Part shown: piece by piece, positions 1 through 64,000 of the stretch
Layout of the letters: each line of letters opens with the position of its first letter
Numbering within the stretch: position 1 is the first letter of the stretch
Assembly (NCBI RefSeq): GCF_030705305.1
Contig: NZ_JAUZEE010000001.1
Location: forward strand, 434,001-498,000
DNA length: 64,000 nt
Direction of reading: 5' to 3'
DNA from: Leptothrix discophora
GTDB taxonomy: Bacteria > Pseudomonadota > Gammaproteobacteria > Burkholderiales > Burkholderiaceae_C
Notes under the pieces: generated by a model
The model's database searches: none
What the model saw: the letters and a program-made list of their open reading frames with translations, nothing else
What the model was told of the DNA's origin: nothing
Translations under genes and position numbers: made by a program

Positions 1-334
1 CGAGATCAAGGTCAGCCGCGCCGACCTGCTGGCCGACCTGCGCCTGGTCGACAAGCGGGCCGCCTACCTCGCGCTGGCCGGTGCGCTGTACTACGTGCTG
101 GCCGAGGGCATCGGCGACGCCGACGACGTGCCGCCCGCATGCGGCGTGCTGCTGGCCCGCGGCAGCCCGCGCGAGCATGCCGAGGCGGCCGGCCAGCCGG
201 TCTTGCTGGAAGTCCAGCGGCTGGCGCCGACCCGGCCGCTGGACCTGCCCGGTGGCCTGCCCTTCGGCGTCTGGATGGCGCTGGCGCGCAAGGCGCCGCA
301 GGCCCAGCCGGACGAAGGTCAGCTGGGGCTCTGA
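1..334 (+). CDS. Partial hypothetical protein, possible PD-(D/E)XK nuclease-like (C-terminal part)
   Basis: The reading frame is open from base 2 and ends with TGA at 332-334, so the start lies before the window. The visible 110 residues begin EIKVSRADLLADLR. An E-x-K followed by a hydrophilic helix resembles the catalytic E-x-K of PD-(D/E)XK nuclease-like proteins such as the MmcB/VRR-NUC type. The upstream aspartate that would confirm the fold is not visible, so this is only a suggestion. The last 16 bases overlap the end of the convergent gene on the other strand. Confidence 0.55.
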   Translation, partial: EIKVSRADLLADLRLVDKRAAYLALAGALYYVLAEGIGDADDVPPACGVLLARGSPREHAEAAGQPVLLEVQRLAPTRPLDLPGGLPFGVWMALARKAPQAQPDEGQLGL

Positions 335-2013
335 GGCTCGTCCGGATGACCCGGCCGGCGCAGCGACAGCGGCGGCTCGATCACCACCGGCTGGCCCGGC
401 GCTTGGCAGCCGGGGTCGCAGCAGGCACCGGGCTGGCGGGCGGCGGATCGGTTGCGGGTGATGGCGCGAGCCTCGTCGTGCAGCACGCCGCGGTCGAGCA
501 GGCGCTCGACCAGGTCGACCTTGTCGCCGACCGGGTACTGGCGCCAGATCTCCTGCTTCATCGCCGCTGGCGAGCCGCCGCCGTGCAGGCTGATGACCGA
601 GTACCAGCCGCCCTGGTAGCTGGCGGTCAGGTCCTCGATGAAGCGGGCCACCTCGATGCGCTTGTCGTAGGGCACGGCCGGATGGGCGCGCAGCACCTCG
701 GCCAGCGTCGCGGCGGTCGCCGGGTTGTGGTCCTCGTCGGGGCCGGGCAGGGCGACGATCAGGCCGCCGGAGACCTCGTGCGCCAGCCGGTGCATGTCGT
801 AGATCTGGGTCGCCAGCAGCAGCTTGCCGATGTTGCTGAAGACCGGCTCGGGCATCCAGCTGCCGCTGTGCGGGTCGGCGCTGCCGTAGACGCTGGCGGC
901 GACGCCGCAGGCGTAGAAGCCTTCGGTGATCTTGATCAGCTCGACCATCGGGTCGCGCAGGTTGGCCTTCTCGCCCGGGTCGAAGCCGTTGGCCTCGCAC
1001 ATCAGCGCGCCCGCGCCGATCAGCAGGTCGCCGAAGCCGGCACGCGCGCCGATGCAGCTGTGGCGGTGGTGGGTGGCGTAGTGCGTGGTCGCCGCACCGG
1101 CCTGCTCGACCTCGCCCGGTTCGCCGGAGAAGAACACCCGCTCCCAGGGCACGAAGACGCGGTCGAACACGACCACCGCGGTCGACTGGCCGTAGCGGCG
1201 CGAGAACAGCGGCGCGCCATGCTCGACCTTGGCGCCCGGCCGCCCCGCCGGCCGCGCCACCATCGTCAGCCCCGGCGCATCGACCGGCACGGCGCAGCAG
1301 ACCGCGAAGTCGGCATCGGCCGGGCCCATCTGCCGGCAGGGCATGACGAGCAGCTCGTGCATGTAGGGCGCGCCGGTCACGATCGCCTTGGTGCCGCTGA
1401 TGACGATGCCTCGCCCGTTGCGCTCCACCACGTGAACGTAGGTGTCGGGGTTGGCCTGCTGGTGCGGTCGCTTCGAGCGGTCGCCCTTGGCATCGGTCAT
1501 CGCGATGCCCAGGCTCAGGTCGTGATCCTGCACATGCGCCAGGTAGGCGGCGAAGCGGGCCCGGTATTCGGTGCGGCCGAGTGCGTCGTCCAGCCGGGCA
1601 CTGGCCTGCTGCAGCGCGTTGAGCGCGTCGTGCGCCAGGTAGCGCTGGGCGCAGCCGGTCTCCTGGCACAGCAGCCGCACCGCCTCCAGCTTGGCCAGCA
1701 GGTCGTCGCTGTTGCGGTTGATGTGCAGCATGCGGTTGACCACCACGCCTCGGTCGGCCTGCAAGGCCGTCATGTGGCGGGCGCGGGCCGGGTCCAGCGC
1801 GAAGTCGTAGCTCACCGCCAGCGCCTGGATGCCCGGCAGCAGCTCGGGCGCGTCGGCCACCGAGTCGATGCGCCGGCCGTCGACGTAGACCACCGGTGAC
1901 AGCGCGCGCAGCGACTCGCGGTAGTCGGCACCGGACATCAGCCGGGCGCTCAGGGCCGGCCGCGGATCGGCGACGGGAACGGCATCGGGAAGGGCTTCAA
2001 CGGGGGCGTTCAT
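319..2013 (-). CDS. 4-hydroxybutyryl-CoA dehydratase / 4-hydroxyphenylacetate 3-hydroxylase (HpaB-AbfD) family flavoprotein
   Basis: A 564-residue protein of the acyl-CoA-dehydrogenase-like HpaB/AbfD superfamily. The family shares the MTDAKGDR (about 172-179) and VVFDRVFVPWERVF (about 281-294) motifs seen here. It follows clostridial 4-hydroxybutyryl-CoA dehydratase (AbfD) along its length, but that enzyme binds a 4Fe-4S cluster through Cys99, Cys103, His292 and Cys299. Here the equivalents appear to be Cys121, Tyr125, His316 and Ala323, and the AbfD Tyr296 position is Cys320, so a classical cluster is unlikely. A flavin monooxygenase or another CoA-linked role is possible. The ATG at 2013 has GGAG seven bases upstream. 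The C-terminus carries about 35 extra residues with CCDPGC. It is divergent from a TetR regulator, which probably controls it. Confidence 0.8.
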   Translation of the reverse strand: MNAPVEALPDAVPVADPRPALSARLMSGADYRESLRALSPVVYVDGRRIDSVADAPELLPGIQALAVSYDFALDPARARHMTALQADRGVVVNRMLHINRNSDDLLAKLEAVRLLCQETGCAQRYLAHDALNALQQASARLDDALGRTEYRARFAAYLAHVQDHDLSLGIAMTDAKGDRSKRPHQQANPDTYVHVVERNGRGIVISGTKAIVTGAPYMHELLVMPCRQMGPADADFAVCCAVPVDAPGLTMVARPAGRPGAKVEHGAPLFSRRYGQSTAVVVFDRVFVPWERVFFSGEPGEVEQAGAATTHYATHHRHSCIGARAGFGDLLIGAGALMCEANGFDPGEKANLRDPMVELIKITEGFYACGVAASVYGSADPHSGSWMPEPVFSNIGKLLLATQIYDMHRLAHEVSGGLIVALPGPDEDHNPATAATLAEVLRAHPAVPYDKRIEVARFIEDLTASYQGGWYSVISLHGGGSPAAMKQEIWRQYPVGDKVDLVERLLDRGVLHDEARAITRNRSAARQPGACCDPGCQAPGQPVVIEPPLSLRRPGHPDEPQSPS

Positions 2014-2032
2014 GGACGGTCTCCAGGCGGGT

Positions 2033-2065
2033 TCCGGGCAGTTACCAGGCAGTTGCCAGGCAGTT
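2033..2065. repeat. Three tandem 11-bp repeats in the leader of the HpaB/AbfD-like gene
   Basis: The unit nCC(A/G)GGCAGTT occurs three times without gaps, at 2033-2043, 2044-2054 and 2055-2065. It lies between the start codon at 2013 and the putative TetR operator. Eleven bases is about one helical turn, so the copies would face the same side of the DNA. Function is unknown. Confidence 0.75.
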
Positions 2066-2087
2066 TGCGGGTCGGGATGAAACAAGT

Positions 2088-2102
2088 TTAAACACTGTTC
2101 AA
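2088..2102. promoter_or_regulatory. Putative TetR-family operator
   Basis: TTAAACA-C-TGTTCAA is a near-perfect inverted repeat (one mismatch in 7-bp arms) with a 1-bp centre. It sits in the 116-bp gap between the divergent HpaB/AbfD-like gene and the TetR gene. Size and position fit an autoregulatory TetR operator; binding is inferred. Confidence 0.5.
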
Positions 2103-2117
2103 TGAATTGCTCAAGCG

Positions 2118-2123
2118 CATAAT
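2118..2123 (+). promoter_or_regulatory. -10-like element giving a possibly leaderless TetR transcript
   Basis: CATAAT ends six bases before the TetR ATG at 2130, and no Shine-Dalgarno-like sequence precedes that ATG. If it is a sigma-70 -10 box, transcription would begin at or next to the start codon. No convincing -35 hexamer is visible. Confidence 0.35.
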
Positions 2124-2129
2124 CCGCTC

Positions 2130-2855
2130 ATGGCCAAGACCTCCCGAACCCGCGCGAACACCGATGCGCGCGCCTCCGCCGCCGCGCTGGAGTCCGACAA
2201 CGGTGGCACCGACCTCGACGCCGCCGACCCGTCTGGCGCCCGTGCCGAACGCCAGCGTGCGCTGGCCGACGTGCGCCGCAGCCTGGTGCTCAAGGCCGCC
2301 CGCGATGCCTTCTTCGAGCTGGGACTGGAAGGGGCCAGCCTGCGCGAGATCGCCCGCCGCGCCGGCTACACGCCCGGTGCGATCTACAGCTATTTCGACA
2401 GCAAGGAAGCCGTCTACGGCGCCTTGCTGGCCGAGTCGCTGGAGCGCCTGAACGCGGCGGTCGCACCGGCCGCCGCAGCCGAATCGCCCACGGCCGCGCT
2501 GCGCACCGCCGCGCTGGCCTTCTTCGACTTCTACCGCGAGAACCCGCGCGACCTGGACCTCGGCTTCTACCTGTTCCAGGGCATGCAGCCGCGCGGCCTG
2601 ACGCCCGAACTCAACGAGACGCTGAACGCCCGCCTGCGCGACGCGCTGGAGCCGACCCGCCACGCGCTGATCGGCCTGGGCTGGCCGGAGGACGGCGCCC
2701 TGACCGAGACCACCGCGCTGTTCGCCCACGTCGTCGGCCTGCTGGTGCTGAGCCACACCGGCCGCATCCGCATGTTCCGCCAGCCGTCGACCGACCTGTT
2801 CCAGCGCTACCTGGACCAGCTGCTGCAACGCAGGCCGGGGGGTGGACATGACTGA
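2130..2855 (+). CDS. TetR/AcrR-family transcriptional regulator
   Basis: A 241-residue regulator. The N-terminal 45 residues are polar and low in complexity. The helix-turn-helix follows at about residues 50-95 (AARDAFFELGLEGASLREIA then AGYTPGAIYSYFDSKEAVY), the canonical TetR signature. The C-terminal ligand-binding half is divergent, as usual in the family, so no inducer can be named. It is transcribed away from the HpaB/AbfD-like gene and overlaps the start of the following hydrolase, so the hydrolase is probably in the same transcript. A palindrome at 2088-2102 is a likely binding site. Confidence 0.9.
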   Translation: MAKTSRTRANTDARASAAALESDNGGTDLDAADPSGARAERQRALADVRRSLVLKAARDAFFELGLEGASLREIARRAGYTPGAIYSYFDSKEAVYGALLAESLERLNAAVAPAAAAESPTAALRTAALAFFDFYRENPRDLDLGFYLFQGMQPRGLTPELNETLNARLRDALEPTRHALIGLGWPEDGALTETTALFAHVVGLLVLSHTGRIRMFRQPSTDLFQRYLDQLLQRRPGGGHD

Positions 2856-2886
2856 GCGCATGACCGAGCGCATGACGGAGTGCATG
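2848..2886 (+). repeat. 12-bp tandem repeat carrying successive start codons
   Basis: ATGAC(T/C/G)GAG(C/T)GC occurs three times in a row (2848-2859, 2860-2871, 2872-2883), followed by another ATG at 2884. It encodes MTER-MTER-MTEC-M. Because 12 is a multiple of three, unit loss or gain keeps the frame and changes only the N-terminus and the number of possible starts. Confidence 0.85.
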
Positions 2887-3468
2887 TCGCCCGACCCGCT
2901 GGCCGAGCTGATCAACCCGGAGGCCAGTGCGCTGGTGCTGGTCGACTACCAGCAGCGCCTGATGCCGGCGATCCACGACGCCGCCTCGGTGCTGGCCCAT
3001 GCGGTCCGGCTGGCCGACATCGCCCGAGTGATGGGCGTGCCGGTGATCGGCACCGAACAGAACCCGCACAGCCTCGGACCGAACGAGCCGGCCATCCGCG
3101 AGCGCTGCGGCGCGACGCTGGCCAAGATGCATTTCGACGCCTGCGCCGACGGCCTGGTCGAGGCCCTGCGCGCGCTGCGTGGCCGCTCCGGCCAGCCGCT
3201 GCGCGAGGTCGTCATCGCCGGCTGCGAGGCCCATGTCTGCCTGATGCAGACCGCGCTGGGCCTGCTGCGTGCGGGGCTGCGCGTCTGGGTGGTCGAGCCG
3301 GCCTGCGGCTCGCGCCGCGCCGACGATCGTGCGCTCGGCCTGCGCCGCCTCGAACGTGCCGGCGCGACCTGCATCGGCGTCGAGATGGTCGCCTTCGAGT
3401 GGCTGCGCAGCTGCGAGCACGAACGTTTCAAGGCGCTGCTGCCGCTGCTCAAGACCCCCATCCTCTGA
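2848..3468 (+). CDS. Isochorismatase-family cysteine hydrolase
   Basis: A 206-residue hydrolase of the isochorismatase/nicotinamidase-like superfamily. The expected Asp-Lys-Cys triad is visible as Asp33 (VLVDYQQ), Lys93 (KMHFD) and Cys131 (GCEAHVCLMQTA). The substrate cannot be told; members of this subgroup are often annotated only as hydrolases. The gene overlaps the TetR stop. The start is uncertain because a 12-base repeat gives in-frame ATG codons at 2848, 2860, 2872 and 2884. I chose the first, behind a GGGGG run, because it couples best to the upstream stop. Co-transcription with the regulator suggests a role linked to the divergent flavoprotein. Confidence 0.85.
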   Translation: MTERMTERMTECMSPDPLAELINPEASALVLVDYQQRLMPAIHDAASVLAHAVRLADIARVMGVPVIGTEQNPHSLGPNEPAIRERCGATLAKMHFDACADGLVEALRALRGRSGQPLREVVIAGCEAHVCLMQTALGLLRAGLRVWVVEPACGSRRADDRALGLRRLERAGATCIGVEMVAFEWLRSCEHERFKALLPLLKTPIL

Positions 3469-3502
3469 CCGGCCTGATCGGCCCTTCCTGCTGGAGCCCG
3501 CC

Positions 3503-3820
3503 ATGTCCATCCCCGAGAAATCCGCCGCCGTGACGACCACCTACGCCGAGTTCGAGGCCGCCGCGCGGGCCGCCGGTGCCGATGCGGTGTTGGAGCGCCA
3601 CTGGGCGCCGCTGACCGTGCTGGACACCCACACCCATCCCTTCGCCGCCAGCGCGCTGGTGGTGCAGGGCGAGATGTGGCTGGCGGTCGATGAAGGCGGC
3701 ACGGTGGGCGTCGAATGCCACCTGCGTCCGGGCGACCGCTTCGAGGTCGCCCGCGAGGTGCCGCACCGCGAGCGCTACGGTGCCGAGGGGGCGACCTACT
3801 GGGTCGCGCGCAGGGACTGA
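3503..3820 (+). CDS. Small cupin-domain protein
   Basis: A 105-residue single-domain cupin. The first cupin motif is visible as THTHPFAASALVVQGEMWL with the metal-binding His-x-His, and the second as PGDRFEVAREVPHRERY. The ATG at 3503 has GGAG seven bases upstream. It follows the isochorismatase-type gene by 34 bases and is probably in the same transcript. Such small cupins may be metal-dependent enzymes or sensor domains; no substrate can be inferred. Confidence 0.82.
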   Translation: MSIPEKSAAVTTTYAEFEAAARAAGADAVLERHWAPLTVLDTHTHPFAASALVVQGEMWLAVDEGGTVGVECHLRPGDRFEVAREVPHRERYGAEGATYWVARRD

Positions 3821-3840
3821 GTGGGAGGCGCCGGCCGGCC

Positions 3841-4416
3841 TCAGCCGGGCCGGGGCACGTCGTAGCGCAGCTCGGCGAAGCCGTCGCCGATGCGGCGTGC
3901 CGCCGTCAGCCGAAAGGGTGGCGAGGTGTGGCGACGCGGCAGCAGCGGCTGGCCGCGGCCCAGCGTCACCGAGGCGACCTGCACGATCAGCTCGTCGAGC
4001 AGGCCGGCGTCCAGGAACTGCCCGACCAGGTCTCCGCCGCCGACCAGCCAGACGTTGCGCTCGCCGGCCGCCGTCCACATCGCCGCATGCACCGGTCGCA
4101 CGTCGCCGCGCACGAAGCGGATGTCCGCGCCCGGCACTGCCGGCAGCTCGCGGCTGGAGAACACCCACGTCGGCTGCGTGTAGGGCCAGGCACTGCCGGT
4201 CTGGTCGGCCACCCGCACCGCGTGGCGCAGCATCCATTCATAGGTCGACGAACCCATCGCCAGCGCGCCGACCTCGGCGATGAAGGCCGGGTAGCCGGTC
4301 TCGGCGATGTCGCCCAGCGGGAACAGCCATTCGAGCGAGTGGTCCTCGGTGGCCAGGAAGCCGTCCAGGCTGGTCGCCGTGTAGTACTGGGTCTTGGACT
4401 TGCGGGGGGTCGTCAT
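3841..4416 (-). CDS. Dihydrofolate reductase-like (RibD C-terminal fold) protein
   Basis: A 191-residue protein of the YyaP/YwjB type with the DHFR/RibD C-terminal reductase fold. The N-terminus reads KTQYYTATSLDGFLA, then GALAMGSSTYEWML, and a NADPH-site-like NVWLVGGGDLVGQFLDAGLLDEL near residues 120-142. These are family hallmarks. It is not the folate DHFR of the organism, and the in vivo reaction is unknown. It converges with the cupin gene, 20 bases apart. Confidence 0.82.
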   Translation of the reverse strand: MTTPRKSKTQYYTATSLDGFLATEDHSLEWLFPLGDIAETGYPAFIAEVGALAMGSSTYEWMLRHAVRVADQTGSAWPYTQPTWVFSSRELPAVPGADIRFVRGDVRPVHAAMWTAAGERNVWLVGGGDLVGQFLDAGLLDELIVQVASVTLGRGQPLLPRRHTSPPFRLTAARRIGDGFAELRYDVPRPG

Positions 4417-4524
4417 GGTGTGCCGGGCCTCCGGTCAGGGACAGGGAAACGATGCTATCCATGCCGCAGGCGCAGCGGCCAGTGTCTGGCCTCCGACCCT
4501 CCTGCGAGGCACCCGGAGCCCGTA

Positions 4525-4923
4525 TCACCCCTCCGGCCGATGCGCCCGAGCCTCCTGCGTGCGCCCGCCCCAGCCCCAGGCGGCCCCTCGAACGTCGCTG
4601 ATCTGCACGTAGCTGACCGGGTGCAGCTGACCCAGCCGGGCGCGCAGCACCTCGTGGACCAGCGCCACGTAACGTGCCTTCTGGGCCTTGGTGTTCGTCT
4701 CGTCGGTGATGCGGATCTCGACGAAGGCGGTCGGCCGGTCCAGCGTCTGCACGCTGTCGCCGCCGATGAACCACTGCGCTGGCGGCACGAACTGCAGCGC
4801 GATCGAGGTCAGGTCGCGGCGCTTGTCCAGCACCTTCTCGGTCAGTTCCAGCAGGTCTTCGGCGACGTCGCGGGCCAGTTGCGGCGAGGGCAGGGTGCCG
4901 ATCAGCACGGTCAGGATGGGCAT
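4525..4923 (-). CDS. 4-oxalocrotonate tautomerase-family protein
   Basis: A 132-residue protein starting MPILTVLIG. The proline right after the initiator methionine is the catalytic base of the tautomerase superfamily, which fixes the start at 4923 rather than at upstream starts. At 132 residues it is about twice a 4-OT monomer, as in MSAD-like or fused members. The substrate is unknown. It is divergent from a LysR gene; the 129-bp gap holds a T-N11-A palindrome, so the regulator probably controls it. Confidence 0.8.
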   Translation of the reverse strand: MPILTVLIGTLPSPQLARDVAEDLLELTEKVLDKRRDLTSIALQFVPPAQWFIGGDSVQTLDRPTAFVEIRITDETNTKAQKARYVALVHEVLRARLGQLHPVSYVQISDVRGAAWGWGGRTQEARAHRPEG

Positions 4924-5015
4924 GGGTTCGTCCCTTGTCGGGTCAGGTGGATGGGCTGGCTTGCACTCTAGGTGCGCAAGCAAGGTCCGGAAACCTGCCA
5001 TCTGGCGCAACGGTC

Positions 5016-5030
5016 TTGCAGTCAATGCAA
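5016..5030. promoter_or_regulatory. Putative LysR box (T-N11-A) between tautomerase and LysR genes
   Basis: TTGCA-GTCAA-TGCAA is a perfect 5-bp-arm palindrome matching the T-N11-A LysR consensus. It lies 23 bases before the LysR start at 5053. A weaker CTTGC…GCAAG pair lies at 4960-4980. Position fits an autoregulation and activation site. Confidence 0.5.
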
Positions 5031-5052
5031 AACCTGTCGACCATGCCGCCCC

Positions 5053-5967
5053 ATGAACCTGCAACTTGACGATGTCGCGCTGTTCGTGCGCGTAGCCAAC
5101 CTGGGCACCCTCTCGGCGGCGGCCCGCGAGCGCGACGTGCCGGTCAGCCAGGTCAGCCGGGCGGTCGACCGGCTCGAAGCGGTCTGTGGCGTCGCGTTAC
5201 TGCGGCGCTCGACCCATGGCCTGAGCCTGACCGACGAGGGCGACGCATTCCTGGCCCAGTCGCGCCGCATGCTGGACATCCAGTCCGAGCTGCAGGCCGA
5301 CCTGAGCGGGCGGCTCGGCGCGCCGGGCGGCTGGGTGCGGGTCAGCGTGAGCGCGGTGCTGGCCCAGACCCTGATCGCGCCCAGCCTGCCGAGCCTGCAG
5401 GCGACCTGGCCGGCGCTGCGCCTGGACATCGCCGCCGATGACCGGCTGATCGACATGGTGCGGGACGGCATCGACGTGGCGATCCGCACCGGCGCGCCGG
5501 CCAGCGACAGCGTGGTCGCCCGGCCAATCGGCACGCTTCGGCGCGGGCTCTACGCCTCGCCCGGCTACCTCGCGCGCTGCGGCATGCCGAAGGACCTGGA
5601 CGATCTGGCGCGCCACCGGCTCGTGACCAGCAGCGCCTCACCGGCCTTGAACGACTGGACCTTCCAGCGCGACGGCCGCGAGCAGGTCTGGACCGCTCGG
5701 GGTGACACCCGCGTCGACAGCTCGGCCGCGCTGGTCGCGCTGGTGCAGGCGGGCGCGGGCATCTCGCGCCTGACCGACCTCGTCGCCACCCCGCTGGTGC
5801 GCGCCGGTGCGCTGGTGCCGGTCCTGCCGGACCTGTTCAGCTCGGCGCCGACACCCGTCCACGCGGTGATGCTGCGCGAGCGCCATCGGCTGCCCAAGGT
5901 GCGCGCCTGCGTCGACCACTGGGCCGCCTGGCTGGCTGCCCACGGCGGCGCGTCGCCGTTGGCCTGA
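5053..5967 (+). CDS. LysR-family transcriptional regulator
   Basis: A 304-residue LysR-type regulator. The winged helix-turn-helix is at about residues 1-60 (VALFVRVANLGTLSAAARERDVPVSQVSRAVDRLE), followed by the periplasmic-binding-protein-like effector domain from about residue 90. Its closest general resemblance is to the DsdC/AaeR/YafC-like group that often regulates a divergent small enzyme. The effector is unknown. It is divergent from the tautomerase-like gene and converges on the YaeR-type gene with a 12-base gap. Confidence 0.88.
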   Translation: MNLQLDDVALFVRVANLGTLSAAARERDVPVSQVSRAVDRLEAVCGVALLRRSTHGLSLTDEGDAFLAQSRRMLDIQSELQADLSGRLGAPGGWVRVSVSAVLAQTLIAPSLPSLQATWPALRLDIAADDRLIDMVRDGIDVAIRTGAPASDSVVARPIGTLRRGLYASPGYLARCGMPKDLDDLARHRLVTSSASPALNDWTFQRDGREQVWTARGDTRVDSSAALVALVQAGAGISRLTDLVATPLVRAGALVPVLPDLFSSAPTPVHAVMLRERHRLPKVRACVDHWAAWLAAHGGASPLA

Positions 5968-5979
5968 CGACGGCCGGAC

Positions 5980-6363
5980 TCAAGCCTCGTACAGCTCCAG
6001 CGGCAGCCCGTCCGGGTCGGCGAAGAAGACGAAGCGCCGGCCGGTGTGCTCGTCGATGCGGATGGGCTCGACCCCCACGCCGGCCGCCTCCAGCCGGGCC
6101 TTGCAGGCGGCCACGTCGTCGACGCCGAAGGCGAGGTGGCGCAGCCCGCGCGCCTCCGGCCAGGACGGCCGCGGTGGCGCGTCGGGGAAGGAGAACAGCT
6201 CGATCTGGCTGCCGTCCGGCAGCGCGAGATCGACCTTCCAGGATTGCCGCGCGGCACGGTGGTTCTCGGCCAGCACGCGCAGCCCCAGCAGCCCGACGTA
6301 GAAGCGCTTGGACACCTCGATGTCGGCGCAGATGACCGCGACGTGGTGGATGCGCCGCAGCAT
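5980..6363 (-). CDS. gloA2: YaeR/SMU1112c-family VOC (glyoxalase I-like) metalloprotein
   Basis: A 127-residue vicinal-oxygen-chelate protein. It matches the E. coli YaeR pattern almost throughout: RIHHVAVI at the start, then SWKVDLALPDGSQIELFSFP, GLRHLAFGVDDV and a C-terminal FVFFADPDGLPLELYE. Metal ligands expected for the fold (the N-terminal His7, Glu in IELFSF, His of GLRHLAF, Glu of LELYE) are present. YaeR is only putatively a lyase; methylglyoxal activity is not established. It is the last gene of a leftward group of four with gaps of 9-22 bases. Confidence 0.85.
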   Translation of the reverse strand: MLRRIHHVAVICADIEVSKRFYVGLLGLRVLAENHRAARQSWKVDLALPDGSQIELFSFPDAPPRPSWPEARGLRHLAFGVDDVAACKARLEAAGVGVEPIRIDEHTGRRFVFFADPDGLPLELYEA

Positions 6364-6383
6364 CGGGGGCAGGGCGTTCGCCG

Positions 6384-6845
6384 TCACAGCCAGCGCCGAA
6401 CCTGTGCCGCGTAGCGCATGAACGCGTCGCCAAACAGGCCGGCCAGCACGCGCTCCTCGGGCTGGATCTGGAAGCGGGTGATGTACAGCACGAACACCAC
6501 CGGCCCGGCCAGCGCCAGCCACGCGCCCAGGTGCAGCGCCCAGGCCGTCAGCAGCAGGGCCATGCCGACGTACATCGGGTTGCGCGTCAGCCGGTAGACG
6601 CCGCCGGTGACCAGCGCGGTGCTGCGCTGCGGCCGCATCGGGTTGATGGTGGTGCGCGAGGCCCGGAAGGCCAGCAGCCCGGCGACGTCGAAGGCCAGGC
6701 CGGACAGCACGAGGGTGGCCACCAGCCCGGACTGCCAGGCCGGCGCCAGGCCGAGCGACGGCCCCTGTCCGGCGAGGCCCCACATGCCCCACGCGACGAG
6801 TGCGCCGATGGCCGGCGGGGGAATCCTGTGGTCGAGGAAGCTCAT
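6384..6845 (-). CDS. Isoprenylcysteine carboxyl methyltransferase (ICMT)-family membrane protein
   Basis: A 153-residue membrane protein with about four hydrophobic segments. The C-terminal half carries the ICMT/PEMT-like SAM-binding signature: STALVTGGVYRLTRNPMYVG and then ITRFQIQPEERVLAGLFGDAF…YAAQVRRWL, where the RNPMY and EE/F-Y residues are conserved. Bacterial members act on unknown small molecules or lipids. It lies in the middle of a compact leftward gene group. Confidence 0.85.
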   Translation of the reverse strand: MSFLDHRIPPPAIGALVAWGMWGLAGQGPSLGLAPAWQSGLVATLVLSGLAFDVAGLLAFRASRTTINPMRPQRSTALVTGGVYRLTRNPMYVGMALLLTAWALHLGAWLALAGPVVFVLYITRFQIQPEERVLAGLFGDAFMRYAAQVRRWL

Positions 6846-6867
6846 CGTGGACTCCGGGATGGTCCGC

Positions 6868-7416
6868 TCAGGCGAGCAGCAGGCGGCCGCGAAAACCGCG
6901 CGCCGCGTAGTAGGACTCGGCCCCGTTGTGGTACGTGAAGACCTGGTCGTAGCGCCGGTCGCAGAACAGCGCGCCGCCCAGCGCGCGGATCGCCGGCGGC
7001 GTGCGGATCCAGCTGGAGGTCTTGCGGTCGACGGGTTCGAGCGCCTGCAGCGCGCGGTACTGCGCCTCGGTCAGCAACTCGATGCCGAGGGCGGCGGCGC
7101 GTTCTTCCACGTTGCCGGCAGGCTTGTTCTCCTTGCGCGCGTCCAGCGCCTGGCGGTCGAAGCACAGGCTGCGCCGGCCGGCGGGGCTTTCCGGCGAACA
7201 GTCGCAGTAGACGATCGCGCCGGTCGCCTCGTCGATGCCGACCACGTCCGGCTCGCCGCCGCTGGCCTCCATCGCCCGCAGCACCGGCAGCGCTCGGGGA
7301 TGGGCGGCGAGCCGGTCGCGCACGTCGACCCAGGCGATGCCGGCGTGGCGGTGCCGGTGCGTCGCATGGCGCGTCTGCAGCAAGGCCAGCAAGTCCTCGT
7401 CGGTGGGATCGGGCAT
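6868..7416 (-). CDS. DUF4256-family protein
   Basis: A 182-residue soluble protein recognised as DUF4256 by DLLALLQTRH at the start, VVGIDEATGAIVYCDCSPESPAGRRSLCFDRQA in the middle (about residues 58-90) and FTYHNGAESYYAARGFRG at the end. The function of the family is unknown. It sits 9 bases downstream of an SRPBCC gene and 22 before the ICMT-like gene, so the group is very likely one transcript. Confidence 0.82.
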   Translation of the reverse strand: MPDPTDEDLLALLQTRHATHRHRHAGIAWVDVRDRLAAHPRALPVLRAMEASGGEPDVVGIDEATGAIVYCDCSPESPAGRRSLCFDRQALDARKENKPAGNVEERAAALGIELLTEAQYRALQALEPVDRKTSSWIRTPPAIRALGGALFCDRRYDQVFTYHNGAESYYAARGFRGRLLLA

Positions 7417-7425
7417 GTCGGCCGC

Positions 7426-7833
7426 TCAGCTCAGCGACATCACGTGCCGGCCGAAGCGGTCGAGGATGGCCTGCCAGCCCTGGCGCTGCTGCTCGGGCGG
7501 ATAGTCGTTCTCGGCGTCGAAGGTCACCTGCACCGTCACGGCCTCGCCGTCGGGGATGAACTCGACCACGCCGATGCGGTCGCCGAAGGCGTATTCGATG
7601 CGTCGCAGCGGATCGATGACGGTGTAGACGCCCTCGAAGTCGAAGCCGAAGCTGCCGTCCTTGGCCTCCATGCGCGACGAGAACTTGCCGCCGACCTGCA
7701 GGTCCACGCTGGCCCGCGTGGTGTGCCAGTCGTCCTGCGCGGTGTTCCATTGCACGATGTCGGCGGGCGTCGTGTAGGCCCGCCAGATCTCGGCGATCGG
7801 GGCGGCGATGCGGGTCTGGACGGTGATCTTCAT
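7426..7833 (-). CDS. SRPBCC/AHSA1-family protein
   Basis: A 135-residue single-domain START/Bet v1-like protein. The AHSA1-type pattern is visible: TRIAAPIAEIWRAYTTPADIVQWN, the GGKFSSRMEAKDGS segment, and a C-terminal amphipathic helix with GWQAILDRF. Such proteins bind hydrophobic ligands or act as stress-related chaperone cofactors; the ligand is unknown. It is the first gene of the four-gene leftward group ending at 5980. Confidence 0.85.
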   Translation of the reverse strand: MKITVQTRIAAPIAEIWRAYTTPADIVQWNTAQDDWHTTRASVDLQVGGKFSSRMEAKDGSFGFDFEGVYTVIDPLRRIEYAFGDRIGVVEFIPDGEAVTVQVTFDAENDYPPEQQRQGWQAILDRFGRHVMSLS

Positions 7834-7964
7834 GTCGTTCTCCGGTCTGGCGTCAGCGGTGCGCCGTGTCTCTGGGCTGATCGGGGTTGGGGCAGGACGG
7901 GATCGCAGGGGCCGTGTACCGGCCGCGATGGATCGTCGTCATGGGATCGTTGCGGTCGACCGCT

Positions 7965-8363
7965 TCACTGTTCCGGGGAAGCCGGCACGTCATGCAGGTC
8001 CTGGAGCCACGGCATGGCCGAGCGTGTCCAGACCTGCCGGTTCGGGGCCAGCCGTGCCCGTTCGTCCACGCAGCCCAGCCGCAAGCCGTAGTGGGTGGGT
8101 TGATCGGCAGACGTCGCGTAGAGCGGCGTGCCGCACTCGCCGCAGAAGCCCTGCGCACGCCGGTTGCCGCTCTGGGCGGTCTTGATGTAGACCTTGGGTG
8201 TCCCGCTCAGCGACAGGGCCTCGGCGGCCACCGGCACCACCGCCCGGAAGGGGGCGCCAGACATCGTCTGGCAGTCGGTGCAATGGCAGGCGAAAACCTT
8301 GGCAGGGTCGATCAGCGCGGTGAACTCGATGGCGCCGCAATGGCATCGGCCGTGGATCTGCAT
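7965..8363 (-). CDS. GFA-family (glutathione-dependent formaldehyde-activating-like) zinc protein
   Basis: A 132-residue protein with the zinc-binding cysteines of the GFA/CENP-V fold: CHCGAIEF (residues 7-14), CHCTDCQTMSGAPF (about 26-39) and FCGECGTPLY (about 73-82). The C-terminal tail is PW-containing. The founding member binds glutathione adducts of formaldehyde, but most family members have no proven activity. An AGCC-rich GGAG ribosome site precedes the ATG at 8363. It stands alone, 131 bases from the neighbouring group. Confidence 0.85.
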   Translation of the reverse strand: MQIHGRCHCGAIEFTALIDPAKVFACHCTDCQTMSGAPFRAVVPVAAEALSLSGTPKVYIKTAQSGNRRAQGFCGECGTPLYATSADQPTHYGLRLGCVDERARLAPNRQVWTRSAMPWLQDLHDVPASPEQ

Positions 8364-8575
8364 GGTGGCTCCGTTGACGTGCGGATGAAGGATCGGGCGC
8401 CGAGCATATCGGCGACCCGCGGTCCTGTCGCTGGCGCCCGCGTGTCGTGAGGTCGACTGCGGTGGACAGGACTCGGCGGGCAGGCGTCGCGGCCTGCAGG
8501 AAACGACGGCAGCGCCGGGACAAGGCCCGCAATTTGCAACATCCGGCCACCTTCCCTACCGACACCCCCACCTCC

Positions 8576-9793
8576 ATGCCTGCTCTCAACCCTGGCGACA
8601 CCGCCTGGATGCTCGTCGCCACCGTGCTCGTCCTGCTCATGACGCTGCCGGGACTGGCCCTGTTCTATGCCGGCATGGTTCGCAAGAAGAACCTGCTGGC
8701 GACGCTCGCGCAGGTGCTGGCGACGTGCGCGGTGGTGACGCTGCTGTGGTTCGCGCTCGGCTACAGCCTGGCGTTCCGGCCGGGCAATGGCTGGATCGGG
8801 GATGCCGGCGCGGCCTGGCTGCGCACGCTGCAGGTCGACCTGGCCCATGGCGTGGTCAGCCGTCATGCGCTGGCGCCCACGGTGCCGGAGTCGGTGTTCG
8901 TGATGTTCCAGCTCAGCTTCGCGGTCATCACGCCCGCCCTGATCGTGGGCGCCTTTGCCGAGCGCATGCGGTTCGCTGCCCTGTTGTGGTTCATGTCGCT
9001 GTGGACGCTGGCCGTCTACGCGCCGGTGGCGCACTGGGTCTGGGGGCCGGGTGGGTGGCTGGCGGCGATGGGGGCGCTGGACTTTGCCGGCGGGACCGTC
9101 GTTCACGTCAATGCCGGCGTGGCCGGGCTGGTCGCCGCCGCGATGCTGGGGCGACGGATCGGCTACGGCGAGGTGCCGTTGATGCCGTCGCACCTGGGCT
9201 GGACCTTTGCCGGCGCCGGGCTGCTGTGGGTCGGCTGGATGGGCTTCAACGGGGGCTCGGCCATGGCCGCCGATGGGCGGGCGGGCATCGCCATCCTGAA
9301 CACGCAGATGGCGGCCGCGGCCGGCACGCTGGCCTGGATGGCGGCCGAGTGGCTGGTGCGCGGCACGCCGACCCTGCTGGGCCTGTGCAGCGGCGCGGTG
9401 GCCGGCCTGGTGGCGGTGACGCCGGCCTCGGGCTACGTGGGTCCGGGCGCGGCGGTGCTGATCGGCGCGCTGGCCGGTGTCGCCAGCTACTGGGGCGCGA
9501 CCGGGTTGAAGCGCCTGCTGGGGGCCGACGACAGCCTGGACGTGTTCGGCGTACACGGCGTGGCCGGGCTGCTGGGCGCGCTGCTGACCGGCGTGCTGGC
9601 CGACCCGCAGATCGGCGGGGTGAGCGGCTCGCTGGTGGTGCAGGCAACCGCCGCCGGCGCGGTGGCGCTCTACAGCGCGGTGGCGACGGCCGCGATCCTC
9701 TGGCTTCTGAACATGACGGTGGGCCTGCGGGTGACGCCGCGTCAGGAACATGCCGGCCTGGACCTGAGCCAGCACGGCGAGCGGGTCGAGTGA
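8576..9793 (+). CDS. amt: Ammonium transporter (Amt/MEP/Rh family)
   Basis: A 405-residue membrane protein with about eleven transmembrane segments. Amt hallmarks are visible: ALFYAGMVRKKN near the N-terminus, DFAGGTVVHVNAG with the conserved Asp and first pore histidine (about residue 176), GFNGGSA, and FGVHGVAGLLG with the second pore histidine. The C-terminal tail is short. The usual glnK partner is not adjacent: the nearest upstream gene is the divergent GFA protein, and the following gene is unrelated. I start it at 8576 because the preceding in-frame residues are basic and polar with no resemblance to Amt. Confidence 0.92.
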   Translation: MPALNPGDTAWMLVATVLVLLMTLPGLALFYAGMVRKKNLLATLAQVLATCAVVTLLWFALGYSLAFRPGNGWIGDAGAAWLRTLQVDLAHGVVSRHALAPTVPESVFVMFQLSFAVITPALIVGAFAERMRFAALLWFMSLWTLAVYAPVAHWVWGPGGWLAAMGALDFAGGTVVHVNAGVAGLVAAAMLGRRIGYGEVPLMPSHLGWTFAGAGLLWVGWMGFNGGSAMAADGRAGIAILNTQMAAAAGTLAWMAAEWLVRGTPTLLGLCSGAVAGLVAVTPASGYVGPGAAVLIGALAGVASYWGATGLKRLLGADDSLDVFGVHGVAGLLGALLTGVLADPQIGGVSGSLVVQATAAGAVALYSAVATAAILWLLNMTVGLRVTPRQEHAGLDLSQHGERVE

Positions 9794-9813
9794 AGGCCGG
9801 GCGCGACGGGCCT

Positions 9814-9833
9814 GGTCAGGGTTGGCCCTGATC
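9814..9833 (+). terminator. Hairpin after the ammonium transporter
   Basis: TCAGGG-TTGG-CCCTGA (9816-9831) forms a 6-bp stem with a 4-base loop, extendable by a GU and a GC pair, about 20 bases past the amt stop. There is no U-run, so termination is only possible. Confidence 0.35.
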
Positions 9834-9894
9834 CTGCATGTCGAACCGGGACTGCTCCGCGCAGCCTTGTCCTTTGCAGCCCGCAGGAATCGCC

Positions 9895-10278
9895 ATGTCC
9901 GAACCGTCCTCCTCGCCCGAACGTTTTCCTGGTCGCGCCCTGGAACGCCTGAGCGACAGCGACAAGCTCGCCGTCGCCGCGCACCTGCACGTGGCCATGC
10001 GCCGCAAGATCGGGCGCGTGACCGACGTCGAATGGCTGCTGCGCAGCGAGGCCTATGCGCGGGAAATCATCCGGCTGGCCCTGGCCGAACGTGATCATCC
10101 GGAGCTGCAGGCCTGGGGCCTGAAGCTGCAGACGGCGCTGTTCCCGCCCGCGCCGGCGGTCGCCCCGCCGGCACCGGCCAGGGTCGCCGCCAACAGCGGG
10201 CCGATGCCGCTGGATGACGCGCGTTCCCTGCGGCCAGCGCAGGGGCTGCTGGGGCGCTATGTGGGCGGCTTGCGCTGA
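9895..10278 (+). CDS. Hypothetical protein
   Basis: A 127-residue soluble protein that I do not recognise. The first 80 residues look helical (LSDSDKLAVAAHLHVAMRRKIGRVTDVEWLL…YAREIIRLA) and the rest is a proline- and alanine-rich tail (PPAPAVAPPAPARVA) ending LLGRYVGGLR. The ATG at 9895 has AGGA eight bases upstream, preferred to an in-frame ATG at 9838 without one. Base composition matches the neighbours. No function is suggested. Confidence 0.6.
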   Translation: MSEPSSSPERFPGRALERLSDSDKLAVAAHLHVAMRRKIGRVTDVEWLLRSEAYAREIIRLALAERDHPELQAWGLKLQTALFPPAPAVAPPAPARVAANSGPMPLDDARSLRPAQGLLGRYVGGLR

Positions 10279-10423
10279 AGCCGCGGCGCCCCTGTGCCTC
10301 ATCCGGCGGCGATGTGCAAAAACTGACGCCGACACTGATCAAGTGATCGCTGGTCTGCCAGTTCCAGCCGCCGGTGCTTCAAACTCGCGTCGCGTCGGAT
10401 GACGGACCCACTGGGAGAGGCAC

Positions 10424-10720
10424 ATGGCGGACGACAAGAAGGAAATGGTCAACATGGCGCTCGACGCGCTGGACCGCTTGCTGCGGATGTTCCAGGTCGA
10501 GCGCATCGTCTACCTGTTGCTGACGGCGGTGTCCTTCGTGATGCTGCTGTTCGCGGGCTACCAGCTGATCGCCGACCGCGCGATGGACACGACGGCGATG
10601 GTGGCCGTCTTCGGCAGCACCGGGCTGGTCACGGCATCGTCGGCGCGCGTGAGCCACTTCTTCCACCGCGCCTTCACGCTGGTCGAAGGTCTGATCCAAG
10701 GCCTGTCCAAGCATGAATGA
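10424..10720 (+). CDS. Small inner-membrane protein, unknown function
   Basis: A 98-residue protein with an amphipathic N-terminal helix (residues 1-27) and two hydrophobic segments (about 28-50, VYLLLTAVSFVMLLFAGYQL, and a weaker one at about 56-72). A C-terminal amphipathic helix follows. GGGAGAGG lies just before the ATG. It overlaps the next gene by eight bases, so the two are translationally coupled and probably act together at the membrane. Confidence 0.7.
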   Translation: MADDKKEMVNMALDALDRLLRMFQVERIVYLLLTAVSFVMLLFAGYQLIADRAMDTTAMVAVFGSTGLVTASSARVSHFFHRAFTLVEGLIQGLSKHE

Positions 10721-11480
10721 CGATCGGATCCTATCGACGCTGGGCGATCTTCAACGGTCGTCCAGGGCCTCGTTGTCGATGGTGCTGCTGGGGGCCGCCT
10801 GCCTGGCCGGTGCGCTGTACTACAGCGCCACGCGCCTGGCGCCGCTGGAGCAGCGGGTGCGCGCGCTCGATGCGGCCTTGTCGAGCAAGCAGGCCCAGCT
10901 GGATCAGGTCGAGGCCCAGGTGGTCCGCACGGTCGAGGCCTTCGGCCAGATCCAGGCGGGCACCCAGTCGCTGCTGAACCGGCAGTATCCGGATGCCATC
11001 CAGAGCTACCAGGCCTACGTCGACCGGTTTCCCGACAACGCCGATGCGCAGGCCATGCTGGGCTATGCGCAACTGCGGCTGGCCAAGTCGCTGCGCCAGT
11101 CCGGCAAGGCGCCCAAGCTGTCGGCGGACCGCCGGCGCGAGCTGGAGACCGCCGAGTCGCAGGCGCTGGCCTTGTCGGAGCGCCATCTGCGCGAGTCGAT
11201 CCGCCTGCGCCAGGGCGGTCAACCTTGGGCGGCCTACAACCTGGTCGTCATGCTCGAACACGTCAAGCGCAGGGATGAGGCGATCCAGGTCCTGACCGAC
11301 ATGCTGCAGGCCGAGCCCGGCATGGTCCGGTGGTTGTGCGAGGACGGCCAGTTCCGGCCGTTCATGCTCGATGCCGGGTTCGCATCGCGTTTTGCCGCGC
11401 CGGTCGATGCGGCCGCCGCACGGCAGTCGCTCGCATCCTGCTGGGTCACGCAGGCACCTCGGGGCCAGACCGGGAATTGA
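10713..11480 (+). CDS. Membrane-anchored coiled-coil/TPR protein, unknown function
   Basis: A 255-residue protein. It has one transmembrane segment at about residues 21-39 (LSMVLLGAACLAGALYYSA), then a coiled coil at about 43-80 (LEQRVRALDAALSSKQAQLDQVEAQV), then TPR-like helices (QYPDAIQSYQAYVDRFPDNADAQAMLGYAQLRLA). A further helical pair ends with AAYNLVVMLEHVKRRDEAIQVLTDML. The body is probably periplasmic or cytoplasmic depending on topology, which I cannot fix. It overlaps the preceding small membrane protein by eight bases. No specific family was recognised. Confidence 0.7.
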   Translation: MNDDRILSTLGDLQRSSRASLSMVLLGAACLAGALYYSATRLAPLEQRVRALDAALSSKQAQLDQVEAQVVRTVEAFGQIQAGTQSLLNRQYPDAIQSYQAYVDRFPDNADAQAMLGYAQLRLAKSLRQSGKAPKLSADRRRELETAESQALALSERHLRESIRLRQGGQPWAAYNLVVMLEHVKRRDEAIQVLTDMLQAEPGMVRWLCEDGQFRPFMLDAGFASRFAAPVDAAAARQSLASCWVTQAPRGQTGN

Positions 11481-11615
11481 TCGGTCCGGTCCGCGACGGC
11501 AGGTGCGGGTGGCCGCGATGCCACGGCTGCGGGCATGCCGCAGCGGAGACAATGCAGGCCAGTCCGGGCCTTGACCTGCCCGTGTGTCTTCCCGATCGAT
11601 GCCGCCGAGACCGAG

Positions 11616-12587
11616 ATGTCCGACCCCCGCGCTCCTGACCCGTCCGTACCGCCTGCCGAGCTCGGCACCGGGATCGACCACTACCCCCTGCCGTCGAGCG
11701 TCACGCCGGTCGACGAGCACATGATGCGGCTGGCGCTGGACCAGGCGCTCAACGCCCACCTGGCCGGCGAGGTGCCGGTCGGCGCGGTCATCGTCCAGCA
11801 CACCGAACACGGCCCGCAGGTGCTGGCGACCGGCTACAACCGGCCGATCACCACGCACGACCCGACCGCGCATGCCGAGCTTGTCGCGCTGCGCCATGCC
11901 GCCGCACTGGTCGAGAACTACCGGCTGCCGGACTGCGAGCTCTACGTCACGCTCGAACCCTGCCCGATGTGCGCGATGGCGCTGCTGCACGCCCGCTTCA
12001 AGCGCGTCGTCTTCGGTGCGCGCGACCCCAAGACCGGTGCGGCCGGCTCGGTGGTCGACCTGTTCGGGCTGAACCAGCTGAACCACCACACGTCCATCGT
12101 CGGCGGCGTGCTGGAAGAGCCCTGCGGCCGGGTGCTGCACGACTTCTTCGCCGAACGCCGGGCCCAGCAGCGGGCCGAACGCCTGGCCCGCGGGGCCGAG
12201 GGCATGGCCGGCCTGCCGCACGGCGAGGCGCAGCGCGATGGCCACGATGCCCGCCAGCCGTCGCACGATGCGCCGGTCGGCCTGGTGCACGCGCCCATCC
12301 TGGGCCACCCGGCCGCGCGCGAGTCCGGGCGCCATGCCGCGCCGGTGGTCGACATCGGCGGCCATCCGCCGGGGCCGCCGGACACGACCCGCGAGACCGA
12401 TGCGCTGACCTTCACGCTGCCCGAGGTGATCGAGGACATGCCGGTGACCCAGCTCGCGCCGATCGATCCGTTGCCGGTGCCGGACGTGGCCGAGGCCTCG
12501 CTGACGCAGCTGGGTGGCTTGAGCGCATTTGCGGCGCTGACCCCGCTGATCGACGAGAAGAAGCGCGGGCCGTCCTCTCGCAGCTGA
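11616..12587 (+). CDS. tadA: tRNA-specific adenosine deaminase with a long C-terminal extension
   Basis: TadA deaminates adenosine 34 of tRNA-Arg(ACG) to inosine. The zinc site is complete: His87-Ala-Glu89 (TAHAELVAL) and Pro-Cys116-Pro-Met-Cys119 (TLEPCPMC). The catalytic domain covers about residues 32-188. A further 135 residues follow, rich in Ala, His, Pro and Asp and without a recognisable fold, ending EKKRGPSSRS, so the protein (323 residues) is about twice the E. coli length. The ATG at 11616 is the nearest start giving the family N-terminus; there is a 30-residue polar lead. It precedes ldcA by 105 bases. Confidence 0.9.
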   Translation: MSDPRAPDPSVPPAELGTGIDHYPLPSSVTPVDEHMMRLALDQALNAHLAGEVPVGAVIVQHTEHGPQVLATGYNRPITTHDPTAHAELVALRHAAALVENYRLPDCELYVTLEPCPMCAMALLHARFKRVVFGARDPKTGAAGSVVDLFGLNQLNHHTSIVGGVLEEPCGRVLHDFFAERRAQQRAERLARGAEGMAGLPHGEAQRDGHDARQPSHDAPVGLVHAPILGHPAARESGRHAAPVVDIGGHPPGPPDTTRETDALTFTLPEVIEDMPVTQLAPIDPLPVPDVAEASLTQLGGLSAFAALTPLIDEKKRGPSSRS

Positions 12588-12692
12588 CTGCCTGGCCGGA
12601 CGTCCCGCCGCGTGTGCCCGCCAGGCCGCAACCGCGCGGTCTCGTCTGGCTTGGCTGCCGATCCCCGCTGACCTGCCGTCTGAAAGTCCTTG

Positions 12693-13637
12693 ATGACCGT
12701 TGAGCCGTCTTCCGAACCGGGTCTGGGCGACCTGCATGTCTACAGCCCGTCCGGCGTCGTCGCGCAGGCCGCCGTGTTGCGGCGCGCGGTCAAGCGCCTG
12801 GGCCAGGCCGGCTACCGCGTCACGCTGGACGGGTCCGCGCTGGCCCGCCACCAGCGCTTCGCCGGTGACGACGACACCCGCCTGGCCGCGCTGCACCGCG
12901 TCGCCGATGCCGCGCCGCATGTCGCGCTGGCCAGCCGGGGCGGCTACGGCCTGACCCGCCTGCTCGACCGGATCGACTGGCAGCGGATCGCCCAGGCGGT
13001 CGAGCGTGGCACCCACTGGGTCGGCCACAGCGACCAGACGGCACTGCAGGCCGGCCTGCTGGCCCACATCGGCAACAGCCCGAACGCGGTGACCTGGCAC
13101 GGCCCCTTGGCCTGTGCCGACTTTGGCGCCAGCGAGGCCGACGGCGGGCTCGACGAGGTCACGCCCGACTGCTTCCACGAGGCGGTCAGCGGCGAGCTGG
13201 AGGCGATCGGCTTCCGCGTGCCGGAGGGCCACGATGGCCTTGAACGCAGCGGCCGGCTCTGGGGCGGCAACCTGTGCGTGCTGACCAGCCTGCTGGGCAC
13301 GCCGCACTGGCCCAAGGTGCGCGGCGGCCTCCTGTACCTGGAGGACGTCAACGAGCATCCCTACCGGGTCGAGCGCATGCTGCTGCAGCTGCACCAGGCC
13401 GGCGTGCTGGGCGCGCAGAAGGCCGTCCTGCTGGGCGACTTCAGCGGCTGGAAGAAGAGCCCGCTGGACCGGGGCTACAACCTCAAGGCCGTGGTCGAGC
13501 ACCTGCGCAGCGTCTGCGACGTGCCGGTGCTGACCGGGCTGCCGATCGGACATGGCCGCACCAAGGTCACGCTGCCGTCCGGCCTGAAGGCGGACCTGGT
13601 GGTGCAGGGCCGCGACGCGCTGGTGGCCTGGGGCTGA
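12693..13637 (+). CDS. ldcA: Muramoyl-tetrapeptide LD-carboxypeptidase (peptidase S66)
   Basis: LdcA removes the terminal D-alanine from cytoplasmic murein tetrapeptides during peptidoglycan recycling. The 314-residue protein has the S66 layout: LHVYSPSG at the start, ASRGGYG, the nucleophile region WVGHSDQTAL (Ser), LLYLEDVNEHPYRVERML (Glu) and LPIGHGRTKVTLPSG (His), giving the Ser-Glu-His triad. The ATG at 12693 is preferred to a TTG directly before it. The next gene, a peptide-binding lipoprotein, begins four bases after the stop, so ldcA is the first gene of a five-gene operon with a peptide importer. That context supports a role in processing imported or recycled muropeptides. Confidence 0.9.
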   Translation: MTVEPSSEPGLGDLHVYSPSGVVAQAAVLRRAVKRLGQAGYRVTLDGSALARHQRFAGDDDTRLAALHRVADAAPHVALASRGGYGLTRLLDRIDWQRIAQAVERGTHWVGHSDQTALQAGLLAHIGNSPNAVTWHGPLACADFGASEADGGLDEVTPDCFHEAVSGELEAIGFRVPEGHDGLERSGRLWGGNLCVLTSLLGTPHWPKVRGGLLYLEDVNEHPYRVERMLLQLHQAGVLGAQKAVLLGDFSGWKKSPLDRGYNLKAVVEHLRSVCDVPVLTGLPIGHGRTKVTLPSGLKADLVVQGRDALVAWG

Positions 13638-13641
13638 GGCG

Positions 13642-15879
13642 GTGCGGCGCTGGCTGGCGAGCACCGCGCTGGCCCTGCTGGCGGCCTGCGGCAACAGCCC
13701 GTACCCGCCCGGCGCGGCCGAGGCGAACACGCTCTACACCGCCTTCACCGAGCGCTCGCCGCGCCACCTCGACCCGGTCGCGTCCTACTGGAACCAGGAC
13801 ACGCCCTACACCTACAGCGTCTACGAGCCGCTGCTGGCCTACCACTACCTGAAGCGGCCGTACACGCTGATCCCGCGCCTGGCGCTGGCCGTGCCCGATC
13901 CGGTGCTGAAGGACGCGCAGGGGCGCACCCTTCCCGATGGCGCGCCGGACGAACGGGTCGCCGAGAGCGTCTACGAGATCGCCATCCGGCCCGGTGTGCG
14001 CTACCAGCCACACCCGGCGTTCGCGCGCGATGCGCAAGGCCGATTCCGCTACCACGGCGAGCAGGCCGAACGCTTGGTCGACGAGCCCGACGCGCCGCTG
14101 GACTTCCCGCACCTCGACACGCGCGAGCTCGTCGCCGCCGACTTCGTGCTGGCCTTCCAGCGCCACGCCACGCCGCGCCTGCCCGCGCCGCTGCACAGCC
14201 TGCTGGCCGAGCATGTGGTGGGCATGGCCGCGTACAGCGCCCAGGTCCGTGCCGAGGACGCCCGGCTGCGTGCCGGCCTGCCGCCGGACAGCCCGGACCT
14301 GCCCTGGCTGGACTTCCGCCGCTGGCCGCTGGCAGGCGTCACCGCGCCGGACACGCACACGCTGCGCATCCGCCTAAAGGGCCGCTACCCGGCCTTCCGC
14401 TACTGGCTGGCGACCAGCTTCGTCGCGCCGGTGCCGTGGGAGGTCGAGGCCTTCCACGCCGAGCCCGGCCGGGCCCGGCGCGGCCTGACGCTGGACCGCT
14501 GGCCGGTGGGCACCGGGCCCTACATGCTGGCGGTCCATGAACAGGACCGCCGCCACGTGCTGGTGCGCAACCCGAACTTCCGCCACGAGACCTATCCCTG
14601 CGAGGGCATGCCCGGTGACGCCGAACGGGGTCTGCTGGCCGACTGTGGCCGGACCTTGCCCTTCATCGACCGGATCGAGTTCCGCATCGAGCGCGAGGCC
14701 GCCACGCTCAAGACCAAGTTCCTGCAAGGGTGGCTCGACGCACCCGAGGTCGAGCGCACCGACCGGGGCGCTGACCATGCGCTGGACATGCGCGACGACG
14801 AGGCCACCCGCGCCCGCCTGGTCGAGCGCGGCCTGCAGCTGCCCGAGGCTGGCGACCTGGTGGTCTGGTACCTGGGCTTCAACATGCTCGACCCGGTGGT
14901 CGGCCGGGGCGACACGCCCGAGCGCGAGCGCCGCCACCGGGCGCTGCGCCAGGCCGTCGCCATCGCGCTGGACTGGGGCGAGCACGCCCGCATCTTCCCG
15001 GCCAAGGGCGGGGTCGAGGCGATGGGGCCGCTGCCGGCCGGCGTGGCCGGCTCGCGCCAGGGCACGCGCGAGGGCGTCAACCCGGTGACGCACCGCTGGG
15101 TCGACCACCCGCAGGCGCCCGGCGGCGGCCGGGCCGAGCGGCGCAGCCTGGACGAGGCCCGTGCGCTGCTGCGCGAGGCCGGCTACCCCGACGGCCGCGA
15201 GGCGCAGTCCGGCCAGCCGCTGGTGCTGCACCTCGACTTCTACCGCGCGATGACGCCCGAGCTGCGCGCCGAGATCGCCTGGCTGACCGGCCGCTTCGCC
15301 GCGCTCGGCATCACGCTGGACCTGCGTGCGACCGACAACAACCAGTTCCAGGACAAGGTCCGCAAGGGTCGCCACCAGCTCTATTTCGCCGGCTGGGGTG
15401 CCGACTATCCGGACGCCGAGAACTTCCTCTTCCTGCTGCATGGCCCGAATGGCAAGAGTCGGGGCGACGGCGAGAACCTGTCGAACTACGCCGATGCCCG
15501 CTACGACGCGCTGTTCCGCCAGATCCAGCTGCTGCCCGACGGGCCGGCGCGGCAGGCGCTGATCGACCAGGCCGTCGCCATCGTCCAGCACGACACGCCC
15601 TGGGCCTGGGGCTACATCTCGCAAGGCCGGGCGGCCTGGCAGGGCTGGGTCCGCAATGCCGGCGTGCCGGTGCTGGCCAAGGACCAGCTGCGTTACCTGC
15701 GGCTGGACACGGCGCAACGCGCGCGCCTGCTGGCGCAGTGGAACGCGCCGCGCTGGCAGGCGCCGCTGGCCGTCGCGCTGCTGCTGGCGCTTGCCCTGGC
15801 CTGGGCCTGGCGCCGCCAGCTGCATCGACGGGCCGAGGCCTCCGCACGGGCGGGAGCACGGGCGGGAGCAAGGACGTGA
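13642..15879 (+). CDS. Peptide ABC transporter substrate-binding lipoprotein (SBP family 5)
   Basis: A 745-residue solute-binding protein, longer than typical OppA (about 540). The signal peptide ends in a lipobox, LLAAC with Cys16. Family-5 features include TYSVYEPLLAYHYLKRPYTLIPRLA, ADFVLAFQRH, the FLQGWLDAPE region and a C-terminal lobe with YFAGWGADYPDAENFLFLL. A second hydrophobic stretch near residues 703-721 followed by arginines and a repeated RAGARAGA tail suggests a C-terminal membrane anchor, unusual for a lipoprotein. It starts with GTG four bases after ldcA and overlaps the next permease by GTGA. The resemblance is closest to large YejA/OppA-like proteins; murein peptides are the likely cargo by context. 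Confidence 0.88.
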   Translation: MRRWLASTALALLAACGNSPYPPGAAEANTLYTAFTERSPRHLDPVASYWNQDTPYTYSVYEPLLAYHYLKRPYTLIPRLALAVPDPVLKDAQGRTLPDGAPDERVAESVYEIAIRPGVRYQPHPAFARDAQGRFRYHGEQAERLVDEPDAPLDFPHLDTRELVAADFVLAFQRHATPRLPAPLHSLLAEHVVGMAAYSAQVRAEDARLRAGLPPDSPDLPWLDFRRWPLAGVTAPDTHTLRIRLKGRYPAFRYWLATSFVAPVPWEVEAFHAEPGRARRGLTLDRWPVGTGPYMLAVHEQDRRHVLVRNPNFRHETYPCEGMPGDAERGLLADCGRTLPFIDRIEFRIEREAATLKTKFLQGWLDAPEVERTDRGADHALDMRDDEATRARLVERGLQLPEAGDLVVWYLGFNMLDPVVGRGDTPERERRHRALRQAVAIALDWGEHARIFPAKGGVEAMGPLPAGVAGSRQGTREGVNPVTHRWVDHPQAPGGGRAERRSLDEARALLREAGYPDGREAQSGQPLVLHLDFYRAMTPELRAEIAWLTGRFAALGITLDLRATDNNQFQDKVRKGRHQLYFAGWGADYPDAENFLFLLHGPNGKSRGDGENLSNYADARYDALFRQIQLLPDGPARQALIDQAVAIVQHDTPWAWGYISQGRAAWQGWVRNAGVPVLAKDQLRYLRLDTAQRARLLAQWNAPRWQAPLAVALLLALALAWAWRRQLHRRAEASARAGARAGART
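15846..15869 (+). repeat. 12-bp duplication at the substrate-binding protein C-terminus
   Basis: ACGGGCGGGAGC occurs twice in tandem (15846-15857 and 15858-15869), encoding the repeated RAGA tail. It also duplicates a GGGAG Shine-Dalgarno-like core, the second copy sitting about eight bases before the GTG start of the first permease. Confidence 0.8.
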
Positions 15880-16892
15880 CGGCGCGCCGCACCGTGGTCT
15901 TCCTGCTGCGCCGGCTGCGCGACGCCGCGCTGGTGCTGATCGGCGTGCATGTGCTGACCTTTGCGCTGTTCTTCGGCATCAACACGCCCGACGACATGGC
16001 CCGCCTTGCGCTGGGCGGCAAGCGCGTCACGGCCGAGCAGGTCACGCACTGGAAGCGCGAGCGCGGCTACGACCGGCCGCTGCTCTGGAATGCCGATGAA
16101 CACGGGGCTGCTGTGCTGACCCGGACCATCTTCTGGCAACGCACCGCCGCGCTGCTGCGGCTGGACTTCGGCCGCGCCGACAGCGAGAGCGGCGGCGACA
16201 TCGGCCGTGAGGTCGCTCGCCGCATGGCGGTCAGCGTGCAGTTGGCGCTGCCGCTGTTCGTGCTGCAGGGGCTGGCCAGCCTGCTGATCGCGCTGGCGCT
16301 GGTCGCCGTGCGTGGCAGCGCGCTGGAACGCTGGGGCGGTGCGCTGACGCTGCTGATGCTGTCGATCTCCAGCCTGTTCTACATCGTCGCCGGACAGGCG
16401 CTGTTCTCGCAGCTGCTGCGGCTGGCGCCGGTGTCGGGCTGGGCGGACGGCTGGGCCTCGTGGCGGTTCCTGGTCCTGCCGCTGCTGCTGGCGCTGCTCA
16501 CGCGACTGGCCGGCGATGTGCGCCTGTACCGCGCGATGCTGCTCGAAGAAGCCGGCAAGCCACATGTGCGTGCGGCCCGCGCGCGCGGCCTGGGCGAGGC
16601 CGCCGTGCTCGGTCGGCACGTGCTGCGCAATGCGGCCGTGCCGGTGCTGACCAGTGCCGGCCTGGTGCTGCCGCTGGTCTTCCTGGGCAGCCTCGTCTTC
16701 GAGAGCTTCTTCGGCCTGCCCGGCCTGGGCGCCTACGCGATCGAGGCGATCGCGGCGCAGGACTTCGCGGTCGTGCGGACCATGGTCGTGCTGGGCGCGG
16801 CGCTTTACGTCGCGGCCATGCTGCTGGTCGACGCGGCGCTGCTGTGGGCCGATCCGCGCATCCGGCTGGACGGGGCGGAGGAGGGCCGGTGA
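15876..16892 (+). CDS. Peptide ABC transporter permease, OppB/DppB type
   Basis: A 338-residue inner-membrane permease with about six transmembrane segments. The N-terminal helix LLRRLRDAALVLIGVHVLTFALFF is characteristic of OppB/DppB. The EAA loop that contacts the ATPase reads VRAARARGLGEAAVLGRHVLRNAAVPVL, and the C-terminus has LVFESFFGLPGLGAYAIEAI as in the family. A large periplasmic insertion follows TM1. It starts with GTG at 15876, overlapping the preceding TGA as GTGA, and ends by overlapping the second permease in the same way. Confidence 0.9.
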   Translation: MTARRTVVFLLRRLRDAALVLIGVHVLTFALFFGINTPDDMARLALGGKRVTAEQVTHWKRERGYDRPLLWNADEHGAAVLTRTIFWQRTAALLRLDFGRADSESGGDIGREVARRMAVSVQLALPLFVLQGLASLLIALALVAVRGSALERWGGALTLLMLSISSLFYIVAGQALFSQLLRLAPVSGWADGWASWRFLVLPLLLALLTRLAGDVRLYRAMLLEEAGKPHVRAARARGLGEAAVLGRHVLRNAAVPVLTSAGLVLPLVFLGSLVFESFFGLPGLGAYAIEAIAAQDFAVVRTMVVLGAALYVAAMLLVDAALLWADPRIRLDGAEEGR

Positions 16893-18310
16893 CGCCGACC
16901 GAGACCCCCGTCTGGATGCTGCTGGCGCAGGCCCGCCCGGTGCTGCTGTGGACCGATGCGCTGCTCTGGGCCGTGCTGTCCGCCGGCCTGCTGTGCGCCT
17001 GGCGGCTGCGCCGCGACCCGCTGCAGCGGCGCGCCTGGGGGCGTGTCGTGCAGACGCCGGGTGCGGCGGCGGCGCTGGTCGTGCTGACGACGCTGGCGGG
17101 GCTGGCGCTGGTCGATAGCCTGCACTTCCGGCGCGCGCTGCCGGGGCCGGTGGGAGCGTCGGTCGGTGCGCCCGTCGTGCATGCGACCCAGACCGAGTCG
17201 CTCTTGGACCTGCTGCTGGCCCGGCCGCTGGCGATGCGCGAATCGGGCTACTCGCGGCCGCTGGATGCCTGGACGCTGGCCCGCGAGAGCGTCGTGCGCG
17301 ACGGCGAGGTGCGGCGCGAGCCGTTGCGGCTGGTGCACGGCGGCGCGCACCTGGGCGGCTCGGTCGACGGCCGGCTGGCGGACCTGGCCGGCCGCGCGCT
17401 GGCGGGTGCGGCGCTCGGCCTGGGCGTCGCGCTGCTGGCGGTCGTCGCGGTGACGCGCCGCCGGCCGGACCGGCTGGCTGGCCCGGCGCGAGAAGCGGCC
17501 CTGGCCGCCGCGCTGCTGGCGATGCTGGCCGGCGTGATCGCGAGCTGGGCCGATGCCTGGCATGTGCTGGGCACCGACCGGATCGGCCAGGATGTGCTGG
17601 TTCAGGCGCTCAAGAGCGTGCGCACCGCCTTCGTGATCGGCCTGCTGGCCAGCCTCGCGACGGTGCCGCCGGCGCTCGCGCTGGGCCTGCTGGCGGGCTG
17701 GTACCGGGGGGCGGCGGATGCGGCGGTTCAGGGCCTGACCGCCGTGCTGGCCGCCATCCCCAACGTGCTGCTGATCGCGGCCGGCGTGCTGCTGGCGCAG
17801 GCCGCGATCGACGCCCATCCGGACGCCTTCGCGTCGGCGCTGGAGCGGGCCGACGCCAAGCTGATGCTGCTGTGCCTGATCCTGGGCCTGGGCGGCTGGG
17901 CGGGGCTGTGCCGGCTGGTCCGGGCCGAAACGCTGCGCCTGCGCGAGCAGGACTTCATCCGTGCGGCACGCGGCGCCGGCCTGTCGGACGGGCGCATCGT
18001 CTGGCGCCACCTGGCCCCGAACGTCGCCCACCTGGTGCTGATCCAGGCCGCGCTGGACCTGTCCATGCTGGTCCTCTACGAGGCCGTGCTGACCTATGTC
18101 GGCGTCGGCGTGGACCCGGCGCTGCAGAGCTTCGGCGGCATGATCAACCTGGCCCGCAGCGAGCTGCTGCGCGAGCCGGTGGTCTGGTGGTCGGTTGGCG
18201 CGGCCTTCGTCTTCATGGTCGTGCTGGTGCTGGCGCTGAACGTGCTGGCCGATGCGATCCGGCAGGCCTTCGACCCGCGTGCCGCGCTGTCCGTCGGAGG
18301 ACGGTCGTGA
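16889..18310 (+). CDS. Peptide ABC transporter permease, OppC/DppC type, with extended N-terminus
   Basis: A 473-residue permease. OppC proteins are usually about 300 residues; here an extra region of about 200 residues (two hydrophobic segments plus a periplasmic stretch, residues about 1-190) precedes the core. The core begins near HVLGTDRIGQDVLVQALKSVRTAF, the OppC signature, and has the EAA loop FIRAARGAGLSDGRIVWRHLAPNV and VLTYVGVGVDPALQSFGGMI. The GTG start at 16889 forms a GTGA overlap with the upstream stop. It is likely the second subunit of the importer pore. Confidence 0.9.
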   Translation: MTPTETPVWMLLAQARPVLLWTDALLWAVLSAGLLCAWRLRRDPLQRRAWGRVVQTPGAAAALVVLTTLAGLALVDSLHFRRALPGPVGASVGAPVVHATQTESLLDLLLARPLAMRESGYSRPLDAWTLARESVVRDGEVRREPLRLVHGGAHLGGSVDGRLADLAGRALAGAALGLGVALLAVVAVTRRRPDRLAGPAREAALAAALLAMLAGVIASWADAWHVLGTDRIGQDVLVQALKSVRTAFVIGLLASLATVPPALALGLLAGWYRGAADAAVQGLTAVLAAIPNVLLIAAGVLLAQAAIDAHPDAFASALERADAKLMLLCLILGLGGWAGLCRLVRAETLRLREQDFIRAARGAGLSDGRIVWRHLAPNVAHLVLIQAALDLSMLVLYEAVLTYVGVGVDPALQSFGGMINLARSELLREPVVWWSVGAAFVFMVVLVLALNVLADAIRQAFDPRAALSVGGRS

Positions 18311-20010
18311 GCACGCTGCTGCTGGACATCGCCGAGCTGTGCGTCGATCTGGACGACGACGCGCAGCCGCGGCCGCGCCGGATGCTGCACGGCCTGTCGC
18401 TGGCGCTGCGGCGCGGCGAGACGGTCGCGCTGGTCGGGCCTTCGGGCAGCGGCAAGAGCCTGACGGCGGCGGCGCTGATGCGGCTGTTGCCGGAAAACGC
18501 CTGGATCGCCGCGGGCGACGTCCGCCTGGCCGCACGCGGCGGCCCGGAGGCCCACGACGGCCGTCGCGCGCCAACGCAGAACCTGCCCGACCTGCCCGAA
18601 CACGCGATGCGACCGGTGCGCGGCGGCCGCATCGGCATCGTCTTTCAGGACCCGAGCGCGAGCCTGAACCCGGTGCTGACGATCGGCCGTCAGCTGCGCG
18701 AGGCCATCGAGGCCCACACGGCGCTGCGCGGTGCGGCGGCTGGGGCGCGGGCGCGGCGCTGGCTCGACGAGGTCGGCCTGCCGGCATCGGCGCTGGACCG
18801 CCATGCCTTCGAGCTGTCGGGCGGCCAGCAGCAGCGCGCGATGCTGGCCATCGCGCTGGCCGGCGAGCCTGAGCTGCTGATCGCCGACGAGGCCACCTCG
18901 GCGCTGGACGTGCTGACGCAGGCTCAGGTGCTGAGCCTGATCGAGCGCCTGCAGGCCGAGCGCCGGCTGGGCCTGCTGCTGATCACGCACGACCTGGCGA
19001 TCGCGGCCCGGCATGCCGACCGCATCGCGCTGCTGGACCACGGCCGCCTGGTCGCCGCCGGTCCGACCGCGCTGCTGCTGGGGCGCGATGGTGCGCCGGC
19101 GCTGCCCTTGTTGCGCGAGCTGCTGGATGCGGTGCCAGGTGGCGCGGGCTGGGGGCGTGGGGAGGCCGAGCTGCGCCCGGGATCGACCCCGACCCCGACC
19201 CCGACCGCGCCGTTGCTGCGCGTCGACGCGCTGCGCATCGCCTACCCGGCGCGCCGGACCGGGCTGATCGGACGCGAGCCGGGCCATGTCGCCGTCGACG
19301 GCGTGGGCTTCGAGCTCGCGGCCGGGCGCACGCTGGCGCTGGTCGGCGCGAGCGGATGCGGCAAGTCCAGCGTTGCACTGGCACTGACGCGGCTGCTGCC
19401 GGCGTCGGCGAGGCTCGAGGGCTCGATCCTGCTCGACAACGTCGACCTGGGCGGGCTGAAGGGGCGGGCGCTGCGACAGGCCCGCTGCGACGTGCAGCTG
19501 GTCTTCCAGGACCCGCTCGCGTCGCTGGACCCGCGCCAGCGTGTCGGCGACATGCTGGCCGAGACGCTCGCGGCGCTGCGCCCGGACTGGGATGCCGGCC
19601 GCCGCGCCGCGCGCCTGGCCGGTCTGGTCGAGCAGGTCGGGCTGGCGGGCCTGGACCTCGGCCGCCATCCGCATGCCTATTCGGGCGGCCAGCGCCAGCG
19701 CCTGGCCATCGCGCGGGCGCTGGCCTGCCAGCCACGCCTGCTGGTCTGCGACGAGCCGACCTCGGCGCTGGACCTGATCACGCAGGCTCAGGTGCTGAGC
19801 CTGCTGCGCGACCTTCAGCGCGAGACCGGCGTGGCGATGGTCTTCATCACCCATCACCTCGCGCTGGTCGAGGCCATCGCCGACGAGGTGGCGGTGATGG
19901 ACGCCGGCCGCATCGTCGAGTCCGGTCCGGTCGACCGCGTGTTGGACCCCGTGGCCGGCCAGCGCCACCCGGTCACGCGTTCGCTGTGGGCAGCCCTGCC
20001 GAGGTTGTGA
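18307..20010 (+). CDS. Peptide ABC transporter, fused double ATPase (OppD-OppF type)
   Basis: A 567-residue protein with two complete ABC ATPase domains fused. Domain one (about 5-270) has Walker A GPSGSGKS, signature LSGGQQQR and Walker B LLIADEATSALD. Domain two (about 300-560) has GASGCGKS, YSGGQRQR and LLVCDEPTSALD. The linker contains a short proline-threonine repeat, STPTPTPTAP. YejF-type transporters have the same fused layout. It begins with GTG overlapping the preceding stop as GTGA and is the last gene of the ldcA operon; the convergent SLC13-type gene ends 17 bases further on. Confidence 0.92.
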   Translation: MSTLLLDIAELCVDLDDDAQPRPRRMLHGLSLALRRGETVALVGPSGSGKSLTAAALMRLLPENAWIAAGDVRLAARGGPEAHDGRRAPTQNLPDLPEHAMRPVRGGRIGIVFQDPSASLNPVLTIGRQLREAIEAHTALRGAAAGARARRWLDEVGLPASALDRHAFELSGGQQQRAMLAIALAGEPELLIADEATSALDVLTQAQVLSLIERLQAERRLGLLLITHDLAIAARHADRIALLDHGRLVAAGPTALLLGRDGAPALPLLRELLDAVPGGAGWGRGEAELRPGSTPTPTPTAPLLRVDALRIAYPARRTGLIGREPGHVAVDGVGFELAAGRTLALVGASGCGKSSVALALTRLLPASARLEGSILLDNVDLGGLKGRALRQARCDVQLVFQDPLASLDPRQRVGDMLAETLAALRPDWDAGRRAARLAGLVEQVGLAGLDLGRHPHAYSGGQRQRLAIARALACQPRLLVCDEPTSALDLITQAQVLSLLRDLQRETGVAMVFITHHLALVEAIADEVAVMDAGRIVESGPVDRVLDPVAGQRHPVTRSLWAALPRL

Positions 20011-20027
20011 ACAGGCCGCTCCGGTGG

Positions 20028-21251
20028 TCAGGCCAGCCAGGCCAGCCACAGCCCGGTCACCGCCAGCGAACCCAGTGTCACCGGCACGCCGACCCGCGCA
20101 TGGGTGCGCCAGTCGATCGCCACGCCGCGCCGCTGGGCCGCATCGACCACGATGATGTTGGCGATGCTGCCGACGATCAGCAGGTTGCCCGCCAGCGTGC
20201 TGACCAGGGTCAGCGTCAACCCCGCCAGCGCATGCGTCGCATGGGGCAGCAGCAGCATCACGGCGGGCACGTTGGAGACCAGGTTGGACAGCCCGAAGGT
20301 CGTGATCGCCAGCGGCGCCGGGTCGGCAAGCGCGATGCCGGCCCGGGCCAGCGCGTCGACCGCCTGCTGCGGCAGGCCGGTGGCCTCGAAGGCATGGTTG
20401 ACGATGAACAGGCCGATGAAGAGCAGCAGCAGCTCGTAGTCGATCAGTCCGAGCATGTCGCGCGAGTGCAGCTTGCGGCTGAGCAGCAGCAGGCCAGCGC
20501 CGGTCAGCGCGATGACCTCTCGCGGCCAGTCGGTCAGCAGGAAACACGCGACGATGCCGAGCGCGACGCCCAGGCCCTTGGCGGTCTGCCAGCGGTCGAA
20601 CGCGATCTCGGCCACGCCGGTGCCCGCCTCGACCGGCCCGGTCCAGCGCCCGCGGAACAGCCACGCGACGATCGCCCAGGTCAGGCCGAGTGCCAGCAGC
20701 ACCGGTGGCGTCGCATCCCGCACATGGCCGGCGAAGTCGAGCTTCAGGGTCTCGCCGACCAGCATGTTCTGCGGGTTGCCGATCAGCGTCGCGGCCGAAC
20801 CGATGTTGGACGCGCAGGCCAGCGCCAGCAGCAGCGGCAGCGGGTTCAGGCCGCGCCGCCGGGCCGCGTCCACCAGCACCGGCGCAACCGCCAGGCAGAC
20901 GATGTCGTTGCTGAAGACCGCCGACAGCACCGCGCTGACCACGATCAGCGCGCCCAGGAGCTCGGCGGGCGAGAGCGGCAGGGCGGCCAGCCGGCGCGTC
21001 GCCCAGTCGTAGAAGCCGCCCAGGCGCATCTGGGCGGACACGACCATGAAGGCGAACAGCAGGATGACGGTGGGAACGTGAACGGCCTGCGCGGCATCCT
21101 GCATCGACAGCACGTCGCCGCCGATCAGCGCGATCGCGCCGAGTAGTGCCACGCCGGTGCGGTCCAGCTGCAGGAAGGGCAGGCCGCCCAGCACCATGCC
21201 GAGGTAGACGAGCGCGAAGACGAGGACGGTGACATCCTGGGCCGGGGTCAT
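20028..21251 (-). CDS. SLC13/ArsB-NhaD-type ion transporter permease
   Basis: A 407-residue membrane protein with about ten to eleven transmembrane segments. The ion-transporter superfamily patterns are visible: LSAVFSNDIVCLAVAPVLV and ALACASNIGSAATLIGNPQNMLVG in the first half, and FGLSNLVSNVPAVMLLLP and AGNLLIVGSIANIIVVDAAQRRG in the second, the typical inverted repeat. The substrate (anion, arsenite or sodium-coupled dicarboxylate) cannot be decided. The ATG at 21251 follows GGAG by eight bases, and a strong hairpin separates it from the upstream PhoH-like gene. Confidence 0.85.
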   Translation of the reverse strand: MTPAQDVTVLVFALVYLGMVLGGLPFLQLDRTGVALLGAIALIGGDVLSMQDAAQAVHVPTVILLFAFMVVSAQMRLGGFYDWATRRLAALPLSPAELLGALIVVSAVLSAVFSNDIVCLAVAPVLVDAARRRGLNPLPLLLALACASNIGSAATLIGNPQNMLVGETLKLDFAGHVRDATPPVLLALGLTWAIVAWLFRGRWTGPVEAGTGVAEIAFDRWQTAKGLGVALGIVACFLLTDWPREVIALTGAGLLLLSRKLHSRDMLGLIDYELLLLFIGLFIVNHAFEATGLPQQAVDALARAGIALADPAPLAITTFGLSNLVSNVPAVMLLLPHATHALAGLTLTLVSTLAGNLLIVGSIANIIVVDAAQRRGVAIDWRTHARVGVPVTLGSLAVTGLWLAWLA

Positions 21252-21269
21252 GGCGGGTCTCCAGAAACG

Positions 21270-21295
21270 GCAAGACCGGCCGGAGCCGGTCTTGC
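21270..21295 (-). terminator. Strong hairpin between PIN-PhoH gene and SLC13-type gene
   Basis: GCAAGACCGGC-cgga-GCCGGTCTTGC is a perfect 11-bp stem with a 4-base loop. Read leftward it lies about 30 bases after the PIN-PhoH stop and is followed by GTTTCT, a poor U-tract. It is probably a terminator or attenuator between the two genes. Confidence 0.55.
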
Positions 21296-21324
21296 AAGCA
21301 GGGCCAGGTACGCCCGGGTGTGCG

Positions 21325-23166
21325 TCAGAGCACGTCGGAGGCGAAGTCGGCCAGGCGCGAACGCTCGCCGCGTGCCAGCGTGATGTGGCCGGCATGCGGC
21401 CAGCCCTTGAAGCGGTCGACCGCAAAGGTCAGGCCCGAGCTGCCTTCGGTCAGGTAAGGCGTGTCGATCTGCGCGAGGTTGCCCAGGCAGACGATCTTGG
21501 TGCCCGGACCGGCGCGCGTCACCAGCGTCTTCATCTGCTTGGGCGTGAGGTTCTGGGCCTCGTCGATGATGACGAACTTGTTCAGGAAGGTGCGCCCGCG
21601 CATGAAGTTCAGGCTCTTGATCTTGATCTTGCTGCGCACGAGGTCGTTGGTGGCCGCACGGCCCCATTCGCCGGCGGCGCTGTCACCGCGGGCCAGGACC
21701 TCGAGGTTGTCGTCCAGCGCGCCCATCCACGGCCCCATCTTCTCTTCCTCGTTGCCGGGCAGGAAGCCGATGTCCTCGCCGACCGGCACGGTCACGCGGG
21801 TCACGATGATCTCGGAGTAGCGGCGGTCGTCGAGCACCTGCGCCAGGCCCGAGGCCAGCGTCATCAGCGTCTTGCCGGTGCCGGCGGTGCCGGTCAGCGT
21901 GATGAAGTCGCAGTCCGGATCCATCAGCAGGTTGAGCGCGAAGTTCTGCTCACGGTTGCGGGCCGACACGCCCCAGACCGCATGCTTGGCGTGGGTGTAG
22001 TCCTTCAGCGTCTTCAGCACGGCGGTCTTGCCGGTGATCTCGGTGACCTTGGCATACAGCGCAGCGTTGCCGGGGGTCTCGAGGTAGACGAACTGGTTGA
22101 CCATCAGCACCGGCACCAGCGGTCCGCTGATGCGGTAGTAGGTCGAGCCGCCCTGCTGCCAGCTCTCCATGGTCTTGCCGTGGCGCTCCCAGAAGTCGGA
22201 CGGCAGCGGCATCACGCCGGTGTAGAGCAGGTCGCCGTCTTCCAGCGTCTTGTCGTTGAAGTAGTCCTCGGCGGGCAGGCCCAGCGCGCGGGCCTTGATG
22301 CGCATGTTGATGTCCTTGGACACCAGCACGACCTCGCGCTCGGGCATGGCCCCGCGCAGGCTCTGCACCACGCCCAGGATCTGGTTGTCGGCCTTGCCCT
22401 GCGGCAGGCCGTCGGGCAGCTTGATGTCCAGGAAGGTGGTCTGGAAGTAGAGCTTGCCGCCGGCCTCGCGGTGGCCGGTCTTGGCCAGGGCGATGCCGTC
22501 GGCGGCGTCGAGCTTGCCGTTCTCGTCCAGGCTGGCGGCCAGCGCGTCGAGCTCTCGGCTGACCTGGCGCACGTTGCGCGAGACCTCGCTCATGCCCTTC
22601 TTGTGGCCGTCGAGTTCCTCGAGCGTGATCATCGGCAGGTAGATGTCGTGCTCCTCGAAGCGGAAGATCGACATCGGGTCGTGCATCAGCACGTTGGTGT
22701 CGAGCACGAACAGCTTGGCCGGACCGGTCGAGCGCGGCTTGCGGGCGCGGGTCGAACCGGCGCTGGCAGCACTGCGGGACGTCGGCGAGGCACCCTGGCC
22801 GGCGCGCGTGGCGACCGGTGCCGGAGCGGGCAGGGCGGGCGGCTGGACCACGGCCGGCGAAGCGGCCTTGGCGGGCTGCGCGGCGGCGGTCTTGGCGGGG
22901 GTTGTCGCGGCCTTGACCGACTTGGCGCGGGGCGCCTTGGCCGGCGCGGCGACGGCCGTCGCCTCGGTCGGCGCAGCCGCCAGGGCGGCTTCGGGGGCCT
23001 TCAGTTCCAGGACGGCGCCGGTGCCGGCGCTGGCGGTGAGGCTGTCGGCCCCATCGGACCGGCTGGCCGATGCCGTGCGACGGCTGCTGCGGGGCGCGGA
23101 CTGCGCGTCGTACTGGCTGGGGTCGAGGACAGCGCCGCGTTTGGCGGGAGGTTGAGGCAGAGGCAT
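21325..23166 (-). CDS. PIN-domain PhoH-family ATPase/ribonuclease (PhoH2 type)
   Basis: A 613-residue fusion of a PIN RNase domain and a PhoH ATPase, as in YlaK/PhoH2, which couples RNA unwinding to cleavage. Residues 1-150 are low-complexity (Ala-, Pro-, Lys- and Ser-rich, PAKAA-like runs). The PIN domain starts at KLFVLDTNVLMHD (about 151-163). The ATPase has Walker A GTAGTGKT near residue 420 and Walker B FVIIDEAQN near 530. The ATG at 23166 sits downstream of the bcp terminator. The N-terminal extension is much longer than in Bacillus or mycobacterial homologues. Confidence 0.92.
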   Translation of the reverse strand: MPLPQPPAKRGAVLDPSQYDAQSAPRSSRRTASASRSDGADSLTASAGTGAVLELKAPEAALAAAPTEATAVAAPAKAPRAKSVKAATTPAKTAAAQPAKAASPAVVQPPALPAPAPVATRAGQGASPTSRSAASAGSTRARKPRSTGPAKLFVLDTNVLMHDPMSIFRFEEHDIYLPMITLEELDGHKKGMSEVSRNVRQVSRELDALAASLDENGKLDAADGIALAKTGHREAGGKLYFQTTFLDIKLPDGLPQGKADNQILGVVQSLRGAMPEREVVLVSKDINMRIKARALGLPAEDYFNDKTLEDGDLLYTGVMPLPSDFWERHGKTMESWQQGGSTYYRISGPLVPVLMVNQFVYLETPGNAALYAKVTEITGKTAVLKTLKDYTHAKHAVWGVSARNREQNFALNLLMDPDCDFITLTGTAGTGKTLMTLASGLAQVLDDRRYSEIIVTRVTVPVGEDIGFLPGNEEEKMGPWMGALDDNLEVLARGDSAAGEWGRAATNDLVRSKIKIKSLNFMRGRTFLNKFVIIDEAQNLTPKQMKTLVTRAGPGTKIVCLGNLAQIDTPYLTEGSSGLTFAVDRFKGWPHAGHITLARGERSRLADFASDVL

Positions 23167-23237
23167 CGAGTTCAGGCTTCGCGGGCTGAGGACAGAACGC
23201 GCCGGTTGGCGGGGACGGGAACCGGCGCGACAACAAA

Positions 23238-23265
23238 AAAGCCGCGCAGCAAGCTGGGCGGCTTT
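23238..23265 (-). terminator. Intrinsic terminator downstream of bcp
   Basis: Read on the minus strand, an 8-bp stem AAAGCCGC…GCGGCTTT with a 12-base loop is followed at once by TTTTTTGTTG (to about 23232). It lies 164 bases past the bcp stop and about 70 bases before the PIN-PhoH start. This is the best intrinsic terminator in the window. Confidence 0.75.
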
Positions 23266-23299
23266 GTCATGGGGTGCGATCTGGTCGTCGCAGGCATGA

Positions 23300-23316
23300 G
23301 CCCATTATGCATGGGC
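23300..23316. other. Inverted repeat between bcp and PIN-PhoH genes
   Basis: GCCCAT-TATGC-ATGGGC, 6-bp arms, lies in the 262-bp gap between the bcp stop (23429) and the PIN-PhoH start (23166), upstream of the bcp terminator. On the minus strand it contains CATAAT, a possible -10 element for the PIN-PhoH gene if that transcript reads through. I see nothing else in this gap apart from the terminator. Confidence 0.3.
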
Positions 23317-23428
23317 AAAACTGCGGTGAACGTGGCCCCGGTGCGAAGGGTGAGACTGCTGCAGCACCCGTCCGAACCGTGACGCGGAAGCACCTGGCGG
23401 GTGCCCCGGACCGCCACCACGCGCCCGG

Positions 23429-23908
23429 TCAGGCGGTGGTGATGTTGAGTTCGCGCACGGCCTTGAGGACTTCCTCGACATGGCCGGCGACCTTGATGCC
23501 GCGCCATTCGGCACGCAGCACGCCTTCAGCGTCGATCAGGAAGGTCGAGCGCTCGATGCCCTTGACCTTCTTGCCATACATGATCTTGTTCTTGACCACG
23601 CCGAACATGTGGCAGAGCTTCTCTTCGGTGTCGGCGATCAACTCGAAGGGCAGTTCAAGGTTCTGCTTGAACTTGTCGTGCGAGGCCATGTTGTCGCGCG
23701 ACACGCCGAAGACCACCGCACCGGCGTCCTTGAACTCCTGGTGCTGGTCCCGGAACTGCATCGCTTCGGTGGTACAACCCGGCGTGTTGTCCTTCGGGTA
23801 GAAGTACAGCACCACGGCCTTGCCCAGGAAGGCTTGCGACGTGAACTTGACGCCTCCCGTGGCGTTGGCGTCGATGTCCGGCAGGGCTTTGTTGAGAGCA
23901 GGCGTCAT
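23429..23908 (-). CDS. bcp: Thioredoxin-dependent thiol peroxidase (Bcp/PrxQ peroxiredoxin)
   Basis: Bcp reduces hydrogen peroxide and organic peroxides using thioredoxin. The 159-residue protein has the AhpC/TSA fold with VVLYFYPKDNTPGCTTEAMQFRD; the Cys of PGCTTEA is the peroxidatic cysteine. PrxQ enzymes often carry a resolving Cys five residues later, and here that position is not cysteine, which suggests a 1-Cys or alternative mechanism. The end KIMYGKKVKGIERSTFLID…VAGHVEEVLKAV is typical. The ATG at 23908 gives the family N-terminus. A TATAAT and a palindrome lie upstream, and an intrinsic terminator downstream. Confidence 0.92.
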   Translation of the reverse strand: MTPALNKALPDIDANATGGVKFTSQAFLGKAVVLYFYPKDNTPGCTTEAMQFRDQHQEFKDAGAVVFGVSRDNMASHDKFKQNLELPFELIADTEEKLCHMFGVVKNKIMYGKKVKGIERSTFLIDAEGVLRAEWRGIKVAGHVEEVLKAVRELNITTA

Positions 23909-23928
23909 GCAGCGTTCTATCTGGAATA

Positions 23929-23944
23929 GCACTCGGTCGAGTGC
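23929..23944. promoter_or_regulatory. Perfect 7-bp-arm palindrome in the bcp leader
   Basis: GCACTCG-GT-CGAGTGC lies 21 bases before the bcp ATG and about ten bases downstream of a TATAAT, covering the expected start of the transcript. It could be a repressor operator or a 5' hairpin. Its factor is unknown. Confidence 0.45.
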
Positions 23945-23953
23945 AATCCCGTC

Positions 23954-23959
23954 ATTATA
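23954..23959 (-). promoter_or_regulatory. Consensus -10 box (TATAAT) upstream of bcp
   Basis: The minus strand reads TATAAT at 23959-23954, 46 bases before the bcp start. No good -35 hexamer lies 16-18 bases further upstream (the region is GC-rich), so an activator may be needed. Confidence 0.5.
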
Positions 23960-24059
23960 AAACGCTGGAACCGTCCGGGCCCCGTTCGCGGGTCATGGCA
24001 CCGCCTGATCGGGTGCTGACAGGAGGCTTTCGACGCGCGGGATGCCCGTGGTGATCGGC

Positions 24060-24431
24060 TCAATCCAGCAAAAGCACCGCGACGGCGCGACGGCCTTCGC
24101 CGATCAGGATGTTGTAGGTGCGGCAGGCCGCAGCCGTGTCCATGCTCTCGACGCCGATGCCGCGCGTCAGCAGCGGGTGGCTCAGGCGCGGCGACACGAA
24201 CTGGTGCCGGGCGCCGGTACCGACGATCACGACCTCGGGCTGCAAGGCCAGCAGCGACTCGAACTGGCCGACCGTCAGGTCCTCGACCCTGGCGCAGGGC
24301 CAGGCGGTGATCTCGCCCTGCCAGGGAACCCTGACGCTGGTGGTCCAGACCTGCTGGTTGACGGTCACCTGGGTCGAGGTGCTGGCCTGGATCGCGTTGA
24401 CGCCGTCGAGGCGTTCGGGTTGGAACTTCAC
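24060..24431 (-). CDS. Mth938-fold (DUF498/Xcc1710-like) protein
   Basis: A 123-residue protein of the Mth938 / NDUFAF3-like fold. Visible family marks are a beta-rich first half, VVIVGTGARHQFVSPRLSHPLL, GIGVESMDTAAACRTYNILIGEGR and AVAVLLLD at the C-terminus. The molecular role of bacterial members is not settled; the eukaryotic relative is a complex I assembly factor. It probably starts with GTG at 24431. It is divergent from alaA. Confidence 0.82.
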   Translation of the reverse strand: MKFQPERLDGVNAIQASTSTQVTVNQQVWTTSVRVPWQGEITAWPCARVEDLTVGQFESLLALQPEVVIVGTGARHQFVSPRLSHPLLTRGIGVESMDTAAACRTYNILIGEGRRAVAVLLLD

Positions 24432-24548
24432 GGTGCGGAGATGACCAGGAGCGCCCTTGGGCTGGGGCTAAAATTCTATGCTTTGTGCCTCAGGCAGCGC
24501 TCGGAAGGGTCCGTGGTTGCCGGTTGCGGCCGCCCATCAGGAGACCTC

Positions 24549-25778
24549 GTGCTCAAGCCCGTCGCCAAGTCCAGCAAGCTCGCCAACGTGTGCTACGACA
24601 TCCGTGGCCCGGTGCTGGAGAAGGCCCGCCAGATGGAGGAAGAAGGCCACAAGATCATCAAGCTCAACATCGGCAACCTCGCCGTGTTCGGGCTGGAGCC
24701 GCCCGACGAGATCGTGCAGGACATGATCCGCAACATGCCGCATTCGGCCGGCTACACCGACAGCAAGGGCCTGTTCGCGCCACGCAAGTCGGTGGTGCAC
24801 TACACGCAGGAGAAGGGCGTCAAGGGCGTGACGGTGGACGACGTCTACCTCGGCAACGGCGCCTCCGAGCTGATCGCGATGAGCATGAACGCGCTGCTCG
24901 ACGACGGCGACGAGGTGCTGATCCCCTCGCCCGACTACCCGCTCTACACCGCTGTCGTGGCGCTGTCCGGTGGCCGCCCGGTGCACTACCAGTGCGACGA
25001 GCAGAGCGAGTGGTACCCGGACATCGGCGACATCAAGGCCAAGATCACGCCGCGCACCAAGGCGATCGTGGTGATCAACCCGAACAACCCGACGGGCGCG
25101 CTCTACCCGGACAGCCTGCTGCTGGAGCTGATCGAGGTGGCGCGCGAGCACCAGCTCATCATCTTTGCCGACGAGATCTACGACAAGACGCTCTACGACG
25201 GCCACACCCACACCAGCATTGCCTCGTTGTGCGACGACGTGCTGACGCTGACCTTCAACGGCCTGAGCAAGAACTACCGCTCCTGCGGCTACCGGGCCGG
25301 CTGGATGGTCGTCTCGGGCGACAAGCGCCATGCCCGCGACTACATCGAGGGCCTGACCATGCTGGCCTCCATGCGCCTGTGCGCCAACACGCCCGGCCAG
25401 CTGGCGATCCAGACGGCGCTGGGCGGCTACCAGAGCATCAAGGACCTGGTCGCGCCGACCGGCCGGCTGTGCCGCCAGCGTGACCTCGCGCACAAGCTGT
25501 TGACCGACATCCCCGGCGTCAGCTGCGTCAAGCCCAAGGGCGCGCTCTACATGTTCCCGCGGCTCGACCCGAAGCTCTACCCGATCTCGGACGACCAGGC
25601 CTTCGCCTACGAATTGCTGGCCGAGGAGAAGGTCCTGATCGTGCAGGGCACCGGCTTCAACTGGCCGACGCCGGACCACTTCCGGCTCGTGTTCCTGCCG
25701 AACTCGGACGACCTGACCGATGCGGTCACGCGCATCGCCCGCTTCCTCGACGGCTTCCGTCGCCGCCACGGCCGCTGA
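24549..25778 (+). CDS. alaA: Glutamate-pyruvate aminotransferase (AlaA type)
   Basis: A PLP-dependent class I aminotransferase of 409 residues that makes alanine from pyruvate and glutamate. Family signatures are KLNIGNLAVFG, YTDSKGLFAPRKSVVHY, NPNNPTGALYP and the PLP lysine in FNGLSKNYRSCGYRAGW. The full pattern is that of E. coli AlaA (YfbQ). The start is GTG at 24549 with AGGAG six bases upstream, which fits better than longer upstream extensions. It precedes hom and thrC, as commonly in Burkholderiales, but an 8-bp hairpin lies between alaA and hom. Confidence 0.93.
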   Translation: MLKPVAKSSKLANVCYDIRGPVLEKARQMEEEGHKIIKLNIGNLAVFGLEPPDEIVQDMIRNMPHSAGYTDSKGLFAPRKSVVHYTQEKGVKGVTVDDVYLGNGASELIAMSMNALLDDGDEVLIPSPDYPLYTAVVALSGGRPVHYQCDEQSEWYPDIGDIKAKITPRTKAIVVINPNNPTGALYPDSLLLELIEVAREHQLIIFADEIYDKTLYDGHTHTSIASLCDDVLTLTFNGLSKNYRSCGYRAGWMVVSGDKRHARDYIEGLTMLASMRLCANTPGQLAIQTALGGYQSIKDLVAPTGRLCRQRDLAHKLLTDIPGVSCVKPKGALYMFPRLDPKLYPISDDQAFAYELLAEEKVLIVQGTGFNWPTPDHFRLVFLPNSDDLTDAVTRIARFLDGFRRRHGR

Positions 25779-25798
25779 GCGCGTGCCGGGCCTGGGCG

Positions 25799-25818
25799 GT
25801 GCCGCTCGCAAGCGGCAC
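25799..25818 (+). terminator. Hairpin between alaA and hom
   Basis: GTGCCGCT-cgca-AGCGGCAC, a perfect 8-bp stem with a 4-base loop, lies 21 bases after the alaA stop. The following bases are pyrimidine-rich but not a U-run. It may attenuate read-through into hom. Confidence 0.45.
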
Positions 25819-25874
25819 GCCTCGCCATCCTTCCTGCCTCTGTCCTAGAACCTGGCGCTCTGCGTCTCGCTGTC

Positions 25875-27185
25875 ATGAAACCCATCAAAGTCGGCCTGCT
25901 CGGCATCGGTACCGTCGGTAGCGGCGTCTTCGAGGTGCTGCGTCGCAACCAAGAAGAGATCAAGCGTCGCGCCGGTCGCGGCATCGAGCTGGTGATGGTC
26001 TCGCGCCGTGACCTAGCCAAGGCCCGCGAGATCGTCGGCGACCATGCGCAGGTCGTCGCCGACCCGCGCGACATCATCCGCAACCCCGAGATCGACATCG
26101 TCGTCGAGCTGATCGGCGGCTACACGCTGGCGCGCGAGCTGGTGCTCGAGGCCATCGCCGCCGGCAAGCACGTCGTCACCGCCAACAAGGCGCTGCTGGC
26201 GGTGCACGGCACCGAGATCTTCGCGGCCGCCCGCGACAGGGGCGTGATGGTGGCCTTCGAGGCCGCCGTGGCCGGTGGCATCCCGATCATCAAGGCCCTG
26301 CGCGAGGGCCTGACCGCCAACCAGATCCAGTGGGTCGCCGGCATCATCAACGGCACCACCAACTTCATCCTCAGCGAGATGCGCGACAAGGGCCTCGACT
26401 TCGAGGTGGTCCTGAAGGAAGCGCAGCGGCTGGGCTATGCCGAGGCCGATCCGACCTTCGACATCGAGGGCGTGGATGCGGCCCACAAGGCCACCCTGAT
26501 GAGCGCGCTGGCCTTTGGCATCCCGGTCCAGTTCGATCGGGCCCACGTCGAGGGCATCACGAAGCTGCAGGCCGCCGACATCCGCTATGCCGAACAGCTC
26601 GGCTACCGCATCAAGCTGCTGGGCATCGCGCGCCGCCAGGCCGCCGGCATCGAGTTGCGCGTGCACCCGACGCTGGTGCCCAGCAAGCGCCTGATCGCCA
26701 ACGTCGAAGGCGCGATGAACGCGGTGATGGTGCAGGGCGATGCGGTGGGCACGACGCTCTACTACGGCAAGGGCGCCGGCAGCGAGCCGACCGCCAGCGC
26801 GGTCATTGCCGACCTGGTCGACATCACCCGCCTGCACACCGCCGACCCGGAACAGCGCGTGCCGCACCTGGCCTTCCAGCCCGACGAGCTGCATGCCACG
26901 CCCATCGTCGCGATCGACCAGGTCGTGACCTCCTTCTATCTGCGCCTGCAGGTGGCCGACCAGAAGGGCGTGCTGGCCGCCATCACGCGCATCCTGGCCG
27001 AGTCGGACATCTCGATCGACGCGGTGCTGCAGCGCGAGTCGGCCGAGGGCGAGAACTCCACCGACGTCATCATCCTGACGCACGAGACCGTCGAGGGCCG
27101 CATGCGCGCGGCGCTGGTCCAGATGCAGGCCCTGCCGACGGTGCTCGCGCCGATCGTCAGCCTGCGCAAGGAAGAACTCGCCTGA
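25875..27185 (+). CDS. hom: Homoserine dehydrogenase
   Basis: Hom reduces aspartate semialdehyde to homoserine with NAD(P)H, the branch point to threonine and methionine. The 436-residue protein has an N-terminal Rossmann motif IKVGLLGIGTVGSGVFEVL, the NKALLAVHG segment, the catalytic core GIINGTTNFIL and YAEADPTFDIEGVDAAHK, and a C-terminal ACT domain from about residue 350 (YLRLQVADQKGVLAAITRIL), which normally mediates threonine feedback. It is monofunctional, without an aspartokinase domain. The stop is eight bases before thrC. Confidence 0.96.
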   Translation: MKPIKVGLLGIGTVGSGVFEVLRRNQEEIKRRAGRGIELVMVSRRDLAKAREIVGDHAQVVADPRDIIRNPEIDIVVELIGGYTLARELVLEAIAAGKHVVTANKALLAVHGTEIFAAARDRGVMVAFEAAVAGGIPIIKALREGLTANQIQWVAGIINGTTNFILSEMRDKGLDFEVVLKEAQRLGYAEADPTFDIEGVDAAHKATLMSALAFGIPVQFDRAHVEGITKLQAADIRYAEQLGYRIKLLGIARRQAAGIELRVHPTLVPSKRLIANVEGAMNAVMVQGDAVGTTLYYGKGAGSEPTASAVIADLVDITRLHTADPEQRVPHLAFQPDELHATPIVAIDQVVTSFYLRLQVADQKGVLAAITRILAESDISIDAVLQRESAEGENSTDVIILTHETVEGRMRAALVQMQALPTVLAPIVSLRKEELA

Positions 27186-27193
27186 GGCCGACC

Positions 27194-28612
27194 ATGAAGT
27201 ACATCAGCACCCGCGGCGACCAGACCCTGCGCGGCTTCTCCGAGATCCTGCTGGAAGGCCTGGCGCCCGACGGCGGCCTCTACCTGCCGGTCCGCTATCC
27301 GCACGTCGATGCGGCCATGCTGGCGGCCTGGCGCGGCCTGTCCTATGCCGACCTGGCCTTCGAGATCCTGTCGCTCTACATCGACGACATCCCGGCCGAG
27401 GACCTGCGCATGCTGGTGCGCAAGACCTACACCGCCGAGGTGTTCGGCAGCGCCGCCATCGTGCCGCTCAAGCCGCTGGAACCCGGCCTGGCGCTGGAAG
27501 CCCTGTCCAACGGCCCGACGCTGGCCTTCAAGGACATGGCCATGCAGCTGCTGGGCAACCTGTTCGAGTACGAACTGGACCGGCGCGGCGAGAGCCTCAA
27601 CATCCTCGGCGCGACCTCGGGCGACACCGGCAGCGCGGCCGAGCACGCCATGCGCGGCAAGCGCGGCGTCAACGTCTTCATGCTCAGCCCGCATGGCCGC
27701 ATGAGCCCGTTCCAGCAGGCCCAGATGTTCAGCCTTCAGGACGCCAACATCCACAACCTCGCGGTCGAGGGCGTGTTCGACGACTGCCAGGACATCGTCA
27801 AGGCGGTCTCCAACGACCTGGCCTTCAAGCGCCGCTACCGCATCGGCACGGTCAACTCGATCAACTGGGCCCGGCTGCTGGCCCAGGTCGTCTACTACTT
27901 TGCGGGCTACTTCCAGGCCACCACGACGAACGACGAGCGCGTCAGCTTCACCGTGCCGAGCGGCAACTTCGGCAATGTCTGCGCCGGCCACGTCGCCCGC
28001 ATGATGGGCCTGCCGATCGCGCAGCTGGTGGTGGCGACCAACGAGAACAACGTGCTGGAAGAGTTCTTCCGCACCGGCACCTACCGGGTTCGCGGCAGTG
28101 CCGAGACCTGGGAGACCTCCAGCCCGTCGATGGACATCTCCAAGGCCAGCAACTTCGAGCGCTTCGTGTTCGACCTGCTGGGCCGCGACGGTGCGCGCAC
28201 GCAGTCGCTGTTCGGCGCGGCCCTGTCGCGCGACGGGGCCTTCACGCTGTCGGCCGACGAGTTCGCTCGGGTGGCGGGCTACGGCTTCGTGGCCGGGCGC
28301 AGCACCCACGCCGACCGGCTGGCGACGATCCAGGCGACCTGGCAGGCCCACGGCGTGCTGGTCGACACCCACACGGCCGATGGCCTGAAGGTGGCGCGCG
28401 AGCACCGCCAGGACGGCATCCCGATGATCGTGCTGGAGACCGCGCTGCCGGCCAAGTTCGAGGCCACGATCACCGAGGCGCTCGGCGATGCGGTGCATGC
28501 GCCGCGTCCGGCCCATCTGGCCGACCTGGAATCTCGCCCGAAGCGCTTCCAGGTCGTGCCGGCCGACACCGCCACGGTGCAGCGCTACATCGAGGCTCAC
28601 GTCATCCTGTGA
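27194..28612 (+). CDS. thrC: Threonine synthase
   Basis: ThrC converts O-phosphohomoserine to threonine using PLP. The 472-residue protein has the long (E. coli/yeast-like) form: MKYISTRG start, the PLP lysine in GPTLAFKDMAMQ, NILGATSGDTGSAAEHAM, and FTVPSGNFGNVCAGHVA. The ATG at 27194 is eight bases after the hom stop, so the two genes are one operon. A strong hairpin follows its stop. Confidence 0.96.
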   Translation: MKYISTRGDQTLRGFSEILLEGLAPDGGLYLPVRYPHVDAAMLAAWRGLSYADLAFEILSLYIDDIPAEDLRMLVRKTYTAEVFGSAAIVPLKPLEPGLALEALSNGPTLAFKDMAMQLLGNLFEYELDRRGESLNILGATSGDTGSAAEHAMRGKRGVNVFMLSPHGRMSPFQQAQMFSLQDANIHNLAVEGVFDDCQDIVKAVSNDLAFKRRYRIGTVNSINWARLLAQVVYYFAGYFQATTTNDERVSFTVPSGNFGNVCAGHVARMMGLPIAQLVVATNENNVLEEFFRTGTYRVRGSAETWETSSPSMDISKASNFERFVFDLLGRDGARTQSLFGAALSRDGAFTLSADEFARVAGYGFVAGRSTHADRLATIQATWQAHGVLVDTHTADGLKVAREHRQDGIPMIVLETALPAKFEATITEALGDAVHAPRPAHLADLESRPKRFQVVPADTATVQRYIEAHVIL

Positions 28613-28618
28613 AGCAGA

Positions 28619-28642
28619 CGGCACGGGTCGCGGCCCGTGCCG
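28619..28642 (+). terminator. Hairpin after thrC
   Basis: CGGCACGGG-tcgcgg-CCCGTGCCG is a perfect 9-bp GC-rich stem with a 6-base loop, six bases after the thrC stop. No U-run follows. It may separate the hom-thrC transcript from the molybdopterin genes. Confidence 0.45.
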
Positions 28643-28685
28643 CGGTCCACCTCACGGCCATCCTTCCCGAACCGGATCCCGCCCC

Positions 28686-29231
28686 ATGCGCGTCGTCGGT
28701 CTCTGCGGTCCTTCCGGCTCGGGCAAGACGACCCTGGCCGAAGGACTGATCGCCGCCTTCAAGGCCCGTGGCCTGCGGGTCTCGGTGGTCAAGCATGCGC
28801 ACAAGCGCTTCGACATCGACCTGCCGGGCAAGGACAGCTGGCGGCATCGCCAGGCCGGCGCCTTCGAGGTCGTCATCGCCAACGACCACCGGCTGGCCAA
28901 GGTGCGCGAGTTCGAGTCGCCCGAGGCGCTGGACGTGCACCAGATGCTGGCCGAGCTGATCGACCTGGGACCGGCGCACTGGGTGCTGGTCGAAGGCTTC
29001 AAGCACGCCAGCCTGCACAAGATCGAGGTCTGGCGCGGCGGTTCGGACGGGCTGCCGCTCTATGCACGGGGCGACGCGCACGTCATCGCCGTGGCCGCCA
29101 AGGCCGGCGAGCCGCTGCCGGTGCCAACCGGGCTGCCGGTGCTGGATCTGGACCGGCCCGAGCAGATCGTCGACCACCTGTTGCAAGATCCGCGACGCCA
29201 TGACTACGAGCCTGCCCCGCATGTCGACTGA
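28686..29231 (+). CDS. mobB: Molybdopterin-guanine dinucleotide biosynthesis adaptor protein
   Basis: MobB is a GTP-binding partner of MobA in forming the guanine-dinucleotide molybdenum cofactor. The 181-residue protein has an N-terminal P-loop GPSGSGKTTLAEGL (residues 8-21) and the MobB signatures KHAHKRFDIDLPGKDSWRHRQAGA and VLVEGFKH. It overlaps the start of moeA, so the pair are translationally coupled. MobA is not in the window. Confidence 0.93.
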   Translation: MRVVGLCGPSGSGKTTLAEGLIAAFKARGLRVSVVKHAHKRFDIDLPGKDSWRHRQAGAFEVVIANDHRLAKVREFESPEALDVHQMLAELIDLGPAHWVLVEGFKHASLHKIEVWRGGSDGLPLYARGDAHVIAVAAKAGEPLPVPTGLPVLDLDRPEQIVDHLLQDPRRHDYEPAPHVD

Positions 29232-30501
29232 ACCTGCCCGCCGCCCCGCCGCGCCGCTGCTGCCGCTCGACGAGGCCCTTGCTCGGCTGCTCACCACCGT
29301 GCAGCCGCTGCCGGCCTCGCGGCGCGAGACCGTGTCGACCTTTGCCGCCCGCGGCCGCGTGCTGGCCGAGGACGTGCGTTCGCTGCTGGACGTGCCGCCA
29401 GCCGACAACACCTCGATGGACGGCTACGCCCTGCGCGTGGCCGACCTGTCCGACGACGTGTCCCGGCTGCGCATCGGCCAGCGCATCCCCGCCGGCGTGG
29501 TCGGCCAGCCGCTGCAGCCGGGCACGGCCGCGCGGGTCTTCACCGGCGCGCAGATCCCGGCCGGGGCCGACGCGGTCGTGATGCAGGAACAGACCCGCCA
29601 TGAGCCGGCCGACGACGGCAGCCTCGGCCACGTCGTCATCCTGGCCCGGCCTGGGGCCGGCCAGTGGATCCGCCGCCAGGGCGAGGACGTGCGCACGGGC
29701 AGCACCGTGCTGCAGGCCGGTGCGCGCCTGAACGCGGCGGCGCTGGGGCTGGCGGCGTCGGTCGGCGCTGCGCGGCTGGCGGTGGCACCGCGTCCGCGCG
29801 TCGCGCTGTTCTCGACCGGCGACGAACTGGTCATGCCCGGCGAGCCGCTGCGCCCTGGCGCGATCTACAACTCCAACCGCTACACGCTGAGGGCGCTGCT
29901 GGAAGGGATGGGCTGCGAGGTCACCGACCTGGGCATCGTCCCGGATCGGCTGGCCGACACCCGTGCGGCGCTGCGCGAGGCGGCCCAGTCGCATGACCTG
30001 ATCCTGACCTCGGGCGGCGTCTCGGTCGGCGAGGAAGACCACATCAAGCCGGCCGTCGAGGCCGAAGGCCGTCTGCACCTGTGGCAGATCGCGATGAAGC
30101 CGGGCAAGCCGCTGGCCTTCGGCAGCGTGCGACGGGCCGTCGATGCGCCCGATGCCGACCGCCACCTGGGCGCGTGGTTCATCGGCCTGCCGGGCAACCC
30201 GGTCTCCAGCTTCGTGACCTGCCTGCTGATGGTCCGGCCGGTGATCCTGCGCCTGCAGGGCGCGACCGCGCTGGCCCCCAAGGCGTTTCCGCTGCGGGCC
30301 GACTTCGACTGGCCGCGTGCCGACCCGCGGCGCGAGTTCCTGCGCGCGCGCCTGAACGAGCGCGGCGGCCTGGACCTGTTCCCGAACCAGAGCTCCGGCG
30401 TGCTGACCTCGGCCGGGTGGGCCGACGGCCTGGTCGACAACCCGGGCGGCCAGACCATCGCGCGTGGCGACACCGTGCGCTTCATCCCGTTCACCGAATG
30501 A
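29200..30501 (+). CDS. moeA: Molybdopterin molybdenumtransferase
   Basis: MoeA inserts molybdate into adenylylated molybdopterin. The 433-residue protein has DNTSMDGYAL, RVFTGAQIPAGADAVVMQE, GDELVMPGE, the MPT-binding LILTSGGVSVGEEDHIK and a final domain with FIGLPGNPVSSFV. I start it at the ATG 29200, which overlaps mobB by 32 bases; an ATG at 29221 is equally possible and neither has a strong ribosome site. Its stop overlaps the moaD start as ATGA. Confidence 0.94.
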   Translation: MTTSLPRMSTEPARRPAAPLLPLDEALARLLTTVQPLPASRRETVSTFAARGRVLAEDVRSLLDVPPADNTSMDGYALRVADLSDDVSRLRIGQRIPAGVVGQPLQPGTAARVFTGAQIPAGADAVVMQEQTRHEPADDGSLGHVVILARPGAGQWIRRQGEDVRTGSTVLQAGARLNAAALGLAASVGAARLAVAPRPRVALFSTGDELVMPGEPLRPGAIYNSNRYTLRALLEGMGCEVTDLGIVPDRLADTRAALREAAQSHDLILTSGGVSVGEEDHIKPAVEAEGRLHLWQIAMKPGKPLAFGSVRRAVDAPDADRHLGAWFIGLPGNPVSSFVTCLLMVRPVILRLQGATALAPKAFPLRADFDWPRADPRREFLRARLNERGGLDLFPNQSSGVLTSAGWADGLVDNPGGQTIARGDTVRFIPFTE

Positions 30502-30764
30502 GCCATCCCCGCATGAAGATCCAGCTGCGCTATTTCGCCGCCCTGCGCGAAGCCCTCGGGCCGGGCGAGACGCTCGAACTGGCCGCGCCCGCGACGGTCG
30601 CCCAGGTCCGGGACCTGCTGATCGCCCGGGGCGGTGCCCATGCCAGCGCGCTGGCCCGTGGCCGCGCCGTGCGCGCCGCGCTCGACCAGGCCATGGTGAC
30701 CGAGGCCGTCGAGCTGTCCGACGGTGTCGAGCTGGCCTTCTTCCCGCCCGTGACCGGCGGCTGA
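30498..30764 (+). CDS. moaD: Molybdopterin synthase sulfur carrier subunit
   Basis: MoaD is the ubiquitin-like small subunit of molybdopterin synthase, carrying a C-terminal thiocarboxylate. The 88-residue protein has the beta-grasp start KIQLRYFAALREALG and ends FFPPVTGG with the required Gly-Gly. The ATG at 30498 overlaps the moeA stop (ATGA); a second in-frame ATG at 30513 would give the usual MKIQLRYF start. Its partner moaE follows. Confidence 0.94.
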   Translation: MSHPRMKIQLRYFAALREALGPGETLELAAPATVAQVRDLLIARGGAHASALARGRAVRAALDQAMVTEAVELSDGVELAFFPPVTGG

Positions 30765-30800
30765 TCCGGCCGCCTCGCCCGCACCCATCCGGAGCCCGAC

Positions 30801-31337
30801 ATGGCCAGCACCCCGCGCGTCACGATCCAGACCGCCGACTTCGACCTCGGCGCCGAGGTGGCTGCGCTGCGCGCCGGGGACGGCGGCGTCGGCGCGGTCA
30901 CGAGCTTCGTCGGCACGGTGCGCGACCGCGACGACGGCGCCGGCATCCACGGCATCTCGACCATGGAGCTGGAGCACTACCCCGGCATGACCGAACGCGC
31001 CATCGAGGCCATGATCGACGAGGCCCTGCGCCGCTTCGACATCCGCGCCGCGCGTGTCATCCACCGCGTCGGCCTGCTTCAAGCGCTCGACCAGATCGTC
31101 CTGGTGGCCGTCAGCTCGGCGCACCGGGGCCAGTCCTTCCAGGCCTGCGAGTTCCTGATGGACTACCTCAAGTCCGAGGCACCGTTCTGGAAGAAGGAAA
31201 CCACGCCCGAGGGCGCGCGCTGGGTCGACGCCCGCGTCAGCGACGACGCGGCGGCGCGCCGCTGGGGCCTGAAGACGTCGAACGCCGAGGCCGGCGCGGC
31301 ATCCGGTGCGGCCACGCTGCCGGGTCTGCCTTCGTGA
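30801..31337 (+). CDS. moaE: Molybdopterin synthase catalytic subunit
   Basis: MoaE transfers sulfur from MoaD to precursor Z. Family marks are TSFVGTVRD, LEHYPGMTERAIEAM, IHRVGLL, AHRGQSFQACEFLMDYLKSEAPFWKKE with the active-site lysines. At 178 residues it has about 28 extra C-terminal residues. GGAG lies before the ATG at 30801. Its stop overlaps the GTG start of crcB as GTGA. Confidence 0.95.
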   Translation: MASTPRVTIQTADFDLGAEVAALRAGDGGVGAVTSFVGTVRDRDDGAGIHGISTMELEHYPGMTERAIEAMIDEALRRFDIRAARVIHRVGLLQALDQIVLVAVSSAHRGQSFQACEFLMDYLKSEAPFWKKETTPEGARWVDARVSDDAAARRWGLKTSNAEAGAASGAATLPGLPS

Positions 31338-31726
31338 GCGGACCGGGCCTGCTGGAAGCCGCCGCCGTGGCCGGCGGCGCCGCCTTCGGCGCGCTGGCGC
31401 GCTGGCAGGTCGGCGTCGTCTTCAACCCGGTCTTCAAGGGCTTTCCGCTCGGCACCTGGCTGGTCAACGTGGTCGGCGGCCTGCTGATCGGCGTGACCCT
31501 GGTGGGGCTGCAGCGCTGGCCCGATCCGCTGCTGCGGCTGCTGCTGGTCACCGGCGTGCTGGGCGGCTTCACGACCTTCTCGTCGTTCTCGGCGGAGTCG
31601 CTCGCGCTGCTGCAGGCCGGCCGCCACGGCTGGGCGCTGGCGCACACGCTGGCGCATGTGCTGGCTTCGCTGGCGGCGGCGGCGGCCGGTGTCGCGCTGG
31701 CCCGCGCGATCTGGCCGTCGGCCTGA
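31334..31726 (+). CDS. crcB: Fluoride-specific ion channel CrcB/Fluc
   Basis: A 130-residue protein with four transmembrane segments that exports fluoride as an antiparallel dimer. Signatures visible are GALARWQVG, GTWLVNVVGGLLIG with the pore Asn, and TGVLGGFTTFSSFSAES with the phenylalanines of the fluoride path. It begins with GTG overlapping the moaE stop, so it rides on the molybdopterin transcript. I saw no fluoride riboswitch upstream. Confidence 0.93.
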   Translation: MSGPGLLEAAAVAGGAAFGALARWQVGVVFNPVFKGFPLGTWLVNVVGGLLIGVTLVGLQRWPDPLLRLLLVTGVLGGFTTFSSFSAESLALLQAGRHGWALAHTLAHVLASLAAAAAGVALARAIWPSA

Positions 31727-31768
31727 AGTTCCGCGCGGCGCGGCCGTCGGCCGTCCCGGCTTGATGCA

Positions 31769-31801
31769 GCGCAAACGCGGCGCAAACGCAGTGCAAACGC
31801 G
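31769..31801. repeat. Three tandem 11-bp repeats upstream of clpB
   Basis: The units GCGCAAACGCG (31769-31779), GCGCAAACGCA (31780-31790) and GTGCAAACGCG (31791-31801) follow one another. They end 33 bases before the sigma-32 -35 element. The spacing of one helical turn could present a repeated face to a protein. Confidence 0.8.
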
Positions 31802-31833
31802 GCGCATCGCACCGCTCGATGGCGGCGGCCAGG

Positions 31834-31861
31834 CTTGAAATGATCCGGGCTCGCCTCATGT
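31834..31861 (+). promoter_or_regulatory. Sigma-32 (RpoH) heat-shock promoter for clpB
   Basis: CTTGAAA, a 13-bp spacer and CCTCATGT match the RpoH consensus (CTTGAAA, N11-16, CCCCATnT) with one mismatch in the -10 part. The expected start lies about 20 bases before the clpB ATG at 31887, and GGAGGA sits at 31874-31879. Confidence 0.8.
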
Positions 31862-31886
31862 CCTGCAGCAATCGGAGGACATCCCC

Positions 31887-34478
<2,592 letters not shown>

Positions 34479-34480
34479 CC

Positions 34481-34515
34481 GCCGCCCCAAGCCGGGCGGC
34501 ATCCCCTCGGGGGAT
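34481..34515. terminator. Overlapping hairpins between clpB and the convergent gene
   Basis: GCCGCCC-caagcc-GGGCGGC (34481-34500) and ATCCCC-tcg-GGGGAT (34501-34515) lie back to back. The second can extend with GGGCG…CGCCC around a 2-base bulge, which excludes the first. Located three bases past the clpB stop, with no U-run; a factor-assisted or bidirectional terminator is plausible. Confidence 0.45.
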
Positions 34516-34544
34516 CGCCCGGCGTACCCGCTGGGCGAGGGGCC

Positions 34545-35795
34545 TCAGATCACCGGACTGCGCGGCAGCGCGGCGTCCAGCGCCATCAGCTTCGGACGCA
34601 GCTGCGGCCAGTCCGACTGGGTCGGCGTGAACAGGACGTGCATCGCGATGCCGGGCTGGCTGTGCAGCATCCGCAGGCCCTGGGCCTGCAGGCCACCCAT
34701 CAGCAGCAGTTCGTCGGCTGGACCCTCCAGCCCCAGCTGCTTGCGGTTGCTGGCCGCGGCGGCCAGCAGCAGCGTGCCGCGCCGCGCCAGCTCGGTCGGG
34801 CTGGGGTGGACGCCGGCATGGGCGAGCACGCGGCTGGTCGAGACCTCGAACAGGCAGATGTCGCGCACGCCGGGCAGGGCGCTGACCTCGTGCACGAAGC
34901 GCTCCAGCGGACGGGGGCGCGGGGTGCCGCTGCGGGTGTCGGGCATGGGCTGGCGGACCTCGCGCGCCGGCGCCAGGTTGTCCAGCAGGGACAGGCCCTG
35001 GCCGTCCGGATGCAACTGGGCCTGGATGTGGTTCCAGGTCGCGCTCAGGTAGGCCCAGGCCTCGGCCGGGCGGCTGACCATCGGCGCCAGCCGGGTCTGC
35101 ACGCCGGCCCCGGCGGTCAGGCCACCGGCGACCGACTTCAGCGCGACCGCGGTGGCCGGTGCCAGCGGCATCAGCTGCAGGTGCGGGCATTCCCATGCCG
35201 GGCTGAACAGCAGCTCGCGCAGCGGCTGCAGCTGCTCGGGCACGGCGTGGCTGGGCAGGTCGCCCATCATCACGACCGAGAGCGTGGCCCGGCTCAGCAG
35301 CACGCGGGTCAGCGCCGTGCGGGACTGGGTGTCGGTGTCGGCATCGGTGCTGTAGGTGCGCACCACGCCCTGGTTGCTGGTCGGGCAGTCGACGAACTCA
35401 AGGCTGGCCAGCGTCGTGCCATAGCCCTGGCGGCGGATCACCAGGCGCTGGACCGGCCGCCCGGCCGCCGCGCCGACGGCGTGCAGCAGGTGGCTGGCCG
35501 CGTGGCAGGCGAGGTCGTGCAGGGCGATGTAGGCCGGCTGGAGGTGGTCGAACTGCTGCTGCAGCGCATCGCCGACCTCGCAGGAGACGAACAGCTCACG
35601 CGTCTGGTTGCCGACCGCGCGACCGATGTCGGGCCGCTCGCCGAGGTAGTCGCCCGGGTTCGGGGCGATCATGGTGTGGATCTGGCTGTCGGGGCCGGCG
35701 TCCGGCAGGTGGCCGAAGGTCGACAGGCCGGAGGGGCGGGTGTCCGGGCCGCTGTCAGCGCGTCGGCGTGGTGGCAGTTCGAGCGGACGGTTCAT
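34545..35795 (-). CDS. Unrecognised protein, paralogue A of a three-member local family; possible C-terminal Roadblock/LC7-like domain
   Basis: A 416-residue soluble protein without signal peptide or membrane segment. It aligns with the protein at 40647-42065: RELFV (67-71), a LHD motif (92-94), AAGRPVQRL (110-118), [10 protein letters not shown]…LQPLRELL…[11 protein letters not shown] (172-211), and a C-terminal domain from about 297 ([22 protein letters not shown]) whose beta-beta-alpha pattern resembles Roadblock/LC7. No catalytic motif or nucleotide-binding loop is visible. GGAGG lies eight bases before the ATG at 35795. It is divergent from nadB. Function is unknown. Confidence 0.75.
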
Positions 35796-35853
35796 GCCTG
35801 TGCCTCCAGGCCCGGGTGGACCTTGCGCTGGGTACTGCCGCAGGGCGCAAGGC

Positions 35854-35870
35854 GATCGGAAGGGCCGATC
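35854..35870. other. Inverted repeat in the gap between paralogue A and nadB
   Basis: GATCGG-aaggg-CCGATC is a perfect 6-bp inverted repeat in the 189-bp divergent gap. It is a candidate operator for either gene; no factor can be named. Confidence 0.3.
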
Positions 35871-35903
35871 CGCGCTGCTGCATTTGTTTACATTCGGTCA
35901 TCC

Positions 35904-35909
35904 TATCAT
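35904..35909 (+). promoter_or_regulatory. -10-like element upstream of nadB
   Basis: TATCAT lies in a locally AT-richer stretch 75 bases before the nadB ATG, preceded by TTTGTTTACA at a short spacing. The same CCTATCAT-CCGG context recurs before the MFS gene at 42296. Confidence 0.3.
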
Positions 35910-35984
35910 CCGGCCCCCACCGACAGCGACGAACCCAGGCGGACATTCCGGACCGCTCCAGAGGTGTCGCGCAAAAGCCGCTTC

Positions 35985-37610
35985 ATGAGCTCCACCCCCG
36001 TTTCCAATGGTCTGCCCGTCGTCATCATCGGCGCCGGGCTGGCCGGCCTGACCGTCGCCCTGCACCTGGCCCAGGAGGGCCTGGACGTGGTCGTGCTGGC
36101 CAAGCGCAACCTGGAAGAGTCGGCGACCGCCTGGGCACAGGGCGGCATCGTCGGCGTGCTGGGCGACGACGACAGCGTCGACAGCCACGTGCGCGACACG
36201 CAGGAGGCTGGCGCCGGCCTGGTCGACGAGCACACTGCGCGCTTCATCGCCGAGCGCAGCGCCGAGGCCGTCAGCTGGCTGGTCGACCGCGGCGTGCCGT
36301 TCTCGCCCGATCCGGAAGGCCCGCTGGGCCTGCACCTGACGCGCGAGGGCGGCCATGCGGTGCGCCGCATCGCCCATGCCGCCGACGCGACCGGGCGGGC
36401 GATCCATGAGGCGCTGCTGGCGGAGGTCCGCCAGCACCCGCGCATCTCGCTGCGGGCGCGCTGGATGGCGGTCGACCTGATCACCTCGCGCCACGTGCGC
36501 CGCAACGAGGCCCCGCGCTGCTACGGCGTCTATGCGCTGGACATCGACAGCCGCCGGGTCGAGACGCTGCCGGCCGGCGCGGTCGTGCTGGCCAGCGGCG
36601 GTGCCGGCAAGGTCTACCGCTACACGACCAACCCCGACACCTCCACCGGCGACGGCATCGCGATGGCCTGGCGGGCCGGCTGCAGGGTCGGCAACATGGA
36701 GTTCATTCAGTTCCACCCGACCTGCCTCTACCACCCGCAGGACCGCAGCTTCCTGATCACCGAGGCGCTGCGCGGGGAGGGCGGCCTGCTGCGCCTGCCC
36801 GACGGCACGCGCTTCATGCCGCACCACGACGAGCGCGCCGAGCTGGCGCCGCGCGACGTGGTGGCGCGGGCGATCGACTTCGAGATGAAGCGCCACGGCC
36901 TGGACCATGTGTGGCTCGATGCCACGCACCTGGGCGAGGCTTTCCTGCTCGAGCATTTCCCGACCATCCACGCGCGCTGCCTCGCGCTGGGCATCGACAT
37001 CGCGAAGCAGCCGATCCCGGTCGTGCCGGCGGCGCACTACACCTGTGGCGGCGTGGTCACCGACCTGCACGGCCGCACCGACCTGCCGGGCCTCTACGCG
37101 GTCGGCGAGACGACCTACACCGGCCTGCACGGTGCCAACCGGCTGGCCAGCAATTCGCTGCTGGAATGCGTGGTGCTGGGGCGGACCTGCGCCGAGTCCA
37201 TCCTGGCCCGGCCGGACGAGCCGCGGCCGACGCTGCCGGCCTGGGACGAGAGCAAGGTCGAGGATGCCGACGAGCAGGTCGTCATCTCGCACAACTGGGA
37301 CGAGCTGCGCCTGCTGATGTGGAACTACGTCGGCATCGTGCGGACCACCCGCCGGCTGGAGCGGGCGCTGCACCGCATCGAGTTCCTGCGCAGCGAGATC
37401 GACGACTACTACAAGAACTTCCGCGTCAACCGCGACCTGCTGGAGCTGCGCAACCTGGTCGACTGCGCCGAGCTGATCGTGCGCTCGGCGCTGATGCGCC
37501 ACGAGAGCCGCGGGCTGCATTTCAGCCGCGACTTTCCGGACACGCTGCCGGTGAGCTTCCCGACCATCCTGGTGCGCGAGGCGCGACGCCGCTCGATCGA
37601 CGCCGGTTGA
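35985..37610 (+). CDS. nadB: L-aspartate oxidase
   Basis: NadB oxidises L-aspartate to iminoaspartate with FAD, the first step of de novo NAD synthesis. The 541-residue protein has the FAD motif [18 protein letters not shown], the substrate-binding [17 protein letters not shown], and [25 protein letters not shown] followed by [11 protein letters not shown]. The ATG at 35985 gives the family N-terminus. nadA, which uses its product, lies on the opposite strand 400 bases further on rather than in the same operon. Confidence 0.95.
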
Positions 37611-37625
37611 GCCAGCGCTCCGTCG

Positions 37626-37910
37626 TCAGCGACGGGCGCGCATGGCGATGCGGGCCTGCACGAACTCGAAGGCGAAGCTGACCGCGTCGCTGATGGTCTG
37701 TTCCATCGACAGGCGTTCCTTCTCGGTCAGGTAGAAGGCCAGGTCGACGGTGTGGCGGATGTAGCGCGCGCCGAGCCGGTTGAGCGCCACGCAGGCCACA
37801 TCGGGCAGCTGCTCCTCGCTCAGGTAGGGGTAGTTCGGCGCCATGCGGGCGACGGCGTCGAATACCGGTCGTTCGTAGTGGTTGTGCACGGAGCTGAAGT
37901 CGGGCGTCAT
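37626..37910 (-). CDS. ComFB-family protein (late competence development-like)
   Basis: A 94-residue protein of the ComFB family: HNHYERPVFDAVARM, then LPDVACVALNRLGARYIRHTVDLAFYLT, the conserved core. ComFB-type proteins have been reported as c-di-GMP receptors in other bacteria; whether this one binds is inferred only. It sits between the convergent nadB and the codirectional nadA, 102 bases downstream-strand of nadA's end. Other c-di-GMP proteins occur in the window (53483 and 57926). Confidence 0.85.
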   Translation of the reverse strand: MTPDFSSVHNHYERPVFDAVARMAPNYPYLSEEQLPDVACVALNRLGARYIRHTVDLAFYLTEKERLSMEQTISDAVSFAFEFVQARIAMRARR

Positions 37911-38011
37911 GGCAGGCGGTTCCGCAGAGGTCTGTCTGTCGGCCTTATCGGCGGCGTGGCGCCGGACTTGAACAAACCCGCAAGCCGCGCCGCTCGACCG
38001 TGACGGCCTGC

Positions 38012-39139
38012 TCAGGCCGCGCCCATGCCCGTGGCCATCGGCTGCGCGATCGCTGCCGCTGGCTGGGCCGCGACGAAGTCCAGCATGCGGCGGATGCAGC
38101 CCTCGGCCCGGCTGCGGATCGGCTCGTCAACCAGGATCTCGCCCTGGCCCTGCGCCAGGCAGTCGATCACGCCCTGCAGCGCGTTCATCGCCATCCAGGG
38201 GCAGTGCGCGCAGCTCTTGCACGTTGCGCCGTTGCCGGCGGTCGGGGCCTCGATCAGCACCTTGCCCGGCGCGGCCTGGCGCATGCGGTGGAACATGCCG
38301 TTGTCGGTCGCGACGATGAACTCGCGCGCGTCCAGCTCGATCACCGCCTTGAGCAGCTGGGCGGTCGAGCCGACCACGTCGGCCTGTTCGACCACCTGCT
38401 GGGGCGACTCCGGGTGGACCAGGATCTTCGCCTTCGGGTGCTCGCGCCTCAGAAGCTCCAGCTCCAGGCCCTTGAACTCGTCGTGCACGATGCAGGCGCC
38501 GTTCCACATCAGCATGTCGGCGCCGGTCTCGCGCTGGATGTAGCCACCGAGGTGGCGGTCCGGTGCCCACAGGATCTTGCGGCCCTGGGCATGCAGGTGG
38601 CGCACGATCGGCAGCGCGCAGCTGCTGGTGACCATCCAGTCGGCACGTGCCTTCACCGCCGCGCTGGTGTTGGCGTAGACCACCACGGTGCGGTCCGGAT
38701 GGGCGTCGCAGAAGGCGTTGAAGGCATCCGAAGGACAGCCCAGGTCGAGCGAGCAGGTCGCGTCCAGGTCGGGCATCAGCACCCGCTTGGCCGGTGACAG
38801 GATCTTGGCGCTCTCGCCCATGAAGCGCACGCCGGCGACGACCAGTGTCTGCGCCGAATGGTCGCGGCCGAAGCGGGCCATCTCCAGCGAGTCGGACACG
38901 CAGCCACCCGTCTCGACCGCCAGGTCCTGCAGGTCGCCGTCGACGTAGTAGTGCGCGACCAGCACCGCGCCGCGGGCTCGCAGCAGCTCGGCCGCGCGCG
39001 CCTTCAGTTCGCGACGCTGGACCGGCGTCAGCGGGGCCGGGACCTTGGCCCAGGCATGCGCCGTGCAAGTGGCGCCGCTGGCGTCCTGCTGGTCGTAGTC
39101 GTACTGGGCGGTGGCGGAAGCGGGGGAGGCGGTGGTCAT
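38012..39139 (-). CDS. nadA: Quinolinate synthase
   Basis: NadA condenses iminoaspartate with dihydroxyacetone phosphate to quinolinate using a 4Fe-4S cluster. The 375-residue protein shows the three cluster cysteine regions: [23 protein letters not shown] and [12 protein letters not shown]. Other marks are [16 protein letters not shown] and [12 protein letters not shown]. The ATG at 39139 gives a family-like N-terminus with a 30-residue polar lead. A strong inverted repeat lies 56 bases upstream. Confidence 0.95.
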
Positions 39140-39194
39140 GGCGGGGGCAGACGACGGAAGGCGGCGGCAAGCGGCGGGGCGGGCTCGGGTGGAA

Positions 39195-39219
39195 CGGGTT
39201 CGACAGGCTGGCGAACCCG
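39195..39219. repeat. REP-like inverted repeat between nadA and protein B
   Basis: CGGGTTCG-acaggctgg-CGAACCCG has perfect 8-bp arms and a 9-base loop. The core GGTTCGACAGGCT…CGAAC resembles REP-type palindromes found between genes in other proteobacteria. It could also serve as a terminator for the upstream leftward genes. Only one copy is seen here. Confidence 0.45.
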
Positions 39220-39255
39220 ACCGGGCCGGCATGCTAGCCCAGCAGGCGGGCCGGT

Positions 39256-40602
39256 TCAGGCCAGGGCGTTTCGGGCCACGGTGGCCATCCAGCGCAGTTC
39301 GGCCGCATCGGTGGCGGCCGGGTCAGACAGCGCCAGCAGGGCCAGATCGCGGCCGTCGTCGGGCAGGCGCAGCAGCAGGTGCTGGCGGCTGGCATGGGTC
39401 CAGCTGAGGGCATCGGGCGTTGCCACGGGCTGGGCCGGGTCCTGGCGCCAGCCCCGGGCGACGCGGCCGGTCTCGGCCGCTCCGTCGGCCAGCCAGGCGG
39501 TGTCGCCCTGCTGGGTCAGCACGGCCGCATCGGCCAGACGCAGCACGGCGCAGGCGCGCACGCCGGGCACGCCGATCAGCTGCCTGCAGGCGGCCTCGTG
39601 CAGGCGGTCGGGCGGGCCCAGCGGGGGCAAGGTGGCGGGTGCGGATGTCGGGGCGGAAGTTGGTGAGGATGTCTGGGCGGACGTCTGGGCGGACGTCTGG
39701 GCGGATGTTTGCGCGGAAGGTGCGCAGGCCGCCAGCGACACGACCGCCGCGCTGGCCGGTCCGGCCTGGCTCGTCTCGCGGGCGAGGGCCGGGCCGAGCG
39801 CACGCTGGAGGGCCGGGCGGTGGGGTTTTGAACGGGACACGCGGGACTCCATGTCGGGACCGGTGTGCGCACCGGCCGGGTTCATCGGATTCAGGGGGAT
39901 GGCCACCGGGGCACGGACGGCCGGGCGCGTCGGCTCGGCCACCGCGACCGCGCCGACCGGTTCCAGCAGGACCCGCCGCAGCAGGTCCAGGCTCCAGTGG
40001 CTGCGACCGGCGCGTGGCCAGTCGAAGGCCTGCGCCCGCACGCCACCCGGCCAGGCGTGGCGTCGCAGGCGTGCGGCGCGGGTCGGATGCTCGACCGGTA
40101 CGGCGACCTGCCAGGCCGGCCCTTGCCAGCCGTCTTCGGGCAGCGCGTTCTCGAGCACCTGCTGCCATTCATGGTCGGTGGTGCCGCCGGCCATCACGAC
40201 CAGGCGGTCGGCCTGCCGCATCAGCGACAGCGCCAGCTTCATCGACGGCGTGTGGTGCGGCAGGGTCCGCAGCAGCAGCACGCTGGTGGGCCGGCCGTCG
40301 ACGCGCAGCTCGGCGTGTTCGGCATGCAGCAGCGGTGCAAGCTGGCCTTCACGGCGCAGCGACAGGTCGGTCAGCAGGCCGCTGCCGGCCTCGGCCAGGT
40401 CGACCATCGACAGCGCCGGCCAGCTTCGCGAGGCATCCCAGATCACGACCCAGGCATGTTCGGCGGCCGGCGCGGTGCCGAACACGCGGGCCAGCGGTGG
40501 TGCGTCCGGCGCTTGTTCGGTGGTGCGCAGCTCGCGCCGCAGCAGCCGCACGCGGGCGGGCTGCGAACTTCGGGCGTCGGGATCGTCTGGTGTGGCGGAC
40601 AT
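39256..40602 (-). CDS. Unrecognised protein, member B of a three-member local family
   Basis: A 448-residue protein, 44 bases downstream of protein C and in the same direction, so probably co-transcribed. A central region (about 75-170; [16 protein letters not shown]…[14 protein letters not shown]…[13 protein letters not shown]) aligns loosely with the alpha/beta domain of proteins A and C. Residues 290-330 form a low-complexity linker with repeated AQTS. The last 115 residues ([21 protein letters not shown]…) look like a Roadblock/LC7-type domain. GAGG precedes the ATG at 40602. No catalytic motif is evident and function is unknown. Confidence 0.72.
39671..39717 (-). repeat. 12-bp tandem repeat inside protein B
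   Basis: On the plus strand GTCTGGGCGGAC occurs at 39671, 39683 and (GTCTGGGCGGAT) 39695, followed by a degenerate copy GTTTGCGCGGA to 39717, with further decayed units at lower coordinates. On the coding strand it gives repeated Ala-Gln-Thr-Ser. Units of four codons keep the frame on expansion or loss. Confidence 0.85.
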
Positions 40603-40646
40603 CGCCGGCCTCGGATCGGCGCCGTTCAAGGCGGGACGGTCGAGTT

Positions 40647-42065
40647 TCAGTTCAGGACCTGCTGCGCTTCCATGATCCGGAAGCGCGTCATGGCCAGGTT
40701 GCTGCGCAGCTTGTCGAGCACGGCCAGGATGAAGTAGTCCGGGTGCGCCTGCAGCGTGCGCAGGATGTGGTAGCGACTGCCGGCCGTCACCAGCACCTCG
40801 TCGACCGGGTCGTTGACCCGCGCATGGCCCATCTGGCGCAGCGTGCGGCGGTGCACCCGCAGCACCTCGCTGGCGGCCACGGCGGCACGGTCGATGTCCG
40901 GGCCGCGGCCTTCGCTGGCCACGACCTGGCCGGTGTTGACGTCGACCAGCGCCGCGAAGATCAGGCCATCCAGCAGCATCAGCTCGTGCAGGATGCTGGC
41001 CGCGCGCTGGCCGTCGGGCGCGCGCCGCGAGGCGTCGCCGGCACCGCCCGCATCCGCACCGCCGGTGCTCGGGTAGGCCGAGGCGGCCGACGGATAGGCC
41101 GGCGTCGCCACCAGCACCGTGGTCGTGTTGTTGGTGTGGACGCTCTCGTTGTGCGGCGCCGGGCTCAGGGCCGGTGGATAGGTTGGCGCGAAAGCCGAGG
41201 CCAGCCCGAAGCCGCTCGGCCCAGCATCGGCGCGTGCGCCGGCCGGGCTGGCCGTCGGGCCCGAGGCATGCCGGGCACCGGCCCCGGAACCGTTCCCGTT
41301 GCCGCCGGCGGCCGGCTGACCGCTCTTGAGCTGGTTCCAGTGCGCCAGCAGCTTGTTCCAGACCGCGCTGGCGCTGGTCAGCGGCTCGGCCAGCGTGTGG
41401 ACCTGCATGCCGGCCGGCCAGCCCATCGCCTCGATCTTGTTGGCGATCCAGGCCGCGCCCACCGGCAGCAGGAACAGCAGGTTGGGGCAGTGCCAGGTGT
41501 CGCTGGCGATCGCCGTGCGCAGCTGCGACAGCATCTCGTCGATCGCCGACGGCGGCAGCGGGCCGACGATGACGGCGGTCAGGTCCGAACGTTCCATCAG
41601 CGCGAAAGGCACCGCCGTCACGTCGGCGCCCTGGCCGCGCACGTCGGCGTGGTAGACCTTGAGCGTGTCGCCGGCGCGGCGCGGCAGGGTCGTGCGCTCG
41701 ATCATGGCCAGCGTGCTGAGCGTGGTCTGGTCGCGCAGGTGCAGGCGTTCGACCGGCTGGCCGCTGGCATCGGCCAGCGCCTTGATGACGGCCGCCGCCC
41801 ACATCTGGGCCGGGTCGTGCAGGCTGATGATGCGCTGGTCGCTGCCGTGTTCTTCCCGGGTGCCGGCGAAGTGCGCCCGCATCGCCTGGGCGGGCGAGCC
41901 GGTCACGAACAGGTCACGCAGGTTGCGGTCGACGATCTGGCCGCGGTCATCGACCTCGCCGGCGACCGATTCGAGTATCGCGGTGGCGACGAAGTCGGGT
42001 TGCGGTTCGCGTCGCTCGGCCGGTTCACGCAGCGGGGCCAAATCTCCAAACAGGCTTTTCAGCAT
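40647..42065 (-). CDS. Unrecognised protein, paralogue C of a three-member local family, with C-terminal Roadblock/LC7-like domain
   Basis: A 472-residue soluble protein. Residues 1-247 share the fold and motifs of protein A: RDLFV (50-54), LHD (82-84), SGQPVERL (101-108), SDLTAVIVGPLPPSAIDEML…LRTAIASDTWHCPNLLFLLPV (160-202). A glycine-, alanine- and proline-rich linker covers about 250-350. Residues 355-472 (ILHELMLLDGLIFAALVDVNTGQVVASEG…ILRTLQAHPDYFILAVLDKLRSNLAMTRFRI) read as a Roadblock/LC7-type domain. AGGA lies five bases before the ATG at 42065. It heads a two-gene leftward transcript with protein B. Function is unknown. Confidence 0.75.
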   Translation of the reverse strand: MLKSLFGDLAPLREPAERREPQPDFVATAILESVAGEVDDRGQIVDRNLRDLFVTGSPAQAMRAHFAGTREEHGSDQRIISLHDPAQMWAAAVIKALADASGQPVERLHLRDQTTLSTLAMIERTTLPRRAGDTLKVYHADVRGQGADVTAVPFALMERSDLTAVIVGPLPPSAIDEMLSQLRTAIASDTWHCPNLLFLLPVGAAWIANKIEAMGWPAGMQVHTLAEPLTSASAVWNKLLAHWNQLKSGQPAAGGNGNGSGAGARHASGPTASPAGARADAGPSGFGLASAFAPTYPPALSPAPHNESVHTNNTTTVLVATPAYPSAASAYPSTGGADAGGAGDASRRAPDGQRAASILHELMLLDGLIFAALVDVNTGQVVASEGRGPDIDRAAVAASEVLRVHRRTLRQMGHARVNDPVDEVLVTAGSRYHILRTLQAHPDYFILAVLDKLRSNLAMTRFRIMEAQQVLN

Positions 42066-42200
42066 GAATTCCTCGTTCTCGCGGCGACGCTCTCGGCAGG
42101 TATCGACATCCGGGGGGCACCGGAACCCTCGGCGAGAGACCCCGGCAGGCCGTACTTTAGTCGCATGGGTTACGCCCGCAAACGTCCGGGCGAAACAGTT

Positions 42201-42230
42201 GGCAACACCAGGCCACACCAGGCCACACCA
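42201..42230. repeat. 10-bp tandem repeats upstream of the MFS gene
   Basis: GGCAACACCA, GGCCACACCA and GGCCACACCA follow one another in the 230-bp gap between protein C and the divergent MFS gene. The period is close to a helical turn. I see no other structure in this gap apart from the -10-like element at its end. Confidence 0.7.
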
Positions 42231-42283
42231 CGCGGCGGCGGCGCGACGATGGCCCCTGAACGCCGCCCGCCAGGCCCAGCTCC

Positions 42284-42289
42284 TATCAT
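42284..42289 (+). promoter_or_regulatory. -10-like element giving a possibly leaderless MFS transcript
   Basis: TATCAT ends six bases before the ATG at 42296 and no Shine-Dalgarno-like sequence intervenes. Transcription from it would start at about the ATG. Confidence 0.4.
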
Positions 42290-42295
42290 TCCGGG

Positions 42296-43651
42296 ATGTC
42301 CTCGATTGCCTCCGACACCCTGCCGGGCCGTCCCGCCGACGAGCTGCGCCGCGACGCCCGGACCATCGGCCTGGTCGGTCTGGTACACGGCACTTCGCAC
42401 TTCTTCCACCTGCTGCTGCCGCCCCTGTTCCCGCATTTCATGCGTGAATTCGGCCTGAGTTATTCGCAGCTCGGTTTGCTGGTCACGGTGTTTTTCGTGA
42501 TATCCGGCATCGGGCAGGCCCTGTCGGGTTTCCTGGTCGACCGCATCGGCGCGCGGCCGGCGTTGTTCGGCGCGCTCGGGTGTTTTGTCGCGGCGGCCCT
42601 GCTGGCGGCCAGCGCCGACGGTTATGTCGGTTTGATGATGGCCTCCGCGCTGGCCGGCCTTGGCAACGCGCCCTTCCACCCGGTCGATTTCACGATCCTC
42701 AACCGGCGCGTCTCGACGCCGCGCCTGGGCCACGCGTATTCCGTGCATGGCATCAGCGGCAACCTGGGCTGGGCGTTGTCGCCGATCTTCTCGATCGAGC
42801 TGTTCGCGCTGACCGGCTCGCTGCGCCTGACCTACGCGGCGGTGGCGGGCGTCGCGCTGCTGGTGCTGGCCATCGTCTGGTGGCGCCGCGACGACCTCGA
42901 CGACCGCGCCGCGCTGCGCCGCTCGCCGGTACCTACGCCGGGACCCTCGCCGGCATCTTCTCCAGCGTCCTCGCCAGCACCTGCGGCGGTCGCCAGCCCC
43001 GCGAAGGCGGCATCCGCGGCATCCGCGGCGACCGCCGGTGGCTCGACCTTTGGCTTCCTGCGCCTGCCGTCGGTCTGGCTGTGCTTCTCCTTCCTCTTCT
43101 TCACGACCAGCGCGCTGGCCGCGATCCAGAGCTTCGCCAGCCCCGCCCTGCAGCTGCTGCACGACGTGCCGCTGCGGTGGGCCGCCTGGGTCGTCAGCGC
43201 CTACATGGTCTGCGGCGCGCTGGGCATGGTGGCGGGCGGCTTCCTGCTGGCGCGGGCCGAGCGGCTGGAGCCGCTGATCGCCCGCGCGCTGATGCTGGCG
43301 GCCACCTTCCTGCTGGTCGCCGCGACGCCCTGGGTGCCGGGCTGGCTGGCGCTCGCGCTGGTCTCGCTGGCGGGCATCGGCACCGGCCTGGCCGGACCGT
43401 CGCGCGACATGCTGATCCGCCGGGCCGCACCGCCGGACGCATCGGGCCGGGTCTACGGCATGGTCTATTCCGGCCTGGACCTGGGCTTCTCGGTCGCCGC
43501 GCCGATCTTTGGCTGGCTGCTCGACCGTGGCCAGCCGGCCGGCGTGCTGGCCGGGTCGGCCCTGGCGCTCGGGGCGGCGGTGCTGGCCTCGTCGCTGGTC
43601 GGGCGACATACCGCACGGACCGCCGCGACGGCTGCCGTCGCGTCTGCCTGA
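42296..43651 (+). CDS. Major facilitator superfamily transporter (fosmidomycin-resistance-like)
   Basis: A 451-residue MFS transporter with twelve predicted transmembrane segments in two halves. The N-terminal GLVHGTSHFFHLLLPPLFPHFMREFGLSYSQLGLL and LAGLGNAPFHPVDFTILNRRV resemble the Fsr (fosmidomycin resistance) group. The cytoplasmic loop between TM6 and TM7 (about residues 205-245) is a low-complexity Pro-Ser-Ala linker. The substrate cannot be assigned. dsbD follows 49 bases downstream. Confidence 0.88.
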   Translation: MSSIASDTLPGRPADELRRDARTIGLVGLVHGTSHFFHLLLPPLFPHFMREFGLSYSQLGLLVTVFFVISGIGQALSGFLVDRIGARPALFGALGCFVAAALLAASADGYVGLMMASALAGLGNAPFHPVDFTILNRRVSTPRLGHAYSVHGISGNLGWALSPIFSIELFALTGSLRLTYAAVAGVALLVLAIVWWRRDDLDDRAALRRSPVPTPGPSPASSPASSPAPAAVASPAKAASAASAATAGGSTFGFLRLPSVWLCFSFLFFTTSALAAIQSFASPALQLLHDVPLRWAAWVVSAYMVCGALGMVAGGFLLARAERLEPLIARALMLAATFLLVAATPWVPGWLALALVSLAGIGTGLAGPSRDMLIRRAAPPDASGRVYGMVYSGLDLGFSVAAPIFGWLLDRGQPAGVLAGSALALGAAVLASSLVGRHTARTAATAAVASA

Positions 43652-43700
43652 GCGCAAGGCAGGCCCGTTCGAAGCGGGCGACAATTTCAGGATGTCTTCC

Positions 43701-45629
43701 ATGAGCCTTTCCGCCGCGCCTGCGCTGCGCCCGATCCTCCTGTCGGTCCGGGCGCTGCGCAGCCTGTGCCTGATGGTCCTGCTGCTGTGCGGTTTCGCGT
43801 CGGTACGCGCCGCCGACTTCATGGAGCCGGACAAGGCCTTCCAGTTGTCGGCCCGCAGCCCGGACGGCGCCCAGGTCGAGGTCCGCTTCGACATCGTCGA
43901 CGCCTACTACATGTACCGCGAGCGGCTGGCCGTCGTCGCCGCACCCGACGGCGTGGTGCTCGGCACGCCGGTCATCCCGCCGGGCAAGGTCAAGTTCGAC
44001 GAGACCTTCCAGAAGGACGTCGAGACCTATCGCCACGAGCTGGTCTTCCAGGTGCCGGTGCAGGCCGCGCCGGCCGAATTCAAGCTGGTCGTGACCAGCC
44101 AGGGCTGCGCCGACGCCGGCCTGTGCTACCCGCCGCGCGAACAGGTGCTGAAGGTGAAGACCGAAGGCGGCGCGATCCGCTCGGTCGACGTCATGGGCGA
44201 GGAGGCCGGCCTGGCCTGGATGCCCGCGGCCGGTCCGGTGCAGGCCATCACCGCCGTGGCGGTCGCGCAGCCCATGGCTGGCAACGACGGCAACAACGGC
44301 GACGCCGTCGCGCGCGCCCTGCGCTCGGGCAGCCTGTGGAGCGTCGTCGCGGTGTTCGCGCTGGCCGGCCTGCTGCTGTCCTTCACGCCCTGCGTGCTGC
44401 CGATGGTGCCGATCCTGTCGTCGATCATCGTCGGCCATGGCGCAGCGACCTCGCGCAGCCGTGGCCTGATGCTCTCGATCAGCTACGCGCTGGGCATGGC
44501 GCTGGTCTACACGCTGTTCGGCGTGCTGGCCGGCCTGGCCGGCGAAGGCCTGGCCGCGACGCTGCAGACGCCTGCCGTGCTGGGCGCCTTTGCCGCACTG
44601 CTGGTGCTGCTGTCGCTGTCGATGTTCGGCGCCTACGAGTTGCAGATGCCGGCGTCGCTGCAGACGCGGCTGACGGCCTGGTCGGGTTCCCTGGGCGGCG
44701 GCGGTCATCACCTGGGCGTGTTCGTGATGGGTGGCATCTCCGCGCTCATCGTCGGCCCCTGCGTGGCCGCACCGCTGGCCGGGGCGCTGCTCTACATCTC
44801 CCAGACCCGCGACGTGCTGGTCGGCGCGGTGGCGCTGTTCGCGCTGGCCTGCGGCATGAGCGTGCCGCTGCTGCTGGTCGGTGCCTCGGCCGGGTCGCTG
44901 CTGCCGCGCGCCGGTGCCTGGATGGACGGCGTCAAGCGCTTCTTCGGCGTGACCATGCTGGCGGTGGCGATCTGGATGCTCACGCCGGTCATTCCGACCT
45001 GGGTCGCGATGGCCGCCTGGGGCTTGCTGCTGATCGTCTCGGCCGTGCTGCTGGGCTTGCTGGACCGCCTGCCCGAGTCGGCCTCGATGCTGTCGCGCAG
45101 CGCCAAGGGCCTGGCGCTGGTGCTGGCGCTGGTGGGCGCGGCGCAGTGGATCGGGCTGCTGTCGGGCGGTCGTTCGGTGCTGCAGCCGCTGGGCCACCTG
45201 GCGGGCGGCGCGGCGGGTGCGGGTGCGAGTGCCGCCAGCGAAGGGCCAGCGCGTGCGCCCAACGACGCCAGGCTGATCACCTACCGCCGCGTCAAGACCT
45301 CGGCCGAGCTGGACCAGATCCTCCAGACCGCCGGCCAGCCGGTGATGCTGGACTTCTATGCCGACTGGTGCGTGTCCTGCAAGGAGTTCGAGCAGTTCAC
45401 CTTCCCCGACCCGCAGGTGCAGGCCCGGCTCGCCGGAGCGCTGCTGCTGCAGGCCGACGTGACGGCCAACGATGCGGCCGACCGCGAGCTGCTCAAGCGC
45501 TTTTCCCTGTTCGGCCCGCCCGGCATCCTGTTCTTCGACGCACAGGGCCAGGAGCGCAGCGCCGCCCGCGTGATCGGCTACCAGAACGTCCCGCAGTTCC
45601 TGAAGAGCCTGGGCGCGGCCGGCCTGTAA
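43701..45629 (+). CDS. dsbD: Thiol:disulfide interchange protein DsbD
   Basis: DsbD moves electrons from cytoplasmic thioredoxin to periplasmic DsbC, DsbG and CcmG. The 642-residue protein has a signal peptide (ending near VRAAD), the alpha domain with GCADAGLCYPP, eight transmembrane segments with FTPCVLP and GPCVAAP holding the transmembrane cysteines, and the C-terminal thioredoxin-like domain with DWCVSCKEFE. All six redox cysteines are present. I start at 43701 (AGGA eight bases upstream); an ATG at 43692 preceded by GACAAT is an alternative. Confidence 0.94.
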   Translation: MSLSAAPALRPILLSVRALRSLCLMVLLLCGFASVRAADFMEPDKAFQLSARSPDGAQVEVRFDIVDAYYMYRERLAVVAAPDGVVLGTPVIPPGKVKFDETFQKDVETYRHELVFQVPVQAAPAEFKLVVTSQGCADAGLCYPPREQVLKVKTEGGAIRSVDVMGEEAGLAWMPAAGPVQAITAVAVAQPMAGNDGNNGDAVARALRSGSLWSVVAVFALAGLLLSFTPCVLPMVPILSSIIVGHGAATSRSRGLMLSISYALGMALVYTLFGVLAGLAGEGLAATLQTPAVLGAFAALLVLLSLSMFGAYELQMPASLQTRLTAWSGSLGGGGHHLGVFVMGGISALIVGPCVAAPLAGALLYISQTRDVLVGAVALFALACGMSVPLLLVGASAGSLLPRAGAWMDGVKRFFGVTMLAVAIWMLTPVIPTWVAMAAWGLLLIVSAVLLGLLDRLPESASMLSRSAKGLALVLALVGAAQWIGLLSGGRSVLQPLGHLAGGAAGAGASAASEGPARAPNDARLITYRRVKTSAELDQILQTAGQPVMLDFYADWCVSCKEFEQFTFPDPQVQARLAGALLLQADVTANDAADRELLKRFSLFGPPGILFFDAQGQERSAARVIGYQNVPQFLKSLGAAGL

Positions 45630-45712
45630 GCGGCGCGTCGTGAGGCGCTCATAAGCTGGTCCGGACCTTCCTTTCTTCCTCTTCCTCGACGGCCCGCCGG
45701 GCCGCTGCGCCG

Positions 45713-46243
45713 ATGAACAGCCCTGCCTCGCCCCCAGCCACCGTCCCCGCCCCCGTTCCCGCGACCTGCGACCTCTGCGACGTTCACAAGGCCGATCGCA
45801 GCGGTGCGTTCCGCGTGCTGCCGCCGGTCTGGCGCAGCTTCGGCGGCCGATCTGCGTTCGCCGGCAGCGTCGTGACCGTGAAGTGCTTCGAGGACAACAC
45901 CCCCGTCAAGCAGCTGCTCGAAGGCCCCGGCCTTGGTCGCGTGCTGGTGGTCGACGGCGGCGGCTCGCTGCGCCGGGCCCTGGTGGGCGGCAACATCGGC
46001 GCGGCGGCGGCCCGCAACGGCTGGGCCGGCGTGGTGGTCGACGGCTGCGTGCGCGACGTCGCCGAGCTGGCCGCCTGCGACCTCGGCATCCTGGCGCTGG
46101 CCCCGATGCCGCTGCCGACCGAGCGCCGCGTCGCCGGCGAAGTCGACGTGCCGGTGCAGGTCCAGGGCGTCACCGTGCGACCGGGCGAGTGGCTGTGCGC
46201 CGACGCCGATGGTGTCGTCGTGATGACGAAGGCACCAGGCTGA
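45713..46243 (+). CDS. rraA: RraA-family protein (RNase E regulator / HMG aldolase fold)
   Basis: A 176-residue protein of the RraA fold. It has the ATCDLCDVH start typical of ribonuclease activity regulator RraA, FGGRSAFAGSVVTVKCFEDNTPVKQLL, LVVDGGGSLRRALVGGNIGAAAARNGWAGVVVDGCVRDVAEL, and PGEWLCADADGVVV at the end. Some relatives are 4-hydroxy-4-methyl-2-oxoglutarate aldolases with a GxxxRD motif; the GCVRD here keeps Arg-Asp, so aldolase or oxaloacetate decarboxylase side activity is possible. It stands alone, 83 bases after dsbD. Confidence 0.9.
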   Translation: MNSPASPPATVPAPVPATCDLCDVHKADRSGAFRVLPPVWRSFGGRSAFAGSVVTVKCFEDNTPVKQLLEGPGLGRVLVVDGGGSLRRALVGGNIGAAAARNGWAGVVVDGCVRDVAELAACDLGILALAPMPLPTERRVAGEVDVPVQVQGVTVRPGEWLCADADGVVVMTKAPG

Positions 46244-46334
46244 CGCGCTTCAGGCTCAAGTTCACGCACGGGCGGCCGACAACAGGAGAAGCCGGCCACC
46301 GGATGTCGTGTGGGCCGGACCACACGGGTCGCCC

Positions 46335-47201
46335 ATGCCATTTTCCGTCCTTGCCGATCCCCTGATCGACGCCTCGCAGCTGTCCACGCTGGTGCGTGAC
46401 ATCGGCATTCCGCCGCGGCCTCAGCTGCTCGAACGCCTGCACGACGAGCTGACGCGCGACGAGCCGAGGCTCGACATGCTGGTGCAACTGGCGTCCTACG
46501 ACGTCGCCATCGCCGCCGCGCTGCTGAAGGTCGCCAACGCGCGCGGGCCGGGCACGCGCTCCGGTGCCGGCACCTTGCGGCGGGCCTTCGAGCAACTGGG
46601 CAGCAAGCGCTGCATCTCGATCCTGAGCGCGCTGGTGCTGCGCAAGGTCTTTCCGGTGCAGGGTCCGACCTTCGAGCGCTTCTGGGACGTCGCCCACCGT
46701 CGCAGCCTGGCGATGGCCTGGCTGGCCCGCCAGCTCGGCGTCGTCGAGGCCGACCAGGCGCACACCTTCGGGCTGTTCTGCGACGTCGGGATCCCGGTGC
46801 TGCTGCAGCGCTTCCTGACCCCGAGCTACCGCGTGACGCTGGCAGAGGCCAACCTGGGCCACAAGCCCTTCACCGAGGTCGAACGGTCACGCCATGCCAC
46901 CGACCACGCGGCCGTTGGCGCGGCGCTGGCGCAGAGCTGGGGGGTCAGCGACGAGATCGTCGAGGCCGTCGCCTGGCACCACGACTACCGCGTCTTCACC
47001 CAGCCGGGCCGCACGCGCGTCGCCCACCTGGTCGCGCTGGCGCTGGTGGCGGACCGCTACATCCAGCGCCGCCAGGGGCGCAACCGCCATGGCGAATGGC
47101 AGCGTGGTGGCGCGCAGGCCCTTTTGGCGCTCGGTGCGACCGAGGCCGCGTTCGACATCTGGTGCGACGAACTGGAAAGCCAGCTCGAACTGATGGCCTG
47201 A
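46335..47201 (+). CDS. HDOD-domain protein
   Basis: A 288-residue protein made of an HDOD domain, an HD-related signalling domain without phosphodiesterase residues. The pattern DIGIPPRPQLLERLHDEL…LASYDVAIAAALLKVAN…RRAFEQLGSKRCISILSALVL and FGLFCDVGIPVLLQRF is characteristic. The C-terminal helices (VGAALAQSWGVSDEIVEAVAWHHDYRVF) follow the family. HDOD proteins act in two-component, c-di-GMP and motility pathways, but the partner here is unknown. The ATG at 46335 is preferred to a GTG nine codons earlier. Confidence 0.87.
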   Translation: MPFSVLADPLIDASQLSTLVRDIGIPPRPQLLERLHDELTRDEPRLDMLVQLASYDVAIAAALLKVANARGPGTRSGAGTLRRAFEQLGSKRCISILSALVLRKVFPVQGPTFERFWDVAHRRSLAMAWLARQLGVVEADQAHTFGLFCDVGIPVLLQRFLTPSYRVTLAEANLGHKPFTEVERSRHATDHAAVGAALAQSWGVSDEIVEAVAWHHDYRVFTQPGRTRVAHLVALALVADRYIQRRQGRNRHGEWQRGGAQALLALGATEAAFDIWCDELESQLELMA

Positions 47202-47208
47202 GGCCCGA

Positions 47209-47226
47209 CGCAGGGAGCTGCCTGCG
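47209..47226. terminator. Hairpin between the convergent HDOD and serB genes
   Basis: CGCAGG-gagctg-CCTGCG forms a perfect 6-bp stem in the 80-bp convergent gap. No U-run follows on either strand; terminator function is only plausible. Confidence 0.35.
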
Positions 47227-47281
47227 GACCTCCTGGCACCTGCCGAAGCGGCCAGGCATGCAAGCCCGGCCTGGGCCGACC

Positions 47282-48001
47282 TCAGGCGCGCAGGACGTCC
47301 AGCAGGCGGTCCAGGCCGCCGTCCTCGATCGCGACCATCGCCTGCGCGCGCACGGCGGGCTTGGCATGGTGGGCGACCGACAGGCCGGCCACCGACATCA
47401 TCGGCAGGTCGTTGGCGCCGTCGCCCATCGCGATGGCCTGGCTGGGCGAGATGCCCATGGCGGCGCAGGTCTCCAGCACGGTGCGGCGCTTTTCCTCGCC
47501 GTCGCAGATGTCGCCCCAGGCCTGGTCGACCAGGCGGCCCGTCAGCATGCCGTCGACGATCTCGAGCTGGTTGCTGCGGGTCCAGTCCAGGCCCAGGCGC
47601 TGCTGCAGGCGGTCGGTGAAGTAGGTGAAGCCACCCGAGACCAGCAGGGTCTTCAGGCCGGCGGCCTGGCAGGCCCGCACCAGCGTCTCGGCACCGGGGT
47701 TGAGCTGCAGGCGCTGCGTGTAGACCTCGTCGAGGGCGCTGGCTGGCACGCCCCGAAGCAGGGCGACGCGCTGGCGCAGGCTTTCCTTGTAGTCGGCAAT
47801 CTCGCCGCGCATCGCGGCGGCGGTGATGGCGGCGACCTCGGGCTTGCGGCCGGCAGCATCGGCGATCTCGTCGATGCACTCGATGTTGATCAACGTCGAG
47901 TCCATGTCGAACGCGATCAGCTTGAAGTCGGCCAGCCGCAGCGGCGGGGTGAAGCCGCGCACGGTCAGGCCGGCGGCGATCGGGAAGGTCGGTACGGTCA
48001 T
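47282..48001 (-). CDS. serB: Phosphoserine phosphatase
   Basis: SerB hydrolyses phosphoserine in serine synthesis. The 239-residue HAD phosphatase has motif I FDMDSTLI with both aspartates, LLVSGGFTYFTDRL (motif II) and GDGANDLPMM (motif III). It lacks the ACT-like N-terminal domain of E. coli SerB. The ATG at 48001 is chosen by family length. It lies 180 bases downstream of mfd in the same direction and is followed by a convergent HDOD gene. Confidence 0.94.
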   Translation of the reverse strand: MTVPTFPIAAGLTVRGFTPPLRLADFKLIAFDMDSTLINIECIDEIADAAGRKPEVAAITAAAMRGEIADYKESLRQRVALLRGVPASALDEVYTQRLQLNPGAETLVRACQAAGLKTLLVSGGFTYFTDRLQQRLGLDWTRSNQLEIVDGMLTGRLVDQAWGDICDGEEKRRTVLETCAAMGISPSQAIAMGDGANDLPMMSVAGLSVAHHAKPAVRAQAMVAIEDGGLDRLLDVLRA

Positions 48002-48010
48002 CGGCAAGGG

Positions 48011-48036
48011 GCAGACGGAAAGGGCAGACGGAAAGG
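48011..48036. repeat. 13-bp direct repeat upstream of serB
   Basis: GCAGACGGAAAGG occurs twice in tandem (48011-48023, 48024-48036), ten bases before the serB start. On the serB strand the sequence is pyrimidine-rich and contains no Shine-Dalgarno. Confidence 0.75.
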
Positions 48037-48181
48037 CCAGACAACGGCAGGTGCAGGGCGCGAGGCCAGCGGCTTGGCGAACCGGCAATTCTCCCCGATG
48101 AGGGTCAACCCGGTGCCGCTTGCCTGCCGGCCCATGGCCAGGCGACGGGCTGAACGTCTCGTGACGGGCGTCCCGAGGCGT

Positions 48182-51100
48182 TCAGCGCACGGTGCGGGGT
48201 GTGGCAGGGGCGGCAGGGCCGGAAGGAGCGGTCGGTGCAGCGGGCCTGGCCGGCGCGACCTGCGGCGTGCCGAGCAGGCGGAAGACCTCGCGCACGGCCT
48301 GCGCGCGGTCCTTCGGATCGGGCCAGGCGCGCTCGATGCGCAGCTTGTCGTTGCCGGCCAGCTTGATGTGGCGGTTCTTCTGCACCAGCTCGATGATCTT
48401 CATCGGATCGATCGGCGGGTTGGGCCGGAAGTGGATCGAGATCACGCCCGGCCCGGCCTCGATCTTCTGCACCCCCCAGGCCTTGGCCTGGATGCGCAGC
48501 CGGTGCAGGTCGAACAGCGTCTGGGCCTGAGCCGGCAGCTTGCCGAAGCGGTCGACCAGCTCTTCGAGCATCGCGTCGATCTTGTCGGCACGGTCGGTGC
48601 TGGCCAGCCGCTTGTACAGGCTCAGGCGCATCTGCACGTCCGGGCAATAGGCCTCGGGCAGCAGCGCCGGCGCATGCAGGTTGACCTCGGTGGCCGTGCC
48701 GAAGAAGCCGGTCGGGGACAGCAGGTCGGGCTCCTGGCCGTTCTTCAGCGCCCGCACGGCCTCGGCCAGCATCTCGTTGTAGAGCTGGAAGCCGACCTCC
48801 ATCATGTTGCCGCTCTGGTTGTCGCCCAGCACCTCGCCGGCGCCGCGGATCTCCAGGTCGTGCATGGCGAGATAGAAGCCCGAGCCGAGTTCTTCCATGC
48901 TCTGGATCGCGTCCAGCCGCTGCTGGGCCTGCTTGGTCAGGCCCTCGATGTCCGGGACCATCAGGTAGGCATAGGCCTGGTGGTGGCTGCGACCGACCCG
49001 GCCGCGCAGCTGGTGCAGCTGGGCCAGGCCGAACTTGTCGGCCCGGCTGATGACGATGGTGTTGGCGCTCGGCACGTCGATGCCGGTCTCGATGATGGTC
49101 GAGCACAGCAGCAGGTTGTGGCGCTGGGCGACGAAGTCGCGCATCACGCGCTCCAGCTCGCGCTCGGGCATCTGGCCGTGGGCCACGCCGATGCGGGCTT
49201 CGGGCAGCAGCTCTTCGAGCTTCTGGCGCCGGTTCTCGATCGTGTCGACCTCGTTGTGCAGGAAGTAGACCTGGCCGCCGCGCTTCAGCTCGCGCAGCAC
49301 CGCCTCGCGGATCGTGCCGGTGGTCTCGTTGCGCACGAAGGTCTTGATGGCCAGGCGGCGCTGCGGCGCGGTCGCGATCACGCTCAGGTCGCGCAGGCCT
49401 TCGAGCGCCATGCCCAGCGTGCGCGGGATCGGCGTGGCCGTCAGCGTCAGCACGTCGACCTCGGCCCGCAGCGCCTTCATCTGTTCCTTGTGGCGCACGC
49501 CGAAGCGGTGTTCCTCGTCGATGATGAGCAGGCCGAGGTTCTTGAACTTGGTCTCCGGACTCAGCAACTTGTGCGTGCCCACGACGATGTCGATCGTGCC
49601 GGCGGCCAGGCCCTCCATCGCGGCCTTGACCTCCTTGGGCGAGCGGAAGCGGCTCATCTCGGCGACCTTGACCGGCCAGGGCGCGAAGCGGTCGGCGATG
49701 GTCTGGAAATGCTGCTCGGCCAGCAGCGTGGTCGGCGCCAGCAGGGCGACCTGCTTGCCGCCGGTGACGGCCACGAAGGCGGCCCGCAGCGCCACCTCGG
49801 TCTTGCCGAAGCCGACATCGCCGCAGACCAGCCGGTCCATCGGGCGCGGGCTGATCATGTCCTGGATGACCGCATGGATCGCGGCGGCCTGGTCGGGCGT
49901 TTCCTCGAAGCCGAAGCTGGTGGCGAAGGCCTCGTAGTCCTGCGGGCTGTAGCGGAAGGCGAAACCTTCGCGGGCGGCCCGGCGGGCATAGAGGTTGAGC
50001 AGCTCGGCTGCCGCGTCGCGCACCTGTTCGGCGGCCTTGCGGCGGGCCTTCTCCCACTGGCCCGAGCCGAGCCTGTGCAGCGGAGCCTCGTCGGCGCTGA
50101 CCCCCGTGTAGCGGCTGATCAGCTGCAGCTGCGCCACCGGCACGTACAGCGTGGCCTGGTCGGCGTATTCGAGGAACAGGAACTCGTTGCTCGACCCGTC
50201 GCCGGCGAGGTCGATGTTGACCAGCCCGCGGTAGCGGCCGATGCCGTGGTTGGCATGCACCACCGGGTCGCCGACCTTCAGCTCGGACAGGTCCTTGATC
50301 AGCGCATCGACGTCGCTGGTGGCCTCCTGCTTGCGGCGCCGCCGCACCGTCGGCGTGGTGTCGAACAGCTCGGTCTCGGTGACGAGCTGGACGCCGTAGG
50401 CCTCGGTCGCGTCGGTCCAGAAGAAGCCCGAGGCCATCGCCGCGGTCGTGATCGCGTAGGCGTGGTCGCTGGCCAGGAAGGCGGCCAGCGTGTCGACCGA
50501 CGGTGGCTCCAGCCGGTGGTCGCGCAGCAGCTCCAGCAGGCTCTCGCGGCGGCCGGCGCTCTCGGCCACGATCAGCAGGCGCTGGCCGGATTCGCGCAGG
50601 CGGGCCAGCTGGTCCTCCAGCCGGCGCAGCGGGTCCTGCGCGCCGCGCTGCACGCTCAGGTCGGGCAGCGGCCGGGCCCAGTCGACGGGGCTGCTGCCCC
50701 GCACGGCCAGCTGGGCGAAGTCGTTGCAGCGGGTGAAGAAGGCCTCGCCGCGCAGGAACAGCTCCTCGGGCGGCAGCACCGGGCGTTCCGGGTCGTGCTG
50801 CAGGAAGCGGTGGCGCTCGCGGGTCTCGGTCCAGAAGCGCTCCAGCGACTCGTCGACCTCGCCGTGCAGCACCAGCGAGGCCTGCTCGCCGAGGTAGTCG
50901 AAGAAGGTTGCCGGCTCGTCGAAGAACAGCGGCAGGTAGTACTCGATGCCCGAGGTCGCGATGCCCTGGGCCATGTCCTTGTAGATGCGGGCGCGGCTCG
51001 GGTCGCCGTCCATCTTCTCGCGCCAGCGAGAGCGGAAGGCCTGGCGCGCGGCATCGTCCATCGGGAATTCGCGGCCGGGCAGCAGGCGCACCTCCGGCAC

Positions 51101-51727
51101 CGGGTAGAGGCTGCGCTGGCTGTCCGGGTCAAAGACGCGGATCGAGTCGACCTCGTTGTCGAACAGGTCGACCCGGTAGGGCACGGTCGAGCCCATCGGG
51201 TAGAGGTCGATCAGGCCGCCGCGCACGGCGTATTCGCCCGGCGAGACGACCTGGCTGACGTGCTGGTAGCCCGCCAGCGTCAGCTGCGAGCGCAGGCCCT
51301 GCTCGTCGAGCTTCTGCTTCTGCTTGAAGTGGAAGGTGTAGGCGGCCAGGAAGGACGGGGGCGCGAGCCGCGTCAGCGCGGTCGTCGCCGGCAGGATGAC
51401 GACGTCCAGCGGGTCGGCCGCCTTGCGCCGCTGCAGCACCCGCCACAGCGTCGCCAGGCGCTCGGAGATCAGGTCCTGGTGCGGGCTGAAGCTGTCGTAG
51501 GGCAGGGTTTCCCAGTCGGGGAAGACGGCCGCCGTCAGCTCCGGTGCGAAGAACGCCAGCTCGTCGGGCAGGCGCTGCGCGTCGGCCGGTTCGGCCACGA
51601 CGATCACGACCAGCTCGCCGACGGCCCGACGAGCCTGCGCGTGGCGCGCCAGCAGCAGCGCGTCGGATGAGCCGATCGAGCGCGGGACCGTGTAGCGTTT
51701 GCCGGGGACGAGGGTCGGGAGCTGCAT
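48182..51727 (-). CDS. mfd: Transcription-repair coupling factor
   Basis: Mfd removes RNA polymerase stalled at DNA lesions and recruits UvrA. The 1,181-residue protein has the UvrB-like N-terminal module (DWETLPYDSFSPHQDL), the RNA-polymerase-interaction domain (LKVGDPVVHANHGIGRYRGL), the translocase with Walker A GDVGFGKTEVA and Walker B IDEEHRFG, and the TRG region near RGRVGRSHHQAYAYL. Length and order match E. coli Mfd (1,148). A divergent methyltransferase gene starts 106 bases upstream of its ATG. Confidence 0.97.
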   Translation of the reverse strand: MQLPTLVPGKRYTVPRSIGSSDALLLARHAQARRAVGELVVIVVAEPADAQRLPDELAFFAPELTAAVFPDWETLPYDSFSPHQDLISERLATLWRVLQRRKAADPLDVVILPATTALTRLAPPSFLAAYTFHFKQKQKLDEQGLRSQLTLAGYQHVSQVVSPGEYAVRGGLIDLYPMGSTVPYRVDLFDNEVDSIRVFDPDSQRSLYPVPEVRLLPGREFPMDDAARQAFRSRWREKMDGDPSRARIYKDMAQGIATSGIEYYLPLFFDEPATFFDYLGEQASLVLHGEVDESLERFWTETRERHRFLQHDPERPVLPPEELFLRGEAFFTRCNDFAQLAVRGSSPVDWARPLPDLSVQRGAQDPLRRLEDQLARLRESGQRLLIVAESAGRRESLLELLRDHRLEPPSVDTLAAFLASDHAYAITTAAMASGFFWTDATEAYGVQLVTETELFDTTPTVRRRRKQEATSDVDALIKDLSELKVGDPVVHANHGIGRYRGLVNIDLAGDGSSNEFLFLEYADQATLYVPVAQLQLISRYTGVSADEAPLHRLGSGQWEKARRKAAEQVRDAAAELLNLYARRAAREGFAFRYSPQDYEAFATSFGFEETPDQAAAIHAVIQDMISPRPMDRLVCGDVGFGKTEVALRAAFVAVTGGKQVALLAPTTLLAEQHFQTIADRFAPWPVKVAEMSRFRSPKEVKAAMEGLAAGTIDIVVGTHKLLSPETKFKNLGLLIIDEEHRFGVRHKEQMKALRAEVDVLTLTATPIPRTLGMALEGLRDLSVIATAPQRRLAIKTFVRNETTGTIREAVLRELKRGGQVYFLHNEVDTIENRRQKLEELLPEARIGVAHGQMPERELERVMRDFVAQRHNLLLCSTIIETGIDVPSANTIVISRADKFGLAQLHQLRGRVGRSHHQAYAYLMVPDIEGLTKQAQQRLDAIQSMEELGSGFYLAMHDLEIRGAGEVLGDNQSGNMMEVGFQLYNEMLAEAVRALKNGQEPDLLSPTGFFGTATEVNLHAPALLPEAYCPDVQMRLSLYKRLASTDRADKIDAMLEELVDRFGKLPAQAQTLFDLHRLRIQAKAWGVQKIEAGPGVISIHFRPNPPIDPMKIIELVQKNRHIKLAGNDKLRIERAWPDPKDRAQAVREVFRLLGTPQVAPARPAAPTAPSGPAAPATPRTVR

Positions 51728-51833
51728 GGTGGGACGGTGCACGCAAGGGTCGGACCGGCAGGGATTGCGGGTCGGCGTCCGGGCGCGTGGCAAGGCGGCG
51801 GATTCTAGGGAGCAGGGCGCCAGAATGCAGGGC

Positions 51834-52619
51834 ATGAGCGACTGGAACGACACCCTCTACCTGCGCTTCGGCGACCAGCGCACCCGCGCGGCGGTCGACC
51901 TGCTTGCGCGCGTGCAGCCCGAACCCCGCGCGGCGGTGCACGAGGTCGTCGACCTGGGGTGCGGCCCCGGCAATTCCACCGCGCTGCTGGCCGCACGCTG
52001 GCCGCAGGCGCACATCACCGGCGTCGACCGCTCGCCCGCCATGCTGCAGGCCGCACGCAGGGCCTTGCCGGCGCTGGACTGGGTCGAGGCCGATGTCGCG
52101 ACCTGGCAGGCGAGCGAGGGCCGACCGGTCGACCTGCTGTTCGCCAACGCGGTGTTCCAGTGGGTGCCGGACCATGCCCGGCTGCTGCCCCGCCTGCTGG
52201 GCCAGGTGCGGCCGGGCGGCGTGCTCGCCCTGCAGATGCCGGCCAACCGCGACGAGCCCAGCCACCGCTGGATGCGCGAGCTGCCCGGTCCCTGGTCCGG
52301 CCGCCTGGGCGCGGCGGCCGAGGCCATGAACCACGTGCTCGCGCCGGCCGACTACTTCGACCTGCTGGCGCCGCTGGCCGCCGAGATCGACCTCTGGGAG
52401 ACCCGCTACGAGCAGGTCATGGACGATGCGGACGCGATCGTCGACTGGGTCCGGGCGACCGGCTTGCGGCCTTTCCTGGACGCGCTGGCCGACGAGTCCG
52501 AGCGGGCCGACTACCTGGCGGCCTACCGCGCACGCATCGACGCGGCCTACCCGAGGCGGGCCGATGGCCGGCGCCTGTTCCGCTTCCCGCGGCTGTTCAT
52601 GGTGGTGCGGCGGGCCTGA
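51834..52619 (+). CDS. tam: Trans-aconitate 2-methyltransferase-like SAM methyltransferase
   Basis: A 261-residue class I methyltransferase. SAM-binding motif I is VVDLGCGPGNSTALLAARWP, and the Tam pattern continues with ITGVDRSPAMLQAARRALP, VDLLFANAVFQWVPDHARLLPRLLGQVRPGGVLALQMPAN and a C-terminal ETRYEQVMDDADAIVDWVRATGLRPFLDAL. Tam methylates trans-aconitate to detoxify it. The assignment is by full-length resemblance. CAGAAT lies seven bases before the ATG at 51834, another possible leaderless start. Confidence 0.88.
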   Translation: MSDWNDTLYLRFGDQRTRAAVDLLARVQPEPRAAVHEVVDLGCGPGNSTALLAARWPQAHITGVDRSPAMLQAARRALPALDWVEADVATWQASEGRPVDLLFANAVFQWVPDHARLLPRLLGQVRPGGVLALQMPANRDEPSHRWMRELPGPWSGRLGAAAEAMNHVLAPADYFDLLAPLAAEIDLWETRYEQVMDDADAIVDWVRATGLRPFLDALADESERADYLAAYRARIDAAYPRRADGRRLFRFPRLFMVVRRA

Positions 52620-52652
52620 GCGCGGCGCGGTGACGCCGCGTCAGGCCACGGT

Positions 52653-53189
52653 TCACCAGGCCATGCGGTTGAACATCACCGAATAGACCTTGGCCGACGA
52701 CGCGCCGTCGCCCTGCACCCGCACCGCGCCGCGCGCGGCGGGAGCCGGCGTGAAGCCGGTCGACGCCAGTTCCTGCGCCGCATGGTCGCGGTAGGCCCAG
52801 CGGGTGGCCGTCAGCACCGGCAGCGTCGCGTCCACCTGCAGCAGGTGATCGGCCAGGGCACCCAGGCCGGCCGACTTGGGCAGGCAGGCGTCCACCGTCA
52901 CGCCCTGCGCACGCACCCGCATCACGTCCTCGACCGTGTCGACCAGCAGCACCAGCTTGCGGCTGCCGAGGCAGGGACGCAGCGTGGTCACCAAGGTGCT
53001 CATCTTCGACCAGCCGCACAGCGACAGGTCCAGCACGACGTGGTCGATCTCCGGCTCCTGCCGCAGGTAAGGCAGGGCGCTGGCGAGGGTGTGGGTTCGA
53101 GCGATCTCCGCATCCGTCCGACGACGGCGCAACTCATGCTGGAGCAGCACTTGCAGGTCACTGGCGTGGCTGAGCAGGAGGGCTTTCAT
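52653..53189 (-). CDS. Receiver-like protein, unknown function
   Basis: A 178-residue protein whose first 125 residues follow the CheY-like receiver layout: MKALLLSHASD, a putative phosphoacceptor aspartate in HVVLDLSLCG (Asp54), and a C-terminal lysine in DACLPKSAGLGALADHLL (about 105). The acidic pair normally near residue 10 is incomplete. About 50 residues follow without a DNA-binding domain. It is divergent from a degenerate GGDEF protein, a suggestive signalling pairing. No ribosome site is evident. Confidence 0.65.
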   Translation of the reverse strand: MKALLLSHASDLQVLLQHELRRRRTDAEIARTHTLASALPYLRQEPEIDHVVLDLSLCGWSKMSTLVTTLRPCLGSRKLVLLVDTVEDVMRVRAQGVTVDACLPKSAGLGALADHLLQVDATLPVLTATRWAYRDHAAQELASTGFTPAPAARGAVRVQGDGASSAKVYSVMFNRMAW

Positions 53190-53482
53190 GTGGACTACTT
53201 GTTTGAGTGACTGAACAGCAGATTAAGGTGGAACATGAAAACTTCGCTCCCCCCATAGTGATGAAGAAACTGGGTGTAAGCCCCAAAGCTTCTTGATGAA
53301 AATCAATCTGTCTCAGGAATCTGTGGCTTTGCACGGCTTTGGTGCGGATTGGGTGCGGCTTTGAGGGGCAACGACGGAGGTGTTCGTGTGGTCGCGCACG
53401 ACTGCTGCGGCCGCCGGCGTTCCTCGCGGTTCAGCCTCAGTAACATCGGGGCCCTTGTTGCTCCCGTGTCCGCCTGTCTGCC
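53190..53482. other. AT-richer divergent intergenic region
   Basis: This 293-bp gap separates the receiver-like gene and the divergent GGDEF-like gene. Its first half (to about 53340) is clearly lower in GC than the rest of the window, with runs such as GATGAAAATCAATC. I see no open reading frame of note, no clear -35/-10 pair and no palindrome longer than five bases. It is likely to hold both promoters and possibly a small RNA. Confidence 0.4.
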
Positions 53483-54394
53483 ATGTCCAAGCCGCGTAAC
53501 GATCGGGTCGCTGTCTGTCATCTCGGACTGACCGGCGGCTTGCCCAACGAGGTGGCCGATGGCCTGGTCTGGGAGGCCGTCGACAGCCTGGAAGCCTTGA
53601 GCGCCCAGCTGCAGCTGCACACCCCGCCGGCCATCGTGATCGGCTGTCCGAACCGTCAGCAGGCCCAGTCCTTGCTGACCTGGAGCGGCCTGTCCCAGGC
53701 CGCTGCCGCGTCGGCGGTCGTGGTGGCCTGGCCGGCACCGGACCGTGATCTGGCCCGCCGCCTGATCCAGACCGGCGTGCAGGACGTGCTGGCGCTGGAG
53801 GACGCGCAGGGCCAGCGCCTGAAGCGCGCGGTCTTCCAGGCCATCGACCGCAAGGCGCAGGACCTCGAAGTGCGCCGCGCCTGGTCGATCGACCTCGGCA
53901 CCGGCCTGCCCAACCGCGCCCTGCTGGTCGAGCTGCTGAACCAGCTGTGCGCACTGCGCGAGCGCGAGCCCGTGCCGATGGCGCTGCTGGTGTTCCGGCT
54001 CGACGGGCTGGACGCGATCCAGGCCCGACTGGGTGCCCAGGCGGCGCAACTGCTCAAGCGCAAGGCGGCCGTGCGGCTGCGCGCCGGGCTGCGGTCGAGC
54101 GACGTCGTGGCCGTCGTCGGCAGCGATGCCTTTGCCGCCGTGCTGCCCAGCATGGAACGCCCGCAGGACGGCGAACGTGTCGCCGCCAAGCTCGCACTCA
54201 GCATGAGCGAGCCCTACGTCGTCATCGGCCAGCAGGCGGTGCTCGGCATCGGCACCGGCGTCAGCCTCTACCCGGACCACGGCCGCCAGGCCGAGGAACT
54301 GCTGCGGCTGGCCTACGCCGGTGCCGTCCAGTCGCGCAATCCGCGCCGCGGTGGACTGGTCGGCGGCATGGACGACGCGGCGAACGACGACTGA
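53483..54394 (+). CDS. Degenerate GGDEF protein with receiver-like N-terminus; likely c-di-GMP receptor
   Basis: A 303-residue protein. Residues 1-130 are receiver-like in length and alternate beta and alpha segments but lack clear phosphoacceptor residues. Residues 137-290 are a GGDEF domain (GLPNRALLVELL…VFRLDGLDAIQARLG). The signature is GSDAF (213-217), missing the catalytic glutamate and second glycine, so diguanylate cyclase activity is unlikely. The inhibitory-site motif RSSD (204-207) stands five residues before it, as in functional I-sites, so c-di-GMP binding is probable. It is divergent from the receiver-like gene. Confidence 0.82.
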   Translation: MSKPRNDRVAVCHLGLTGGLPNEVADGLVWEAVDSLEALSAQLQLHTPPAIVIGCPNRQQAQSLLTWSGLSQAAAASAVVVAWPAPDRDLARRLIQTGVQDVLALEDAQGQRLKRAVFQAIDRKAQDLEVRRAWSIDLGTGLPNRALLVELLNQLCALREREPVPMALLVFRLDGLDAIQARLGAQAAQLLKRKAAVRLRAGLRSSDVVAVVGSDAFAAVLPSMERPQDGERVAAKLALSMSEPYVVIGQQAVLGIGTGVSLYPDHGRQAEELLRLAYAGAVQSRNPRRGGLVGGMDDAANDD

Positions 54395-54405
54395 CGTCGC
54401 GCCGG

Positions 54406-55230
54406 CTACCGCACGCTCGTGTCGGGAGGGCCGGCCAGCGGCATGTAGAGATCGACCCGCCGGTCGGCCAGCGGATCGTGCCGGCGGGCCTCGTCCAGCG
54501 CCGCGCGACTGAGCCGGACGGTGTGCAGGCCGGCCTCCCGACCGGCGCGCAACAGAATCCGGCCGTCCGACCCGGCCACCGTCGTGAGGCCGCCGTAGCG
54601 CAGCCCACCTTCGCACCCGCAGGCGTTCGCATAGGCCACGACCACCCGGTTCTCGCAGGCCCGCGCCGGCACCAGCAGCTGAGGGACCTCGTCGTAGCCG
54701 CGCATGTTGGCGGTCGGCACCAGCACCGCGTCGACGCCTTGCAGCGCCAGCAGCCTCACGGTCTCCGGGAATTCCACGTCGTAGCAGATCAGCAGGCCGA
54801 GCCGCCAGCCGCGCCAGTCGAAGGCCGCCGAGCCGACCTCACCGGCGCTGAACTGGCGCCGGTCCAGCTCGCCGAACAGGTGGGTCTTGCGATAGGACGC
54901 CAGGCGCGAACCGTCCGCGTCGACCGCCAGCGCGGTGTTGTAGGGCGCCGAGCCATCGGCGTGTCGCTCGGCCAGCCCGACGACCAGCGCCAGCCCGTGA
55001 TGCCGCGCCAGCGCCGAGACGGCCTGTGCCAGCGGACCGTCGATCGGCTCGGCGCGCGCCTGCACGGCCTGCGCGCCGATCGCGTAGCCGGTCAGGCTCA
55101 TCTCCGGGCACAGCAGCAGGTCGGCGCCAGCCTGGCGGGCCTGGGCAGCGCTGGCGTCGAGGCGTTCCAGGGCCTCGGCCGGCTCGCGGGCGTAGCCGGT
55201 CTGGCAGAGCGCGAGGGTGAGCGTGTCCAT
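54406..55230 (-). CDS. davA: 5-aminovaleramidase (carbon-nitrogen hydrolase)
   Basis: DavA hydrolyses 5-aminopentanamide to 5-aminovalerate in lysine catabolism. The 274-residue nitrilase-superfamily protein has the catalytic triad: Glu in LLLCPEMSLTGY, Lys in SYRKTHLFGELDRRQFS, and Cys in GLLICYDVEFPE. KTHLFGELDR and VLVPTANM match Pseudomonas DavA closely. It begins eight bases after davB, so both are on one transcript. It converges with the GGDEF-like gene, 11 bases apart. A generic omega-amidase is the alternative. Confidence 0.87.
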   Translation of the reverse strand: MDTLTLALCQTGYAREPAEALERLDASAAQARQAGADLLLCPEMSLTGYAIGAQAVQARAEPIDGPLAQAVSALARHHGLALVVGLAERHADGSAPYNTALAVDADGSRLASYRKTHLFGELDRRQFSAGEVGSAAFDWRGWRLGLLICYDVEFPETVRLLALQGVDAVLVPTANMRGYDEVPQLLVPARACENRVVVAYANACGCEGGLRYGGLTTVAGSDGRILLRAGREAGLHTVRLSRAALDEARRHDPLADRRVDLYMPLAGPPDTSVR

Positions 55231-55238
55231 GACGGGTG

Positions 55239-56918
55239 TCAGTCCGGCAAAGCCACCGGGCCCAGTGCCGGGTAGCGGTCGCCGGGGCCGGGGTTGGCCG
55301 CCGGGCTGCGACCGCCGAACTGGTGGACGATGCCCCAGACCGCGTTCAGCGAGGTCTGCACCGCGCCCTCGACCCAGGCCGGCGTGAAGGACACGTCGTC
55401 GCCGGCGATGAAGATGCCGCGTTCGGCCGGCGGCAGGCCGTCCTGCATGAAATGCCCGTGCATCCGGTGGTTGTAGCGGTAGTGGCCCGGCAGCGCGCCC
55501 TTGAAGGCACCGAGGAAATACGGATCGGCCTCCCAGGACACGGTGATCGGGTCGCCGACGATGTGGCGGGCGATGTCCACGTCCGGGTAGATCTTGGCCA
55601 GCGCGGCCAGCGCGAGCTGCACGCGCTTCTCGGGTCCGTGCGGCAGCATCTTCAGCGCGTCGCTCATCCACGCGTAGGACAGGCAGATGACGGCCGGCCG
55701 GTCCGGCCCGTGGTCGAACAGGTAGGTGCCGCGGGTCAGGCGGTCGGTCAGCGTCATGCTCATGACGTCACGGCCGGTGCGCGGATCGCGGTCCTTCCAG
55801 AACGGCCGGTCGACCATCACGAAGGTCTTGCTCGACTGCATGTAGCGCGTGCGGTCCAGCGCCATCCACAAGGCCTGCGAGAACAGGCTTTCCTCGACCT
55901 CGATCTGGGTCGTCAGCAGCCAGCTCTGGCAGGTCACCAGCACGGCCGCATGCTCGCGCCGGGTGCCCCAGGTGTCGGTGACGGCCAGGCGGCCGTTCGG
56001 CGCTCGGGCAATGGCCGTCACGCCCGGCCGGGTCGCGCCGCCATGCAGGCTGGCCAGCGAGGTGCCCTGCGGCCAGTGCGCGATCGCCTCGGGCGCATGG
56101 CCCCACAGGCCCAGCGGCACCTGCTGCACGCCGCCCTCGATCAGGTGCTGGTTCTCGTCGCAGCCGGTCAGCACGACCCGCAGGATCTCCAGCATGGTGT
56201 TGGGGAAATCCGAGTCCCAGCCGCCGGTGCCGAAGCCGACCTGGCCGAACACCTCGCGGTGCCGGAACGACAGCCGCGAGAAGGCCCGCGACTGGGCCAC
56301 GAAGTCGTAGAAGGTGCGGTCGTCCCACAGCGGCACGAGCCGGTCCCACAGCGCCTTCAGGCGGACCGTGTCGCGCTCGCGCAGTGCCGCCTGCAGCTCG
56401 CCGAAGCCCAGCTCGGACAGCGCCTCGTCCCAGGCCTGCGCCACCTCGCGGAACAGCGGCGGCAGGTCGTCCAGGCTGCGCGCGTAGTGGCTCTGTCCGG
56501 CCAGGTCGATGACGGTGCTGCCGGCAGCCGGCGTCAGCGGGTTCGGGAAGGGCCGGGTCTTCAGCCCGAGCAGGTCGACGTAGTGGAAGAAGGCGGTGCT
56601 GGAGGCCGGGAAGCGCATCCCGCCCAGCTCGGCGACGACGCCCTGGCCGCCCTCGAAGGGCTGCGAGCGCAACCGGCCGCCCATGCGCGAGGCCTCGTAG
56701 ACGACCGGCTTGAGGCCCAGCTTCATCAGCTCATGCGCGGCCACCAGCCCGGCGATGCCCGCGCCGACGATGCCGACCTCCGTGCCGTGCACCTCGGGCG
56801 GCAGCGTGGCCAGGCCGGCCGGGTGGCGCAGCCAGTCGTCGTAGGCAAAGGGAAAGTCGGGGCCGAACACCGTCACGGGTTGGTCGGACGCAGGGATGGC
56901 AGCGCGGGTCGAGTTCAT
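55239..56918 (-). CDS. davB: Lysine 2-monooxygenase
   Basis: DavB oxidatively decarboxylates L-lysine to 5-aminopentanamide with FAD and oxygen. The 559-residue protein follows Pseudomonas putida DavB (about 560) over its whole length: TVFGPDFPFAYDDWLRHPAGL at the start, the FAD motif VGIVGAGIAGLVAAHELMKL (48-67), ELGGMRFP, FGTGGWDSDFPNTMLEI, SWEADPYFLGAFKGALPGHY and FIAGDDVSFTPAWVEGAVQTSLNAVWG. Related tryptophan and phenylalanine monooxygenases are the alternative, but the match to DavB and the davA neighbour favour lysine. I start at ATG 56918, which matches DavB; a TTG at 56963 is less likely. Confidence 0.9.
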   Translation of the reverse strand: MNSTRAAIPASDQPVTVFGPDFPFAYDDWLRHPAGLATLPPEVHGTEVGIVGAGIAGLVAAHELMKLGLKPVVYEASRMGGRLRSQPFEGGQGVVAELGGMRFPASSTAFFHYVDLLGLKTRPFPNPLTPAAGSTVIDLAGQSHYARSLDDLPPLFREVAQAWDEALSELGFGELQAALRERDTVRLKALWDRLVPLWDDRTFYDFVAQSRAFSRLSFRHREVFGQVGFGTGGWDSDFPNTMLEILRVVLTGCDENQHLIEGGVQQVPLGLWGHAPEAIAHWPQGTSLASLHGGATRPGVTAIARAPNGRLAVTDTWGTRREHAAVLVTCQSWLLTTQIEVEESLFSQALWMALDRTRYMQSSKTFVMVDRPFWKDRDPRTGRDVMSMTLTDRLTRGTYLFDHGPDRPAVICLSYAWMSDALKMLPHGPEKRVQLALAALAKIYPDVDIARHIVGDPITVSWEADPYFLGAFKGALPGHYRYNHRMHGHFMQDGLPPAERGIFIAGDDVSFTPAWVEGAVQTSLNAVWGIVHQFGGRSPAANPGPGDRYPALGPVALPD

Positions 56919-56948
56919 GCCGCCAGTGTGGAGAGGCGCAACCGGTAC

Positions 56949-56963
56949 TTGAAGGAAGTTCAA
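56949..56963. promoter_or_regulatory. Putative LysR box (T-N11-A) between davB and the ArgP/LysG-like gene
   Basis: TTGAA-GGAAG-TTCAA is a perfect 5-bp-arm palindrome of the T-N11-A type in the 81-bp gap. The gap is AT-richer than its surroundings, as expected for divergent promoters. Confidence 0.55.
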
Positions 56964-56999
56964 TTAAAGTCGATTCACTCAATATCTCCTTGAACCAAC

Positions 57000-57929
57000 A
57001 TGCTCGACGTCCGCCAGCTGCAAGCCTTCGTCGCCGTGATCGAGCAGGGCGGTTTCGGCCCTGCGGCGCTGGCGCTGGACCTGACGCTGGCGGCGGTCTC
57101 GCTGCGCATCAAGTCGCTGGAGGCCAGCCTGGGACAGCGCCTGGTGGTGCGGGGCAAGACCGTGCGCGCGACGGCCGCCGGCCAGGCGCTGCTGGCGCAC
57201 GTCAAGCAGGTCCGGCTGATGGAGGCCGACCTGCTGGCCGGCCTGCCCGGAGGCCAGGCACGTGGCGCGGCCACATGGCAGAGCCTGGGCGTGGCGATCA
57301 ATGCCGATTCGGTCGCCAGCTGGTTCCTGCCCGGCGTCGCGCCGCTGCTGCAGCGCGATCGGCTGCTGATGGAGATCGTCATCGACGACCAGGACCACAC
57401 CCACGACGCGCTCAAGAGCGGCGACGTGGTCGGCTGCGTGACCACGCTCGCGCGTGCCATCCGTGGCTGCGTGGCCGAGCCGCTGGGCGCCTTGCGCTAC
57501 CGCTGCGTGGCGGCACCCGAGGTCGTCGCGCGCTGCCACACGGCCGGCGGCCGCTTGTCACCGCACCGCCTGCTGGCCGAGCCGGCGGTGATCTTCAACC
57601 GCAAGGACGCGCTGCAGGACGCCTTCCTGGTCCAGCACCTGGGCCTGCGGCAGCCGCACTACCCACGCCACCACGCGCCGGCGGTCGACGCCTTCGAGCG
57701 CGCCATCGAGCTGGGCCTGGGCTGGGGCATGGTGCCGGAACAGCACCTGGTCGACCGTCCCGGCCTGGCCGAGATCCTGCCCGGCGCGACCGTCGACGTG
57801 CGCCTCTACTGGCAGCACTGGGCCCGCGAGTCCGAGCCGGCGCGGCGGCTGACCGCGGCGGTCAAGGCAGCGGCGCATGCCGCACTGACACAGGAAGGGC
57901 AGGCCGTGGCGCTGAACGCGGCGACCTAG
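57000..57929 (+). CDS. ArgP/LysG-like LysR-family regulator
   Basis: A 309-residue LysR regulator of the IciA/ArgP/LysG group. The N-terminus LDVRQLQAFVAVIEQGGFGPAALALDLTLAAVSLRIKSLEASLGQRLVVRG holds the winged helix and is typical of that group, whose members sense lysine or arginine and usually control a lysine or arginine exporter. Here it is divergent from davBA, so lysine-dependent control of the catabolic operon is likely (inferred). Its TAG stop shares the CTAG with the stop of the convergent cyclase gene. Confidence 0.87.
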   Translation: MLDVRQLQAFVAVIEQGGFGPAALALDLTLAAVSLRIKSLEASLGQRLVVRGKTVRATAAGQALLAHVKQVRLMEADLLAGLPGGQARGAATWQSLGVAINADSVASWFLPGVAPLLQRDRLLMEIVIDDQDHTHDALKSGDVVGCVTTLARAIRGCVAEPLGALRYRCVAAPEVVARCHTAGGRLSPHRLLAEPAVIFNRKDALQDAFLVQHLGLRQPHYPRHHAPAVDAFERAIELGLGWGMVPEQHLVDRPGLAEILPGATVDVRLYWQHWARESEPARRLTAAVKAAAHAALTQEGQAVALNAAT

Positions 57930-59647
57930 TGGCCGGCCAGCACCACCGAGTCGTTCTCGCATGCGGCCATGCGGATCTGGTTTCGGCCGCTGCGCTTGGC
58001 GCGGTACATGGCGTCGTCGGCCAGCTTGACGAGTTCGTCGCTGCTCAGCTCGCAGCCGGGCCGCAGGCAGGCCAGGCCGATGCTGGCGCTGACGCGCAAC
58101 GTCGCCCCGTCGGCCTGGACCGGCTCGCCGGCCGCCAGCAGCAGCAGCTCGGCGACTTGCTGGGCATCGTCCGGCGTGTTCTTCAGGCCTTCGAGCAGGA
58201 CGACGAACTCGTCGCCGCCAAGCCGGGCCAGCGTGTCGGTCTGGCGCAGCAGGCCGCGCATGCGCTGCGACAGACCGATCAGCAGCTGGTCTCCGGCGTG
58301 GTGGCCGTGCTGGTCGTTGACGGCCTTGAAGCCGTCCAGGTCGATGAACAGCAGCGCGACGGCGGTGCCCTGGCGACGCACCCGGCTGAGCGCGCCCTCC
58401 AGCATCAGGAAGAAGGCGCGCCGGTTCGGCAGGCCCGTCAGCGCATCGTGGCTGGCCTCGTGCTCGCGCACGGCCTGGGCTTCCTTGAGGGCGCTGATGT
58501 CGGTCAGGAAGCCGACGAACAGCTGGCGCGAGGCGTCGTCGTCGGGGTTCTCGACCCGGCCGACCGCCAGCCGCACCGGCAGCACCGTGCCGTCGCTGCG
58601 TTGGGCCGTGACCTCGCGGCCGATGCCGATCACGCGCGGTTCGCCGCCCTGGCGATAGCGGTGCAGGTAGCCGTCATGGCCACTGCGGTAGGGCTCGGGC
58701 ATCAGCACCGAGACGTTGCGGCCGATCAGCTGATCGGCTTCGTAGCGCAGCATCTTCAGGGCCGAACGGTTGATGGTGCGGATCAGGCCGCGCGCGTCGA
58801 TGGTCACGATGCCGTCGACGGCCGTGTCGAACATGGCCTGCAGCCGTGCCTCGCTGGACTGCAGCTGCGCGACCACCAGGCGGTACTTCAGGATCGTGTT
58901 GCCGCCCAGCGCGACCACGCCCATGATGACGGCGGCCAGCGCCACGAAGCCGGCCAGCGCGACCACGCCTTCGCTGGCGGTCGGCATGTCGGTCTCGGCG
59001 ACGCCGATGAAGCGCACCGAGGCCATGCCGAGGTAGTGCATCGAGGTGATCGCCGCGCCCATCAATGTGCCGGCAATGGCCGTCGTCAGCAGTCCGCTGA
59101 AGCGTCCGCTGGCCAGCAGGGCTTCGCGGATCCACAACGAGAAGGTCGCCAGCACCACCGCCGCGACGATGGATAGCCCGAAGGTGAGCGGCTCGAAGCG
59201 CAGCAACGGCGTCATGCGCAGCGACAGCATGCCGCCGTGGTGCATCAGGCCGATGCCGGCACCGACCAGGATGCCGCCGCCCACGAGCTGGGCCGGCCGG
59301 ATCTGTTCACGCGACAGCAGGCTCAGCGCCAGCCCGGCCGCCAGCAACGCGGGCAGCACCGAGGCGGCGGTCCAATGCAGGTCGTAGGACGTGTGGAAGC
59401 AGACCTCCATGGCCATCATGCCGACGAAGTGCATGGCCCAGACGCCGCCGCCCAGCGCGACCGCTCCGCTGCCAATCGACAGCATGCGGTGGCTCAGTTT
59501 CAGCGAGGACCGTGCCAGCGTCGCCACCTGCAGGGCGATGATCGACGCGATGACGGCAATGGCGACGGACAGCGCGACCAGGCCCGGGTCGTGGCCGAAG
59601 GGAAGGACCTGGGTCGCGGCGGGATCGGCAAAGAATCTGTATGGCAT
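57926..59647 (-). CDS. MHYT-PAS-GGDEF diguanylate cyclase
   Basis: A 573-residue membrane diguanylate cyclase. The N-terminal MHYT sensor has seven transmembrane segments with three motifs (AMHFVGMM, LMHHGGM, SMHYLGM), thought to bind a metal and sense O2, CO or NO. A PAS domain follows (about 270-390, ARLQAMFDTAVDGIVTIDARG), then the GGDEF domain (about 400-565) with an intact GGDEF and an I-site RQTD five residues before it. It is likely active. There is no EAL domain. Confidence 0.92.
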   Translation of the reverse strand: MPYRFFADPAATQVLPFGHDPGLVALSVAIAVIASIIALQVATLARSSLKLSHRMLSIGSGAVALGGGVWAMHFVGMMAMEVCFHTSYDLHWTAASVLPALLAAGLALSLLSREQIRPAQLVGGGILVGAGIGLMHHGGMLSLRMTPLLRFEPLTFGLSIVAAVVLATFSLWIREALLASGRFSGLLTTAIAGTLMGAAITSMHYLGMASVRFIGVAETDMPTASEGVVALAGFVALAAVIMGVVALGGNTILKYRLVVAQLQSSEARLQAMFDTAVDGIVTIDARGLIRTINRSALKMLRYEADQLIGRNVSVLMPEPYRSGHDGYLHRYRQGGEPRVIGIGREVTAQRSDGTVLPVRLAVGRVENPDDDASRQLFVGFLTDISALKEAQAVREHEASHDALTGLPNRRAFFLMLEGALSRVRRQGTAVALLFIDLDGFKAVNDQHGHHAGDQLLIGLSQRMRGLLRQTDTLARLGGDEFVVLLEGLKNTPDDAQQVAELLLLAAGEPVQADGATLRVSASIGLACLRPGCELSSDELVKLADDAMYRAKRSGRNQIRMAACENDSVVLAGH

Positions 59648-59796
59648 GGACGAGGCTCAGGCCCGCCGTCGTCCTCTCGGAGGACACCGGGTTCGGGATG
59701 CGGCGGAAGGCCTCTGCATGGTCGACTGGACGTTGCCGCGACGATCGCCGGAAGATGCCGGCCAGGGCAGCGCTGTTCCGCCGTGCATGGACCGAT

Positions 59797-61287
59797 TCAG
59801 CGCAGCACGTCCCCGATGCACAGGTACTTCATCTCGACATAGTCCTCGATGCCGTGGCGCGAGCCCTCGCGGCCGAGGCCGGATTGCTTGACGCCGCCGA
59901 AGGGCACCTCGGCGACCGAGATCAGGCCGGTGTTGATGCCGACCATGCCGGATTCCAGCGCCTCGGCGACGCGGAAGATGCGGCCGATGTCGCGGCTGTA
60001 GAAGTAGCTCGCCAGGCCGAACTCGGTGGCGTTGGCCAGGCCGATGACGTCGGCCTCGGTCTCGAAGCGGAACACCGGCGCGACCGGGCCGAAGGTTTCC
60101 TCGCGGGCGCACAGCATGTCGGCGGTGACGTTGGCCAGCACGGTGGGCGTGTAGAAGCGCTCGGCCAGCGGACCCGCGGCGCGGCCACCGCCGGTCACCA
60201 GCGTGGCGCCCTTGGCAAGTGCATCGGCGACGTGCGCCTCGACCTTGGCCATGGCCTGGCCGTCGATCATCGGACCCTGGTTCACGCCCGGCTCGAAGCC
60301 GTTGCCGACCTGGATGCTGCGGGCCTTGGCGGCCAGCTTCTCGACGAAGGCGTCGTAGACGCCGGCCTGCACATAGAGCCGGTTGGCGCAGACGCAGGTC
60401 TGGCCGGCGTTGCGGTACTTGCTGACCAGCGCGCCCTCGGCCGCGCTGTCCAGGTCGGCGTCGTCGAAGACGATGAAGGGCGCATTGCCGCCCAGTTCCA
60501 GGCTGAGCTTCTTGATGGTCGGCGCGCACTGGCGCATCAGGATGCGGCCGACCTCGGTCGAGCCGGTGAAGCTCAGGTGGCGCACCACGTCGGAGGCACA
60601 CAGCACGTTGCCGATCTCGATCGAGCGGTCGGCATCGGCGCTGAGGATGTTCAGCACGCCCGCCGGCATGCCCGCACGCAGCGCCAGTTCGGCGCAGGCC
60701 AGCGCCGACAGCGGCGTCTGCTCGGCCGGCTTGATGATGACCGGGCAGCCGGCGGCCAGGGCCGGCGCCACCTTGCGGGTGATCATCGCGATGGGGAAGT
60801 TCCACGGCGTGATCGCGGCACAGACGCCGATCGGCTGCTTGAGCACGATGTAGCGCTTGTTCGGGTCGGTGGTCGGGATGGTCTCGCCGTAGACGCGCTT
60901 GGACTCCTCGGCGAACCACTCGATGAAGCTGGCGCCGTAGATCACCTCGCCGCGGGCCTCGGCCAGCGGCTTGCCCTGCTCGGCGGTCATGATGCGGGCC
61001 AGGTCGTCCGCATGCTGGACCAGCAGGTGGTACCAGCGCATCAGGATGGCGGCGCGCTCCTTGGCGGGCCTGGCCTTCCAGGCCGGCCAGGCGGCGTGGG
61101 CAGCGGCGATGGCCTGTTCGGCCTCGGCCGCGCCGGTGTTGGCGACCTCGGCCAGCGTCAGGCCGGTGGCCGGGTCCTCGACGGCGAAGCGGCCGCTCCC
61201 GGCCAGCCACTGGCCGTTGACCAGGGCATCCGTGCGCAGCAGCGTGGGATCGTTGAGCAGGGCCAGCGGAGAGGTCTTGGTGTCCAT
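59797..61287 (-). CDS. gabD: NAD(P)-dependent succinate/glutarate-semialdehyde dehydrogenase
   Basis: A 496-residue aldehyde dehydrogenase of the GabD/DavD type. The catalytic Cys is in NAGQTCVCANRLYV and the general-base Glu in LELGGNAPFIVFDDAD; PWNFPIAMITRKVAPALAAGCPVIIKPAEQTP forms the cofactor pocket. GabD and DavD (glutarate semialdehyde dehydrogenase) cannot be separated by motif alone. The lysine genes nearby and an upstream ABC importer make a DavD role likely. The ATG at 61287 is preceded by no strong ribosome site. Confidence 0.88.
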   Translation of the reverse strand: MDTKTSPLALLNDPTLLRTDALVNGQWLAGSGRFAVEDPATGLTLAEVANTGAAEAEQAIAAAHAAWPAWKARPAKERAAILMRWYHLLVQHADDLARIMTAEQGKPLAEARGEVIYGASFIEWFAEESKRVYGETIPTTDPNKRYIVLKQPIGVCAAITPWNFPIAMITRKVAPALAAGCPVIIKPAEQTPLSALACAELALRAGMPAGVLNILSADADRSIEIGNVLCASDVVRHLSFTGSTEVGRILMRQCAPTIKKLSLELGGNAPFIVFDDADLDSAAEGALVSKYRNAGQTCVCANRLYVQAGVYDAFVEKLAAKARSIQVGNGFEPGVNQGPMIDGQAMAKVEAHVADALAKGATLVTGGGRAAGPLAERFYTPTVLANVTADMLCAREETFGPVAPVFRFETEADVIGLANATEFGLASYFYSRDIGRIFRVAEALESGMVGINTGLISVAEVPFGGVKQSGLGREGSRHGIEDYVEMKYLCIGDVLR

Positions 61288-61421
61288 GGTGGTGGGTCGT
61301 CTCATGCGGTGGAAAGGGCTGGCAACTCTACGTCGCGGCGCGCAAGTTCGTCGGATGCCGGGCGTCGCATGCCGGGCATCACGCACGGCATCTCCTGGGG
61401 GCAGGTCGGCGCCGACGCGGT

Positions 61422-62252
61422 TCAGGCCTTCTTGCCGCGTATCCATTCGAGCACCAGCATCAGGCCGGTCGTGAAGATCGTCAGCAGCGTCGCGACCGCG
61501 GCGATGGTCGGGTTGATGTTCTCGCGGATGCCGGTGAACATCTGGCGCGGCAGCGTGACCTGGCTGGGGCCGGCGATGAACAGCGTCACGACGACCTCGT
61601 CGAAGGACGTCGCGAAGGCGAACAGCGCGCCCGAGATCACGCCCGGCGCGATCACCGGCAGCGTCACGCGCCAGAAGGTCTCCAGCGGCCCGGCACCCAG
61701 GCTCAGGCTGGCGCGCACGAGGTTGTGGTTGAAGCCCTGCAGCGTCGCCAGCACGGTGGTGACCACGAAGGGCGCACCCAGCGCAGCATGCACGACGATC
61801 AGGCCGAGGTAGGTGTCGGACAGGCCGATGCGGGCGAAGAACAGGTAGCAGGCCACGCCGACCACCACGATGGGCACGACCATCGGCGCGATCAGCACGC
61901 TCATCAGCAGGCCCTTGCCGGGAAACTGGACCCGCGCCAGGCCGACCGCCGTCAGCGTGCCCAGCACGGTGGCGACCAACGTCGCGGCCGGCGCGACGAT
62001 GAAGCTGTTGCGTGCGGCGCGGGCCCAGTCGTCGGAGGTGAACAGGTTCTCGTACCACTGCAGGCTCCAGCCTGGCATCGGGTAGGCCAGGAAGGAGCTG
62101 GCCGAGAACGACAGCGGCACGATCACCAGGATGGGCAGCAGCAGGAACAGCAGCATGGCCACGCCGAACAGCCGCAGCGCCCACCAGCCGAGCTGGTCGA
62201 GCCGCGTGTAGTAGGCCGGGAAGATGGGCAGGGCGAGCGACTTCGGCAGCAT
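61422..62252 (-). CDS. ABC transporter permease, PotC type
   Basis: A 276-residue inner-membrane permease with six transmembrane segments of the spermidine/putrescine class. It shows PLSFSASSFLAYPMPGWSLQWYENLF near the start, LRATL-like EAA loop NLVRASLSLGAGPLETFWRVTLPVIAPG, and GALFAFATSFDEVVVTLFIAG typical of PotC. It begins 24 bases after the partner permease. Cargo is a polyamine, 4-aminobutyrate or another basic amine by family; lysine-derived amines are possible by context. Confidence 0.9.
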   Translation of the reverse strand: MLPKSLALPIFPAYYTRLDQLGWWALRLFGVAMLLFLLLPILVIVPLSFSASSFLAYPMPGWSLQWYENLFTSDDWARAARNSFIVAPAATLVATVLGTLTAVGLARVQFPGKGLLMSVLIAPMVVPIVVVGVACYLFFARIGLSDTYLGLIVVHAALGAPFVVTTVLATLQGFNHNLVRASLSLGAGPLETFWRVTLPVIAPGVISGALFAFATSFDEVVVTLFIAGPSQVTLPRQMFTGIRENINPTIAAVATLLTIFTTGLMLVLEWIRGKKA

Positions 62253-62276
62253 GGCGGTTCCCTTTCAGGCTCGGCC

Positions 62277-63536
62277 TCAGCCCAGGCTCAGCTCGGACTT
62301 GACCAGCCGGCGGTAGACGCCGTAGAGCAGCAGCGTCGTCACCAGCAGCACCGCGCCGAGCGCGCAGGCCATGCCCCAGTTGATGTCGACGTTGGTGTAC
62401 TGGGCGATGTAGTAGCTGAGCATCTGGTCGTCGGCGCCGCCGAGCAGCGCCGGCGTCACGTAGTAGCCGATGCTCAGGATGAAGACCAGCAAGGCGCCCG
62501 CGCCGATGCCAGGGAAGGTCTGCGGCACGTAGACGCGGAAGAAGGCCGCCAGCGGCGCGCTGCCCAGCGAGACCGCCGCGCGCAGGTAGGTCGGCGGCAC
62601 CGACTTCATGACGCTGTAGAGCGGCAGGATCATGAAGGGCAGCAGGATGTGGACCATCGCGATGACCACGCCGGTGCGGTTGAACAGCAGCGCGGCCGGC
62701 TCGTTGAGCACCGACAGCGCCATCAGCGACTTGTTGACCAGGCCCTCGCGCTGCAGCAGCACGATCCAGGCGGCCACGCGCACCAGGATCGAGGTCCAGA
62801 ACGGCACCAGCACCAGGATCATCAGCACGTTGGCCTTGCGCGCGGCCAGCGTCGACAGCCAGTAGGCCAGCGGATAGGCCAGCAGCAGGCACCAGACGGT
62901 GACCAGCGCGCTGATCTCGAAGGTCCGCAGCAGGATGCGGCCGAAGACGCGCTGGTCCGGCTCGACGCGGGCGATGTCGCCGGCGGGCGTGCGGCGCAGG
63001 TCCAGCGAGGTCAGCAGGTAGTCGGGCGTCCAGGGCGAGGCGTTCTTGGCGATCGCCTGCCAGTACTTCAGGTCGGACCAGCGGGCGTCGAGCGCCAGCA
63101 TGCGTTCGCGGATCTGGTCGGGCGTCTGCGAGGCCAGGTCGGCGCCCCAGGTCTCGGGGTTGTGCACGGCCTTGTAGGTGCCCATGACGAGCGACCGGGC
63201 ACCCGAGGCCTCGGTGTTCAGGCGGCGCGCCAGTGCGCCGGCCTGCGCGCCTTCCTCGATCGCGGCGAGGTCCTGCGCGACGCCGGCAAACGCGGCGGCC
63301 GGTGGCTCGGCCTGGCGGTCCCAGCTCGACAGGGCCGCGCCGGTGCGCGTGAGGGCGCCGGCCACCTCGGGGTTCTCGACCGCGCGCAGCAGCAGCGCGC
63401 CGATCGGCACCAGCAGGGTGGCCAGCAGGAAGACCAGCAGCGGCAGCGTCAGGCCGATGGCCAGCCAGCGTTGACGCACCTGCACCCGCTTCAGGGAACG
63501 TCGCAGGGCAGGGGCATCGAGCACGGTGGCGGTCAT
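62277..63536 (-). CDS. ABC transporter permease, PotB type, with a large periplasmic insertion
   Basis: A 419-residue permease of the PotB group. After TM1 (about 27-45) a hydrophilic stretch of about 140 residues (PEVAGALTRTG…TPDYLLTSLDL) precedes the core, which PotB lacks but many polyamine-like permeases from this phylum carry. The EAA loop is YLRAAVSLGSAPLAAFFRVYVPQTFPG. The ATG at 63536 lies 43 bases after the substrate-binding protein stop. It pairs with the PotC-type permease. Confidence 0.88.
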   Translation of the reverse strand: MTATVLDAPALRRSLKRVQVRQRWLAIGLTLPLLVFLLATLLVPIGALLLRAVENPEVAGALTRTGAALSSWDRQAEPPAAAFAGVAQDLAAIEEGAQAGALARRLNTEASGARSLVMGTYKAVHNPETWGADLASQTPDQIRERMLALDARWSDLKYWQAIAKNASPWTPDYLLTSLDLRRTPAGDIARVEPDQRVFGRILLRTFEISALVTVWCLLLAYPLAYWLSTLAARKANVLMILVLVPFWTSILVRVAAWIVLLQREGLVNKSLMALSVLNEPAALLFNRTGVVIAMVHILLPFMILPLYSVMKSVPPTYLRAAVSLGSAPLAAFFRVYVPQTFPGIGAGALLVFILSIGYYVTPALLGGADDQMLSYYIAQYTNVDINWGMACALGAVLLVTTLLLYGVYRRLVKSELSLG

Positions 63537-63579
63537 CGGCGGGGCGCTTTCAGGCGGCGGGTCGTGGCGGGGACGGGCC

Positions 63580-64000
63580 TTACTGGGCCGCCCAGGAGGC
63601 GAAGCGCTTCTCGAGTTCCTCGCCGGCATCGGCCCAGAACTTGATGTTGAACTGCAGCGCGTCCTTGCTGTTGGCCGGCGAGGTCGGCAGCAGGTCCAGC
63701 ACCTTGGCGTCGAGCTTGGCCAGCGCCTTGTTGTTGGTCGGGCCGTAGCTGATGTTGCGGGCGTACTCGGCCTGGGCGTCCGGCGACGAGGCGAAGGCGA
63801 TGAACTTCATCGCGGCGTCCTTGTTGGGCGAGCCCTTGACGATGGTCCAGTAGTCCAGGTCGTAGATGCCGCCGGTCCAGGAGATCTTGAGGTTCTTGCC
63901 CTCGCGTTGCGCCGCGTCGATGCGGCCGTTGTAGGCGGTCGTCATCGTCACGTCGCCAGCGACCAGGAACTGCGGCGGCTGCGCGCCGGCTTCCCACCAC
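63580..64000 (-). CDS. ABC transporter substrate-binding protein (PotD/spermidine-putrescine type), partial
   Basis: Only the C-terminal 140 residues are inside the window; the gene continues past 64000. WWEAGAQPPQFLVAGDVTMTTAYNGRI and GIYDLDYWTIVKGSPNKDAAMKFIAFASSPDAQAEYA are typical of family-1 polyamine-binding proteins. The end is …ELEKRFASWAAQ. It is first of three adjacent importer genes; the ATPase is presumably upstream, outside the window. Confidence 0.88.
   Translation of the reverse strand, partial: WWEAGAQPPQFLVAGDVTMTTAYNGRIDAAQREGKNLKISWTGGIYDLDYWTIVKGSPNKDAAMKFIAFASSPDAQAEYARNISYGPTNNKALAKLDAKVLDLLPTSPANSKDALQFNIKFWADAGEELEKRFASWAAQ

Follow-up and report, generated by a model that had tools for sequence, protein, structure and literature searches.

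A bacterial family of paralogous proteins joining a predicted small-GTPase-like domain without a P-loop to a C-terminal Roadblock domain

The window analysed here is a 64,000-nucleotide stretch of the Leptothrix discophora genome. Three related genes, referred to as A, B and C, lie in it among genes of NAD synthesis:

34545..35795, minus strand: gene A, ORF of 416 aa; GTPase-like N-domain, linker, then Roadblock-like C-domain
35985..37610, plus strand: nadB, divergent from A (NCBIfam NF006567, E=1.2e-261)
37626..37910, minus strand: ComFB-family protein of 94 aa (Pfam PF10719, E=1.7e-18)
38012..39139, minus strand: nadA, downstream of C and B (NCBIfam TIGR00550, E=1e-103), start set by comparison with relatives
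39256..40602, minus strand: gene B, ORF of 448 aa, third paralogue
40647..42065, minus strand: gene C, ORF of 472 aa
57929..59647, minus strand: GGDEF protein

A previous reading of this DNA, made from the sequence only, had placed three ORFs here, and all are present at the coordinates it gave, on the minus strand. NCBIfam and Pfam matches bear out its description of them as interleaved with nadB, a ComFB-like gene and nadA. It had also counted a GGDEF protein as a neighbour; the protein exists, but at about 16 kb from C. The gap between C and B is 44 bp and that between B and nadA 116 bp, while 189 bp separate the divergent A and nadB. The start of C is backed by the motif ML[KTS][ST]LFG[DE]L, conserved in relatives; the true start of B may lie upstream of the given ATG. 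No promoter-like site was found in the promoter scan.

The relatedness of the three proteins was assessed at two levels. By BLASTP, A and C match at E=2e-26, with 32% of 214 alignment positions identical, B matches C weakly (E=1e-4) and B is not detected from A (best E 3.9). Family profiles compared by hhalign align C with A (Prob 100, E=4.5e-41, 381 columns), B with C (Prob 99.2, E=3.4e-19, 336 columns) and B with A (Prob 98.7, E=3e-16, 323 columns), in each case over both domains. These alignments demonstrate common ancestry, as judged from sequence comparison, across both domains of A, B and C. The kinship of A and C proposed earlier is confirmed by both methods. B was rightly included, but since its profile alignments with A and C span both domains, the loose likeness in a central region attributed to it was an understatement. 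The proposed layout, with an alpha/beta domain ahead of a Roadblock domain, is likewise upheld in all three, by the profile alignments and by Foldseek of C. Searched as single sequences, A, B and C hit nothing in Pfam and nothing below E=0.25 in NCBIfam, and single-sequence PDB searches returned nothing useful. In agreement with the earlier reading, the libraries searched contain no described system to which they belong, and work on them would name protein families outside both Pfam and NCBIfam coverage.

The N-terminal part was delimited in A and C from structure predictions:

35010..35642, minus strand: N-domain of A, residues 52-262, predicted small-GTPase-like, without P-loop (AlphaFold2 and Foldseek)
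41316..41933, minus strand: N-domain of C, residues 45-250, predicted small-GTPase-like (AlphaFold2)
41037..41312, minus strand: disordered linker of C, residues 252-343 (pLDDT below 50)

The N-terminal domain is predicted to have a small-GTPase-like fold. That of A was modelled by AlphaFold2 with a pLDDT of 93.6 and a pTM of 0.90, and in C the 10-residue blocks are mostly above 90 pLDDT. Both models follow the small-GTPase order of strands and helices, extended by a strand-helix at the N-terminus and a further strand. In a Foldseek search of the PDB with the A domain, 49 of the 50 matches listed bear the title of a GTPase or a G-protein complex, Arf6 being first (E=6.5e-4) and bacterial MglA 11th. 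The fold match is modest, with two matches at E<=0.001 and TM-scores of 0.24-0.63 among the matches listed. At the sequence level, the N-domain profile had no match in the PDB at E<=10, and no relation to four MglA-like GTPases was detected by hhalign (Prob 0.56%, E=0.1). The failure to detect a GTPase by sequence and the modest structural scores would also suit an alpha/beta domain with a different origin and only a likeness in fold to small GTPases, in which case the proteins would be Roadblock scaffolds unrelated to Rag or MglA. This is considered unlikely: the titles of nearly all fold matches listed, MglA included, the order of the secondary structure elements and the fusion to Roadblock, the usual partner domain of GTPases, all speak for a GTPase relative.

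The motifs of nucleotide binding are missing from this fold. A P-loop within the N-domain was found in 0 of 94 sequences; the G1 pattern GxxxxGK[ST] occurs in one of the 94 full-length sequences, there in the disordered N-terminal stretch that precedes the domain, and the G4 pattern [NT]KxD also in one of 94. At the position of the P-loop, A carries H93 (28/28) and D94 (27/28) and no lysine, whereas in C the residues D84, P85, W89 and A90 are identical in all 66 rows; R111 is conserved in 94/94 sequences. Neither the functional G1 and G4 (NKxD) of Rag/Gtr nor the intact P-loop of MglA-type GTPases is thus found, and GTP binding in solution has presumably been lost. No GTPase gene was found within the locus among the neighbour genes scanned with NCBIfam and Pfam, which are part of the window genes. 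The view that no GTPase is visible did not survive, as the N-domain itself has a GTPase-like predicted fold; an MglA-like GTPase is encoded elsewhere in the genome. Since the N-domain is GTPase-like but without nucleotide motifs, the GTPase partner has apparently become a degenerate part of the same chain, and A, B and C are more likely to be paired scaffolds than GTP switches.

The pocket at the old P-loop position could instead have been repurposed for another ligand, a nucleotide or a cyclic dinucleotide, and the A/C pair would then be a ligand sensor. Few stretches of C are as conserved as this position, and the ComFB gene is often a neighbour; ComFB proteins were described in an excerpt of PMC12313861 as binding c-di-AMP and c-di-GMP in cyanobacteria. 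On the other side, this conservation may be structural and A carries different residues at the same position. ComFB accompanies A in 24 of the 34 A-bearing genomes and C in 16 of the 26 C-bearing ones; its lack in the ten others of each set rules out an obligate link, so that ComFB is associated with A and C and not required. The ties to surface motility, competence or c-di-GMP that the earlier reading suggested are accordingly hypothetical. A ligand sensor is accordingly held to be rather improbable.

The second domain was located in all three proteins:

40653..41012, minus strand: Roadblock domain of C, residues 352-471 (Foldseek and profile)
34548..34910, minus strand: Roadblock domain of A, residues ~296-416 (profile alignment to the C-domain of C)
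39268..39606, minus strand: Roadblock-like domain of B, residues ~333-445 (profile alignment to C)

As modelled, the C-terminal domain is a Roadblock/LC7 domain. The top Foldseek matches of the AlphaFold2 model of C are the Roadblock structure 3kye (E=1.5e-7) and MglB 1j3w (E=2.2e-7), which substantiates the Roadblock/LC7-like ending noticed earlier. The C profile matched MglC 7ct3 in the PDB (E=0.0012), and the A profile had no sequence match there. The fold is therefore seen in the own model of C and, through profile alignment to C, in A and B. At a cut of E<=1, the Pfam model Robl_LC7 (PF03259) detects 11 of the 94 A/C relatives, the best with 6e-4; it detects none of the three window proteins and none of nine B members. 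A, B and C differ from the stand-alone Roadblock proteins MglB and MglC in that their Roadblock domain is fused to the N-domain, and together with stand-alone relatives they group apart from three MglB-type proteins.

The distribution of the genes was surveyed in 399 genomes of one bacterial family. C was found in at least 57 (cut at >=363 bits with profile A1), A in at least 75 (>=325 bits with profile A2) and both in at least 52; among the matches listed, A occurs without C in 23 genomes and C without A in five. These co-occurrence counts ignore phylogeny, and absences are not firm since the profile searches scored the first 4-8 candidates per genome. The counts leave out one genome of 65% completeness (G102, 183.6 bits) and weaker N-domain matches in G139, G975, G1045 and G1105 (single matches or internal stops). 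In 32 of the 35 pairs that share a contig, A follows C on its strand at a downstream distance of 0.4-13.5 kb; in the other three the two genes are 332-393 kb apart. The arrangement C-ComFB-A occurs in four loci. Outside the family, no A/C relative was found in the genomes sampled: a stretch in G276 was a chance match, the listed ORFs >=150 aa of the region being unlike the family, and so was one in G897, with two internal stops. B is present in 8 of 75 related loci and is best read as a third copy of Sphaerotilus and Leptothrix.

A role in NAD synthesis, in which A, B and C would regulate or scaffold NadA-NadB, was considered because C lies on the strand of nadA, probably in one operon with it, and A is divergent from nadB. 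The short gaps and a neighbourhood kept in many relatives fit such a role. Nevertheless, G954 and G192 hold both A and C and gave no nadA match (in a search without its own positive control), and in several genomes A neighbours clpB and C neighbours an MFS gene, with no nad genes nearby. NAD synthesis as the main function was rejected on these grounds, and a link of this kind is very improbable.

Alternatively, A, B and C might be accessory Roadblock regulators that serve the MglA-like GTPase of this genome as a GAP or scaffold. Such a GTPase, accompanied by an MglB-type Roadblock protein, is indeed encoded at C26, and a stand-alone C-type Roadblock protein at C29. Across the four genomes without A and C in which the GTPase was matched, each of its five matches has a stand-alone C-type Roadblock gene 0.5-0.65 kb away. 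In a survey of 14 genomes with A and C and 14 others, hand-picked from high-quality ones, 12 of the 14 A+C genomes, all different from the present one, had no MglA-like GTPase match. General dependence on this GTPase, matched in 2 of the 14 A+C genomes tested, was rejected, and the regulator reading has a low probability.

The reading that we favour, with confidence about evenly balanced, is that of a GTP-independent scaffold or adaptor, and not a GTP switch, which A and C would form by joining at their Roadblock domains. A scaffold or regulatory complex was also what the earlier reading had proposed. A would pair with itself where C is absent, and B would be a third partner in Sphaerotilus and Leptothrix. 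The two degenerate G-like domains of the pair would offer two fixed docking surfaces. The co-retention of A and C is consistent with a heterodimer through the Roadblock domains, and no more than that; both the pairing and the scaffold action are inferred.

The nearest known architecture is that of the Rag/Gtr proteins (RagA-D, Gtr1/Gtr2), which belong to the TORC1 pathway; Rag proteins act in nutrient sensing in animals and yeast. Both come as a paralogous pair and, on fold evidence, both carry a GTPase-fold domain ahead of a C-terminal Roadblock domain within a single chain. Rag chains also align along most of C: with the full-length model, Foldseek returned 7t3a_K, 6s6a_B and 6wj2_G at ranks 10, 32 and 45, over 426-435 columns including gaps. 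At an rmsd of 16-19 A and a TMq of 0.22-0.23, the two-domain arrangement does not fit the Rag chains as a single rigid unit. A and C differ in being bacterial and P-loop-less, C has a disordered linker of about 90 residues, no Ragulator or TOR is known on their side, and a sequence relation is undetectable. An excerpt of PMC10329633 describes the GTPase-Roadblock architecture of Rag GTPases and their heterodimers pairing through Roadblock domains. The Asgard archaeal Rag-like proteins share the layout in prokaryotes: they are described as pairing through Roadblock domains in part of PMC10933270, with one operon pair as a predicted Roadblock heterodimer (excerpts of PMC10933270; PMC4917890). 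They are treated as GTPases in that part of PMC10933270, while A and C are without nucleotide motifs. In the polarity module MglA-MglB-MglC of Myxococcus xanthus, the GTPase is active and separate from the Roadblock proteins, in contrast with the fused and degenerate G domain of A and C, whose Roadblock domain is nearest to MglC in sequence and to MglB in fold and, in A, whose N-domain matches MglA in fold. For the Roadblock/LC7 superfamily (PF03259), the C-terminal fold is alike although the window proteins themselves miss the Pfam model.

A more tentative possibility, given a probability of about one third, is a bacterial counterpart of the Rag heterodimer without GTP, made of two pseudo-GTPase-Roadblock subunits (three in Sphaerotilus), any switching passing through a repurposed pocket or a partner, for example ComFB. 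If true, MglA-type and Roadblock modules were fused independently in one bacterial family and the GTPase cycle was lost, and the Rag layout can persist for something besides GTP switching. GTPase-Roadblock fusions have been reported for eukaryotes (Rag/Gtr) and Asgard archaea, and the A/C family is bacterial; in the open-licence literature, no title or abstract was recognised as dealing with a fusion of a GTPase or pseudo-GTPase to Roadblock in bacteria. Response_reg-Roadblock fusions are mentioned in a portion of PMC4316618. With two or three co-kept copies, the A/C family would offer a simple two-gene system in non-pathogenic freshwater bacteria, in which the role of a Roadblock-tethered G-like domain could be asked.

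The terminator scan gave five terminator-like sites against 2.2 expected, none of which was used in the interpretation.

The three open reading frames A, B and C proposed by the sequence-only reading are real, and all lie on the minus strand around the NAD genes:

40647-42065, minus strand, gene C, ORF of 472 aa
39256-40602, minus strand, gene B, ORF of 448 aa
about 39139 down to 38012, minus strand, nadA (NCBIfam)
37626-37910, minus strand, ComFB (Pfam, E=1.7e-18)
35985-37610, plus strand, nadB (NCBIfam)
34545-35795, minus strand, gene A, ORF of 416 aa
57929-59647, minus strand, PAS-GGDEF diguanylate cyclase-like protein (GGDEF domain, E=4e-43), about 16 kb from C

C and B are separated by 44 bp and B and nadA by 116 bp; A and nadB are divergent, with 189 bp between them. 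The closest named relative for protein C is found in S. mobilis (88%), which places the genome in Sphaerotilus or very close to that genus. A and C are related by BLASTP (E=2e-26) and B and C weakly so (E=1e-4), while no BLASTP link was found between A and B. Profiles built from relatives span both domains in all three comparisons: C-A (E=4.5e-41, 381 columns), B-C (E=3.4e-19, 336 columns) and B-A (E=3e-16, 323 columns). B had been described as loosely like A and C in its centre; the kinship stands, and the restriction to the centre was too cautious, since the profiles join the three proteins across both domains. The B linker carries repeated SAQT/TSAQ units (39650-39710, minus strand) that are not seen in the other B relatives aligned.

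The C-terminal domain of C is a Roadblock/LC7 domain by its modelled fold. The AlphaFold2 model of C, obtained from 94 input rows of C and A relatives, comprises one domain at about 45-250 and another at 352-471, both well predicted and joined by a disordered linker (252-343), with a mean pLDDT of 79.1 and at least 90 at 288 of the 472 residues. The first structure retrieved from the PDB by Foldseek is the Streptomyces Roadblock domain 3kye (E=1.5e-7), followed by MglB and Ragulator structures, and the sole PDB sequence matched by the C profile is Myxococcus MglC (E=0.0012); the A profile matched no PDB sequence. Robl_LC7 was detected at E<=1 in 11 of 94 relatives scanned singly (best 6e-4) and in none of the nine B members. 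The Roadblock ending suggested earlier for the three proteins holds for C by Foldseek and profile, and the putative assignment in A and B rests on their alignment to C. A tree built from 52 Roadblock domains shows one supported group each for A, for B and for the stand-alone proteins; C is paraphyletic around the stand-alone proteins with weak support, and three MglB-type proteins are separate from all of these.

The N-terminal domain is predicted to adopt a small-GTPase-like fold. Modeled alone, that of A (residues 52-262) reached a pLDDT of 93.6 and a pTM of 0.90. Its first Foldseek match is Arf6 (E=6.5e-4); most of the later ones are Rab, Arf, Arl, Ras or G-alpha complexes, and an MglA-MglB complex comes 11th. 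Judged by their titles, 49 entries among the 50 listed are GTPases or G-protein complexes (exception: 3e35), the matched chain in receptor complexes being presumably G-alpha. E is at or below 0.001 in only two entries and the listed TM-scores range from 0.24 to 0.63, so the likeness is at the level of the fold. The N-domain profile matched no PDB sequence, and hhalign against four MglA-like GTPases gave a Prob of 0.56% (E=0.1), with the best local alignment in the expected register. The motifs of the nucleotide site itself are missing. At the P-loop position, D84-P85-x-x-x-W89-A90 is identical in 66/66 rows of C relatives; in A relatives, this position reads H93 (28/28) and D94 (27/28), with S or A at the place of the lysine. 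GxxxxGK[ST] occurs in one of 94 full-length A/C sequences, in the N-terminal tail ahead of the domain, and [NT]KxD also in one of 94. As a control, the G1 pattern is present in three of four MglA-like GTPases, the fourth being truncated at its start.

A and C are retained together. Within the same (GTDB-like) family, 399 genomes were scored on the first 4-8 candidates each, with cuts of at least 363 bits for C and 325 for A. C was detected in 57 and A in 75; 52 genomes gave both genes, 5 only C and 23 only A (Fisher test, odds ratio 144, p=5e-41, uncorrected for kinship). In 32 of the 35 same-contig pairs, A follows C on its strand, 421-13,479 bp downstream; in the other three (G091, G1082, G954) the genes lie on opposite strands, separated by 332-393 kb. 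Another 17 pairs are on different contigs. Two of the five C-only genomes (G045, G1090) are incomplete or fragmented, and the others (G011, G1048, G1108) belong to one genus. Of the 75 named related loci, B was detected in 8, which by title are six Sphaerotilus, one Leptothrix and one unclassified MAG. Outside the family, with the first 4-8 candidates scored per genome, searches with the N-domain profile brought up no credible match among 399 genomes sampled from the order and 369 from the class; two weak similarities are probably due to chance.

Rag GTPases are described as carrying a Roadblock domain C-terminal to the GTPase domain and as pairing through it (PMC10329633), and the same kind of pairing is predicted for an operonic pair of Asgard Rag-like proteins (PMC10933270). 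Full-length C retrieved Rag chains at Foldseek ranks 10, 32 and 45, in alignments (426-435 columns including gaps) running across both domains in the Rag order; at an rmsd of 16-19 Å, the two domains are not superposable as one rigid body. Architecturally, the layout counts as a variant of the Rag kind. In terms of membership, A, B and C are not Rag GTPases, as the GTP-binding motifs are missing and sequence homology is undetectable. Searches of an open-licence library brought up, by title and abstract, no description of GTPase and Roadblock fused in a bacterial protein. Beside the fold, ancestry, motif loss and co-retention, which are computed, we infer pairing, a scaffold role and a lack of GTP binding in solution: most likely, A and C would pair via their Roadblock domains, expose a pair of degenerate GTPase-like domains tethered by flexible linkers and act as a GTP-independent scaffold. 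A:A pairing would occur where C is missing, and B would be an extra partner.

The genome also encodes a canonical MglA-like GTPase, an MglB-type Roadblock and a stand-alone Roadblock, on two further contigs (C26, locus L167; C29, locus L168):

L167:9981-10514, contig C26, minus strand, MglA-like GTPase with intact P-loop GPVGAGKT (ATP_bind_1, E=3.2e-14)
L167:8832-9191, contig C26, minus strand, MglB-type Roadblock protein (Robl_LC7, E=6.6e-17)
L168:8544-8909, contig C29 (third contig), minus strand, stand-alone Roadblock of C's type, without Pfam match

The C26 GTPase is about 0.8 kb from the MglB-type Roadblock, with a 212-aa protein in between. Among hand-picked high-quality genomes, it was matched in 2 of 14 others with A and C, both Sphaerotilus, and in 4 of 14 without A/C; in those four, each of the five matches has a stand-alone C-type Roadblock at a distance of 0.5-0.65 kb. 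Such Roadblocks are 120-150 aa proteins in many relatives. At around 6-9 kb within three loci (L073, L074, L076), an MglA-like GTPase and MglB-type and C-type Roadblocks are adjacent in small gene clusters, together with an uncharacterised protein.

In cyanobacteria, c-di-AMP and c-di-GMP are ligands of ComFB, and both piliation and DNA uptake depend on it (PMC12313861); through ComFB, A/C may be tied to pili or second messengers. ComFB, present in 69 of 200 genomes, is associated with A (24/34, odds ratio 6.5) and C (16/26, odds ratio 3.7) and is not required. Many relatives share the order clpB-A-nadB-ComFB-nadC-nadA-C-MFS; where the block is split, clpB keeps A as neighbour and the MFS gene keeps C. 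Four loci (L147, L150, L153, L155), three of them Aquabacterium by title, have the order C-ComFB-A-nadA. A search run without positive control gave no nadA match in G954 and G192, two genomes with both A and C, a hint that some relatives lost de novo NAD synthesis; in separate BLASTP comparisons, nadA neighbours were recovered among relatives at identities of at least 72%. An ORF read as nadC sits between nadA and ComFB in relatives such as L046; here, this gap (37911-38011, about 100 bp) is without nadC. C relatives commonly begin with the short peptide ML[KTS][ST]LFG[DE]L (42039-42065, minus strand), followed beyond a variable stretch by FAATAILES (41960-41990, minus strand), and A relatives carry a comparable stretch with ATQ ahead of the N-domain; these peptides are possible binding or phosphorylation motifs.
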